From: a virus
Direction: 5' to 3' (one strand)
DNA: 39,493 nt
Virus record (IMG/VR): IMGVR_UViG_3300049847_000387
Location: 1 to 39,493 of that record
Shown in pieces: positions 1 through 39,493 of the stretch; positions within the stretch are counted from its first letter, which is position 1; every line of letters starts with the position of its first letter. Under the pieces are notes generated by a model. That model ran no database searches. It worked only from the letters and a program-made list of their open reading frames with translations, and was not told the DNA's origin. Position numbers and translations under genes: made by a program.

Positions 1-127
1 AAAAGAAACGACGCTTTGGTTGCTTTCGTGAATTTCAGAATAGCATCAGCGATAGTTCATACCAACTGCTTGCCGACCTTATCAATCAATATGAACTGAA
101 TATGTTTGCCGTCACGAAAGATGGTAT
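1..127. repeat. Left copy of 127-bp terminal direct repeat
   Basis: Bases 1-127 are identical to 39367-39493. The repeat lies inside one gene (terL) and the reading frame continues through it. An exact overlap of 127 bases is the usual signature of a de Bruijn assembler closing a circular or circularly permuted molecule with k=127. A genuine terminal redundancy is also possible but less likely at exactly this length. The unique genome would be 39,366 bp. Confidence 0.95.
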
Positions 128-1151
128 ATATAACAAACAAAACGGCTCTGACTTCTTATTCAAGGGACTACGCAATAATACTCAAAGTGTTAAATCTATT
201 GAGGGTATTGATTATGCTTGGGTCGAAGAAGCACAGACCATTACAGGACCATCCATTGAAGTGCTAACACCTACCGTTCGTAAAAAAGGCAGTAAGCTAA
301 TATGGACATATAACCGACTGAATGAACTCGACCCAATACACAAACGCCTTGTGCTAGATAAACGCGCCAATACGCTTGTTATAAATGCAAACTATGATAC
401 TGCCATGAAATACGGCTGGCTCAACAGCGAGCAGACCGATGAAATAGAATTTGATAAACAGAACAATCCCGAACTGTATGCACATAAATGGCTTGGCGAA
501 CCGCTGAGCCAGAGTGACCAAGCAATTATCGGACGCACACAAGTATTAGGAGCTATGCAGCGCGAGACTGAAGGCGACGGCGCAATTATTGTCGGCGTTG
601 ACGTTGCTCGAATGGGTGGCGATAGAACTGTGCTGTGGAAGCGAAAGGGCTTGAAAACAATTGACACAAAAGTATATGAGAAGCTTCGAACTAACGAGGT
701 TGCAGATAAGATAAAGCAATTTATTGATTTTGATAAGACTGTTGAAATTAAAGTCGATGATACTGGTGTTGGCGGTGGCGTAACAGATAACCTGCTTGCC
801 GAAGCATATAATGTTATACCAGTGAACTTTGGCGGCGACCCAACAGACAAGAATAAATACCCAAACTGGATTTCAGAAGCATGGTTTCATATGGCAGAGA
901 TTATGCCAGAAGCACAGTTGCCATATAATGCCGACCTGCTAATGGAGTTGTCTACGAGACATTGGGCGCAGGATAACAAGGGAAAACGTCGGGTTGAAAG
1001 CAAAGTTGATTATAAGAAACGTGGGTTTCGTTCGCCTGACCTTGCCGATGCATGTATCATTTGCTATGCACATGCTGCGATGCCGTCAATTATGGACTTC
1101 TATAAAAAAAGAGTATCATCGGCTAATGAAGCATCGGCTGAAACGGTATGA
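1..1151 (+). CDS. terL: Terminase large subunit, C-terminal part (gene cut by window start)
   Basis: This is the DNA-packaging motor. The frame is open from base 3 and joins, through the 127-bp overlap, to the N-terminal part at 39228-39493, giving 429 aa in total. Visible here are a Walker-B-like segment (YAWVEEAQ) and the C-terminal RNase-H-like nuclease: a first Asp in IIVGVDVARMGGDRT, a second in KVDDTGVGGG and a third in SPDLADACI. This three-Asp pattern is typical of terminase large subunits. The ATPase hydrolyses ATP to translocate DNA into the prohead and the nuclease cuts the concatemer. It lies directly downstream of the TerS-like gene and upstream of portal, the canonical order. 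Confidence 0.95.
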   Translation, partial: KKRRFGCFREFQNSISDSSYQLLADLINQYELNMFAVTKDGIYNKQNGSDFLFKGLRNNTQSVKSIEGIDYAWVEEAQTITGPSIEVLTPTVRKKGSKLIWTYNRLNELDPIHKRLVLDKRANTLVINANYDTAMKYGWLNSEQTDEIEFDKQNNPELYAHKWLGEPLSQSDQAIIGRTQVLGAMQRETEGDGAIIVGVDVARMGGDRTVLWKRKGLKTIDTKVYEKLRTNEVADKIKQFIDFDKTVEIKVDDTGVGGGVTDNLLAEAYNVIPVNFGGDPTDKNKYPNWISEAWFHMAEIMPEAQLPYNADLLMELSTRHWAQDNKGKRRVESKVDYKKRGFRSPDLADACIICYAHAAMPSIMDFYKKRVSSANEASAETV

Positions 1152-1160
1152 TTAAAGTAG
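1124..1160 (+). promoter_or_regulatory. Putative phage late promoter, copy 1 (before portal)
   Basis: TAATGA at 1124-1129, a 17-bp spacer, then TATGATTAAAGTAG at 1147-1160, with the portal start 31 bp downstream. It lies inside the 3' end of terL. The same arrangement recurs at six other gene starts, which is why I annotate it. The -10 part (TATGAT) is near a housekeeping -10; the -35 part is not TTGACA. Confidence 0.6.
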
Positions 1161-1190
1161 TAAGAACGCGTTTTAACAAAGGAAGCAACA

Positions 1191-2930
1191 ATGGGTATTT
1201 TCGATAGGTTGTTTGGACTCGACAAGCTTGTGGAAGCGAAGGTCGATGCACAAACGGCAATAGTAACCAAGTCAATTACAGAGCATCTCGACAACTCAAT
1301 ATTAAAATCAACATCATCAACACCGACAACAGGCAATAAAGTGCTTCGTTATCAGTTTGACCCTATAGTGCAGCAGCGTGGTATCTATTCACGCAAGAAG
1401 CCAGATAGTTCAATTCCATTTGATGTGCTACGCAAATTCAGCGTGCAGCATGAGATTAGTCGTGCAGCAATCAATTATCGCAAGCGCCAACTGGCTCGCT
1501 TACAGTGGGACATTGTTGCTAACGACAAAGACGAAAACACGATTAACAAAGCTCAGGCTGACGCAGTTCGACTATTCTTTAAGCAAATCGGCGGCAAGAG
1601 TAACAAATACCGCAAATTCATTGCTCGTATTACTGAAGACTTGCTTGTGCTTGATGCAGTAAGCCTATATAAGCAGCAAACGCTCGGTGGCGAGCTGTTT
1701 ACTATGCTACCAGTAGACCCAACTACTATTCGCCTTGTTGTTGACGACACTGGCGGCACACCGTTGCCACCAAATGTTGCGTATAAGCAAGTTATTCGTG
1801 GCGAAGTAAAAGCTGAGTTTACTACTGACCAAATGCTATATGACATGATGAACCCACGCACCAACACGCCATATGGACTTGCCCCACTTGAAAGCTTGCT
1901 TGTCATTGTATCTAGCTCGCTTAAAGCTGGCTTAGCTAACATGGCATTCTTAACCGAAGGTAACATACCTGAAGGCTTCTTTGGTGTGCCTAAAGAGTGG
2001 ACACCACAAATGATTGCAGATTTCCAAGAGAATTGGGACGCAGTTATGGCTGGCGATGAAGGTGCAACAGCTAAGCTGAAGTTTGCGCCAGAAGGCAGCT
2101 ACCAGCCTGCTAAGAAAATGACCGACATGGCATGGCAGGAATTCAACGACTGGCTCATGAAAGTTACTTGTGCATTGTTTGATGTGCAGCCTAGCGAAAT
2201 TGGTTTCCATCCAAACAAAGGTGGGCTTGGTGGTGCTGGCATGGCTCAGCAGTCAAGCGACACATCTGATGAAAAGGGCTTGCAGCCACTTGCTATGTTT
2301 ATCGAAGAGATGTTTACCGAAATCATCCATGAAGAGATGGGCTTCACTGATCTAAAGTTCCACTTCACTGGACTCGACAAAGACAAGGACGCACAGCAAG
2401 AAGCAACCGTTAATGAAATACTTATCCGTTCAGGTCAACGAACTATCAATGAGCTTCGCACAGATATGGGGCTAGATAAAGACCCATCGCCACAAGCTGA
2501 CTTGTTGATGATTACTTCGGGCACGCCGACGTTCCTACAGTCACAAGAAGAGATTGACGCAGGCAAGGAAATGGCGGCATCTATAGCGGCAGGCAATGCT
2601 AATCAGCCAACAACAGAAACACCACCAGCCAACACCGCAGCAACACCTGCACCAGCTGATGATACGCAGAAGATGGTTGCGCTTGTGTCTGAATTCCGCA
2701 AATTCCGTAAGATGGCAATTGCTCGTAAAAAGGCAGGCAAAACATTTAGACCATTTACATCAGAGATACTACCCGATGCAACAGTTCATGAGATGAATGA
2801 CCGCATTGAAAAAGCTAAAACACCAGAAGACGTAAGAGATGTATTTACTGAATTTATGCAAGACTATCAGATAAACTTTATTGCTGATGTAGTTGAATTA
2901 CAGGGTAATTTACAAAAGATACTGAGGTAG
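1191..2930 (+). CDS. Phage portal protein (HK97/SPP1-like)
   Basis: 579 aa, the usual size for a portal protein, which forms the dodecameric ring at the capsid vertex through which DNA enters and leaves. Sequence features agree: an N-terminal region ending in SVQHEISRAAINYRKRQL, a central acidic and aromatic core, a segment with QPSEIGFHPNKGGLGG, then DAQQEATVNEILIRSGQRT before the helical C-terminal tail. A Thr/Ala/Pro-rich linker lies at about residues 465-490. The start follows AAAGGAAGCAAC, a good ribosome binding site. It sits between terL and a MuF-type gene, the normal neighbours. Transcription probably comes from the late promoter ending at 1160. Confidence 0.92.
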   Translation: MGIFDRLFGLDKLVEAKVDAQTAIVTKSITEHLDNSILKSTSSTPTTGNKVLRYQFDPIVQQRGIYSRKKPDSSIPFDVLRKFSVQHEISRAAINYRKRQLARLQWDIVANDKDENTINKAQADAVRLFFKQIGGKSNKYRKFIARITEDLLVLDAVSLYKQQTLGGELFTMLPVDPTTIRLVVDDTGGTPLPPNVAYKQVIRGEVKAEFTTDQMLYDMMNPRTNTPYGLAPLESLLVIVSSSLKAGLANMAFLTEGNIPEGFFGVPKEWTPQMIADFQENWDAVMAGDEGATAKLKFAPEGSYQPAKKMTDMAWQEFNDWLMKVTCALFDVQPSEIGFHPNKGGLGGAGMAQQSSDTSDEKGLQPLAMFIEEMFTEIIHEEMGFTDLKFHFTGLDKDKDAQQEATVNEILIRSGQRTINELRTDMGLDKDPSPQADLLMITSGTPTFLQSQEEIDAGKEMAASIAAGNANQPTTETPPANTAATPAPADDTQKMVALVSEFRKFRKMAIARKKAGKTFRPFTSEILPDATVHEMNDRIEKAKTPEDVRDVFTEFMQDYQINFIADVVELQGNLQKILR

Positions 2931-2932
2931 CT

Positions 2933-3799
2933 ATGAACGCGGCAGTATTAAATCGAGTCGTTGAAGCAACATCTCGCTTCTTAACCAAAGTGAAGCGCCA
3001 GAATGAACCATTTCAGGCTTTTTTGACGACCGATGCATACAAGACGTTCTACGCTGCGTTAAAAGACGCTACATTGACGCAGGGGCAGTCTGTAGCAGCT
3101 GAGCTTAAAAAAGCCAACCAAGCTAACACACTGGCTTTTAACGACGATATGCAACCGCTAACTGATAGTCAATTACCACACATGAAGCAACTTGTTAAAG
3201 ATAGCATGCCAAAGCTTGCCGACCTTATTTCACATGAAACAGTATATAAAACGCTATATGCAGCGTTTGTTTATTCAGTAAAGGCACAATACAAGCGATG
3301 GGGCTTGATGGTTAAAGCCACTGGCGTTGAGTTTTCAATGACCAATAAGAACTATATTAAAATGCTCAATGACCAATCCAACTACCTTCTTAACCTTTCA
3401 AGCATTGACGATACAACTACCGACCAGCTCGTGACACTTATCAAAAATGGTAAGATGGACGGCTTGACTATAGATGAAATAGCCAGCGAAATTGAAGACC
3501 AGTTTGACGGCATCAGTGATAACCGCGCTTTTGTTATTTCACGCACTGAAACAGCTCAAGCAATGGGCAGTGGTAACCTTGCTACAATGGTTGAAAACGG
3601 CGTGCAGACAAAACATTGGGTTATTGCTGGCGGTAACGTATGCCCCATTTGTGAGGGTAACGCCGCGCAGGGTTCAATACCTGTTAGCGAGTCTTTCGAC
3701 AGTGGCGACGATTGTGAACCTGCACATCCGAACTGTGAATGCTACACTGAAGCAGATGAAATAGATCTTGATTCAATTAATATATGGGATGGCGAATAA
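2933..3799 (+). CDS. Head morphogenesis protein, MuF / SPP1 gp7 family
   Basis: 288 aa, starting 3 bases after portal ends. The C-terminal half has the MuF signature: ISRTETAQAMGSGN, then a metal-binding arrangement with CPIC near residue 238 and a later HPNCEC. In this family the protein is carried on the portal or inside the head, is present in few copies, and can be ejected with DNA. The N-terminal 140 residues are helical and not recognisable to me. No C-terminal toxin-like extension is present, unlike some MuF proteins of Gram-positive prophages. Confidence 0.88.
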   Translation: MNAAVLNRVVEATSRFLTKVKRQNEPFQAFLTTDAYKTFYAALKDATLTQGQSVAAELKKANQANTLAFNDDMQPLTDSQLPHMKQLVKDSMPKLADLISHETVYKTLYAAFVYSVKAQYKRWGLMVKATGVEFSMTNKNYIKMLNDQSNYLLNLSSIDDTTTDQLVTLIKNGKMDGLTIDEIASEIEDQFDGISDNRAFVISRTETAQAMGSGNLATMVENGVQTKHWVIAGGNVCPICEGNAAQGSIPVSESFDSGDDCEPAHPNCECYTEADEIDLDSINIWDGE

Positions 3800-4605
3800 T
3801 GAACTACGCAGATGAACCGCAACCAGAGCTAACAGAAAAAAGCAAAACAATCGCATTGCTTCGTCAAGCACTTGCCCCACTTATTAAAGACAAGGCAACA
3901 AATGGCGACCTCGATAATCTTTCAAAAGCTATTTATACTGAAATGGCACAAATGGGCGAACGCATTGAAAAGAAGCTTGCCGATAATAAGCCTGCTGATG
4001 TAGACATGTCGCCTATTGCGGAATTGCTGTTAAGTGTTACTGAGCTACAGAAGCGCGAAATCAAGAACGAAGTTGTTGTTGACATGCAACCGTTCGCTGA
4101 GCTGACCCAAAAGGTTGCCGATGCTGTTGACTTTATGATGAAATCTACCGAAGAACAGACGCAGTTCATGAAGAACTACACCGCACCAAAAGCCACGCCA
4201 GCCAAACTTACAGAAGTAAAGATTACCAACTTCGACGACTTTAAGAATGTTGGACAGACACAATCTGTGTTTACATCTAAGTTTCCGTTCTTACCGTCAA
4301 GTGGTTTGGGCAACGTAGCGCTGCGGTTAGTTCGGTCAACCACTAAGCTTGACCTTGATGCTATGCCAATCGTAAATCCCGACGGCTCAGATGTAAATTC
4401 AGAAAAAACCTTTGCAACTAGAATAGATAATACTGTAAGCGGTATACTATATATAGGGAAGGCTGCAATAGCCTCTAGCACTTCACAGGCAGTATGGCAG
4501 ATAGAAAAATTGGACACCAGTTCGGGCTTAATAAAGACATGGGCAAATGGTAGCGATACCTTTACAAATGTATGGGACGATCGGGCATCATTAACTTATT
4601 TATAA
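3799..4605 (+). CDS. Putative virion structural protein with coiled N-terminus
   Basis: 268 aa from the ATG at 3799, which overlaps the previous stop as TAATG; an in-frame ATG at 3784 lies inside the MuF gene and has poorer context. Residues 1-150 are charged and helical, probably coiled coil. The rest is beta-rich and ends in a segment (VWQIEKLD, then FTNVWDDRASLTYL) that I recognise as a recurrent C-terminal motif of uncharacterised tailed-phage virion proteins. The location between head and fibre-like genes fits a structural role. The specific function is unknown. Confidence 0.7.
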   Translation: MNYADEPQPELTEKSKTIALLRQALAPLIKDKATNGDLDNLSKAIYTEMAQMGERIEKKLADNKPADVDMSPIAELLLSVTELQKREIKNEVVVDMQPFAELTQKVADAVDFMMKSTEEQTQFMKNYTAPKATPAKLTEVKITNFDDFKNVGQTQSVFTSKFPFLPSSGLGNVALRLVRSTTKLDLDAMPIVNPDGSDVNSEKTFATRIDNTVSGILYIGKAAIASSTSQAVWQIEKLDTSSGLIKTWANGSDTFTNVWDDRASLTYL

Positions 4606-4615
4606 GGAGCATCAA

Positions 4616-4684
4616 ATGGAAGAACAAACAATCAAACCTGCACCAGTAGAAGTTACATCAATAATAGGAACAATAGGAGCATAA
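4616..4684 (+). CDS. Small ORF, 22 aa
   Basis: ATG at 4616 follows AAGGAGCATCAA, a strong ribosome binding site at good spacing, and the stop at 4682-4684 is one base before the next gene. The peptide is MEEQTIKPAPVEVTSIIGTI then two residues. The sequence AATAGGAGCATAAA within its end forms the ribosome binding site of the next gene, so its translation may be coupled to that gene. It is too short for a family assignment; a leader peptide or tiny virion component are both possible. Confidence 0.5.
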   Translation: MEEQTIKPAPVEVTSIIGTIGA

Positions 4685-4685
4685 A

Positions 4686-5099
4686 ATGGCAAGCGCATTA
4701 TATCCACTAGCAAAACAATCATTCTTGAGTCAAAACCCAAGTATTGATTTAGACACCGACACAATTAAGGTTGCTCTTGTCAACCTATCAACTGACTATA
4801 CTTATTCAAGTGCACATCAATTTAAATCAAGTGTTACCAGCTATTCAGGAACAACCGATCAGACACTTGGAACTATATCAATATCTCTTGGTGTATTTGA
4901 TGCAGCTGATGTAACCTTTACCGCTGTTGCTGTGAGTGGCACAAAGACGGTTGCCGCACTTGTTATCTACAAAGATACAGGTGTTGCAGGAACATCGCCA
5001 CTTATTGCTTACATTGATGGCTTTACAGCTGTTACGCCAAACGGCGGCAACATTACAATCACATGGGATAACGGCGCTAGTAAAATATTCGCACTATAG
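4686..5099 (+). CDS. Conserved phage virion-associated protein
   Basis: 137 aa, beta-rich. The N-terminus (MASALYPLAKQSFLSQNPSI, followed by an IKVALVNL segment) and the C-terminus (PNGGNITITWDNGASKIF) match a family I have often seen in tailed-phage genomes, where it is left as hypothetical next to tail-fibre or head genes. It probably folds as a small beta-sandwich. No catalytic residues or membrane segments are visible. The gene is packed between a 22-aa ORF and a fibre-like gene, indicating co-translation in the structural operon. Confidence 0.7.
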   Translation: MASALYPLAKQSFLSQNPSIDLDTDTIKVALVNLSTDYTYSSAHQFKSSVTSYSGTTDQTLGTISISLGVFDAADVTFTAVAVSGTKTVAALVIYKDTGVAGTSPLIAYIDGFTAVTPNGGNITITWDNGASKIFAL

Positions 5100-5108
5100 G
5101 AGTCAAAA

Positions 5109-6302
5109 ATGGCTCATATATTTGCTGACAGGGTTCAAGAAACCACAACTACAACTGGCACTGGTGCTCTAACTCTTGCTGGTGCAGTAGCTAATTATAA
5201 AACCTTTTCAAGTCGTATGGCTACTAGCGACACTTGTTGGTATGCTATAGTTGACTCGACAAACAATGCTTGGGAAGTGGGACTTGGAACATTGACTGGT
5301 TCAACCACTCTTGCTAGAACAACGGTCATTCGTTCTAGTAATTCCGACGCTGCCGTAAGCTTTGCTGCTGGAACAAAAAATGTTTTCATTACCGCACCAG
5401 CTGATAAAGCAAACGTTCTTGATGTAAATGGCGTAATAACCTTACCAGCTACAAGTAATCCACCTTCTGCTGCCACAGATACACTATACTTATTTGCGCG
5501 TAAACTAGCTGGACGAATGATACCAAAGTGGATGCCACCAAGCGGCGTAGATAACCCTATACAGCCTGCCTTGTTTGGAAATAGAATTATTAGTTTTAAC
5601 CCAAATACAGGAACAACTGGAACTGGTCAGGGGCTTGGTCCTGCATGGACTTCAAACGGAACTGTGTCGCATCCGACACCATCAACTACGTCACCAGCTA
5701 TATCTAACCAGATGAAGCGCACACGTTACGCCAACGTCGTCACAACGACCAACCAACAGCTCGGTCCACGCTTTAACGCTGCCTCAGAACAGCAATTCTG
5801 GCGTGGTAATGCAGCAGGATTAGGCGGTTTCTTTTTTGCAACACGCTTTATAGTAGAACTATATCCAGCTTCAACTGTTCGTATTTTCGCAGGACTTTCA
5901 AGCACTTCAACAGGTTCAGTTGCTATAAGTGACACCGTTTTAGCAAATACTTGTGGACTCTGGCACGATACAACAGATCCTAGCACAGGAGCAGGTGCAT
6001 TTAACTTTGTGACTAAGGATGCAACAACCGCAAACAAACAGCAAATAACATTATCTAATGCCATAGCTGCTGGTAATTCTTACGACTTCTATATGTATGC
6101 AAAACCAAATGATTCGACAATATATTGGCGACTAGATGACATTGTAAACAGCGTAACATACGAAAATAGCAGCTCGACAAACTTACCTGCCAACACTGCC
6201 TTTATGCAACCACAAGTTCAGATGAGCAATGGAACAGCCAACATAGTAGTGACAACTACGGCTATTGGTATTGCTGGTATTTATGTAGAGTCAGATCATT
6301 AG
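5109..6302 (+). CDS. Fibre-like virion protein
   Basis: 397 aa. Residues 1-110 form a conserved phage domain (MAHIFADRVQETTTTTGTGA, then SDTCWYAIVDS and WEVGLGTLTG) found at the N-terminus of many fibre or spike-type proteins, which I take as a virion-attachment module. Residues 130-397 are Thr/Ser/Asn-rich and beta-predicted, consistent with a receptor-facing or decoration domain. The ribosome binding site TATAGGAGTCAAAA precedes the ATG. It is placed before the capsid genes, an unusual position for a fibre. It could instead be a head fibre. The exact receptor is unknown. Confidence 0.65.
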   Translation: MAHIFADRVQETTTTTGTGALTLAGAVANYKTFSSRMATSDTCWYAIVDSTNNAWEVGLGTLTGSTTLARTTVIRSSNSDAAVSFAAGTKNVFITAPADKANVLDVNGVITLPATSNPPSAATDTLYLFARKLAGRMIPKWMPPSGVDNPIQPALFGNRIISFNPNTGTTGTGQGLGPAWTSNGTVSHPTPSTTSPAISNQMKRTRYANVVTTTNQQLGPRFNAASEQQFWRGNAAGLGGFFFATRFIVELYPASTVRIFAGLSSTSTGSVAISDTVLANTCGLWHDTTDPSTGAGAFNFVTKDATTANKQQITLSNAIAAGNSYDFYMYAKPNDSTIYWRLDDIVNSVTYENSSSTNLPANTAFMQPQVQMSNGTANIVVTTTAIGIAGIYVESDH

Positions 6303-6311
6303 GAGTAAGCC

Positions 6312-7265
6312 ATGTATGGTGTATATCCCTATTCAGACGCACCTTACGCTGATATACCCAATACAGGTGGTGGTAGCGGTAATATAACCACTATAGGTAT
6401 AAGCACAACACTTACTATTGGGAATGCTACACTTGTTGCAGGACCAGTCAACATAAGTGTTACTGGCATAGGAACAACGGCATCCATTGGCTCGCCAACT
6501 GTTGTAAATTCAGGTGGTAGCACACAAGATATACCTGCTACCGCTATCGTATCAACTGCTTCACTCGGCGCACCTTCATTAACAGCTGGCGCAGTAAATA
6601 TAACTGCTACAGGAATAAATTCAACTGCAACTATTGGAAGCGCCACTATTACCGCTGGTGCTGTCAATATAAGCACGACTGGCATTAGTTCAACTGCAAC
6701 TTTGGGCGCACCAACACTTATAGCAGGTGCCGTAAATATTTCAGCAACAGGCATAGCGTCAACTGCCGCGCTTGGCTCGCCAACGGTTTCTGTATCAGGT
6801 GGCGGCACACAAAATATAACTGCTACGGGTATAAGTTCAGGTGCAACAATCGGTGCACCGTCTGCCGATAGCCTTTATACAATATCTGCAACTGGTATTA
6901 GTTCGACCGCTTCGCTCGGCTCAATAACAACTACAGTCGGTCCTGTCAGCATTACGCCTTCGGGTATTGCATCGGGTGCTGCACTTGGCGCAAGCAGCTT
7001 AGTAGCAGGCGACGTAAATATATCGCCATCTGGCATAGCGTCAACCGCTACACTCGGCGCACCAAGTCAATCATCAGTAGCAAACATTAGTCCAACTGGT
7101 GTTGGGAGCACCATTACTATTGGCTCAGCTGTTGTCGGACTCGGCAGCCAGATTATCGCGCCAAGCAGTATTGGCGGTGTTGTTGGACATGATTATTACA
7201 TAGATAGTTCAGGAAATGTTTATTGGGTTATAGATAAAACTATAGGGCTTGTTGAAAAAGTATAA
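6312..7265 (+). CDS. Repeat-rich fibre-like virion protein
   Basis: 317 aa. After a Tyr/Pro-rich N-terminus (residues 1-24) the protein consists of about 11 tandem repeats of mostly 23 residues with the pattern I-[ST]-x-T-G-I-x-S-T-A-x-[IL]-G-[AS]-P, usually ending GAVN. It ends in a non-repetitive tail of about 38 residues (DYYIDSSGNVYWVIDK), resembling a small terminal domain. Repeats like this in phages usually form an extended beta-structured shaft. The ribosome binding site TTAGGAGTAAGCC lies 10 bases after the previous stop. It probably works with the preceding fibre-like protein. Confidence 0.65.
   Translation: MYGVYPYSDAPYADIPNTGGGSGNITTIGISTTLTIGNATLVAGPVNISVTGIGTTASIGSPTVVNSGGSTQDIPATAIVSTASLGAPSLTAGAVNITATGINSTATIGSATITAGAVNISTTGISSTATLGAPTLIAGAVNISATGIASTAALGSPTVSVSGGGTQNITATGISSGATIGAPSADSLYTISATGISSTASLGSITTTVGPVSITPSGIASGAALGASSLVAGDVNISPSGIASTATLGAPSQSSVANISPTGVGSTITIGSAVVGLGSQIIAPSSIGGVVGHDYYIDSSGNVYWVIDKTIGLVEKV
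6384..7145 (+). repeat. Tandem 69-bp coding repeats
   Basis: Repeats within the fibre-like gene, with a modal period of 69 bases (23 codons) and two longer units of 26 codons. Copies are degenerate at synonymous and some non-synonymous positions, so the array is old or diversifying rather than freshly duplicated. Such arrays can change copy number by recombination and so vary fibre length. Confidence 0.8.
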
Positions 7266-7273
7266 AAAAGTCC

Positions 7274-7301
7274 TTGACATACCGAACAAGAAGCGTATAA
7301 T
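7274..7301 (+). promoter_or_regulatory. Housekeeping-type promoter of the 7.3-7.9 kb cassette, with operator-like motif
   Basis: TTGACA at 7274-7279, a 16-bp spacer and TATAAT at 7296-7301, a near-perfect sigma-70 promoter. The 13-bp motif CGAACAAGAAGCG fills 7283-7295, ending directly against the -10. The same motif occurs at four other promoter regions of this phage. Inside the spacer it would be in a position to repress. Confidence 0.8.
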
Positions 7302-7339
7302 TAAGGGGTAATCAACTAATTCATGAAAGGCAAAAAACC

Positions 7340-7570
7340 ATGAAGACAACAGTAGTAGAAATCCATGTAGACGGCGACAAAGAAGTTCGCACAGGTATAA
7401 ATTATGACACCAAGTGGGAAGCAGAATTAGCTGCTGAAAGCTTTAACGAAAACCGACGTTATCATTACACTGATAAAAATGGCAAAACACAGATTCTATA
7501 TTTTTACACAATGCCTACTAAGAACTGGGAAAGAATAGATCAAATTCGCGATGAATATATGATGGCTTAA
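7340..7570 (+). CDS. Small hypothetical protein, cassette gene 1
   Basis: 76 aa, with no family I recognise. It is mixed alpha/beta and rich in charged and Tyr residues, with no membrane segment. The ATG follows GAAAGGCAAAAAACC. It is the first of two genes lying between a strong promoter at 7274-7301 and an intrinsic terminator at 7854-7877, so it can be expressed independently of the structural operon on either side. This layout is typical of phage moron genes, which often change host physiology or block superinfection. The function itself is unknown. Confidence 0.7.
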   Translation: MKTTVVEIHVDGDKEVRTGINYDTKWEAELAAESFNENRRYHYTDKNGKTQILYFYTMPTKNWERIDQIRDEYMMA

Positions 7571-7580
7571 AAGGATAATT

Positions 7581-7805
7581 ATGAAAACTATATACCCAAT
7601 ACTTGTAACCTATCATACATTTCACTCAAAGCCTTCGGCTTGGATAAATGGCGGTAAGCCTTATGCTGACCCTGAAATACAAGAAGCGCATTTTAGTTCA
7701 GAAGAAAAAGCAATGCAATATGTAAAGCGCAAGTCGTTATCGGGAACTGGCATTGGTTTTGAGATTCATCATGGAAGCTATGAGGTAGAAGAACAATATA
7801 TCTAG
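7581..7805 (+). CDS. Small hypothetical protein, cassette gene 2
   Basis: 74 aa, with no recognisable family. The N-terminus, MKTIYPILVTYHTFHS, is followed by a short basic stretch (MQYVKRKSL) and an acidic C-terminus. It starts 10 bases after the preceding gene behind AAAAGGATAATT, so the two are co-transcribed. An intrinsic terminator follows 49 bases after its stop. Its size and isolation from virion genes suggest an accessory protein acting in the infected cell. Confidence 0.7.
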   Translation: MKTIYPILVTYHTFHSKPSAWINGGKPYADPEIQEAHFSSEEKAMQYVKRKSLSGTGIGFEIHHGSYEVEEQYI

Positions 7806-7853
7806 CCATCGACCTGAGCACGTCGCTAAACTACTCTGCCTAGAGACTATTAG

Positions 7854-7877
7854 ACACCTCAAAAGGGGTGTTTTTTT
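7854..7877 (+). terminator. Intrinsic terminator closing the two-gene cassette
   Basis: Stem ACACCTC (7854-7860) pairs with GGGGTGT (7865-7871, one G-U pair) around loop AAAA, followed by a run of T to 7877. This is a classic Rho-independent terminator on the plus strand. It isolates the cassette from the capsid genes. Confidence 0.85.
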
Positions 7878-7883
7878 ATAGGG

Positions 7884-7921
7884 TAATAACATTGTTAAAT
7901 ATTCCATACAATTAGAGTAGA
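7884..7921 (+). promoter_or_regulatory. Putative phage late promoter, copy 2 (before protease-scaffold and capsid)
   Basis: TAATAA at 7884-7889, a 17-bp spacer, then TACAATTAGAGTAGA at 7907-7921. It lies just after a terminator, so a new promoter is needed here, which supports the call. The start codon at 7924 is only about 5 bases past the expected transcription start, so the message may be almost leaderless. Confidence 0.65.
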
Positions 7922-7923
7922 GT

Positions 7924-9600
7924 ATGAGTAAACAATTCAACCTAAGTATACCTATCAGCAAAATTGACGAAGACCAACGTATGGTTTGGGGTATTGCTAC
8001 CTCTGAAGCCGTTGACTCACAGGGCGATGTTGTTGATTACGAAGCAAGCAAAGCTGCCTTTAGCGCGTGGCTTGGTAATATCCGCGAAATGCACCAGCCT
8101 GTTGCTGTCGGCAAGGCTATCGACATTCAATTCGACGATGTTAATAAACAAGTTATGATCGGTGCAAAAATAAGCGAGTCTACAGACGGCGAAAACGCTT
8201 GGATTAAAGTCAAGGAAAATGTGCTTACTGGTTTCAGTATTGGCGGTAGCGTCAAGAAGGTAGCCAAAGAAGTCGCTAAGGACAAGAACGGTAACGACAC
8301 TCCTGTTACACGCATTATGGAATATGAGCTATCTGAAACATCACTTGTTGACAGTCCTGCAAATCCCGAAGCAATGTTTATTATGGTTAAAAGCCAAAAA
8401 GGTGGTTTGCAACGTGTTGAACATGAAGCATCTAAAGCTGAAATCCACAAGGGTTTTCGATTACCTGCATGGCACTTACAGTTTATGCCAACAATGGAAA
8501 AAGCTCAGGCATTATACAATACAGATATGAAGAAGGCTGGCATAGCAGTAGTAGACAGTGATCCTCGTGATGCTGATGGTAACAGCGTATCTGAGGTAAC
8601 TGTTGCAGCGCCAGTTAAAGCTGGAACAAAAGTAACGAAGCCTGTATATAGTAGAAACGGAACATTTAGTAATAAGGCAAAGGGGAATGACAATATGAGC
8701 CAAAAAATTGAAAAAGGTATGTGGGATGCTGCATGGTTGCTTGACCTTGCAATCGAACTAGGTTACTACATCAACAATGAACAATATGAAGGCGAAGATG
8801 TAAGCGCACTTACTGCTGCACTTGACACAATCAAAGCTGCTGTTGTGCAGGAACTTAACGAAACAACTCCTGAATTAACAACTGCTGTTGAGCTTGCTCA
8901 AAAAGTAAGCAATCTCGCTAAAGCATCAAAAGAAGATGATATGACCAAAGGCAATGTTGTCGGCGGTGTTGAGCGTGATGAAGAAGCTAAAGTTGTTGAA
9001 GATCTTACGCCAAAAGCTACCGAAGCAGATGCAGAAGTTGTTGCTGAAGTTGCTACTGAAGGCGAAGCTGAAGAAGCAGCTGAAGTTGTCGCTGATGAAA
9101 CTGTTGAAGCTGTTGAGCCTGCTGCTGATGAAAAAGCTGCACCTGCTAAAGTTGATGTTGTTGACGCAGCTGCAAAGGAAGCCGTTGTTGAAGAAGCCAC
9201 TACAGAAGAGACTGATAAGGCTGTCACAACTGGCGATTTAAAAAAGTTTACTGACGGATTGATTAACAAAATCCAAGACATTAACAAATCAGAACTAAGC
9301 AAAGTGCTTGGTGCGTTTTCCGACAAAGTAGAGAAGTCTATGGCTTCACTAGAAGGTCGTATTAAAAATATCGAAGACCAACCAGCTGCACCGACGTTTA
9401 AATCTAGCTTTGTTGAAGTCGAAAAGGGTAAAGAAGGTCAAGCACTCAGTGAAGACGTAGATGTGCAAACATTGCTAAAGCGCCAAGATGAACTGGTAGC
9501 CAATCCAAGTCTCGGCACACCTAAAGAGCGCATGGAACTTGCTCAGCAACTCCGTAAAGCTCAGGCAAATGGTGCAACACTACAAACCGTTAGTAATTAA
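7924..9600 (+). CDS. Prohead protease fused to scaffold
   Basis: 558 aa. Residues 1-160 are an XkdF/HK97-type serine protease: GIATSEAVDSQGDVV, a candidate catalytic His57 in EMHQP, Ser105 in TGFSIGG, and the conserved SETSLVDSPANPEA. From about residue 258 the protein becomes helical, then strongly Ala/Glu/Val-rich (about 350-440), then coiled coil (about 440-500), as expected for an internal scaffold. In HK97-like phages the protease clips scaffold and capsid during maturation. An in-frame internal start at 8695 with a ribosome binding site could make the scaffold alone. The major capsid gene follows. Confidence 0.88.
   Translation: MSKQFNLSIPISKIDEDQRMVWGIATSEAVDSQGDVVDYEASKAAFSAWLGNIREMHQPVAVGKAIDIQFDDVNKQVMIGAKISESTDGENAWIKVKENVLTGFSIGGSVKKVAKEVAKDKNGNDTPVTRIMEYELSETSLVDSPANPEAMFIMVKSQKGGLQRVEHEASKAEIHKGFRLPAWHLQFMPTMEKAQALYNTDMKKAGIAVVDSDPRDADGNSVSEVTVAAPVKAGTKVTKPVYSRNGTFSNKAKGNDNMSQKIEKGMWDAAWLLDLAIELGYYINNEQYEGEDVSALTAALDTIKAAVVQELNETTPELTTAVELAQKVSNLAKASKEDDMTKGNVVGGVERDEEAKVVEDLTPKATEADAEVVAEVATEGEAEEAAEVVADETVEAVEPAADEKAAPAKVDVVDAAAKEAVVEEATTEETDKAVTTGDLKKFTDGLINKIQDINKSELSKVLGAFSDKVEKSMASLEGRIKNIEDQPAAPTFKSSFVEVEKGKEGQALSEDVDVQTLLKRQDELVANPSLGTPKERMELAQQLRKAQANGATLQTVSN
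8695..9600 (+). CDS. Nested scaffold protein from internal start (putative)
   Basis: An in-frame ATG at codon 258 of the protease-scaffold gene follows AAAGGGGAATGACAAT, a good ribosome binding site for an internal position. The product would be 301 aa beginning MSQKIEKGMWDAAWL and would contain only the scaffold-like helical and coiled-coil part. Nested scaffold genes are known in several phages, for example lambda C/Nu3, so the arrangement is plausible. I infer use of this start from sequence only. Confidence 0.55.
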   Translation: MSQKIEKGMWDAAWLLDLAIELGYYINNEQYEGEDVSALTAALDTIKAAVVQELNETTPELTTAVELAQKVSNLAKASKEDDMTKGNVVGGVERDEEAKVVEDLTPKATEADAEVVAEVATEGEAEEAAEVVADETVEAVEPAADEKAAPAKVDVVDAAAKEAVVEEATTEETDKAVTTGDLKKFTDGLINKIQDINKSELSKVLGAFSDKVEKSMASLEGRIKNIEDQPAAPTFKSSFVEVEKGKEGQALSEDVDVQTLLKRQDELVANPSLGTPKERMELAQQLRKAQANGATLQTVSN

Positions 9601-9620
9601 TTTAACAAGGAAAAAATATC

Positions 9621-10607
9621 ATGTTTGATACAGAAGCTCTATTAGCTGATGTTGACGCTCGTATTGCGAAAGCAGTAACGAACTCAACTTACAGCATGTC
9701 GCCACCTTCACGAAGCATTTATGCTCCTGAAAACCTCGACCCAACCATTAAGCACGTTGTGCCTATGCTTGCGCCAGTTCGCAACATCTTGCCACGTTCT
9801 CAGGGTTACGGTCAGGTCGCCACATGGCGCAAATTAACCAGCCGTCTTGACCCTCAAGCTGCTGGAACAGGTGTTCGCTTAGGCTTTGCTGACGCTGGAC
9901 AACCTAACCAAACGACACAAACTTATACTCTTGCAACAGCAAGCTATAAGAACATTGGTCGCGACGTTGAAATCGGTCGCCAAGCACTTGCCTCAAATAA
10001 GGGCAGCAACCTTGACGACATGCGTGCTCACGAAGAATTAATCAAAGCTACAGAAGTTATTCTTGGCGAAGAGGATATTCTTTTGAACGGCGACACCGCT
10101 ACAACAAGCACAGAATTTGACGGCTTTGCAAAAAGCTTTACCACTAACTCAGGAACAATGGGTTATGCTACAACTTCAGGTGTATCTGTTGGTGCTCGCT
10201 CAGTCTACGTTCTTGGTGCAGAACAGCCAACACACTTTGTTGCAAGCGCTCGCCAAATGCAGGCTCTTGCTGATGATCTACAGGGCGCAGGTTCAATCCA
10301 GCGTATCGCTGTTGATAATCAGGGTGCTGCTGTCGGTGGCGTTCACTTGACAAAGATTGTCAACCCTGTAACTGGTAACCTGATTGAGACTGTTACAAGT
10401 CGATACACAGGCACATGGGCTTACCTATTGACGGTAACGCATGTCACTGGTCAGAACTGGCTTGAAGTTGAAGACCTCGAAGCGCTTAGCGTTTACGATG
10501 TTCCAACAGCAAACCACAGCATCGTTTCTCGTGTATACGAAACAAGCGTGCTAAAAGTTATCGCTGAGAATTTCCAATATAAGTGGGGCGGATTAAGCCT
10601 AACCTAG
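9621..10607 (+). CDS. Major capsid protein (HK97 fold)
   Basis: 328 aa, directly after protease-scaffold, as expected. The N-terminal arm (1-50) is followed by KHVVPMLAPVRNILPRSQGYG, a conserved start of the capsid core, then TYTLATASYKNIGRDVEIGRQ for the E-loop and spine region, and FVASARQMQALADDLQ in the A-domain. The C-terminus ends YETSVLKVIAENFQYKWGG. No N-terminal delta domain is present, which fits the scaffold being supplied by the protease fusion. The ribosome binding site AACAAGGAAAAAATATC precedes the ATG. It should be the most abundant virion protein. Confidence 0.9.
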   Translation: MFDTEALLADVDARIAKAVTNSTYSMSPPSRSIYAPENLDPTIKHVVPMLAPVRNILPRSQGYGQVATWRKLTSRLDPQAAGTGVRLGFADAGQPNQTTQTYTLATASYKNIGRDVEIGRQALASNKGSNLDDMRAHEELIKATEVILGEEDILLNGDTATTSTEFDGFAKSFTTNSGTMGYATTSGVSVGARSVYVLGAEQPTHFVASARQMQALADDLQGAGSIQRIAVDNQGAAVGGVHLTKIVNPVTGNLIETVTSRYTGTWAYLLTVTHVTGQNWLEVEDLEALSVYDVPTANHSIVSRVYETSVLKVIAENFQYKWGGLSLT

Positions 10608-10635
10608 TATTGACCCTTAGCGGTTGGACAATGAG

Positions 10636-10656
10636 GGCAGGAGTTATGAACCTGCC
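10636..10656 (+). promoter_or_regulatory. Hairpin in the gap after the capsid gene
   Basis: GGCAGG (10636-10641) pairs perfectly with CCTGCC (10651-10656) around a 9-base loop. There is no T run, so it is not a standard terminator. It may stabilise the capsid mRNA end or reduce read-through to connector genes. A 20-aa ORF (10631-10693) spans it and overlaps the next start as ATGA, but lacks a clear ribosome binding site. Confidence 0.5.
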
Positions 10657-10689
10657 TTCACGTCTGATTACTAATAGAGGAAGGAAGCC

Positions 10690-11355
10690 ATGACAAACTT
10701 GATAACTGCACAAGACATAACCGACTTTGCGCCAGACCTTGATGTATCAAGTTATTCAGCAACGACCCTTTCAGGCATCATTTCGCAAGCCTCACGCTCG
10801 ATAGCTAAGTTCTGTAATGTGAAGGGCTTTGATTTAAATACCTACACAGACACAGACAGGGCACGCATAAGCAATACTGGCGAACTTGTTATAAACACTC
10901 GTGTTCGACCAATTGTAAGCGTGCAAAGCGTTACATTGAAGCGTGGTGGCTTTTCAACATCACTTGTATTAACTGATTCAGTTGGCAACCCACTTTACCA
11001 GATACCTGACCCTGCTAACAGAATACATATACCAAACAGTTATCTTTACATGACTGGAACATACCTTGCAGGTGGTTCATCACAGCTTATGGCACTGAAG
11101 TTTGCAAGCATGTTTGTTACGACGACATACACCGCAGGCTGGTCAACTATACCTGATGATCTAAAAGATGCATGTATGCTTTGGGTGCAAGATATTCTCG
11201 CTCGGCGTAACAACCGCGAAGGTGTGCAGAACTTCTCGCAGGGTTCATACTCTGTAAACTATAACCGTAACGCAACAGATGGCGATTCGCCAACGATGAA
11301 AGAAGCCAAGACAATACTGTATCAGGGCGATTATGTAAAAGTCGGGAGCTTCTAA
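10690..11355 (+). CDS. Head-tail connector / adaptor protein (gp6-like)
   Basis: 221 aa. The N-terminal LITAQDITDFAPDLDVSSYS followed by LSGIISQASRSIAKFCNVKGF is the helical opening typical of gp6/gp15-type adaptors that bind the portal. A beta-containing middle follows, then a C-terminal helical part (LKDACMLWVQDILARRNNREG) and a flexible tail with SYSVNYN. It lies directly after capsid and before the stopper-like gene, the canonical order. It starts behind AGAGGAAGGAAGCC. It is expected to form a ring beneath the portal. Confidence 0.75.
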   Translation: MTNLITAQDITDFAPDLDVSSYSATTLSGIISQASRSIAKFCNVKGFDLNTYTDTDRARISNTGELVINTRVRPIVSVQSVTLKRGGFSTSLVLTDSVGNPLYQIPDPANRIHIPNSYLYMTGTYLAGGSSQLMALKFASMFVTTTYTAGWSTIPDDLKDACMLWVQDILARRNNREGVQNFSQGSYSVNYNRNATDGDSPTMKEAKTILYQGDYVKVGSF

Positions 11356-11356
11356 C

Positions 11357-11695
11357 ATGTTTCTCGATAAGACCGTAATCATCAGTAAAATAACATCTGA
11401 TGGCTCTGGCACCGATAAAGAGACATATACCACATACAGTGGTTTTCTATTTAATCGTATACCTGCTGCTGCCGTTAAAATGAACATACAGCCTGCCAGC
11501 GCAGAGCTAACAGCTATATCTGAAGGCGAAGTATTTAAGACGTTCAAAGCATTTACGCTTGTTTCTGGCGTTACTGAAGGCATGCGTGTCACAGTAAGCG
11601 GCACAAACGACGTATACACCGTTAAGGGACGCGAGCGCTACGATTATGGTTCAGGTGCCCACTATGAACTCGTATTGATTAAGGACGGACGTTAA
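11357..11695 (+). CDS. Head closure (stopper) protein, putative
   Basis: 112 aa, almost entirely beta-predicted, starting 1 base after the adaptor stop. The size, the fold impression (a small beta-barrel, with GMRVTVSGTNDVYTVKGRER) and the position between adaptor and gp10-like genes match head-closure proteins of siphoviruses, which stop DNA leaking from the filled head. Sequence similarity alone would not prove this, so the call rests largely on synteny. Confidence 0.6.
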   Translation: MFLDKTVIISKITSDGSGTDKETYTTYSGFLFNRIPAAAVKMNIQPASAELTAISEGEVFKTFKAFTLVSGVTEGMRVTVSGTNDVYTVKGRERYDYGSGAHYELVLIKDGR

Positions 11696-11696
11696 A

Positions 11697-12164
11697 ATGG
11701 CTCTGACAGTTGAAGTAGAAGGCTTAGATAAGCTTATAAAAGACGTAGATAAAGCTGGCGGCAATGCACGACCGCTTATGAAAGCTGCCATTGTAAACTC
11801 AGTCAATAAAATTCAAAGCAATGTGCGCTCGCGTGCGCCACACCGCACAGGAACGCTTCAACGCTCAGTATTGACGCAGGTTGATTATCCTGACGGTATG
11901 GTTACTGTTAGCGAGAAGTATGGCGAGTATATTGAAAAAGGCACAGGTATCTATGGTCCGACTGGCTCACGCATTACACCTAAAAATGCAAAAGCATTAT
12001 CCTTCACTGTCGGCGGTCAAAGAGTATTTGCAAAATCTGTTAAGGGTATGAAGGCACGACCATTCTTCGCACCTGCTGTTGAGGAAAGCGCACAGTATAT
12101 TACTGCACAGTTTGTCAAGGTCATAGACATTATTACTAACGGATTGGCAGGAAGGGGCTTTTAA
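11697..12164 (+). CDS. HK97 gp10-like tail component
   Basis: 155 aa. The conserved pattern is clear: VEGLDKLIKDVDKAG, then helical SNVRSRAPHRTGTLQRSV (the family's P-x-x-T-G-x-L motif), then YGEYIEKGTG and a C-terminal KGMKARPFFAPAVEES. These are hallmarks of the HK97 gp10 family, which acts at the head-tail joint or tail completion. It begins 1 base after the stopper and overlaps the next gene by 1 base (TAATG). Confidence 0.88.
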   Translation: MALTVEVEGLDKLIKDVDKAGGNARPLMKAAIVNSVNKIQSNVRSRAPHRTGTLQRSVLTQVDYPDGMVTVSEKYGEYIEKGTGIYGPTGSRITPKNAKALSFTVGGQRVFAKSVKGMKARPFFAPAVEESAQYITAQFVKVIDIITNGLAGRGF

Positions 12165-12580
12165 TGGCACATTATTATACAGATATAAAAGCTGGCATTG
12201 TAACTTTGCTGGCTAATTCAACAAAAGCAAAAGTAGTTTATAACTATGAGGAAGTAAAGCCTGCTGGCTATCCTGCCATTACTGTTACACCAATAGACGG
12301 CGAAGCAGAGTTTTTGGACAATACCAGAGTGCGACGCGATTTTCAGTTTAGCGTCAAGCTATATCAAGAACGTATTGAGGCTGGTCCACAAGCAGCAGAA
12401 CGCATTATGACATCACTTGTTGATGAAGTATTAGCATTGTTTGATGACAAGAACAACACAACGCTTAGCAACACCGTTATATTCATGAAGCCTGTCAAAG
12501 TAAAGTGGGGCTATCTTGCAGTGCCAGATGCAGATGTGCGTTCGTGCGAAATTCTATTAATTGGCGAAGTTGCTCAGTAA
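12164..12580 (+). CDS. Tail terminator / tail completion protein, putative
   Basis: 138 aa. The helix-strand arrangement (YTDIKAGIVTLLAN, then YPAITVTPIDGEAEFLDN and FQFSVKLYQER) and its place between the gp10-like and major tail protein genes match tail terminators, which cap the tail tube. Its stop codon is part of the -35-like TAATGA of late promoter copy 3. No other identity is suggested by sequence. Confidence 0.65.
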   Translation: MAHYYTDIKAGIVTLLANSTKAKVVYNYEEVKPAGYPAITVTPIDGEAEFLDNTRVRRDFQFSVKLYQERIEAGPQAAERIMTSLVDEVLALFDDKNNTTLSNTVIFMKPVKVKWGYLAVPDADVRSCEILLIGEVAQ

Positions 12581-12615
12581 TGAAAATTAATAATTACATC
12601 TACAATTAAAGTAGA
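12578..12615 (+). promoter_or_regulatory. Putative phage late promoter, copy 3 (before major tail protein)
   Basis: TAATGA at 12578-12583, a 17-bp spacer, then TACAATTAAAGTAGA at 12601-12615. The ribosome binding site (GAAAGGAATAAG) and the ATG at 12634 follow. The -35-like element is identical to that of copy 1 and at the same spacing. The major tail protein is needed in many copies, so a private promoter is sensible. Confidence 0.65.
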
Positions 12616-12633
12616 CGAAAGGAATAAGATACA

Positions 12634-13599
12634 ATGGCTTTAAATATTGGACGACAGGGGTTTGCAGGAGTAGGACTACAAAGTGCCGCTCAGGTTCCTG
12701 CCGCAATCGCGGATTATGCACCGTTTTCTAGTTTTGACCTACATGGGGTGCAGGAACAAATCAAAGTTCCACATGCTACAGGTTTTCGAGATGTAAACTT
12801 TAGTTCTGTTGCAGGAAAGGCTTACTCTGAAGGTGGTTTTGAAGACTACGTTGATAGCAAGTTCTTCGGTTATTTTGCCGTAGCTGCAATGGGCACAGTT
12901 GGTGTTGCTTCACAAGGTTCAGGGGTTTTTCTACACACAATTACTCGAAATGACAGCAACACGCCACAGTATCTAACTATTACAAATGATCGCGTTGTTG
13001 ACCGACAGAACTACTACGACGTAACTGTTGACGAACTTGAAGTAAGCGTCGGCACAGACATTTCAGCTTGGAAAGCCAAGCTCATGGGTAATTTCCCTCA
13101 AACAACGACTTCAGGAACCAACACGACAACATCTGGCAACGTGATGACATTCCGTAACGCACAGTTCGCTTTTGGCGCATCTGTAAGCGCTGCAAAGGGT
13201 GCCGCTAACCTAAAAACACATGATTTCAAGCTTAACATTAAGAACAACGCTGAAGTTATTCACGCTCATGGTGCTGCTACACCTCGAAGCATTAACAACA
13301 AGGGCTTTGAAGTTACAGCTGATTTCCAACTTTACTTCGAGAATACGACAGATCGTGATGCTTATTACAACCAAAGCAAACAAGCTGCAAGCCTTCAGTT
13401 TATTGGCAACCAAATCGGTGGTGGCTTCAGCGAGTTCGTGAAGTTTAACCTTTATCAAGTCTCTATGGAAACGCTTGTGCTTGAAACTGGACTCGACAGT
13501 TACTACACCGAAAAGGTGCATTTGTCTGGCGAGTTTGATAACGTGGCAGGCAAAACGCTCGACATAGAGATACAAAACACTAAGAGCCTATACATCTAA
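12634..13599 (+). CDS. Major tail protein (tail tube)
   Basis: 321 aa. It opens MALNIGRQGFAGVGLQSAAQ and continues with beta-rich sequence; FRDVNFSSVAGKAYSEGGFE and YYDVTVDELEVSVGTD are typical tube-protein segments, in which the polypeptide sets a strand framework that stacks in rings. A Thr/Ser/Gly-rich linker lies at about 155-170. It precedes the two-frame chaperone and the tape measure, which fixes the identity well. It is probably the second most abundant virion protein. Confidence 0.85.
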   Translation: MALNIGRQGFAGVGLQSAAQVPAAIADYAPFSSFDLHGVQEQIKVPHATGFRDVNFSSVAGKAYSEGGFEDYVDSKFFGYFAVAAMGTVGVASQGSGVFLHTITRNDSNTPQYLTITNDRVVDRQNYYDVTVDELEVSVGTDISAWKAKLMGNFPQTTTSGTNTTTSGNVMTFRNAQFAFGASVSAAKGAANLKTHDFKLNIKNNAEVIHAHGAATPRSINNKGFEVTADFQLYFENTTDRDAYYNQSKQAASLQFIGNQIGGGFSEFVKFNLYQVSMETLVLETGLDSYYTEKVHLSGEFDNVAGKTLDIEIQNTKSLYI

Positions 13600-13616
13600 G
13601 GCAAAGGATAAATCAA

Positions 13617-13949
13617 ATGGGATACTTTAAAGATGTGCAACTTAAAAAACTAACACTCAAGAGCAACCCCGATTATTGGGTCGAGGTTGTGACCGATTTA
13701 AAATACGGCGATTTAAAAAGCTTCGCCAGTATGGATAAAGACGGTGGCGTTGACTTTGCAGCAAGTGCAGATGTCTTCTTGCAAACCATTATCAAAAACT
13801 GGAACCTTGACGATGATGCTGGCACAGTATTGCCAGTCACGCCAGAGAATATTAATAGATTGTCACAAGCTGACGCACTATTAATCATGAACGAAGCTAC
13901 AGCACTTGTTGACACAGAAGAGCAAAAAAAAACTTCTTCACTCAAGTAA
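13617..13949 (+). CDS. Tail assembly chaperone, short (G-like) form
   Basis: 110 aa. It lies between major tail and tape measure, the invariable place of the tail chaperone pair. The sequence is mixed, with acidic helical character after residue 30, and ends in EEQKKTSSLK. Near its 3' end is a run of nine A bases that reads CAA AAA AAA ACT in frame, containing the slippery heptamer A-AAA-AAA. Most ribosomes should stop at 13949; a minority should shift to -1 and make the long form. Chaperones of this type coat the tape measure during tail assembly and are absent from the mature virion. Confidence 0.82.
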   Translation: MGYFKDVQLKKLTLKSNPDYWVEVVTDLKYGDLKSFASMDKDGGVDFAASADVFLQTIIKNWNLDDDAGTVLPVTPENINRLSQADALLIMNEATALVDTEEQKKTSSLK

Positions 13950-14137
13950 CGTCGGTATTTAACGGTAACGATAAGGTTGATACACCTGTCGAAGTTATTG
14001 AGTATTTGCTTTGCGAGAAGTTTGGCTGGACTGTTACAGAGCTGAACGACCAGCCAGCAAACAAGGTGGCAAAGTTTATTCAAATTATGAATATAAAACA
14101 GCAACACGAAAAAATAAGGAACCAAGCTAATGGCTGA
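13617..14137 (+). CDS. Tail assembly chaperone, long (GT-like) form by -1 frameshift
   Basis: Slippage at A-AAA-AAA (13925-13931) leads into a -1 frame that stays open to TGA at 14135-14137, giving about 173 aa. The extension begins NFFTQVTSVFNGNDKVD and continues with FGWTVTELNDQPANKVAKF, a coherent, protein-like sequence. The extension frame has no start codon with a ribosome binding site, so it can be reached only by frameshifting. This matches the lambda G/GT model. It overlaps the tape measure start at 14130 by 8 bases. Confidence 0.82.
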
Positions 14138-15953
14138 TGTTAGAGATCTAACAGTAAGAATTAAGGGCGACACTACCAACTTTGAAAAATCAATGCAAGG
14201 TGTCAAATCAAGTAGCGACAGCGCTGGTATGTCATTTGGTAAGATGGCTGGTGCAGTTGCCGCTGGTCAGGCTATCTTTAATCTTGCTCAAAAAGGCATT
14301 AATGAGCTTACTGGCTTCTTAAAAACATCTGTTGATGCATATAAAGAAAGCGAAACAGCTGTCACGCAGTTAAATGCTGTTCTGGCATCAACCAAAGGTG
14401 CTGCTGGCATTACTGCCGACGCTGCAATCAATCTTTCGAAAGCATTACAAAGATCAACAGCATATTCGGACGAACAAGCATTGTCTGTTGAAAACATGGC
14501 GCTTACCTTTACATCTATTGGCAAAAACATATTCCCTGAAGCAACCAAAGCTGCAATGGATATGGCAGTTGCACTTAATCATGGCTTAACACCTACTGGC
14601 GATGAAGCAACACAAAAGATGGTCCTACTTGGTAAGGCATTGCAAGACCCTGATGCTGGACTTGGCGCACTTAAAAAAGTCGGTGTCAATGTCGATGAAT
14701 TAAAGAAAAAGTTTGTTGGCATTACTGATGTTACTGTTAAGCAAAAGCTTATCCTTAAAGAGTTAAATACCGAATATGGTGGTAGCGCTGCTGCTGCAAC
14801 AGATACCTACGCTGGTTCTATTCAAATGCTCAAAAATAGCTTTAATGATATTCAAGAAACTATCGGTAAAGTTATCCTTGATGGTTTGAACCCTTTTATA
14901 TCTACTGCTGCGCGTTTTGCCAATACTATTAACTGGACAGCAATTATAGATAAGTCGGTCGTTTCTTTGAAGATATTTTGGGGCGAGCTTGTCAACGTAT
15001 ACGAAAAAATGAAAAAAGTATACGACACTGTTGAAAATTATCTCGAACCAAAGTTTATTGCGCTCTGGCACACTATAGAACAAAAACTATTACCGATACT
15101 CGTGCAACTTTGGCACAATGTTATTGAACCACTTATACCTGTCATTGGCACCATTTTTGTCGGTGCTATTGGTGTTGCCATAGATGTTATTAATGGACTC
15201 GCAACTGCCACTGCCGCAGTCGTAAACTGGTTTGAAAAGCACAGGATGGCAGCACTCACATTAGCAATAGCAATCGGCTCCTTAGCTACTGTGCTTGGAC
15301 TGAGCGCACTATTTAGTGCCATATCAGCAGGTTTTGCAGTATTAACGACCGTTACCATACCTGCCTTTATTGGGACGCTCAGCATGGTTGGCACAGCTTT
15401 CCTCGCAGCATTTCCATACGCCGTCGTTATTGCTGGCATCGTTGCTGTTGGCTTGGAAATCAAAAAAGCATATGATGACCTTATGCGCCTTAATGATGCA
15501 GCTACAAAAGCTACTACAAATCTTAATAAACAGCTTGATGACCAAGTAAGCAAAGGCAAACTTACCCTTGACCAAGCATATAGCTTGCAGCAGAGTGCTG
15601 GCTATAAAGGAGCTAACCAGATATACAAACAAGGCAATATTTTCACTGGTGGGTATGCGTCTGGTGGTTTCACAGGTCGCGGTGGCGAAAACGAAGTCGC
15701 TGGCGTTGTTCACAAGGGCGAATATGTATTGCCACAAAGTATGGTTGACCAAACAACTGGTAAGCCAAAAGACTTAGCGCAGCCAGTTTCACAAAATAAT
15801 ACAAGCGTTAATCTTGAAGTCAACATCGGCATGTATGCTGGTATGCCAGTCGAGAAGCGTGAAATCGCACTCGAACTATGGAAAGAGATTGTGCGCGGCG
15901 CTCGCGCTCAAGGCGTGCAGCTACCGATGATTGGCGCAGTTGGCGTGCAATAA
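14130..15953 (+). CDS. Tape measure protein
   Basis: 607 aa, the longest tail gene. It starts with VRDLTVRIKGDTTNFEKSMQ, a standard tape-measure opening, and continues with long Ala/Gly/Lys-rich helices. Hydrophobic segments at about 350-450 are likely the membrane-interacting region used during DNA entry. The C-terminal part has GGYASGGFTGRGGENEVAGV followed by HKGEYVLPQSM, a small conserved motif near the end of many tape measures. Using the rough rule of 0.15 nm per residue, the tail would be near 90 nm. It overlaps the frameshifted chaperone extension. Confidence 0.9.
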   Translation: MADVRDLTVRIKGDTTNFEKSMQGVKSSSDSAGMSFGKMAGAVAAGQAIFNLAQKGINELTGFLKTSVDAYKESETAVTQLNAVLASTKGAAGITADAAINLSKALQRSTAYSDEQALSVENMALTFTSIGKNIFPEATKAAMDMAVALNHGLTPTGDEATQKMVLLGKALQDPDAGLGALKKVGVNVDELKKKFVGITDVTVKQKLILKELNTEYGGSAAAATDTYAGSIQMLKNSFNDIQETIGKVILDGLNPFISTAARFANTINWTAIIDKSVVSLKIFWGELVNVYEKMKKVYDTVENYLEPKFIALWHTIEQKLLPILVQLWHNVIEPLIPVIGTIFVGAIGVAIDVINGLATATAAVVNWFEKHRMAALTLAIAIGSLATVLGLSALFSAISAGFAVLTTVTIPAFIGTLSMVGTAFLAAFPYAVVIAGIVAVGLEIKKAYDDLMRLNDAATKATTNLNKQLDDQVSKGKLTLDQAYSLQQSAGYKGANQIYKQGNIFTGGYASGGFTGRGGENEVAGVVHKGEYVLPQSMVDQTTGKPKDLAQPVSQNNTSVNLEVNIGMYAGMPVEKREIALELWKEIVRGARAQGVQLPMIGAVGVQ

Positions 15954-15972
15954 TAATTATGGGAAATAAATA

Positions 15973-16320
15973 ATGAGTATACAACTTAACGGCGATTCAA
16001 CAGTTCCACAACCATCGTTCTTACTAGAAGAGTTGGTGCAGATTCAATCTGACAATATGTCAATAAATGGCGGTATGCAACGTAACCGCATTAATCAAAA
16101 GAAACAAGCAACACTTACATATCAACAGTTGTCGCCAGCACAATACCAGTCACTTATAGCTAAAGTGACAACTGGTTCAGGCATTAGCTATTACAACGAC
16201 CAGTCAAACTATGCAGGTGGTATATTTACCTTTTCTGGCTTGCCATACTTTAATGAAGCTGAATACGTTCAGGGTGCCAGTTTATATCGAGACTTTAAGG
16301 TAAGACTTAGGGAACAATAA
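15973..16320 (+). CDS. Small tail protein after tape measure, unknown family
   Basis: 115 aa, mixed, with Gln/Asn-rich stretches and no membrane segment or recognisable motif. It follows tape measure and overlaps the next gene by one base (TAATG), so it is translated together with the large tail-tip protein. At this location in siphoviruses one expects distal tail or tail-tip components; I infer that role only from position. Confidence 0.65.
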   Translation: MSIQLNGDSTVPQPSFLLEELVQIQSDNMSINGGMQRNRINQKKQATLTYQQLSPAQYQSLIAKVTTGSGISYYNDQSNYAGGIFTFSGLPYFNEAEYVQGASLYRDFKVRLREQ

Positions 16321-17954
16321 TGGCACAGTCAACTGTCACATCAGGCTATGCAACAAATGTCGCAGCTGCCTTTAGACAGGTTGGGTTTGGTGTGCTTATT
16401 GCTTGGCAGCGCGTAACCGTTGCAAACACCGCATTCTTTACCATTGGAACAAGCACCATCGGTGGTGGCGACTTTATTAAAAGCTCTGGTTCGTTTGTCA
16501 CATTCTTTGACAAGTATCAGTTCACTAATTATTCAGATTACGTTATTAACTGGTCGGTGCAGCGCAAACTTGGACAATACCCATACGGCATGATTATGGC
16601 ACAGGCAGATGTTGTTATGGACAACACTTCGGGCTTATTCCTGCCGAATAAAGATGCGACGATTGGTTCGGGTATACTACCTAACCGACCGCTTAAAATA
16701 AGTGCATCTATAGGTCAAGAGTCACTTATGCAGTTTACAGGCTATACAGGGCAGCCAGAACTTAGTATTAGTGATCGCAAGCTTACACTGCACGCCTTTG
16801 ATGCAATGGATTATATTTCAAAAGCCAGTATTACCACGTCGGGAACTACGACATCAGGAAGCAGCACAACAACATCTGGTTACCTTGCAAATATAAATGG
16901 TTCAATCGTATTTCAATACATACTTACAACGCTCGGTTTTAGCACTAATCAGTATGTGCTCGATCAGGCATTACAAAGTAATTACGGCTATATATCGCTT
17001 GCCGACAGAAAATACGGCGACATTATTAATGATATGGTCATAGCTGAACAGGGGCTTGCTTTTGTTGATGAAGGCGGTATATTCCGTTTTTGGAACCGAC
17101 AACACTTCTTAACCACTTCTGGTGTGCGCCAATATGATCTTGACTATAGTAATGTTATGGAACTTGAATATGAAAACACACCTATTATTAATGATGTCAT
17201 TGTGCAAGCAAAACCGCGTGCGCTTACCGCAGTTAGTCCTATATGGACACTTGGAACACCACAAATAATATTGCCCCAACAATCTATAACTATATTTGCA
17301 GACTTCTCTGATGCTGATGGCGATTTGCCTGCTTCTGCAATTACAACACCGCTTAGCAATTCAGATGCAAAAAGCTATTTTTCTGTAAATACTGCTATGG
17401 ATGGAACAGGCACAAACTTATCTGGCATTATAGTTTTATCTAATACTTATCTGTTTGGTAAGACCTACAAAATGACATTCTTAAATACCAGTAGCACTGT
17501 AACTGGTTATATATGGAAATTAGTATTGTCTGGCACCGCTGCAAAGGTTACACAAAGTATAGAACAACGATACCTAGATGCAACAAGTATTGAAGCCTAT
17601 GGGCGTAATCCATCAAACAATGGCGACCCAATAACAATAATCAATGATTATATTCAAGATAGTTCTTCAGCATATTCACTTGCATATACACTTGTAAAAG
17701 AATATGGCACGCCACGCCGACGATATAAGGCAACAATATTCCCACGTCCTGAACTACAGATTGGCGATTGGGGAAGGCTTACTGTTCCTGATGCAAATAA
17801 TGATGTAAAGAACACCTATATTGTTGGCATACAGACACAGATGGCTATAAATGCAGATTTTAAGCAAATATTGTGGCTTGAGGAACGAACCCCAAAAAGC
17901 TATTTTACCGTAGGAACATCATTAATAGCTGGTGCTGATGAAATAGCACCGTAA
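16320..17954 (+). CDS. Tail tip / baseplate-type protein
   Basis: 544 aa, beta-rich throughout, in the position where siphoviruses encode tail-associated or hub-like proteins. Segments such as YVINWSVQRKLGQYPYGMIM and LTLHAFDAMDYISKASI resemble the ring-forming, gp27-like domains of tail-tip hub proteins. Several TTTSGSST-type linkers are present. No lysozyme or peptidase motif is seen, so it is not obviously a tail lysin. Specific receptor or hub function remains inferred. Confidence 0.6.
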   Translation: MAQSTVTSGYATNVAAAFRQVGFGVLIAWQRVTVANTAFFTIGTSTIGGGDFIKSSGSFVTFFDKYQFTNYSDYVINWSVQRKLGQYPYGMIMAQADVVMDNTSGLFLPNKDATIGSGILPNRPLKISASIGQESLMQFTGYTGQPELSISDRKLTLHAFDAMDYISKASITTSGTTTSGSSTTTSGYLANINGSIVFQYILTTLGFSTNQYVLDQALQSNYGYISLADRKYGDIINDMVIAEQGLAFVDEGGIFRFWNRQHFLTTSGVRQYDLDYSNVMELEYENTPIINDVIVQAKPRALTAVSPIWTLGTPQIILPQQSITIFADFSDADGDLPASAITTPLSNSDAKSYFSVNTAMDGTGTNLSGIIVLSNTYLFGKTYKMTFLNTSSTVTGYIWKLVLSGTAAKVTQSIEQRYLDATSIEAYGRNPSNNGDPITIINDYIQDSSSAYSLAYTLVKEYGTPRRRYKATIFPRPELQIGDWGRLTVPDANNDVKNTYIVGIQTQMAINADFKQILWLEERTPKSYFTVGTSLIAGADEIAP

Positions 17955-17962
17955 GGAATAAC

Positions 17963-18376
17963 ATGGGCGCAATATATAATCTTCTAGAAAGTCAATTTGA
18001 AATCGTAAGATCAGGAAATTTTCCATTAATATATACTGTTAGTGAGTCGGTTGGTGTTAGCGGCACCGCACAACTAGATTTAACAGCATTAAATTTAAAT
18101 ATATTTACATTTCCATTTCATACATTTTTATATAAAACTGCACTCGGTGGTGGTGGAACATCGGCTATTTGGACACCAGCACCATTTACTACTTATAGAA
18201 CAGACGGCACAATAAGCAGTTCAGTAACATATACATTTAACATTGGTGTTGCCAAAACTGGAGTTTTTGCATCAATGAACGTCACTGCATACGACAGAAA
18301 TGCTTCACTTACCGATACCATACAATTGGTATATTTAATGTCTAATGTTCCTATACCAAACTTATACTTTGGGTAA
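17963..18376 (+). CDS. Hypothetical tail-region protein
   Basis: 137 aa, beta-rich with many Thr/Ser, lacking recognisable motifs. The ribosome binding site TAAGGAATAAC precedes ATG at 17963, 8 bases after the tail-tip gene ends. The composition resembles small fibre or decoration proteins. Its stop codon contributes to the -35-like element of late promoter copy 4, so transcription is boosted right after it. Confidence 0.6.
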   Translation: MGAIYNLLESQFEIVRSGNFPLIYTVSESVGVSGTAQLDLTALNLNIFTFPFHTFLYKTALGGGGTSAIWTPAPFTTYRTDGTISSSVTYTFNIGVAKTGVFASMNVTAYDRNASLTDTIQLVYLMSNVPIPNLYFG

Positions 18377-18411
18377 TCACATTTTGTTATAAAAGTTACT
18401 ATTAAAGAGAG
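18374..18411 (+). promoter_or_regulatory. Putative phage late promoter, copy 4 (before fibre and lysis genes)
   Basis: TAATCA at 18374-18379, a 17-bp spacer, then TACTATTAAAGAGAG at 18397-18411. The ribosome binding site AGAGAGGATAAC leads to the ATG at 18418. Spacing and core match the other copies. It would drive the lysis block at 19.4-20.8 kb. Confidence 0.62.
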
Positions 18412-18417
18412 GATAAC

Positions 18418-18840
18418 ATGATTTTAAGACCACAACTTGAACCAACAGACCATCAAGCAGTGCTCGATTACTATACTGCACATTATCAAGAAGTGCATAT
18501 ATTGTCATGCAACAAGTGCAAAGAGGATTTGGGCATTGAAATTCGTGGCGAAATATCTGGCTATAAGATGAACGATAACGGCTTTACCATCCTACCATTT
18601 GGCGCTAATTTGCTTGCCAGTCGCGTGCGTTCTGATAGTTCTATGGGTTATCAATGTATGTGCGGTAATGATACACGAGGCACCGCACTTGAAGAAGAGA
18701 TGTCGCCACAAGGGACATTTTTACCACATGAAGTATTTGCTATACATCAGAAACAAGCTGAAATTGGATGGAAACCAAAGGTAAAAATAAAGGGTAATAA
18801 AGAAGTCCACGAGACATTTACCAGAGAGCGAGTTAAATAA
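18418..18840 (+). CDS. Hypothetical zinc-ribbon-like protein
   Basis: 140 aa with two Cys pairs: CNKC at about residue 31 and CMCG at about residue 78. This spacing could bind one zinc ion. The rest has no recognisable family. It is the first gene after late promoter copy 4 and overlaps the following fibre-like gene by one base (TAATG). It could be a virion component or a regulator; neighbours are structural, but metal ribbons are also common in phage regulators. Confidence 0.65.
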   Translation: MILRPQLEPTDHQAVLDYYTAHYQEVHILSCNKCKEDLGIEIRGEISGYKMNDNGFTILPFGANLLASRVRSDSSMGYQCMCGNDTRGTALEEEMSPQGTFLPHEVFAIHQKQAEIGWKPKVKIKGNKEVHETFTRERVK

Positions 18841-19376
18841 TGGCATATTCAGCATGGTCCGTAATTGCAGGCGAGCAACCCACCGCAGCAAAATGGAATA
18901 TTCTTGGAACAAATGATGCTAGTTTCAACGATGGAACTGGTATTGGAACTGGCGCAATTACAGCCACTAAAATTGGAACAGATGCAAGTTTTGCATGGGC
19001 TTCATGGACACCAACACTAACAAACTTATCAGGCGGAACACTTAACTACTCAAAATATATACAAATAGGAAAAACAATACATGCACGTTTTAAATATACA
19101 CTTGCTGGTGCAGGTGTTGGAACATCGCCGACAATAACATTACCAGTTGCAGCAAGTGCAGATTATGCAACGTCAGGCGAGTCATTTTTGAGCACTGTAA
19201 GCTTTGTAGATTTAGGTATAAATTTTTATGCTGGTCAAGTATTTTGGGCAACCAGCACTACCGTTACATTTAGGGTTCAAACTGGAACAACAACCAATGG
19301 TATCTCAGCAACAATACCGTTTACTTGGGGAACTGGCGATTATATACAAGCACATATTGTTTATGAGGCAGCGTAA
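18840..19376 (+). CDS. Tail-fibre-like protein
   Basis: 178 aa. The N-terminus MAYSAWSVIAGEQPTAAKWN followed by ILGTNDASFNDGTGIGTGAI is a recurrent module of phage and prophage fibre-like proteins. The remaining 130 residues are Thr/Gly/Ala-rich beta structure (WTPTLTNLSGGTLNYSKYI, then repeated hydrophobic-Thr strands), suggesting a carbohydrate- or surface-binding domain. The translational overlap with the previous gene is TAATG. Confidence 0.68.
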   Translation: MAYSAWSVIAGEQPTAAKWNILGTNDASFNDGTGIGTGAITATKIGTDASFAWASWTPTLTNLSGGTLNYSKYIQIGKTIHARFKYTLAGAGVGTSPTITLPVAASADYATSGESFLSTVSFVDLGINFYAGQVFWATSTTVTFRVQTGTTTNGISATIPFTWGTGDYIQAHIVYEAA

Positions 19377-19391
19377 GGAAGAATTACAAAA

Positions 19392-19751
19392 ATGTTTGCC
19401 GATCTTACACTTACAGAACTTGCGCCAATCTTATCAATATATATTGGTATGCTTGTTGGGTTTTATGGGCTTGTGAAGTTTCTTATTAAAAACGCTACAA
19501 GAGATAGAGAAAATGACAGGACAGAACGCAAAGAGTTTGTAAAAGCTATTAAAAATTTAACGGCTTCTGGCGACAGGCAAGCACAGGCAACAGAAAAAGC
19601 TGCGACAGAGGCAGAGAAGCGCAATGGACATCTTGCGGAACTTACCATTCAGAGCAAAAACGATACTTTAAAAGCCATTGCAGAGATAAAGCTGCATCAA
19701 AAAGTCAAAGAACAATCGGTCGAGCATCAAACAATAAAGAATAGAGAATAA
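19392..19751 (+). CDS. Single-pass membrane protein in the lysis block (holin-like)
   Basis: 119 aa. One hydrophobic segment is at about residues 9-30 (LAPILSIYIGMLVGFYGLV), followed by a long charged, helical C-terminal domain that looks coiled coil. It lies directly before the endolysin. This layout resembles XhlA-like holin-associated proteins of Gram-positive phages. It could be the holin, a holin partner or a tail-lysis regulator. It starts behind AAGGAAGAATTACAAAA. Confidence 0.6.
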   Translation: MFADLTLTELAPILSIYIGMLVGFYGLVKFLIKNATRDRENDRTERKEFVKAIKNLTASGDRQAQATEKAATEAEKRNGHLAELTIQSKNDTLKAIAEIKLHQKVKEQSVEHQTIKNRE

Positions 19752-19752
19752 T

Positions 19753-20544
19753 ATGACATATGCACAATGGAAAGCACAGGCTATCGGTCAGCCAATAGAT
19801 ATAGACCATGCTTATGGCGATCAGTGTGTCGATGTTTATTTAGATTATATTCAAAAGGTTTTGGGCGTTCAAAATTGGGCAAGTGTATCTGGTTACGGCA
19901 ATGCTAAAGATATGATTAATACATACAATCCTGCATATTTTGATAAGCTTATACCTGCTAACGCACAACAAGGCGACGTTATTGTTTATGGTCCGACAGC
20001 AACTAATAGTGCAGGTCATATTGCAATCGTTGATTCGGTCAATGGAACATCTGTTACTGTTATTGAGCAAAATGGTTTTAACCCAACAGGGGTGTGCTAT
20101 GTAACAACAAGGTCATATGCAAATTCATTAGGATTATTAAGAATAAAAGGGGGACATATGTCAACAATTATAGATGCTAGTTTAGTGGATGTGCTGCGTA
20201 TTGGGCACAGTGAAATAGGTGGTTGGGATTATTACGATACACATTCAGGCAAAAATGATGCATTATATCTTAATGCTTGGAAGGGTAGACCAGTTGAAGA
20301 TTTTATTAGGGCACAATGGTCAGAACCGAATGCTGTTAAATTTCGTGATGCTCGACTTCAGGCATTTGCAGATAGTCCAGTATTAAAAAAACAAGTTGCT
20401 GACGATAAGGTATTGATTGATAACTTACAGAAGCAAATTACAGATCTACAGGCACAATCTGCTATTCATTCAACAGACACAGTTAATCTTAACGCGCTTG
20501 GTGTTGCTCTTAAATGGCTAATATCAAGGCTCGGATTAAAATAA
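19753..20544 (+). CDS. Endolysin with CHAP domain
   Basis: 263 aa. Residues 10-125 are a CHAP cysteine amidohydrolase/peptidase: Cys25 in AYGDQCVDV, a GDVIVYG strand, His89 in SAGHIAIVDS and an acidic partner in VIEQNG. The domain cleaves peptidoglycan peptide or amide bonds. Residues 136-263 form a distinct region with a Trp-containing part (YLNAWKGRPVEDFI), a coiled coil (VADDKVLIDNLQKQITDLQ) and a hydrophobic tail, probably for wall binding and oligomerisation. An internal in-frame start at 20158 follows AAAGGGGGACAT. No signal peptide is visible, so release would need the adjacent membrane proteins. Confidence 0.88.
   Translation: MTYAQWKAQAIGQPIDIDHAYGDQCVDVYLDYIQKVLGVQNWASVSGYGNAKDMINTYNPAYFDKLIPANAQQGDVIVYGPTATNSAGHIAIVDSVNGTSVTVIEQNGFNPTGVCYVTTRSYANSLGLLRIKGGHMSTIIDASLVDVLRIGHSEIGGWDYYDTHSGKNDALYLNAWKGRPVEDFIRAQWSEPNAVKFRDARLQAFADSPVLKKQVADDKVLIDNLQKQITDLQAQSAIHSTDTVNLNALGVALKWLISRLGLK
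20158..20544 (+). CDS. Endolysin C-terminal domain from internal start (putative)
   Basis: An in-frame ATG at codon 136 follows the very strong ribosome binding site AAAGGGGG with a short spacer. The product would be 128 aa, containing only the putative wall-binding and coiled-coil region. Some Gram-positive phage endolysins are known to make such C-terminal fragments by internal initiation and to assemble them with the full-length enzyme. The sequence here fits that scheme; expression is inferred. Confidence 0.55.
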   Translation: MSTIIDASLVDVLRIGHSEIGGWDYYDTHSGKNDALYLNAWKGRPVEDFIRAQWSEPNAVKFRDARLQAFADSPVLKKQVADDKVLIDNLQKQITDLQAQSAIHSTDTVNLNALGVALKWLISRLGLK

Positions 20545-20565
20545 GTAACTAAGGAGTTAAATAAA

Positions 20566-20763
20566 ATGAGCATAACAGCACTAGACAAAGCACAATGGAT
20601 TTCAGTAGTTAAGACAACGCTATACTCAGGTGCATCAGCAGCATTTGCAGTTTTTGTCGCTAACCACTACCAGTTCAACAAAACTGTGTTGGCAGCAGCA
20701 GCGGCGGCAGCTCTTGCAGCAGCAATCAAGACTGTAGAAAAAGCATTTACGCCAACTGTGTAG
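20566..20763 (+). CDS. Holin-like small membrane protein
   Basis: 65 aa, with two hydrophobic stretches: about 17-33 (TLYSGASAAFAVFVANHY) and an Ala-rich helix at about 40-54. A short C-terminal tail ends with AFTPTV. Length, topology and the position immediately after the endolysin and before the operon terminator match class II-type holins. The ribosome binding site TAAGGAGTTAAATAAA is strong. The role is to permeabilise the membrane to release the CHAP endolysin. Confidence 0.72.
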   Translation: MSITALDKAQWISVVKTTLYSGASAAFAVFVANHYQFNKTVLAAAAAAALAAAIKTVEKAFTPTV

Positions 20764-20797
20764 TATAATACTATTGGGTTGTGTTGGCGGAAGCAGT

Positions 20798-20825
20798 AAA
20801 AAAGCATCGTAACAGATGCTTTTTT
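20798..20825. terminator. Bidirectional intrinsic terminator between convergent operons
   Basis: AAAAAAGCATC (20798-20808) pairs perfectly with GATGCTTTTTT (20815-20825) around a 6-base loop. Both strands carry the T run, so it ends the plus-strand late operon and the minus-strand lysozyme-like gene. Confidence 0.9.
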
Positions 20826-20827
20826 AT

Positions 20828-21379
20828 TTACCACCATCTGTGTTGAAGCCAGAAGATATAGCTGCCTTGCCAACAATTATCGCCAGTTCCTAGATAACAG
20901 TATTTTTTTGCATAATTACTAAACCAAGCATTTTGACAAGCATAATCATAACCACAAGGATTTAATACCTTACTGGCTGGACATGCTTGCCCGATGCCGT
21001 CACAGCCTTCAGAATTTGGATTTCGCGTTCTACAGCCACTTTCATGCATGTAAATGTAGTTGGCGTATGAATTATCGCCACAGCCAGCCACAACGTCACT
21101 GAGGGGCGCTGCGTGCGCCACAGGGCGTTGCACAGACGCTAACACAGCCTGCTGTGCTTTTCTGGTTTGCAGTTGTATTTGCAGATCGTCTATTTTCTGC
21201 TTTTGTTCTTGCGTCTGTTTTTCGAGGTCCTGAAGTCTCTGTGCCGCATCTTTATTCTGCTGCAATCGTTGATCTTCAAGTTGTTTTGTTATTCGTTGTA
21301 TATTGTGCTGGTATCTGGTTAGTAGATTGTGGGAAAATGCCAGAAACCCTAGAGTTGAAATAGCTGTGACAATCAACAC
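20828..21379 (-). CDS. Membrane-anchored lysozyme-like protein with Cys-rich catalytic domain
   Basis: 183 aa from the GTG at 21379. A hydrophobic segment (VTAISTLGFLAFS) is followed by a coiled coil (about 25-70) and a C-terminal Cys-rich domain: YANYIYMHESGC (Glu a candidate catalytic acid), EGCDGIGQACPAS, CGYDYACQNAWF and a final WLQHRWW. The layout is of lytic-transglycosylase or lysozyme type; the Cys-rich version is one I associate with Saccharibacteria. The frame remains open upstream: an ATA at 21400, with AAGGAG 7 bases before it, would add a basic IKRFYIA signal-anchor start. The protein is probably exported. It may act in entry, exclusion or lysis. It lies behind a late-type promoter. 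Confidence 0.72.
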   Translation of the reverse strand: MLIVTAISTLGFLAFSHNLLTRYQHNIQRITKQLEDQRLQQNKDAAQRLQDLEKQTQEQKQKIDDLQIQLQTRKAQQAVLASVQRPVAHAAPLSDVVAGCGDNSYANYIYMHESGCRTRNPNSEGCDGIGQACPASKVLNPCGYDYACQNAWFSNYAKKYCYLGTGDNCWQGSYIFWLQHRWW

Positions 21380-21424
21380 CGCTATGTAAAATCGTTTTAT
21401 AAGCTGACTCCTTACGTTGTTGCC

Positions 21425-21462
21425 TATACTTTAATTTTATATAAAAATGTCGGTTGCGATTA
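21425..21462 (-). promoter_or_regulatory. Putative phage late promoter, copy 5 (minus, before lysozyme-like gene)
   Basis: On the minus strand, TAATCG (21462-21457), a 17-bp spacer, then TAAAATTAAAGTATA from 21439 to 21425. The TAA is the stop codon of the upstream small membrane gene. Geometry and core agree with the plus-strand copies, so the lysozyme-like gene belongs to the same expression class as the capsid and tail. Confidence 0.6.
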
Positions 21463-21660
21463 CTTAGCTTGCAGTATGGCTTTGGTTTTTTCCATGCCAT
21501 CAAAGATGCCACGATTATACTGCGCTTGGCTATTTTGCATGAATGCGAAAACAACGGCTCCTATGATAATCCATATTAGTGAAACGATAACGACTGTCTT
21601 GGCAGTGCTACTTTTTTTCGTTTCTGGTGTTGATATTTGAGTTTCTTTTTTTGTAGACAT
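21460..21660 (-). CDS. Small single-pass membrane protein
   Basis: 66 aa. A polar, Thr/Ser/Lys-rich N-terminus (1-23) precedes one transmembrane helix (VVIVSLIWIIIGAVVFAFM, about 24-43) and a short soluble tail, FDGMEKTKAIL. The ATG follows AAAGGAGCACGCAAA, nearly the same leader as that of the plus-strand early operon at 24401. It has a strong housekeeping promoter at 21728-21700, so it is probably expressed early. Superinfection exclusion or antiholin roles are possible; sequence does not decide. Confidence 0.7.
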   Translation of the reverse strand: MSTKKETQISTPETKKSSTAKTVVIVSLIWIIIGAVVFAFMQNSQAQYNRGIFDGMEKTKAILQAK

Positions 21661-21699
21661 TTTGCGTGCTCCTTTGCAATTATTTAATACTACCTCTAT

Positions 21700-21728
21700 A
21701 TATTAGCATGAGCGCAATCATTTGTCAA
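21700..21728 (-). promoter_or_regulatory. Housekeeping-type promoter (minus) with abutting 13-bp motif
   Basis: On the minus strand, TTGACA (21728-21723), a 17-bp spacer and TAATAT (21705-21700). Immediately upstream, at 21741-21729, is CGAACACGAACCG, directly touching the -35. The promoter at 24338 has the same motif in the same place, suggesting joint control of both units. Confidence 0.75.
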
Positions 21729-21739
21729 CGGTTCGTGTT

Positions 21740-21873
21740 CGGTAAAATAAAAGCACCACCTGTTTTTTCGGTGGTGCTTTATCCAGAGGCTAGCCGTTAT
21801 TCTATTATGCGTGCACGCTCATAGTGTCTTGATGTTTCGCTTGGTTTTATAATCATATTTGTTTTATGATTAT
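21740..21873 (-). ncRNA. Candidate small RNA 1
   Basis: About 130 nt on the minus strand from the promoter at 21908-21880 to a strong terminator at 21780-21750. Its 5' end is a hairpin (ATAATCATA/TATGATTAT, 21873-21849) and it contains the palindrome GCGTGCACGC (21809-21818). A 19-aa ORF (21856-21797) lacks a ribosome binding site. It may also be produced as the 3' end of the upstream minus-strand message. Function is unknown. Confidence 0.45.
21750..21780 (-). terminator. Intrinsic terminator (minus) of the 21.9-22.7 kb genes and small RNA 1
   Basis: AAAGCACCACC (21750-21760) pairs perfectly with GGTGGTGCTTT (21770-21780). Read on the minus strand the hairpin is followed by TTTTATTTT, a good U-rich tail. 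It stops minus transcription before the promoter at 21728. Confidence 0.85.
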
Positions 21874-21879
21874 GTATCT

Positions 21880-21908
21880 ATTTTAGCACGTTTATTATTA
21901 TTTGTCAA
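21880..21908 (-). promoter_or_regulatory. Housekeeping-type promoter (minus) of candidate small RNA 1
   Basis: On the minus strand, TTGACA (21908-21903), a 17-bp spacer and TAAAAT (21885-21880). No gene with a ribosome binding site lies between it and the terminator at 21780-21750, which is why I propose an RNA product. The CGAACA motif is absent here. Confidence 0.65.
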
Positions 21909-21923
21909 TGCTTTGTCTATGTT

Positions 21924-22331
21924 TTATGCGGTGCGCGTGGTATACCGACGCAGCGCCATTATTGCCAACTCTTCATCCATCGTTATGAACTCAAGTTGGT
22001 CGGAGTAATGTTGCCCAAGCTCTAAAGCGCTGTCAGCATATGCCGCGCTTGGATGCGACACTGCTTGGTTAAGTAAATGTGTTGTTGCCGATTTAAATAG
22101 CTCTATGCGGTCCATGCTTGGCTTAAAGTAGCCGAATTGATCTAGCATATCATTTGCCACTTTTTTGTGCGGTATAGGTGTAGGTGGCATTACATGATGC
22201 ATGAGACGATGATTAAAGTGGTGCGTTGGAAGTATAAGCGCTGGATGGCAGCGTGTTGCACGAATTATTGGGTCAGGATGTTTTTGCCACGTTACTCTAT
22301 GAAAGTTGGCGTGATGCATTTCAACGCTCAT
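21924..22331 (-). CDS. Hypothetical protein, minus operon gene 2
   Basis: 135 aa, starting at an ATGA overlap with the stop of the upstream gene, so translation is coupled. The N-terminal third is His-rich (MSVEMHHANFHRV, then HHFNHRLMHHV), and the rest is helical with acidic patches (LEFITMDEELAIMALRRY). I do not recognise a family. The clustered His residues could bind metal. It is controlled with gene 1 by late promoter copy 6 and ends at the terminator near 21.75 kb. Confidence 0.6.
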   Translation of the reverse strand: MSVEMHHANFHRVTWQKHPDPIIRATRCHPALILPTHHFNHRLMHHVMPPTPIPHKKVANDMLDQFGYFKPSMDRIELFKSATTHLLNQAVSHPSAAYADSALELGQHYSDQLEFITMDEELAIMALRRYTTRTA

Positions 22332-22657
22332 GCGCCAAATCCTTCTGGTTCTTCGGGTATTTCGGTTACAAGTGTATCAAACAACCATTTAAATGTGCTT
22401 ACATCAACGTATGGTAGTTCTAATGTTGGAAAGTTATTTTCTTGCATCTGGCGCACAAGCTCAGGGCTTAGAAAACCATGCACATTATCGTCTTCATCAG
22501 AGTATTCAGCGTGATTAAAGTTTTCACGACCAATGAATTTACGGATGCGACTGTTGAACCAATGTAAGCCTATTACGCCAAGTTCGCCAGCATCTACACG
22601 AATAACAGGAGTTTGTATTGTTTCATCTTCAGGGACATATGGTTGTAATATTTCCAT
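22328..22657 (-). CDS. Hypothetical protein, minus operon gene 1
   Basis: 109 aa, acidic, with no membrane segment and no known motif. The ATG at 22657 follows AACAAGGATTTGCA, an acceptable ribosome binding site. The C-terminus (VDVSTFKWLFDTLVTEIPEE) looks helical. Its partner gene overlaps it by four bases. It is transcribed away from the ncRNA/zinc-finger region and behind late promoter copy 6. The function is unknown. Confidence 0.62.
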   Translation of the reverse strand: MEILQPYVPEDETIQTPVIRVDAGELGVIGLHWFNSRIRKFIGRENFNHAEYSDEDDNVHGFLSPELVRQMQENNFPTLELPYVDVSTFKWLFDTLVTEIPEEPEGFGA

Positions 22658-22680
22658 TGCAAATCCTTGTTAAGTGCGTA

Positions 22681-22718
22681 TCTACTTTAATCGTAGCTTT
22701 AATCACAATTAAAAATTA
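22681..22718 (-). promoter_or_regulatory. Putative phage late promoter, copy 6 (minus)
   Basis: On the minus strand, TAATTT (22718-22713), a 17-bp spacer, then TACGATTAAAGTAGA (22695-22681), with the start codon 23 bases on. A second near copy, TGTGATTAAAGC, sits just upstream in tandem, giving two overlapping -10-like cores. Confidence 0.55.
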
Positions 22719-22752
22719 TTACGATTATTTTTGCAATGTTTTCTACCGTCTA

Positions 22753-22908
22753 GTGCCTGAAACTTATCCACACGCTATATGTGGGGCTTGTAATTACTGC
22801 ACGCACAGGACTACAATAAAAGTCCACACGCTTCAGCCTAAATCATACAGGCGTGTCAAAATAATATGTATGAACCAAAACTCGAACTCATGTGAAACTT
22901 TATACTGA
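22753..22908 (+). CDS. Possible Ogr/Delta-like zinc-finger protein
   Basis: A 51-aa product from the GTG at 22753; the frame is open further upstream to 22618, but that part overlaps the opposite gene and is not protein-like. The core has CGACNYC, RTTIKVHTLQPKSYRRVKII and CMNQNSNSC, recalling the Cys4 zinc finger of P2 Ogr/Delta late activators (C-x2-C, ART, RY, C-x4-C). The last Cys pair is spaced by seven rather than four residues. There is no convincing ribosome binding site. It is either a real small activator, a decayed one, or coincidence. Confidence 0.35.
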   Translation: MPETYPHAICGACNYCTHRTTIKVHTLQPKSYRRVKIICMNQNSNSCETLY

Positions 22909-22936
22909 GTGAAGAGCTAGGCATAGTTGTAGAACT

Positions 22937-23008
22937 AAAAAAGCAACCCGATTGCAACGAGTTGCCGTTATAGTCAGATATTCTCTGAATGAAGTTTTGC
23001 TTCAGCCT
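22937..23008 (-). ncRNA. Candidate small RNA 2
   Basis: About 72 nt on the minus strand, from the promoter at 23043-23015 to a hairpin with a U tail (GCAAC 22943-22947 with GTTGC 22961-22965, T run to 22937). An upstream hairpin, TGAAG-CAAAA-CTTCA, is predicted near the 5' end. No ORF with a ribosome binding site is present. It is not a tRNA: there is no T-loop consensus and no U33. Confidence 0.42.
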
Positions 23009-23014
23009 GAGGGT

Positions 23015-23043
23015 ATCTTAACTGATGCCTTGAACCTTGTCAA
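23015..23043 (-). promoter_or_regulatory. Housekeeping-type promoter (minus) of candidate small RNA 2
   Basis: On the minus strand, TTGACA (23043-23038), a 17-bp spacer and TAAGAT (23020-23015). It is a perfect -35 at optimal spacing with no gene immediately downstream except the short unit ending near 22937. The reverse complement lies in the region upstream of the nuclease gene at 23095. Confidence 0.68.
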
Positions 23044-23094
23044 TTTAACTTTTTTTTCTCGTGCTACTTATAAAATCAGCACCAGCCTGAATCT

Positions 23095-23550
23095 ATGCTC
23101 ACATTACCTGAGTTGGGTTTAATAACGAAAGCTACACTTACTATGGACAATTTAAACAAATCATACTGGACTACTAATAAAGAACACCATGCACACATGG
23201 CAATGCGTCAAAAACAAAATAAAGCTCGTGCTAGTAAAGCCGAAGACTGGTTTTTCGACAAGTTAAGAGGTAATAAGTATTCATGGACAAAGCAAGCTAG
23301 GTGGGGCTTTAGAATATTTGACTTTTGGTGTCACGAATTGGGTGTTGCTATCGAAGTTGACGGTAAAGAACACGACCACTTTAAAGACTCAATGAAGGAT
23401 AACAGTGTTTGGAAGCGAACTCGTATAGTTGTCATACGAGTTAGAAATTTTAACGAAGAAGATGCTACTAGTGCTATAAATAAAATTTATACTATTGAAT
23501 CTTGGAACGAACGAAGGCTTAAAGACGGTTTAAAACAAATAACAACTTAG
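23095..23550 (+). CDS. DUF559/Vsr-like PD-(D/E)XK endonuclease
   Basis: 151 aa from ATG 23095, with alternative ATGs at 23143 and further in, and no clear ribosome binding site for any. The fold signature is clear: SKAEDWFFDKL (helix Glu), RWGFRIFDFWC (Asp of the PD motif), GVAIEVDGKEHD (the E-x-D-G-x-x-H core), and KRTRIVVIRVRNFN closing strand. These occur in DUF559 and very-short-patch-repair-like nucleases. It could be a free-standing homing-type nuclease or a DNA-processing enzyme. It is the only full plus-strand gene in a mostly minus block, an isolation typical of inserted mobile nucleases. Confidence 0.78.
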   Translation: MLTLPELGLITKATLTMDNLNKSYWTTNKEHHAHMAMRQKQNKARASKAEDWFFDKLRGNKYSWTKQARWGFRIFDFWCHELGVAIEVDGKEHDHFKDSMKDNSVWKRTRIVVIRVRNFNEEDATSAINKIYTIESWNERRLKDGLKQITT

Positions 23551-23552
23551 CA

Positions 23553-23885
23553 CTAATTCTTTTTTTTATAGTTACTAAGATTACCCGAAGCAATGAAATC
23601 ACTTAACTTATCAATATTATTAACAGTAGAAACGTGTTGTTCTTCTACAAGTAACTTAACAACAAATGTCTTAGAGCTACGTCGTCCATGTTGGTCAATG
23701 TGGTAAATACTTTCAATCATACTCATAAGTTCTTTATTTGTTGGCACTCTGGCGAACCATGATTCAAATGTTTCTAGTGCGCCTGTTTGTTTTAAATAAT
23801 CTTCAAAGGCTTCATTTAGTATCTCTTTCGGCATATTATCAAAGAGCCATTTTTTAAATTCGGGACTATCCATTGATGCTGTCAT
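23553..23885 (-). CDS. Hypothetical protein, minus
   Basis: 110 aa, helical and acidic, with a Lys-rich end (SNYKKKN). The start at 23885 overlaps the end of the upstream minus gene by 20 bases and follows GAGGTTACCAA. Its stop is 3 bases from the stop of the convergent nuclease gene, and I see no terminator between them, so antisense transcription over the nuclease gene is expected. The middle contains HIDQHGRRSSKTFVVKLLVE. No family is recognised. Confidence 0.65.
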   Translation of the reverse strand: MTASMDSPEFKKWLFDNMPKEILNEAFEDYLKQTGALETFESWFARVPTNKELMSMIESIYHIDQHGRRSSKTFVVKLLVEEQHVSTVNNIDKLSDFIASGNLSNYKKKN

Positions 23886-24156
23886 TTGGTAACCTCATAG
23901 CGTATTTATGATTTGATAATTTTTGGATGTTGTTTTTAGATTTGTCGAGCCACTCTTTGCTGTGCCCAAAGTCTTCTTCTATTATCGGGCGCACACCTCG
24001 CAGCTCTTTACCAAGATAACGACCGTTTCGCCGCTGGCGCACACGCAGTGCTGTCTCTGAGCATTTATTTGAACAATAGGTATTCGCGCTTTTTATGGCA
24101 ACAAAATACTTGCCACACCATTTACAGGCACGATTTTCTATTGAAGAAACGTCCAT
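23866..24156 (-). CDS. Small zinc-finger protein, minus
   Basis: 96 aa. A Cys4 motif near the N-terminus (CKWCGKYF, then YCSNKC) is followed by a basic region (ETALRVRQRRNGRYLGKELRG), a pattern common in phage DNA-binding zinc fingers that often accompany HNH nucleases or act as regulators. The ATG at 24156 begins only 6 bases after the -10-like TACGAT of late promoter copy 7, so its message may be leaderless. Function beyond nucleic-acid binding is unknown. Confidence 0.68.
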   Translation of the reverse strand: MDVSSIENRACKWCGKYFVAIKSANTYCSNKCSETALRVRQRRNGRYLGKELRGVRPIIEEDFGHSKEWLDKSKNNIQKLSNHKYAMRLPNDSING

Positions 24157-24191
24157 ACTTTAATCGTATACGAAAAAAGCCACCTGCATTG
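24156..24191 (-). promoter_or_regulatory. Putative phage late promoter, copy 7 (minus, weakest match)
   Basis: On the minus strand, CAATGC (24191-24186), a 17-bp spacer, then TACGATTAAAGTA (24168-24156). The -35-like part lacks the TAAT of other copies, but the -10 and downstream core match well. It overlaps the hairpin of the terminator at 24205-24173. The expected start of transcription is at or next to the ATG. Confidence 0.45.
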
Positions 24192-24283
24192 CTGTAAGTG
24201 GCTTTCGTCGTTTGAACAAATCCCAAAGATAGTTCTAGTGCAGAGAGAGAAAACGAACAGTGGAGCACGCTTGTTCCCTGCAC
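24172..24283 (-). ncRNA. Candidate small RNA 3
   Basis: About 110 nt on the minus strand, between the promoter at 24319-24290 and the terminator at 24205-24173. It can form a long hairpin, GTGCAG with CTGCAC enclosing GAACA with TGTTC. No ORF with a ribosome binding site fits. It also contains a CGAACA copy (24254-24259). It is divergent from the early operon starting at 24401. Confidence 0.4.
24173..24205 (-). terminator. Intrinsic terminator (minus) at the end of candidate small RNA 3
   Basis: AAAGCCAC (24176-24183) pairs with GTGGCTTT (24198-24205) around a 14-base loop. On the minus strand the hairpin is followed by TTTTTT. It stands between the divergent promoter region and the minus-strand gene at 24156. 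Confidence 0.78.
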
Positions 24284-24289
24284 ATTTAG

Positions 24290-24319
24290 ATTTTAACACA
24301 AGTATATATATTTTGTCAC
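24290..24319 (-). promoter_or_regulatory. Housekeeping-like promoter (minus) of candidate small RNA 3
   Basis: On the minus strand, GTGACA (24319-24314), an 18-bp spacer and TAAAAT (24295-24290). One mismatch in the -35 and one-base-long spacing make it weaker than the other promoters here. It faces away from the strong plus promoter at 24338. Confidence 0.5.
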
Positions 24320-24337
24320 TATAACGAACAAAAACCG

Positions 24338-24366
24338 TTGACATGCTAAAATGAATGGCGTATAAT
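24338..24366 (+). promoter_or_regulatory. Housekeeping-type promoter of the early/recombination operon, with abutting 13-bp motif
   Basis: TTGACA (24338-24343), a 17-bp spacer and TATAAT (24361-24366). The motif CGAACAAAAACCG at 24325-24337 touches the -35. The leader, with AGGTATCATTAAG and AAGGAGCACGCAAG before ATG 24401, closely parallels the minus-strand unit at 21728-21660, so the two are probably co-regulated. Confidence 0.85.
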
Positions 24367-24400
24367 TAGAGGTATCATTAAGCGATAAGGAGCACGCAAG

Positions 24401-24628
24401 ATGACACTAGAACAAACAATACAAACCAACTTTCCAAAAGCTACACAGTGTGCCGCTAACGGTAAGCATATTGGTGCGCCAGTCGTCTCATACGATTATG
24501 AATTAGACGATGATCGGGCACACCTTATGCGCTTTGACCGCTGCGGTAACTGCAATATGCCTTTGACAAGTGGCGAGTATGTTACCTTTAGTGAACAAGA
24601 ATTGCTCCGCGCACAAAACGTAATCTAA
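24401..24628 (+). CDS. Hypothetical Cys-containing protein, first gene of early operon
   Basis: 75 aa, acidic, with CAANGKHIG and a later RCGNCNMPL, which together could coordinate a metal. The strong ribosome binding site AAGGAGCACGCAAG and its location right after the best promoter in this phage mean it should be made early and in quantity. No family is recognised. It could be a host-takeover protein or a small regulator. Confidence 0.7.
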   Translation: MTLEQTIQTNFPKATQCAANGKHIGAPVVSYDYELDDDRAHLMRFDRCGNCNMPLTSGEYVTFSEQELLRAQNVI

Positions 24629-24650
24629 CATAGGAAGGAATAAGAAAACT

Positions 24651-25235
24651 ATGTCAACAATATATCAACAGCTGCGTGATGCTCAAATCGAGCTGAAGGC
24701 ACCTAAAACTGAGACAGGGCGATTTGGCAAAAGTCGTTCTGCCGAAGCTATACTTGAGGCTGCAAAACCAGTCTTAGCTAAACATAAACTTGTATTAGTC
24801 GTGACCGACGAAGTTGTGCTTATCGGCGACCGACACTATGTCAAAGCCACTGCTGCCGTATATGACGACGAAGGTGCAACAATAAGCGCAACCGCACTAG
24901 CATGGGAAGGTCAAATCGACAAAGGGCTAGATGCCAGCCAAGTGACAGGTAAAACCAGCTCATACGCTCGTAAATATGCTATGGGCGGATTACTTGCCAT
25001 AGACGACGCTAAAGATGCTGATACTTATACAGAAGCATCTTCGCCAACACCAGCTCAAACAGCAACAACACTTGGCGCAGCCAAAAACAAACTTAACAAA
25101 GCATTTGAGTTTTTTGGTCATATAACGCCAGAAGCAAAACAAGCTGTGCTTGATACCGTATTAGGTAAAACAACCGTTGAAACCGTAACTGAAGTAAACG
25201 AAGTGCTGCAAGCATTAGAAGATGGATTAGTATAA
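24651..25235 (+). CDS. erf: ERF-family single-strand annealing protein
   Basis: 194 aa. The N-terminal 130 residues match the Erf family: IYQQLRDAQIELKAPKTE, AILEAAKPVLAKHKLVL and the diagnostic SSYARKYAMGGLLAIDD followed by AKDAD. Erf anneals complementary single strands for phage recombination, circularisation and repair. After a Ser/Thr/Pro linker a short helical C-terminal domain follows. Co-encoded downstream are NinB-like and HNH proteins, a recombination set. The start follows TAGGAAGGAATAAGAAAACT. Confidence 0.9.
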   Translation: MSTIYQQLRDAQIELKAPKTETGRFGKSRSAEAILEAAKPVLAKHKLVLVVTDEVVLIGDRHYVKATAAVYDDEGATISATALAWEGQIDKGLDASQVTGKTSSYARKYAMGGLLAIDDAKDADTYTEASSPTPAQTATTLGAAKNKLNKAFEFFGHITPEAKQAVLDTVLGKTTVETVTEVNEVLQALEDGLV

Positions 25236-25360
25236 TGAGCCGCGAACAAGATGAATTGAATGATGAACTTTGGACAACTGTCGATGATGTGAGTCCTGCA
25301 CAGCGAGCCTACGAAGAAACTTTACCAGAACCTAAACCAACAGAAGGGAAACCATTTTAA
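25235..25360 (+). CDS. Small acidic protein, 41 aa
   Basis: ATG at 25235 overlaps the erf stop (TAATG), and its own stop overlaps the next start in the same way (25358-25362). The product (MSREQDELNDELW and a C-terminus TEGKPF) is strongly acidic and Pro-rich at the end, resembling the acidic tails that attach to single-stranded-DNA-binding partners. The perfect double coupling makes it likely to be translated. No family is known to me. Confidence 0.68.
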   Translation: MSREQDELNDELWTTVDDVSPAQRAYEETLPEPKPTEGKPF

Positions 25361-25782
25361 TGATAAAAGCTATTAACAAAGTCACAGGCGAGGTTATCAA
25401 CCTACCAACTAGAACATTTGACGACATCGTAAGCGCATGGCAGTTTGCCAGCGCCTATGAAAAAACAGCTAAAGAGCTAAAAAACCAACTCAAATTGCAA
25501 GTGCCTATTTACATAAACAGCAATGGACTTAGCGATGAGTGGCATGGTCAAGCTTTCCGTATGAGCAACGTGCAGCGCATGACATACGATAAAACTGTGC
25601 TGCGCGACAATGTAGACGAAGACACGTTTGACACGCTTACAATCGTCGATAAGAGCTTAACAGACACATATTTAAAAGAAAACCTTGAAAGCTTGGGCGA
25701 GCGCAGCACCATTATACGCAGCGCTATGATACCACTTGGAAAGCCGTATACAGTTATTAAGTTAGAGAAGCTTACGAGATAA
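25360..25782 (+). CDS. Hypothetical recombination-operon protein
   Basis: 140 aa. MIKAINKVTGEVINLP opens the protein; a helix (AWQFASAYEKTAKELKNQLK) and a mixed C-terminal half (GERSTIIRSAMIPLGKPYTV) follow. It overlaps its neighbours by one base on both sides, so it is an integral part of the erf-ninB operon. Similar-looking helical proteins beside annealing proteins often act in DNA metabolism, but no motif here proves a function. Confidence 0.65.
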   Translation: MIKAINKVTGEVINLPTRTFDDIVSAWQFASAYEKTAKELKNQLKLQVPIYINSNGLSDEWHGQAFRMSNVQRMTYDKTVLRDNVDEDTFDTLTIVDKSLTDTYLKENLESLGERSTIIRSAMIPLGKPYTVIKLEKLTR

Positions 25783-26201
25783 TGAAATACAACACTGCTG
25801 GATTAGCCGAAAAGGTTGCAGCAATTACCTACTTTCATGAGTTGGTAAACAAAAATGCAATTATAGAAGTAAAAAAGATTAGTCCAAAGCGTTCTATAAA
25901 TCAAAATAGTTACCTTCATTTAATCATCAGTGCTTTTGGCAACCACTTTGGCTATACACTCGAAGAGGCAAAGCAAGTGTATAAAAACCTTAATGCAAAT
26001 ATATACTTCTATGAAAAGAACGGCATAAGGTTCTGCCGAAGCAGCGCCGATCTAAGTGTCGATGAAATGACTGCATCTATAGAAAAGTTCCGCGAAGAGT
26101 CAGCTGGCGCAGGCTGCCCACTGCCAACCGCAGTAGATCAAGGCTGGTTACGCTCAATAGAAAATGACATCGAACATACTAAATATAATTTAAGGGGGTA
26201 A
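25782..26201 (+). CDS. NinB-like recombination protein
   Basis: 139 aa. The pattern KKISPKRSINQNSYLHLIIS, followed by GYTLEEAKQVYKNL, RFCRSSADLSVDEMTASIEK and an LPTA ending, matches the NinB/orf family of lambda-like phages, which loads recombinases onto ssDNA and can substitute for RecFOR functions. In many phages it lies next to a single-strand annealing protein, as here (erf two genes upstream). The one-base overlap upstream indicates co-translation. Confidence 0.78.
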   Translation: MKYNTAGLAEKVAAITYFHELVNKNAIIEVKKISPKRSINQNSYLHLIISAFGNHFGYTLEEAKQVYKNLNANIYFYEKNGIRFCRSSADLSVDEMTASIEKFREESAGAGCPLPTAVDQGWLRSIENDIEHTKYNLRG

Positions 26202-26202
26202 T

Positions 26203-26457
26203 ATGGAACCATCACAATTTCAAATCACTAAGGTAGCACAGACAACAAGCAAATATACGCATAAACCAGTTTACATGGTGTTCTTTAAAGCCGACGATGG
26301 CAAGAGCTACAAAACGTGGCTTGACCCAAACAACGGCAACTATAAGCGCTGGCAAAACCTTATGGGTGTTGGCAATGTGCTTATTGGCATAAATCTAAAG
26401 GGAAACGGCAACCTAGTTGATGCTGATAGCTTTCCACGATTGGTAACGGTAACATAA
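26203..26457 (+). CDS. Hypothetical OB-like small protein
   Basis: 84 aa, mainly beta-predicted: FQITKVAQTTSKYTHKPVYM, then VFFKADDGKSYKTWLDP and MGVGNVLIGINLKG. The strand order and aromatic/basic residues are compatible with an OB-fold nucleic-acid binder, but I do not recognise a named family. It starts 1 base after the NinB-like gene, with AAGGGGGTAATATGG ahead, and shares a TAATG overlap with the next gene. The context suggests DNA metabolism. Confidence 0.58.
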   Translation: MEPSQFQITKVAQTTSKYTHKPVYMVFFKADDGKSYKTWLDPNNGNYKRWQNLMGVGNVLIGINLKGNGNLVDADSFPRLVTVT

Positions 26458-26792
26458 TGAAATGTGAAACTGGTTGCCCAAATACCGACATATGCGAACA
26501 TGGCTATTGCACACCACACCAATACAGCTATTGTCGATGCGTTACTAAAGACGATGCGTATCGCAAGAGCAGGGAATTGCCAAAAATTCAAGATGATTTA
26601 ATGTTTCAAATACAAAATATCATTACTGATTATATACACTATAGCGACGACGATCTATTCTTCTTAGCACGCGCCATAGTCGCTAAAATTAAAGATTTAG
26701 AAAAAATAGCCTATCATCAAGGCTTTGGCGACGGACAGGAGCATGTGCAAGAGCTAAATAATTATATGCCTAAAAGTAGCATTCCTGATTGA
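26457..26792 (+). CDS. Cys-rich small protein
   Basis: 111 aa. The N-terminal 40 residues hold seven Cys and two His (CETGCPNTDIC, then CTPHQYSYCRC), a likely zinc-binding module. The rest is helical and acidic, ending in HVQELNNYMPKSS. It lies in the erf operon with TAATG coupling upstream. The role is unknown; a DNA- or protein-binding adaptor is the simplest guess. Confidence 0.65.
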   Translation: MKCETGCPNTDICEHGYCTPHQYSYCRCVTKDDAYRKSRELPKIQDDLMFQIQNIITDYIHYSDDDLFFLARAIVAKIKDLEKIAYHQGFGDGQEHVQELNNYMPKSSIPD

Positions 26793-26807
26793 AAGGGGAA
26801 TAACAAT

Positions 26808-27080
26808 ATGAGCGAACCCGAAGAATTGCAAGATAATATTGGTTGGTGGGGAACGCCGCTAAACCCAGATACCAAAGAAGGAATAATAGTCTGGTCTATG
26901 CGTGACTTTAAAAACCCATGCCCAAAAGTAGGCAGTGTGATTGTAGATAAAAAAGGCAACAGATACTTTGGCTTTAAAGTAATAAGTATAGCTGACACGC
27001 ATCTTGGTGGCTCAGATTACTACTTAACAGTTACTCCTGATGGTCGTGAGTATTTTCCAGAGGTAAACCATGAACAATAA
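26808..27080 (+). CDS. Hypothetical protein
   Basis: 90 aa, rich in Trp/Gly/Pro at the N-terminus (IGWWGTPLNPDTKEG) followed by a beta-rich region (GSVIVDKKGNRYFGFKVISI). The fold may be a small barrel, but no family is recognised. The ribosome binding site AAAGGGGAATAACAAT is strong. It overlaps the next gene by 11 bases, so the two are coupled. Confidence 0.65.
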   Translation: MSEPEELQDNIGWWGTPLNPDTKEGIIVWSMRDFKNPCPKVGSVIVDKKGNRYFGFKVISIADTHLGGSDYYLTVTPDGREYFPEVNHEQ

Positions 27081-27303
27081 ACCAACAGACGGTTCTGATA
27101 CAAACGAGCTAGAACAACTTAGGACAATACTATGGGACTTAGCAGCTAATGCAATTTTCCCGCCAACTAACGGCGATATTATAGATACAGCTTTTAATAA
27201 AATAAACCAGTTAATCGCCACAAAAGAAGCAGAAGCCTACGAAAGAGGTTATGCAGATAAATCTATTTGGGTAGAAAATAGGTTAAAGGAAATTATTAAA
27301 TGA
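27070..27303 (+). CDS. Hypothetical helical protein
   Basis: 77 aa, helical throughout with the pattern FNKINQLIATKEAEAYERGY, seen in several small phage proteins of unknown role. It overlaps the previous gene by 11 bases and the next 26-aa ORF by 4 (ATGA). No metal ligands or membrane segments are visible. Confidence 0.62.
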   Translation: MNNKPTDGSDTNELEQLRTILWDLAANAIFPPTNGDIIDTAFNKINQLIATKEAEAYERGYADKSIWVENRLKEIIK

Positions 27304-27380
27304 TAGTCAAACAAATTAAGCATTACGATGGTCAAATAAAGTGGTTTACTTACCTGCCGACCTTACCTATAAAAAAATGA
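27300..27380 (+). CDS. Small ORF, 26 aa
   Basis: ATG at 27300 overlaps the previous stop (ATGA), and its TGA at 27378-27380 overlaps the ATG of the HNH gene (ATGA). The peptide is MIVKQIKHYDGQIKW then TYLPTLPIKK, basic and aromatic. The double coupling suggests that at least one function is to carry ribosomes onto the HNH gene. It might also be an independent micro-protein. Confidence 0.5.
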   Translation: MIVKQIKHYDGQIKWFTYLPTLPIKK

Positions 27381-27709
27381 GTAGATCATGTGTTGTTTGT
27401 GGTAAGCGTGCATATTCAGACTATTGTGTGCAACATAAGCCACGCACACCAATAAAGACATACAGGCAACTTAACAAAATTGGTAAAGTAGCACAGCGCA
27501 CTAATGCCGCAGTCGCAAAGTGGAAAAATACACAAAAGCCAAACCATCAAGGCTATTGGCAGTGCTACATCTGCGGTCGAATGATTGATTACCTTATAGC
27601 CGAACATGTTAAAAGCAAGGTGCGCCATCCTGAATTACGGACCGACCCAAACAACATGAAGCCTGTCTGTAATGAGTGCAATGCTGCCAAAGGCAGTAAA
27701 GATAATTAA
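27377..27709 (+). CDS. HNH endonuclease
   Basis: 110 aa from ATG 27377 (a longer GTG frame exists but is poorly supported). An N-terminal Cys4 site (CVVCG, then YCVQH) precedes the HNH domain: CYICG at 63-67, candidate catalytic His77 in IAEHVKSK, Asn92/93 in DPNNMKPVC and CNECNAAKG at 98-105. It cuts DNA with a metal cofactor. In many phages an HNH enzyme assists the terminase, but here it lies with the recombination genes, so it could act in recombination, host DNA attack, or homing. Confidence 0.85.
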   Translation: MSRSCVVCGKRAYSDYCVQHKPRTPIKTYRQLNKIGKVAQRTNAAVAKWKNTQKPNHQGYWQCYICGRMIDYLIAEHVKSKVRHPELRTDPNNMKPVCNECNAAKGSKDN

Positions 27710-27713
27710 GCAC

Positions 27714-27742
27714 TTGCAAATACGTTTCATGTTCGTTATAAT
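27714..27742 (+). promoter_or_regulatory. Housekeeping-type promoter with spacer motif (before the HTH gene)
   Basis: TTGCAA (27714-27719), a 17-bp spacer and TATAAT (27737-27742). The 13-bp motif lies in the spacer in reverse orientation (CGTTTCATGTTCG, 27723-27735). The predicted start of transcription coincides with the ATG at 27749. If the HTH protein binds this motif, it would repress itself. Confidence 0.7.
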
Positions 27743-27748
27743 ATAGAT

Positions 27749-27844
27749 ATGATAACAGCAGAAAACATCTTGAATAACGCACTTGCTATTCCGCAGATGC
27801 AATTTGAATTAACGAAAGGAAAAACTAATGCGCCGAAGTCGTGA
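27749..27844 (+). CDS. Small ORF, 31 aa, leaderless leader peptide candidate
   Basis: ATG at 27749 lies exactly where transcription from TATAAT (27737-27742) should begin, 6 bases on, and no ribosome binding site is possible. The frame runs 31 codons (MITAENILNNALAIPQMQF onwards) and overlaps the HTH gene start by 17 bases. If translated, it may couple to, or compete with, HTH gene translation. Confidence 0.4.
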   Translation: MITAENILNNALAIPQMQFELTKGKTNAPKS

Positions 27845-28100
27845 CGAACTAGCCAAAGACATAGACAAGATGATTGTCTTGCGTAATCAGAATAAGACAT
27901 ACCGACAGATCGCCACATTAATGGGCTATCGGTCAGCTGGCACAATATCAGATCTATTGCGTAGTCGCGGACACTTTAGCATGGTGCTTAACCAGCTAGA
28001 GATTAATTGGCTATTGCAAATGTTAAAAACATTGCCTGCCTCAAAAACTAAGGCAGACATTACGCGAAAATTAAAAAATATAAGGAGTAACGAAAAATGA
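27828..28100 (+). CDS. Small helix-turn-helix protein, putative regulator
   Basis: 90 aa with an HTH at about residues 23-48: NKTYRQIATLMGYRSAGTIS then DLLRSRG, with flanking basic helices. It lies behind its own promoter, which carries one copy of the 13-bp motif found at four other promoter regions, so it is the best candidate for the protein that reads that motif. The ribosome binding site GAAAGGAAAAACTA is good. The size is typical of phage Cro-like or response proteins, although the family could not be named. Confidence 0.7.
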   Translation: MRRSRDELAKDIDKMIVLRNQNKTYRQIATLMGYRSAGTISDLLRSRGHFSMVLNQLEINWLLQMLKTLPASKTKADITRKLKNIRSNEK

Positions 28101-28324
28101 CCTTTTTAAAAAACATTGCTGCAATAATTGTAATACTGGCTTTATCAGCTGGATTAACAATTGGTGTTCTTTGGGTTTTATATATGGTGTTTATAATCAG
28201 TTTGTTTTACATCGGTGCTATGTATTTTCTAATCGGTGCAGTATTTACTGGTATATTTACATGGTTTTCGTTAAAGGTATTTGATCGTAGAAAAGTTTAT
28301 TCAATAAGGGGGGCAAAAAAGTGA
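28097..28324 (+). CDS. Small multi-pass membrane protein
   Basis: 75 aa, with two long hydrophobic segments at about 5-28 and 29-60 (IIVILALSAGLTIGVLWVL, then IISLFYIGAMYFLIGAVF) and a basic C-terminus (FDRRKVYSIRGAKK). It starts with a 4-base overlap of the HTH gene stop and overlaps the next gene by 4. The early-operon location suggests a superinfection or membrane-remodelling role rather than lysis. Confidence 0.68.
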   Translation: MTFLKNIAAIIVILALSAGLTIGVLWVLYMVFIISLFYIGAMYFLIGAVFTGIFTWFSLKVFDRRKVYSIRGAKK

Positions 28325-28608
28325 ATATATATTTAAAAATAATCATTACACTTGCAGTTGCAATTACAAGTGGTTTTGGTTTGGCATATGTTGAAGGACA
28401 TCCAAATATCTTTCAACAAACAAACGGCAAAGTATACAATGAAGCAGTAGCATTAAGTTGCCCAAACCCAACAGATTATTTGCAAGCATACGATAAGGAA
28501 ACTGGCGCACCTGTCTGCAAACCTATGGGACAAACTGACCCAAGCCAAACAAATCATTACGAAACATATGATATTCCAGTCGTAACAGGGATAGTCGCAG
28601 GTAAATAA
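28321..28608 (+). CDS. Small exported protein
   Basis: 95 aa, GTG start at 28321. An N-terminal hydrophobic segment (IIITLAVAITSGFGLAYV, about 6-23) works as a signal anchor or cleavable signal; the rest is polar with two Cys (LSCPNPTDYLQ and PVCKPMG), perhaps a disulphide. It is translationally coupled to the membrane protein upstream by a GTGA overlap. It could sit in the host envelope to affect superinfection. Confidence 0.65.
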   Translation: MNIYLKIIITLAVAITSGFGLAYVEGHPNIFQQTNGKVYNEAVALSCPNPTDYLQAYDKETGAPVCKPMGQTDPSQTNHYETYDIPVVTGIVAGK

Positions 28609-28632
28609 ATAATAATTATAAAAAACTATTGC

Positions 28633-28716
28633 CGAACAAAAACGATTGTGCTTTAATGCAAATGTAGCCAAAAAATATGGGTAAAAATCAAATGGGTAAA
28701 ATGAACATACAATATA
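28633..28716 (+). promoter_or_regulatory. Control region upstream of groES
   Basis: It contains a near-match of the 13-bp motif, CGAACAAAAACGA (28633-28645), touching TTGTGC, and a direct repeat of ATGGGTAAAA (28677-28686 and 28692-28701, period 15). There is no good -10 at the right distance from TTGTGC, so the exact promoter is uncertain. TATAAT at 28715-28720 has no -35. Confidence 0.45.
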
Positions 28717-28720
28717 TAAT

Positions 28721-28765
28721 AGAGGACACCAACATTACCATTTGAGTTGGTGTTCTCTTCTTTTT
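28721..28765 (+). terminator. Strong hairpin with T tract just before groES (terminator or attenuator)
   Basis: AGAGGACACCAAC (28721-28733) pairs with GTTGGTGTTCTCT (28746-28758), 13 pairs with one G-U, and a T-rich stretch ends at 28765, directly before the groES ribosome binding site AGGAG (28766-28770). It either ends the early operon or regulates entry into groES. Confidence 0.75.
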
Positions 28766-28775
28766 AGGAGCAGAC

Positions 28776-29036
28776 ATGTCAGAATTCAGCATCGTAGCAA
28801 AAAACGACTATATCATTGCAGAAACATTACTTGAAGGTAGCGACAAGCCATTTGAAACAGTAGATAATAGCCAAAAAAACCAATACCTACAAGTTGTTGG
28901 TGTCGGCAAAGCAGTTGACTCATGCAAAGTCGGCGACAAAATATTGCCATACGGTCAAGAGTTCCAAGCTTTTGCATTCAAAGGCAAGCAATACATCGTT
29001 CTTACATCATCACAGGTCATAGGAGTGTTTAAATAA
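28776..29036 (+). CDS. groES: GroES-like co-chaperonin
   Basis: 86 aa. The C-terminal half matches Cpn10 (CKVGDKILPYGQEFQAFAFK, then GKQYIVLTSSQVIGVF, as in GroES VGDIVIF..YLIMSESDILAIV). The N-terminal part retains FSIVAKNDYIIAETL; the mobile-loop region (KPFETVDNSQKNQ) is shorter than usual. It starts after a strong ribosome binding site (TTTTTAGGAGCAGAC) and overlaps groEL by one base (TAATG). GroES caps the GroEL ring. Phage groES genes are rare but known, for example T4 gp31 and RB49 CocO. Confidence 0.85.
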   Translation: MSEFSIVAKNDYIIAETLLEGSDKPFETVDNSQKNQYLQVVGVGKAVDSCKVGDKILPYGQEFQAFAFKGKQYIVLTSSQVIGVFK

Positions 29037-30622
29037 TGCCACGAGCTATCAAACAAAGCGACGATGCACGCCAAGCCACAAAACGTGGTATTGACCGCGC
29101 AGCAGACATTGTGAAAGCTACGCTCGGCGTAAATGGGCGCAATGTCATTCTTGACACTAATCCTTACACACAGCCAACAAACACAAACGATGGTGTTACT
29201 ATTTTGCGCGAGCTAGAATTTGAAGACCCATTTGAAAATGTTGGTTTGAAAGCTATTAAAGAAGCTGCTGCACGCACAAACGATGTAGCAGGCGACGGAA
29301 CTACTACAGCCAGCGTATTGATGCAGGCTATCGTTAATGAGGGACACAAAGCAATTATTGCTGGCGCAGACCCTATAGCTATCCGTCGTGGCATTGAACG
29401 AGGCGCAAAAGACATCGTTAATTTAATCAAAGAAAACGTAACCAAAGCCAAAGATCTGCAAAGCCTTATATCAACCGCAATCATTTCATGTGGTGGCGAT
29501 ACCGAAATAGGTAAAATGGTTGCTGAGATTATATTTGAATCTGGTGTTGAGGGTGTTGTAACACTTGAAGACAGTCCTGAAGTCGAAACAACGACTGAAC
29601 AAATTGCAGGATTAAAACTTCGAGGGTCATTTAATATACCTAATTACATCAATGTGCCAGAGTTACAGCAATCAGTTTTAACCGATACACCAGTATTTGT
29701 TACTAATGCTAGTGTTGTTTCTGGTCCCGAAATGGCAAAAATCATGGAAGTGGCGTTTTCAACAGGCAAAAAGCAGGTTGTCATTATAGCCAATTCTATT
29801 GAGGGCGACGCACTGATGACTAGTTTGAAGAACTGGGTAAATAAGAAGTTCTTCGCACTACCTATTCGTGTGCTTGCATACGGCGATATGGGCGAGGGTA
29901 TGCTTCGTGACGTTGCAGCTATCACTGGCGCTAAGTTTTATGACAGCATGACAACAGATAATATTAATGATTTACTACCTGAACATCTTGGCACTATCCA
30001 AAAGATTGTTGCAGAAAAGCACGAAACTACTATTATTGCTAATGATAACGCTAAAAAAGAAGCACGCATTAAAGAACTACAGGCACAAGTAAAAGCAACC
30101 AATCGACAATTTGAACAAGAATCGCTAAAAGAGCGCATTGCTAAGCTTAACAACGCACTCTTCACTATCAAGGTTGGTGGTCAGACCGACACAGAGCGCC
30201 AAGAACGCAAACTTCGTATAGAAGATGCTATCAATGCTACAAAAGCCGCTTTAATCGACGGTGTAGTATCTGGCGGCGGTTCTACGCTATATCGTAGCTC
30301 GGTAAAGATAACAACCGATTTAACTGGCGACGAATTGATTGGCTTCAAAGCAGTATTAAAAGCTTGCCAAGAACCTATCGAGCAAATGGCACGCAACGGC
30401 TCAATTCGTTTGGACCGTAGCGACCTAAAGGCTATTGAGAAGAACAATATGGCAATTGACTTTCGCACTGGCGAAGTCGTCAAAGCATTTGAATATGGAA
30501 TTATCGACCCTGTAAAAGTAGTAATAAGTGGACTTGAAAATGCAGCCAGTGGCGCTGCACTGTTCTTAACAACCGAAGCTGTTGTTGTGCGCCAAGAAGC
30601 ACCGAAAGAAGAACAGGTTTGA
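29036..30622 (+). CDS. groEL: GroEL-like chaperonin
   Basis: 528 aa, near full length. Asp52 (TNDGVTIL) and Asp87 (AGDGTTTASV) sit at the same positions as in E. coli GroEL, and the third ATP-site residue is in RKLRIEDAINAT. VSGGGSTL and AYGDMGEG mark intermediate and apical domains. The C-terminal GGM repeats are replaced by a short charged tail (APKEEQV). It folds proteins in a GroES-capped cavity, presumably phage capsid or tail proteins or enzymes of the island downstream. It is coupled to groES. Confidence 0.96.
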   Translation: MPRAIKQSDDARQATKRGIDRAADIVKATLGVNGRNVILDTNPYTQPTNTNDGVTILRELEFEDPFENVGLKAIKEAAARTNDVAGDGTTTASVLMQAIVNEGHKAIIAGADPIAIRRGIERGAKDIVNLIKENVTKAKDLQSLISTAIISCGGDTEIGKMVAEIIFESGVEGVVTLEDSPEVETTTEQIAGLKLRGSFNIPNYINVPELQQSVLTDTPVFVTNASVVSGPEMAKIMEVAFSTGKKQVVIIANSIEGDALMTSLKNWVNKKFFALPIRVLAYGDMGEGMLRDVAAITGAKFYDSMTTDNINDLLPEHLGTIQKIVAEKHETTIIANDNAKKEARIKELQAQVKATNRQFEQESLKERIAKLNNALFTIKVGGQTDTERQERKLRIEDAINATKAALIDGVVSGGGSTLYRSSVKITTDLTGDELIGFKAVLKACQEPIEQMARNGSIRLDRSDLKAIEKNNMAIDFRTGEVVKAFEYGIIDPVKVVISGLENAASGAALFLTTEAVVVRQEAPKEEQV

Positions 30623-30623
30623 C

Positions 30624-31517
30624 ATGAAATTGTCTCTTGTCATCCCATTTATAGACAACGTAGACATCACAAAGCACTGTATTGAAACAGCAGTAAAAAA
30701 CGTCAAACTTGGCTCAACATTTTGTGACTTTGAGCTAGTATTACTCGATAACGGTTCTGACAAGGCGAATAGTAAAATTATCAAAAAGTATGCCGATGCT
30801 ATGGCTGCCGATGGTTTATTCATTCGTAACGAAGAAAACGTCGGCGTGTTGCCTAGTTTTAAGCAAGCATTTCAGGAAACAGATAGTGACATCATTTGTT
30901 TCATACACAATGACGTATTAATACACCAAGAAGATTGGGTTAATATGGTTGTGCACGCATTTACAACAGTTCCTAATCTCGGACTGGCAGGTATTTTTGG
31001 CGCGGTTGGTGTCGGCGAAAATGGTGGGCGTATTCGTTCACAAAGCCAAATGCTTGGACTAGAATGGGGCGCATGTCAATGTCACAGTGTCGCATGGCAA
31101 CATCACTCAGAGTTTATGGATGGCATTTCGCCAGCTGCAATACTCGATGGTGTCGGCATGTTCTTCAGCCGTCAAGCTGCTAACAATCTTATGGAAACAG
31201 ACATGTTTGATAGCTGGCGTGCGCCACACCATTTTTATGACCGCATTATCCCATTAAAGCTAATCGACAAAGGGTTTAAAATTGCTACTATCGGACTTGG
31301 CTTTGACCATTGGTCGGGTGCTACAGCTAACAGTTCTGGCAAATATATAACCACAGGGCTTAATTGGCTAAAAGAAAACAATAAGTATGTTGAGGGCGAG
31401 GCAGTTGATAGCCAGATTTATAACATAGCTGAGCAACAGTTCTTTGGCGAATTTGGCAAGCGCATACCCTGCTACGTTCACTCTGATTGGAACTACGAAT
31501 GGCGAGGGTTAGCATAA
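30624..31517 (+). CDS. Family 2 glycosyltransferase
   Basis: 297 aa from ATG 30624, directly after groEL (an earlier in-frame start lies in groEL and is unlikely). GT-A fold: MKLSLVIPFIDNVDITK, LVLLDNGSDKANSK (nucleotide-sugar binding), SDIICFIHNDVLIHQEDW (the HND in the D-x-D position) and ILDGVGMFFSRQA. It transfers a sugar from a nucleotide donor. It belongs to a six-gene sugar-modification island ending at 36445. Confidence 0.82.
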   Translation: MKLSLVIPFIDNVDITKHCIETAVKNVKLGSTFCDFELVLLDNGSDKANSKIIKKYADAMAADGLFIRNEENVGVLPSFKQAFQETDSDIICFIHNDVLIHQEDWVNMVVHAFTTVPNLGLAGIFGAVGVGENGGRIRSQSQMLGLEWGACQCHSVAWQHHSEFMDGISPAAILDGVGMFFSRQAANNLMETDMFDSWRAPHHFYDRIIPLKLIDKGFKIATIGLGFDHWSGATANSSGKYITTGLNWLKENNKYVEGEAVDSQIYNIAEQQFFGEFGKRIPCYVHSDWNYEWRGLA

Positions 31518-32206
31518 TGCGTGAAGATGGACAAATTCAACCAGCCAAAGTAACCCATTTTACACAGCAAGGTTTTACGCTCACAGGTATTATCCATGCT
31601 GGAATGAATGATGGCGAAGAAGTATATAGCTACAAAGATCTTGGTATTAAAAATATAATTGGCTTCGAGCCACTACCGTTTGCCGCACAAAAAGCTCGCG
31701 ACGAACATGGCGTATATGTATCTGAGTTAGCACTATCTGATAAAACAGGCGTTACTGAATTAATCGTCACTAAGGGCGACGGTAAGGGTAGTTCAATATT
31801 TGAGCCTATACTTGAAAGTGAAGAAGTTAAGAAAAACTGGGTCGATAACGGTATCATCGTTGACCACATAAAAATTCAAACTACGCGTTTTGACGAATGG
31901 GTTGAGCATCAGCCAAAAGACAAATTTGACATAGCTAATTTTAATTGTCTTGTGCTCGACACACAGGGTAACGAATGGGAAGTTCTTCACGGCTGTGGTA
32001 AATATCTGCAAGAATTCAGTTTCTTATCTATAGAGCTAAGCAGCACGCCAGTATATGAAGGCGAGCATTCAGCGCAAGAAGTATGTGACTGGTTAGCAGA
32101 ACAAGGCTTTACACAAGACTCTGAAATCCAATCTCACAATGACGTATTCTTTATTAAGTCATCTATAAAACCAACAAGCGATAGGATATATTATGGACTT
32201 GCCTAA
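31517..32206 (+). CDS. FkbM-family methyltransferase
   Basis: 229 aa from ATG 31517 (TAATG overlap). GIIHAGMNDGEEVYSYKDLG (SAM loop), IIGFEPLPFAAQKARD, CLVLDTQGNEWEVLHGC and LSIELSS form the FkbM signature of O-methyltransferases, which methylate sugar hydroxyls. The adjacent glycosyltransferases suggest methylation of a transferred glycan. The overlap with the next gene is 14 bases. Confidence 0.85.
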   Translation: MREDGQIQPAKVTHFTQQGFTLTGIIHAGMNDGEEVYSYKDLGIKNIIGFEPLPFAAQKARDEHGVYVSELALSDKTGVTELIVTKGDGKGSSIFEPILESEEVKKNWVDNGIIVDHIKIQTTRFDEWVEHQPKDKFDIANFNCLVLDTQGNEWEVLHGCGKYLQEFSFLSIELSSTPVYEGEHSAQEVCDWLAEQGFTQDSEIQSHNDVFFIKSSIKPTSDRIYYGLA

Positions 32207-32750
32207 GCAACTTGATTTAGGTTCTGGCGGCACACCACGCACACGCGAAGGTTATGACGGTTGGGGCGTTGATGTTTATGAAACAGGCAATAAACAGGTA
32301 AGGATTTGTGACCTTGTGCTAGATCAACTGCCATTTGAAGATAACACCTTTGATTTAGTAACGGCTTATGATGTGCTCGAACATATAACACCAATCGTAT
32401 ATATACCAGTATTTGATGACTATGGTCATTATATGGGTATGCAACGCCGCAGCTGCATGATTGAGCTGTTCAATGAGATATACCGCGTGCTCAAGCCAAA
32501 TGGCGAGTTCTACCACCAAACTCCTGCGTATCATCCAAACGAGAATAGCCAAGCTGTATGGCAAGACCCTACGCATGTATATGTGTGGACGCCTGTCACA
32601 TCAAATTACTTCTCTGGCGATTACTTTGGGCATCATGACAGCTATGGGCATACTTCTGACTTTACTTTAGTCAACAAAGATTGGTCAAATGGTCATTTTT
32701 GCGAAACTTATCGGGCTACAAAGCCTATGCGTGAGGTGTTTACATTATGA
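32193..32750 (+). CDS. Class I SAM-dependent methyltransferase
   Basis: 185 aa. Motif I is QLDLGSGGTPRTREG; the next elements are LPFEDNTFDLVTAYDVLEHI and EIYRVLKPNGEFYHQTPAY, typical of Methyltransf_11-like enzymes. The substrate is not evident; with FkbM and GT neighbours, a sugar is likely, though modified nucleobases are also possible. It overlaps its neighbours on both sides (14 and 4 bases). Confidence 0.82.
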   Translation: MDLPKQLDLGSGGTPRTREGYDGWGVDVYETGNKQVRICDLVLDQLPFEDNTFDLVTAYDVLEHITPIVYIPVFDDYGHYMGMQRRSCMIELFNEIYRVLKPNGEFYHQTPAYHPNENSQAVWQDPTHVYVWTPVTSNYFSGDYFGHHDSYGHTSDFTLVNKDWSNGHFCETYRATKPMREVFTL

Positions 32751-33475
32751 AAACAATTGGAATAGTCGTGCCAGTGCTTAATTATTTCAAAGGCTTTACA
32801 GACCTAGCACTAAGCATTAAGACAAAACACAACTATAAAATATACGTTCAGCCACAATATCGCGCACAGGTGCCACTAAGTGCTGCATGGAATAAGGGTT
32901 CACTACAGGCATTTGCTGAAGGGTGTGACTATGCACTGGTATGCAACGACGACATTATGTTTGCACCAGAATGCATTGACGGTATGGTTGAACAATACGA
33001 ACTTCTAAAAAAGCAAGGTATTATCATGGTCACACCAAATAATATTCTTGGCGAGATTGGCGATGCATTTAACATCTTGAATTATAAATTGCCAGAAGGA
33101 CAAGAACCATCATTTAGCGATCATCCAAACTTTAGCTGTTTTCTAATAGCACCTGAATATTTTGAGAAGGTAGGCATGTTTGACGAAAACTTCGCACCTG
33201 CATGGTATGAAGATAACGATAGCCACCGACGCGCTACACTTGCAGGGCTTCGGGAAATATGCACCACAGCAGCGCCTATGGTTCATATCGGCGGCGTGAC
33301 GACACACATGATGGAAAACAATGTCGGTTCTGGCGGTTCACAAGCATATTACATAGAAAAATGGGGGGGCATACCTGAATCACATCCGCTTCAGGCACAA
33401 AAAGAACATTACTTAACACCGTATAATGACCCTAATTTAACAATTAAAGATTGGCGAGGAAACCAATATGTCTAA
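32747..33475 (+). CDS. Family 2-like glycosyltransferase
   Basis: 242 aa. MKTIGIVVPVLNYFKGF, CDYALVCNDDIMFAP (the NDD donor-metal motif) and KVGMFDENFAPAWYEDNDSH (acceptor and Asp base region) identify a GT-A enzyme of the GT2 type. It overlaps the methyltransferase by 4 bases and the dehydratase by 8, so it is expressed in the same run. Confidence 0.8.
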   Translation: MKTIGIVVPVLNYFKGFTDLALSIKTKHNYKIYVQPQYRAQVPLSAAWNKGSLQAFAEGCDYALVCNDDIMFAPECIDGMVEQYELLKKQGIIMVTPNNILGEIGDAFNILNYKLPEGQEPSFSDHPNFSCFLIAPEYFEKVGMFDENFAPAWYEDNDSHRRATLAGLREICTTAAPMVHIGGVTTHMMENNVGSGGSQAYYIEKWGGIPESHPLQAQKEHYLTPYNDPNLTIKDWRGNQYV

Positions 33476-34484
33476 AAAAGCACTATTAACAGGGGCAGGT
33501 GGTTTCATCGGCTGCCATACACTAGCACACGTTATGCATAATACTGATTGGAATGTTGTATGTCTCGATAGTTTCAGGCACAAAGGCAAGACAGACCGCA
33601 TTACTGAGATGCTTGAATCACATCCTGATTGGAGCGACCGTATTGAAGTTGTCACACACGACCTTATTGCACCACTTAGCGACCAGCTTATTAACCGTAT
33701 TGGCGACGTAAACTATATATTAAATATTGCATCTGAAAGCCATGTCGATCGTTCAATAGAAGACCCTGTTTCATTTGTAAAAAACAATGTTGACCTAGTA
33801 TTGAATATGCTCGAATATGCTCGCAAAGTAAAGCCAGAAGTATTTATGCAGATTTCAACCGACGAAGTATACGGTGCTGCACCTATAGGCATTAATCACA
33901 AAGAATGGTCGCCAATCTTACCAAGTAACCCATATTCAGGCAGTAAGGCTGCACAAGAAGCAATCGCCATTAGTTATTGGCGCACATACGGCGTTCCAGT
34001 CGTTATTACTAACACTATGAATAACTTTGGCGAAATGCAAGACCCTGAAAAGTTTGTGCCGATGGTCATACAGAAAATTAACAAAGGCGAGACAGTTACA
34101 ATTCATGGTAACGAAGATTACATCGGTTCACGCTTTTATCTGCACGCTCGTAACCACGCGGACGCACTCTTGTATATTATTAACAATCTGCCACCTGCTG
34201 TATACGAAGATAATAACTTGATAGTTATGCCATCACGCTATAATGTCGTCGGCAATATCGAAATGAACAATCTTGAAATGGCACAACTTATAGCAAAATT
34301 GATGGGCAAGGAACTTAATTACGAGCTTGTTGACTTTCATCATACACGAGCAGGACATGACCGACGATACGCATTAGATGGTTCAAAGCTTATTGGCTTA
34401 GGCTGGCAAATGCCAGTGCCGTTTGAAGATAGCTTAAAAAATACAATTGAATGGACGCTTGAGCGACCAGAATGGTTAATATAA
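33468..34484 (+). CDS. NAD-dependent epimerase/dehydratase (dTDP-glucose 4,6-dehydratase-like)
   Basis: 338 aa, extended SDR. TGAGGFIGCH at 8-17 binds NAD; ASESHVDRSIEDP, ISTDEVYG with Thr131-Asp132-Glu133, and YSGSKAAQE with Tyr156 and Lys160 form the active site of the RmlB type, which makes 4-keto-6-deoxy sugar nucleotides. That supplies a modified donor for the glycosyltransferases here. The C-terminal part retains the substrate-binding ARNHADAL segment. Confidence 0.88.
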   Translation: MSKKALLTGAGGFIGCHTLAHVMHNTDWNVVCLDSFRHKGKTDRITEMLESHPDWSDRIEVVTHDLIAPLSDQLINRIGDVNYILNIASESHVDRSIEDPVSFVKNNVDLVLNMLEYARKVKPEVFMQISTDEVYGAAPIGINHKEWSPILPSNPYSGSKAAQEAIAISYWRTYGVPVVITNTMNNFGEMQDPEKFVPMVIQKINKGETVTIHGNEDYIGSRFYLHARNHADALLYIINNLPPAVYEDNNLIVMPSRYNVVGNIEMNNLEMAQLIAKLMGKELNYELVDFHHTRAGHDRRYALDGSKLIGLGWQMPVPFEDSLKNTIEWTLERPEWLI

Positions 34485-34819
34485 TGGACAAGCCAACCGC
34501 AGCACAGATTATAGCTGACCCACAAGATCTATATATGAACGCGCCAGTTGAATACCCATATGTTGAAAAGATTACACAGCGTGAAGAGTCTCGCTTAAAG
34601 AGTTTTCTAATCAACGTATTTGCACAGGGCGATGATGGCGCTGGCGACGCAATTCGAAATTCGTCACTTGAGGCAGTCGTGCAAACGCTACTTGATAACA
34701 ATTTCACATTTGATACCGAATACTACGGTTATCGACCATTACCAAAAGGCGTTGACGGCAAGCCTATTAGTAAGCTCGATGACCCTGAATATCAACGTAA
34801 AATGGGGTTTAGATCATGA
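34484..34819 (+). CDS. Hypothetical protein in the glycosylation island
   Basis: 111 aa from ATG 34484 (TAATG overlap with the dehydratase). It contains VEKITQREESRLKSFLINVF and DTEYYGYRPLPKGVDG, without a known motif. It is helical then beta, soluble. Coupling to the island suggests a partner or structural role rather than catalysis, but this cannot be proven from sequence. Confidence 0.6.
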   Translation: MDKPTAAQIIADPQDLYMNAPVEYPYVEKITQREESRLKSFLINVFAQGDDGAGDAIRNSSLEAVVQTLLDNNFTFDTEYYGYRPLPKGVDGKPISKLDDPEYQRKMGFRS

Positions 34820-35133
34820 CTATATTTAAATGGTATGACAGATATACACACCGTCGAATGCTAAAAAAGACCGGTGGGCGTGGTAAGTATTCGCACGTTA
34901 ATAGTAAAGGAGTAAGGTATTATTTGAATGTTAAAGAAGTAGTGCTTCGTGGTGATAGGCGACAATCAATATATTATTTTACCAAAGACTTTCATCCTGA
35001 AACCTCTACCGACTGCCCCGGTAACTTTGGGATTCGTGAAAACCCAAGAAATGGATTTTTAACGGTTATAACACCTGCTATGCGTGAATCAGCAAGACGT
35101 GCTGAATCAGAAAGGGTTGTAGAAAATGATTAA
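34816..35133 (+). CDS. Hypothetical basic protein in the glycosylation island
   Basis: 105 aa. The N-terminus is basic with Tyr and Arg (KWYDRYTHRRMLKKTGGRGK) and the middle is beta-rich (SIYYFTKDFHPETSTDCPGN). No family is recognised. It overlaps both neighbours by a few bases. It may bind nucleic acid or a charged glycan. Confidence 0.58.
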   Translation: MTIFKWYDRYTHRRMLKKTGGRGKYSHVNSKGVRYYLNVKEVVLRGDRRQSIYYFTKDFHPETSTDCPGNFGIRENPRNGFLTVITPAMRESARRAESERVVEND

Positions 35134-36445
35134 TGAATCAAAAATTAGAGTGCTTGCATTAGCTGATTATGCTTGCACCACTGGCTTTGCAACGGTATCG
35201 AGCAACATCATGCGCCAGCTTAACAGCACTGGCAAATACGACATTGATGTAGTAGCTATTAACTATACTGGCGACCCTTACGACCACGATTTATTTCCCG
35301 GTCGCGTATACCCTGCACTGAACATTGCTAACATGAATACTGGCGACCCATATGGCCGACAAAAATTCCTCGATATGGCTGGTAATGGTGAATATGATGT
35401 TATATTCATAATCCAAGATACGTTTATAGTTCAGACATTTATTGAAGCACTTGTTGAAACACAAAGCATATTGCCGCACAAATTCAAGATTGTTTATTAC
35501 TTCCCAATAGATGCAACGCCAAAACCTGAGTGGGTTACAAAGTGTGTTTCATTGGTAGATTACCCTGTTGTATATACGGAGTATGGTAAAAAATTAGTAT
35601 TAGACATTGACCCAAGTTTAGAGCATCGCTTAGGGGTTATCTATCATGGCACTAACCTTACTGACTTTAGGTATATAGAAAACCGCGATGAAGTTACCGA
35701 ATTTAGGCACAACTACTTTAGTGGTAAGGCCGATGGTAAATTCTTGATTACTAACGTCAACCGTAATCAAATCCGCAAAGACCCAATGCGTAATTTCATG
35801 ATATTAGATGAACTACGGAAGCGCGGACATAATAACGCCATCCTATACCTACATATGAGCCATGATGACGCAGGCGGTAACTTACTTGTTATGGCAGATC
35901 AATTTGGCTTTAAGTTGCAAGAAGACTTTATATTACCATCGCCAAAGTTCTTTAATGCAAATCAGGGCATACCAGTTGAGTCATTGAATATGATATATAA
36001 CGCATCTGATGCACTCCTAACGCCAACACTCGGCGAAGGTTGGGGGCTTAGTATTACAGAAGCTATGGCAACAAGAGTTCCAATAGTAGCGCCAAACAAT
36101 ACTAGCATCATTGAGATATTAGACAATAATCGTGGATATTTGACAAAAAGCGGCGACAATTCTTCTATGTGGGTAATGCTCGGCGGACAGGACAACGAGC
36201 GTATGCGACCCCTGATGGATGTCGAAGATGCAGCAAGCAATTTAGAGAAAATTATGCGTGGTCAATTACCAGATATTGACAGTGCTTATGAATTCGCGCA
36301 TAAATATAACTGGACAGACATAACTCAACAGTGGGAAACCATTTTTGATAAGGCTGCTTCTGAGGCTAGAATTGCAACAAGGGTCGGTGTTGCACAGCCA
36401 AATCGGGAACAGAGAAGAAAATTAAAAACTAAGGGTCGGAAATAA
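35126..36445 (+). CDS. Family 4 glycosyltransferase
   Basis: 439 aa, GT-B fold. N-terminal acceptor domain: IRVLALADYACTTGFATVS. The C-terminal donor domain has LGVIYHGTNLTDF and the diagnostic EGWGLSITEAMATRVPIVAP followed by NNTSIIE. A basic C-terminus, NREQRRKLKTKGRK, could contact membranes or nucleic acids. It is the last large gene of the island. Confidence 0.88.
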   Translation: MINESKIRVLALADYACTTGFATVSSNIMRQLNSTGKYDIDVVAINYTGDPYDHDLFPGRVYPALNIANMNTGDPYGRQKFLDMAGNGEYDVIFIIQDTFIVQTFIEALVETQSILPHKFKIVYYFPIDATPKPEWVTKCVSLVDYPVVYTEYGKKLVLDIDPSLEHRLGVIYHGTNLTDFRYIENRDEVTEFRHNYFSGKADGKFLITNVNRNQIRKDPMRNFMILDELRKRGHNNAILYLHMSHDDAGGNLLVMADQFGFKLQEDFILPSPKFFNANQGIPVESLNMIYNASDALLTPTLGEGWGLSITEAMATRVPIVAPNNTSIIEILDNNRGYLTKSGDNSSMWVMLGGQDNERMRPLMDVEDAASNLEKIMRGQLPDIDSAYEFAHKYNWTDITQQWETIFDKAASEARIATRVGVAQPNREQRRKLKTKGRK

Positions 36446-36448
36446 CTC

Positions 36449-36655
36449 ATGCCTTTTTATAGATATGAACATGACTGTGGCTACAACCACACGCAATCTT
36501 TATCTACGGACAAAGATAGTGTTGTGCTGAATTGTTTACGCTGTGGTCGTGGGGTATCTGCACGTCAAGTCAGAGACAAGACGATAATGGTAAAAGAGAA
36601 TAACGAGGTAAAGGGGGTTTTTCGACATGACGGTGGTCACAATGCCAATCAATAA
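36449..36655 (+). CDS. Small zinc-ribbon-like protein
   Basis: 68 aa. MPFYRYEHDCGYNHTQSL is reminiscent of FmdB-type regulators, and CLRCG at 29-33 adds a Cys pair; the first side of the ribbon has only one Cys plus His. It overlaps the sigma-like gene by 29 bases, so the two are translated together. A role in transcription together with that protein is possible. Confidence 0.6.
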   Translation: MPFYRYEHDCGYNHTQSLSTDKDSVVLNCLRCGRGVSARQVRDKTIMVKENNEVKGVFRHDGGHNANQ

Positions 36656-36968
36656 CAAACCAGCTAAAAACACGCCATTGCAAAGAGTGCTTGGCTTTGA
36701 AGCAGCTGAAGATACATATGACTTATTAGACTTTAGGGAACAGCTTATCATCGACTTACGAATAGAAGGCTGGTCACAGCATGAAATAGGTGCGGCACTC
36801 GGACTTTCACAAGGATGGGTGTCGATTATTTTTAGGCGCATACGATTTAAGCTTGCTGATAGCAATTTGCGGCGCACACTTGATACGCGGCAATTTTATC
36901 GTGAAACACATTATCAAGTTATGGAACCAAGTTACGAGCAGGACGACGCAAGTATTACAAATTACTAA
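36627..36968 (+). CDS. Sigma-factor region-4-like HTH protein
   Basis: 113 aa. Residues 35-76 read as sigma region 4.2: LDFREQLIIDLRIEGWSQHE, then IGAALGLSQGWVSIIFRRIR and FKL, that is, a helix, a turn and a recognition helix, with the spacing seen in sigma-70 family region 4. Regions 1-3 are missing, so it cannot be a complete sigma factor. Region 4 reads the -35 box. This phage has a promoter class with a changed -35 and a normal -10, so this protein is a candidate specificity switch, acting with host sigma or the polymerase flap. Confidence 0.72.
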   Translation: MTVVTMPINNKPAKNTPLQRVLGFEAAEDTYDLLDFREQLIIDLRIEGWSQHEIGAALGLSQGWVSIIFRRIRFKLADSNLRRTLDTRQFYRETHYQVMEPSYEQDDASITNY

Positions 36969-36977
36969 GGAGCACAT

Positions 36978-37247
36978 ATGCTTTGGATAATATTAATCAT
37001 TGTAGTTATAAACCTAATACTCGGCTTTATCATATTTGAAGCAGTCGTTGATTTAGATGTAAATAGTCATTTGACACGCAATACACATCATTTGCCAATG
37101 CCAAAGTTTGAAATGGCACCAAAGCCTAAAAATGCCATGAGGCAAACTACTACATTACGCAAAAATACAGAGGTCGCACAATCTAATAGTGCTCGTGCTC
37201 GACAAATAAAAGTAACAACAGGAAAAACCAAGAGGGTAATACAGTGA
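36978..37247 (+). CDS. Small membrane-anchored protein
   Basis: 89 aa. An N-terminal hydrophobic helix (MLWIILIIVVINLILGFIIF) is followed by a basic, Thr/Asn/Lys-rich soluble part (NAMRQTTTLRKNTE, then RARQIKVTTGKTKR). The ribosome binding site ACTAAGGAGCACATATG is excellent. The role is unknown; it lies between the sigma-like and phosphoesterase genes and is coupled to the latter through a GTGA overlap. Confidence 0.65.
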   Translation: MLWIILIIVVINLILGFIIFEAVVDLDVNSHLTRNTHHLPMPKFEMAPKPKNAMRQTTTLRKNTEVAQSNSARARQIKVTTGKTKRVIQ

Positions 37248-38596
37248 GTGAAATGTTTTTAGTAACCGCAGCGCAGGCAGAGGCACGACCAAACGAAAAG
37301 TTACTTAGATCAATGGAAACATACATTGCTGAAAATCTTGGTAGTCTTATTGTTTTGCCGATGATAGGCAGAGACGCAAGCGAAGACTGGCAAAGCATGC
37401 ATCCTGATCTAGCAGAATATGACATTGAATATGGCAACAGATCGCTCAATAACCGCATACAGATTGGGCAGTTTCACGTGAAACCACAAGCCATCGACCC
37501 TTTAACTGGCTTACAGCGCTTTGCACAGCGTGAACGAACACAGATTGTCGCATCGCCTAAACAGTTTCAGCGACCTATACCGCACTCAGTTAAAAAGCAT
37601 CCAAAGTTCTTAGTCACAACTGGCGCATTAACAAACCCGAACTATGCAAACGGCGATGATAATTCTGCGGAACGTCGGCGGCTCGGTAGCATCGCACTAA
37701 GAGATCATACATTTGGTGGGCTTGTTGTTGAAGTAAAAGACAGTGACACCTACTACATGAGACACATAACCTCTAATGGAACTGGCAGCTTTATTGATTT
37801 AGGCAAGAAGTATAGTGGTGGCGAGATTACAGAAGCAAAATGCGAAGCTTTAGTATTAGGCGATTACCACTGCGGCAGAACTGACCCCGATGTATTGCAA
37901 GCCACATATCGCATGATTGAAGATATGAAGCCAAAGCGCATCGTGCTGCATGATTACTTTGACGGTCACAGCGTATCACATCACGTTGATAAGGAACTTA
38001 TATCGCAAGGCATATTACAACAGCAAGATTTAGGACATACATCACTCGAAAAAGAACTAAAGCAATGCTACGATGAATTGTTAGTTTTATCAGACATGAC
38101 TGATGAAGTTGTTGTTGTCATGAGCAACCACCATGAGTTTCTCTGGCGCTATCTGAACGAAGGCAGATTTACCAAAGACAAAGAGAATGCACGTTTCGGC
38201 TTTAAGCTTGCATCATTCATGGCAGAAAAAGACCTGAACGACCCTGTTGAACATGGCATTCGCATGATGGGCAAATTGCCACGCAACATACGTTTCTTAA
38301 CAAGAGTAGATGATTACAAAGTGCGAGGCTATCAGCTTGGCGCTCATGGCGACAAAGGTGTTGGCTTTGGTTACGGCTCAATGAAGTCTAAAGAAGAAGA
38401 TTACGGTCAATCAGTCAGCGGTCACGTTCACAAAGCACAATCAATGCGACGCACACATACTGTCGGAACAATGTTACCATTAGACATGTATTACATGCGT
38501 GGCAGTCCATCGGCATGGTCAAATAGTCACTTTGCTATATACGACAACGGCGCAGGTCAACATCTAATGCTAAATAAAGGGGAATACAGGTTATGA
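37244..38596 (+). CDS. Calcineurin-like metallophosphoesterase
   Basis: 450 aa, GTG start at 37244. The metal-binding signature is complete: LVLGDYHCGR (Asp207, His209), VLHDYFDGH (Asp237), VVMSNHHEFL (Asn295, His296, standing in for the usual GNHE), GAHGDKG (His368) and SGHVHKAQS (His394, His396). Residues 1-200 form an extra N-terminal domain. Related phage enzymes, such as T5 A1, take part in host DNA breakdown. Here it precedes the terminase genes, so a role in DNA processing before packaging is also possible. Confidence 0.85.
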   Translation: MSEMFLVTAAQAEARPNEKLLRSMETYIAENLGSLIVLPMIGRDASEDWQSMHPDLAEYDIEYGNRSLNNRIQIGQFHVKPQAIDPLTGLQRFAQRERTQIVASPKQFQRPIPHSVKKHPKFLVTTGALTNPNYANGDDNSAERRRLGSIALRDHTFGGLVVEVKDSDTYYMRHITSNGTGSFIDLGKKYSGGEITEAKCEALVLGDYHCGRTDPDVLQATYRMIEDMKPKRIVLHDYFDGHSVSHHVDKELISQGILQQQDLGHTSLEKELKQCYDELLVLSDMTDEVVVVMSNHHEFLWRYLNEGRFTKDKENARFGFKLASFMAEKDLNDPVEHGIRMMGKLPRNIRFLTRVDDYKVRGYQLGAHGDKGVGFGYGSMKSKEEDYGQSVSGHVHKAQSMRRTHTVGTMLPLDMYYMRGSPSAWSNSHFAIYDNGAGQHLMLNKGEYRL

Positions 38597-38880
38597 CAGG
38601 CTGGGACTCTGAAGGCAACTATCATGATGCCGAATTAAGGCTTGAGCGCATAGCTACGCCTTATGAACGAGCCTTGATAAGACAGGCACAAATCAATGTT
38701 GTTGCTAGTCATTTAATGCAGCAGATTATTGGCGAAAATCCATACCAACCTGATATGGAATGGCAATTGTGGCATCGCGTGCGAGCATTGTATGAAGACC
38801 CAAATGGCAACCAGCTTGCACATGGCGTGACACCAGATGAAGTTATGCAACATTATTACAGGCAATTTGAGGGCGAATAA
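38593..38880 (+). CDS. Hypothetical protein upstream of terminase
   Basis: 95 aa, helical, with YERALIRQAQINVVASHLMQ and WQLWHRVRALYEDPNG. It overlaps the phosphoesterase stop by 4 bases and ends 1 base before the TerS-like gene. No family is recognised. It may be a cofactor of the phosphoesterase or terminase. Confidence 0.65.
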   Translation: MTGWDSEGNYHDAELRLERIATPYERALIRQAQINVVASHLMQQIIGENPYQPDMEWQLWHRVRALYEDPNGNQLAHGVTPDEVMQHYYRQFEGE

Positions 38881-38881
38881 T

Positions 38882-39259
38882 ATGGCAAAATCAACTACAC
38901 AGCAAGTTCCAAACCCCACAGGCAAAGGTGGTTTTGGCGATCATCCAGAAAACAGAAACGCAGGTGGCTGGAAACCTGAATATGTGTTTAGCTATCAGTA
39001 TCGTCGCTTTATGAACATGACAGTTGAAGAGCTAGAAAAGTATGCTGATACACCAGTCAACGAACGAACAGTTGTTGAAGACCTAGCTTATAACCGCGTC
39101 GTTGCTGCAAAGCAAAGTCTGCCAGACGTGAAAGAGATTACCGACAGGACTGAAGGCAAAGCACAGCAATCCATTGACCTCACTTCTGGTGGCGATGCAT
39201 TCGAACCAGTAACAGTGAGAATAATCAATGAGCCGACAAGAGATACTAATACCAAGTGA
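38882..39259 (+). CDS. terS: Terminase small subunit-like protein (DUF5681-type)
   Basis: 125 aa from ATG 38882. KGGFGDHPENRNAGGWKPE is a recurrent N-terminal motif of small proteins that precede terL in many phages. The middle (FMNMTVEELEKYADTP) is helical, and LAYNRVVAAKQSLPDVKEIT recalls oligomerisation helices. TerS recognises the packaging site and recruits TerL. It overlaps terL by 32 bases. Confidence 0.72.
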   Translation: MAKSTTQQVPNPTGKGGFGDHPENRNAGGWKPEYVFSYQYRRFMNMTVEELEKYADTPVNERTVVEDLAYNRVVAAKQSLPDVKEITDRTEGKAQQSIDLTSGGDAFEPVTVRIINEPTRDTNTK

Positions 39260-39493
39260 ATTTGCTCGCCTGCTAGATGATGATTGGCGCGAGGCTGCCG
39301 TATATGGTGGTCGCTATAGCCTCAAGTCACATACCGTTGCAAGGGTGCTTTTAATTAAAGCTATTGAAAAGAAACGACGCTTTGGTTGCTTTCGTGAATT
39401 TCAGAATAGCATCAGCGATAGTTCATACCAACTGCTTGCCGACCTTATCAATCAATATGAACTGAATATGTTTGCCGTCACGAAAGATGGTAT
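39228..39493 (+). CDS. terL: Terminase large subunit, N-terminal part (cut by window end)
   Basis: ATG 39228 lies within the end of the TerS-like gene. The ATPase domain starts YGGRYSLKSHTVARVLL (residues 26-42): a Walker-A-like loop GGRYSLKS, where Leu replaces the second Gly of the usual GSGKS. The frame runs into the 127-bp repeat and continues at base 3 of the window, giving a 429-aa protein. Confidence 0.95.
   Translation, partial: MSRQEILIPSEFARLLDDDWREAAVYGGRYSLKSHTVARVLLIKAIEKKRRFGCFREFQNSISDSSYQLLADLINQYELNMFAVTKDG
39367..39493. repeat. Right copy of 127-bp terminal direct repeat
   Basis: Identical to bases 1-127. The terL reading frame is continuous across the junction when the two copies are merged. 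This supports a complete circular or circularly permuted genome rather than a linear fragment. Confidence 0.95.

Follow-up and report, generated by a model that had tools for sequence, protein, structure and literature searches.

To our knowledge, the main examples of phages that control the host RNA polymerase at the -35 are the AsiA/MotA system and Ltr-type activators, the mechanism of the latter being unclear. AsiA is a phage protein that mimics region 4: it is able to take the place of region 4 on the beta flap, and it also contacts upstream DNA. In the T4 AsiA/MotA system, the phage acts on the -35 end to redirect the host polymerase and leaves a sigma-like -10 in use (PMC6755090). The RinA/ArpU/Ltr proteins are small helix-turn-helix (HTH) proteins encoded just 5' of the terminase genes and have been proposed as late activators (PMC13123087). 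In the case of B. subtilis SigO-RsoA, region 4 resides on a polypeptide apart from region 2, and the two regions are able to work from separate chains (PMC10141391).

The locus described here shares features with each of these systems. SIG4 (positions 36627-36968, forward strand) is a 113-aa stand-alone sigma region-4-like protein encoded in the window, by which we mean the whole stretch of 39,493 nucleotides that was analysed. Based on its ORF, Pfam match, AlphaFold2 (AF2) model, Foldseek comparison and homologues at the locus, it is the proposed reader of the late -35. As in T4, the host polymerase would be redirected at the -35 end and the -10 is sigma-like, and the parallel to AsiA/MotA that was drawn in the initial annotation stands as far as this logic is concerned. 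It does not extend further: here a single protein with a region-4-type HTH would act on late and not on middle genes, and the element lies at the -35 with a sigma-like 17-bp spacing, whereas T4 uses a MotA box near -30. No AsiA/MotA models were among the Pfam matches of the ORFs scanned. By genome position, the nearest functional analogues of SIG4 are the Ltr proteins, being likewise small HTH proteins encoded just 5' of terminase genes. However, SIG4 has no match to the profiles of the RinA/ArpU/Ltr family, and its putative target is a single -35 box present at several promoters on both strands, a non-exhaustive inspection having shown one such box per late promoter. SIG4 shares with SigO-RsoA the separation of region 4 from region 2, but no region-2 partner was found in these phages, and the host sigma presumably supplies region 2. 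The best explanation overall, to which we assign a probability of roughly 0.7 on comparative, sequence-based evidence, is that SIG4 would be a late-promoter specificity factor that reprograms the host RNA polymerase.

The window represents the closed circular genome of an uncultivated phage, with terL divided between both ends. Positions 1-127 and 39367-39493 are identical (127 bp), and because a terminal repeat of the same length is also present in G012, G015 and G026, we attribute it to the k-mer of the assembler rather than to a biological repeat. Relatives were gathered by searches with TerL, SIG4 and capsid alignments, and share with the window the gene order GroEL, glycosyltransferases, zinc ribbon (znrib), SIG4, terminase, portal, and head and tail genes. 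SIG4 was found in 15 contigs besides the window (G001-G004, G007, G009, G011, G012, G014, G015 and G026-G030; G001 and G002 have identical SIG4), and in these 15 further contigs it always adjoins the zinc-ribbon gene ahead of the terminase and portal genes. The phage records searched contained neither a SIG4 relative nor a capsid-protein relative. Scans of genome contigs for a host, using the capsid protein and the lysis-like protein, gave no relative, and an early idea of Saccharibacteria as host, prompted by the style of the lysin, was dropped.

Several further genes of the window were noted. GroES-like and GroEL genes (28776-30622; the GroEL proteins of the relatives are 45-65% identical) are located directly 5' of a conserved cassette (30630-36445) that encodes glycosyltransferases, methyltransferases and a sugar epimerase. 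The last glycosyltransferase of this cassette shares 39.5% identity with a glycosyltransferase encoded at a similar location in Tetrasphaera phage TJE1. TJE1, which carries a glycosyltransferase and a similar cassette beside its terminase, was considered as a model for the locus, but SIG4 and the zinc ribbon are absent there and it therefore does not serve as one. Between SIG4 and terS, the window encodes a protein of the phage T5 A1 kind (DNA transfer/host takeover; 37244-38596) with up to 33% identity to phage records, a gene that was not found in relative G001. The gene for a repetitive protein of the GIxSTATIGxP type (6312-7265) lies between genes for tail-fibre-like and capsid proteins; a perfect promoter of the host type comes after it, at 7274. 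A second small HTH protein of 90 aa is encoded in the early region (27828-28100) and has weak HTH_38/HTH_28 matches; tblastn revealed no copy of it in the relatives.

The SIG4 ORF starts with an ATG at 36627 and ends with a TAA at 36968. Residues 34-76 match the Pfam family Sigma70_r4 (PF04545) with an E-value of 2.9e-7 and a score of 30.4 bits, which exceeds the curated threshold (24.1). The NCBIfam model sigma70-ECF matches with an E-value of 1.2e-7, under that model's cut-off, and generic HTH profiles match more weakly (HTH_23 3e-5, GerE 0.02). SIG4 carries nothing of sigma regions 1-3, so that the initial description of a region-4 HTH without regions 1-3 is borne out. In a search of 12 records with the Sigma70_r4 profile, 10 gave a single match, located at the SIG4 gene; in the genome search the match was above the cut-off also for G001 and G026 and below it for the remaining records. 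Sigma70_r2 was absent from the window and the 12 related records, with control genomes positive in the same profile search, and in this lack of a detectable region 2 for the -10 the system differs from a complete sigma-70 factor. The profile search with PF00940 (phage RNA polymerase) is to be read with the limit that its control genomes gave no match.

An AF2 model of SIG4 was built from ten homologues and has a core pLDDT of >90. Foldseek placed sigma -35-binding domains among the best matches of the model (3vfz, 1ku7, 8jzt and 8x6g); the superposition onto region 4 of SigD (3vfz) yielded an rmsd of 1.1 A over 58 columns and a TM score of 0.84 by target length. The predicted four-helix fold is region-4-like, in agreement with the outcome anticipated for structure prediction in the initial annotation. 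With a second aligner, LuxR-type HTH domains scored about equally well, so the fold alone cannot set SIG4 apart from other tetrahelical HTH proteins. Beyond region 4, SIG4 has a conserved N-terminal stretch (TPLQ..GF..AE.TYD) and a C-terminal helix. The recognition helix comprises residues 61-72 (SQGWVSIIFRRI; 36807-36842, forward strand). In an alignment with WhiG, residues 63-67, which include positions that are specific for the promoter types described below, correspond to the portion of the region-4 recognition helix that reads the -35, this placement making use of the sigma-70 residues that we take to touch the -35. SIG4 accordingly resembles sigma-70 region 4 in its above-cut-off profile match, its predicted fold and the position and spacing of the DNA element, and differs from it in being stand-alone without region 2 or 3 and in its proposed targets, which would be TAAT, CGAY or YTAT and not TTGACA.

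The late promoter of the window reads TAAT-N19-TAYNAT. TAAT is located exactly 23 nt 5' of the -10, and the spacer is 17 bp if the hexamer is read as TAATNN. Promoters of this class stand upstream of portal, protease, tail tube and g22, and of three genes or operons on the reverse strand. On the forward strand, late promoters are found for portal (1124-1152, TAAT-N19-TATGAT, with the -35 within the 3' end of terL), the protease/capsid genes (7884-7912, TAAT-N19-TACAAT), the major tail protein (12578-12606, TAAT-N19-TACAAT) and g22 (18374-18402, TAAT-N19-TACTAT). On the reverse strand, late-type promoters are found for the lysis-like gene at 20828-21379 (21434-21462, TAAT-N19-TAAAAT) and the operon 22657-21924 (22690-22718, TAAT-N19-TACGAT), and a late-type variant for the genes 24156-23553 (24163-24191, CAAT-N19-TACGAT). 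The TAAT motif named in the initial annotation is thereby located at the exact 23-nt distance at six late sites, with only a single -35 box found per late promoter. A clear -35 match is missing before some of the late genes, namely g12 and MCP of the window and the protease gene of G007.

The -10/discriminator pattern TAYNATTARAG occurs 33 times with at most one mismatch compared to 14.5 +/- 3.5 expected (0 of 100 shuffles as high), and seven of its eight exact copies are intergenic compared to 0.5 expected. The relaxed TAAT-N19 pattern reached 7 occurrences in the whole window versus 3.05 expected, with 4 of 100 shuffles as high. Relaxed patterns are not significant genome-wide on their own; the signal emerges when they are taken together with the positions of the late genes and with the relatives. 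The first guess at the motif, a gap of 17 nt after TAAT, occurred at chance level, the correct gap being 19. Strict TAYNATTARAG is not present in G001; we considered this as a refutation and rejected it because the promoters of orthologous genes conserve the -35 and not the discriminator.

Strong host-type promoters are few in the window. Two are perfect (TTGACA, TATAAT), one at 24338-24366 (forward strand, TTGACA-N17-TATAAT) driving a probable early rightward operon and one at 7274-7301 (forward strand, TTGACA-N16-TATAAT) before g8/g9; a further one lies on the reverse strand at 21880-21908 (TTGACA-N17-TAAAAT). Late and host promoters were initially annotated to differ mainly in the -35, which agrees with TAAT at late and TTGACA at probable early promoters and with a sigma-like -10.

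Across the relatives, late promoters comprise three types that have the same 23-nt offset and a different -35, namely TAAT (type A), CGAY (type B) and YTAT (type C). The -10/-35 patterns of our catalogue were picked after inspection; the scans left the -35 free and counted every 4-mer located 14 to 35 nt 5' of a -10-like box, with 200 dinucleotide shuffles as null. In every type, the element at offset 23 ranked first. For type A, TAAT was found 12 times at offset 23 (highest shuffle 7). For type B, CGAC was found 7 times at 23 and the overlapping CCGA 8 times at 24 (highest shuffle 3). For type C, CTAT and TTAT were found 8 and 7 times at 23 and the overlapping TATT 9 times at 22 (highest shuffle 5), many type C sites being orthologous copies. 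In all types, the late sites stand before the same genes (portal, protease, g12, tail tube and g22). One late promoter of G003 begins 3 nt past the SIG4 stop codon.

The -35 type agrees with the recognition helix of SIG4 in 11 of 11 phages in which both are readable, which amount to approximately two or three independent type changes, with kinship partly remaining. The helices are LSQGWVSIIFRRIRFKL in type A, MPRTTVVDTFTRTRYAL or IPRVTCIDIFRRARYFL in type B, which is represented by two contigs only, and the nearly invariant VSQPSISSSVRRLRFKL in type C. Four of the 12 helix positions (63, 64, 67 and 72) separate the types cleanly, compared to three of 66 positions elsewhere in SIG4 (Fisher p 0.009). 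SIG4 is encoded in every contig that covers the locus and has a late -35 of type A, B or C. No relative with a window-type late -35 lacks SIG4 among those found, which is the co-occurrence that the initial annotation had suggested looking for.

Types of late -35 could in principle mirror the hosts instead of SIG4, each host sigma having its own -35 preference and SIG4 being otherwise employed. The GC content of the relatives, which spans 0.38 to 0.57, is in line with such a diversity of hosts. However, both type A and type C genomes retain promoters resembling TTGACA-N16-18-TATAAT in what is probably their control region for early genes, so that the specificity of the host primary sigma appears unchanged, and the helix residues of SIG4 vary jointly with the late box. 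This explanation is largely contradicted already and we regard it as very improbable.

G026 was found by its SIG4, whose helix (LSQGWVSVIIHRVRYKL) is of type A, and TAAT was recorded as the prediction before its promoters were read. In G026, protease, tail tube and g22 are indeed preceded by TAAT at offset 23 and portal by TGAT, although the 4-mer scan of G026 on its own is barely above the null (4 versus a 95% level of 3 and a maximum of 4). Portal, protease and MuF of G026 are just 37-50% like those of the window. A tree of seven structural proteins placed G026 outside A+B with strong support, and a single clade of all A phages was rejected with a p-AU of 9e-8, to be taken with caution as G026 and G007 are long branches. 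Because G026 is of type A although it falls outside A+B, the -35 type is not explained by the closeness of the genes driven. The simplest reading of these sequences is that A+B would descend from a type A ancestor, with a joint change of helix and box on the B branch. With the helix matching the -35 type in all 11 phages and G026 predicted correctly, the initial claim that SIG4 reads the late -35 has gained strong support, and we consider it very probable that SIG4 does so.

The terminase genes provide a second mosaic with the same implication. The terS/terL module of the window (38879-39493 and 1-1151) is 75-76% like that of the type-B phage G003 and 50-60% like those of other A phages, which probably reflects recombination. 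The portal promoter of the window is nonetheless of type A, despite being located inside the 3' end of this G003-like terL. That the helix tracks the -35 type and terL does not (the window terL being nearest to type-B G003) bears on another conceivable role of SIG4, as a packaging accessory with a terS-type HTH whose link to late promoters would be coincidental. SIG4 does adjoin terS/terL, and terminase small subunits often have HTH domains. Nevertheless, a separate terS follows SIG4 in the window, G001 and G003, and znrib and SIG4 persist in G009, G011, G012, G014 and G015, where no match to the window TerL is detectable. We therefore judge a packaging role to be the least probable of the alternatives and very unlikely.

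More serious is the alternative that SIG4 is a class-II activator, of the RinA/ArpU/Ltr kind or LuxR/NarL-like, which overlaps the -35 and recruits the holoenzyme via host region 4 or alpha. Profiles and folds of the GerE/LuxR-type HTH are nearly as good for SIG4, Ltr proteins are similarly small and likewise encoded directly upstream of terminase genes (PMC13123087), and the co-segregation of helix and box would fit equally well. The element, however, is one unrepeated box of 4-5 bp at a fixed offset with a 17-bp spacer geometry like that of sigma region 4, whereas the Ltr of Phi13 requires repeats upstream of its promoter (PMC13123087). In addition, SIG4 matches no Ltr, RinA or ArpU model up to an E-value of 1, and the PHROG late-activator match has an E-value of 0.24. 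We consider a class-II activator unlikely, yet clearly more plausible than the other alternatives. The combination of a fixed single -35 box, a sigma-type -10 and no detected region 2 would fit best with SIG4 reading the -35 in trans to the host sigma.

Directly 5' of SIG4, every SIG4 contig encodes znrib, in the window a 68-aa zinc-ribbon protein (36449-36655, forward strand) whose gene overlaps SIG4 by 29 bp. Its conserved residues are C10 and C29xxC32, it has a weak match to Zn_ribbon_8, and no solved structure matched. A relationship to RbpA was considered and rejected, as mycobacterial RbpA chains were present in the Foldseek list only at E-values of 1.7-2.8 and no sequence match was found. 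As a possible partner of SIG4 that binds RNA polymerase, znrib is a lead. The constancy of this neighbour, together with the SigO-RsoA precedent for regions 2 and 4 on separate polypeptides (PMC10141391), could also indicate that SIG4 is one half of a two-part phage sigma, with a phage partner, perhaps znrib, bringing region 2. This is doubtful in the extreme, since Sigma70_r2 is unmatched in 13 genomes and contigs with a working control, and znrib is small, zinc-ribbon-like and without any sigma similarity found. Moreover, the HTH ORF at the corresponding locus of G016 has no zinc-ribbon gene between it and GT3.

As a specificity factor, SIG4 would act as follows. It would probably be produced at the end of an early/middle operon, and its recognition helix would read the 4-bp element, TAAT in the window, at the place where host region 4 reads TTGACA. 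Since these phages yielded no region 2 of their own, the -10 box (TAYNAT, sigma-like and at the same spacing) would presumably still be recognized by the region 2 that the host sigma carries. SIG4 would then turn on the promoters of portal, protease/capsid, tail and the lysis side, with early promoters keeping TTGACA. Four parts of this scheme are inferred from sequence: that SIG4 physically binds the -35, that it depends on the host sigma, when it is expressed, and that it docks on the polymerase where host region 4 would sit and not next to it. Whether SIG4 displaces region 4 of the host sigma from the beta flap, resulting in a mixed holoenzyme in which phage region 4 joins the host core and sigma regions 1-3, we put at close to even odds. 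Phages might swap the -35 that they use through a few residue changes in the SIG4 plug-in module, made along with changes of the late promoters.

Further variants are present at the margins of the group. G028-G030 (L065, L066, L067; clade E) encode SIG4 with a fourth recognition helix, ISPKEVSLIVHSIRVKL, and in these short contigs no late -35 element was resolved; the G027 contig stops short of the late promoters. G016 (L028), an outlying relative, has a divergent 113-aa HTH ORF at the SIG4 locus, between GT3 and portal. GCAA is located at offset 23 before four late genes of G016, and its count does not exceed the null; the HTH ORF and GCAA as a fourth helix/-35 pair are suggestive and not significant.

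Taken together, about twenty related contigs combine a minimal protein of the region-4 kind with a promoter class that can be read clearly, and nature provides at least three matched helix/-35 pairs. These natural pairs make it directly testable whether region 4 can act in trans to the host sigma, and likewise the recognition code of the region-4 helix. For this uncultivated phage lineage, they yield a sequence rule for late promoters that has already predicted one new genome correctly. If SIG4 truly replaces host region 4, these phages would offer a series, formed in nature, in which each -35 box has its own matching reader.
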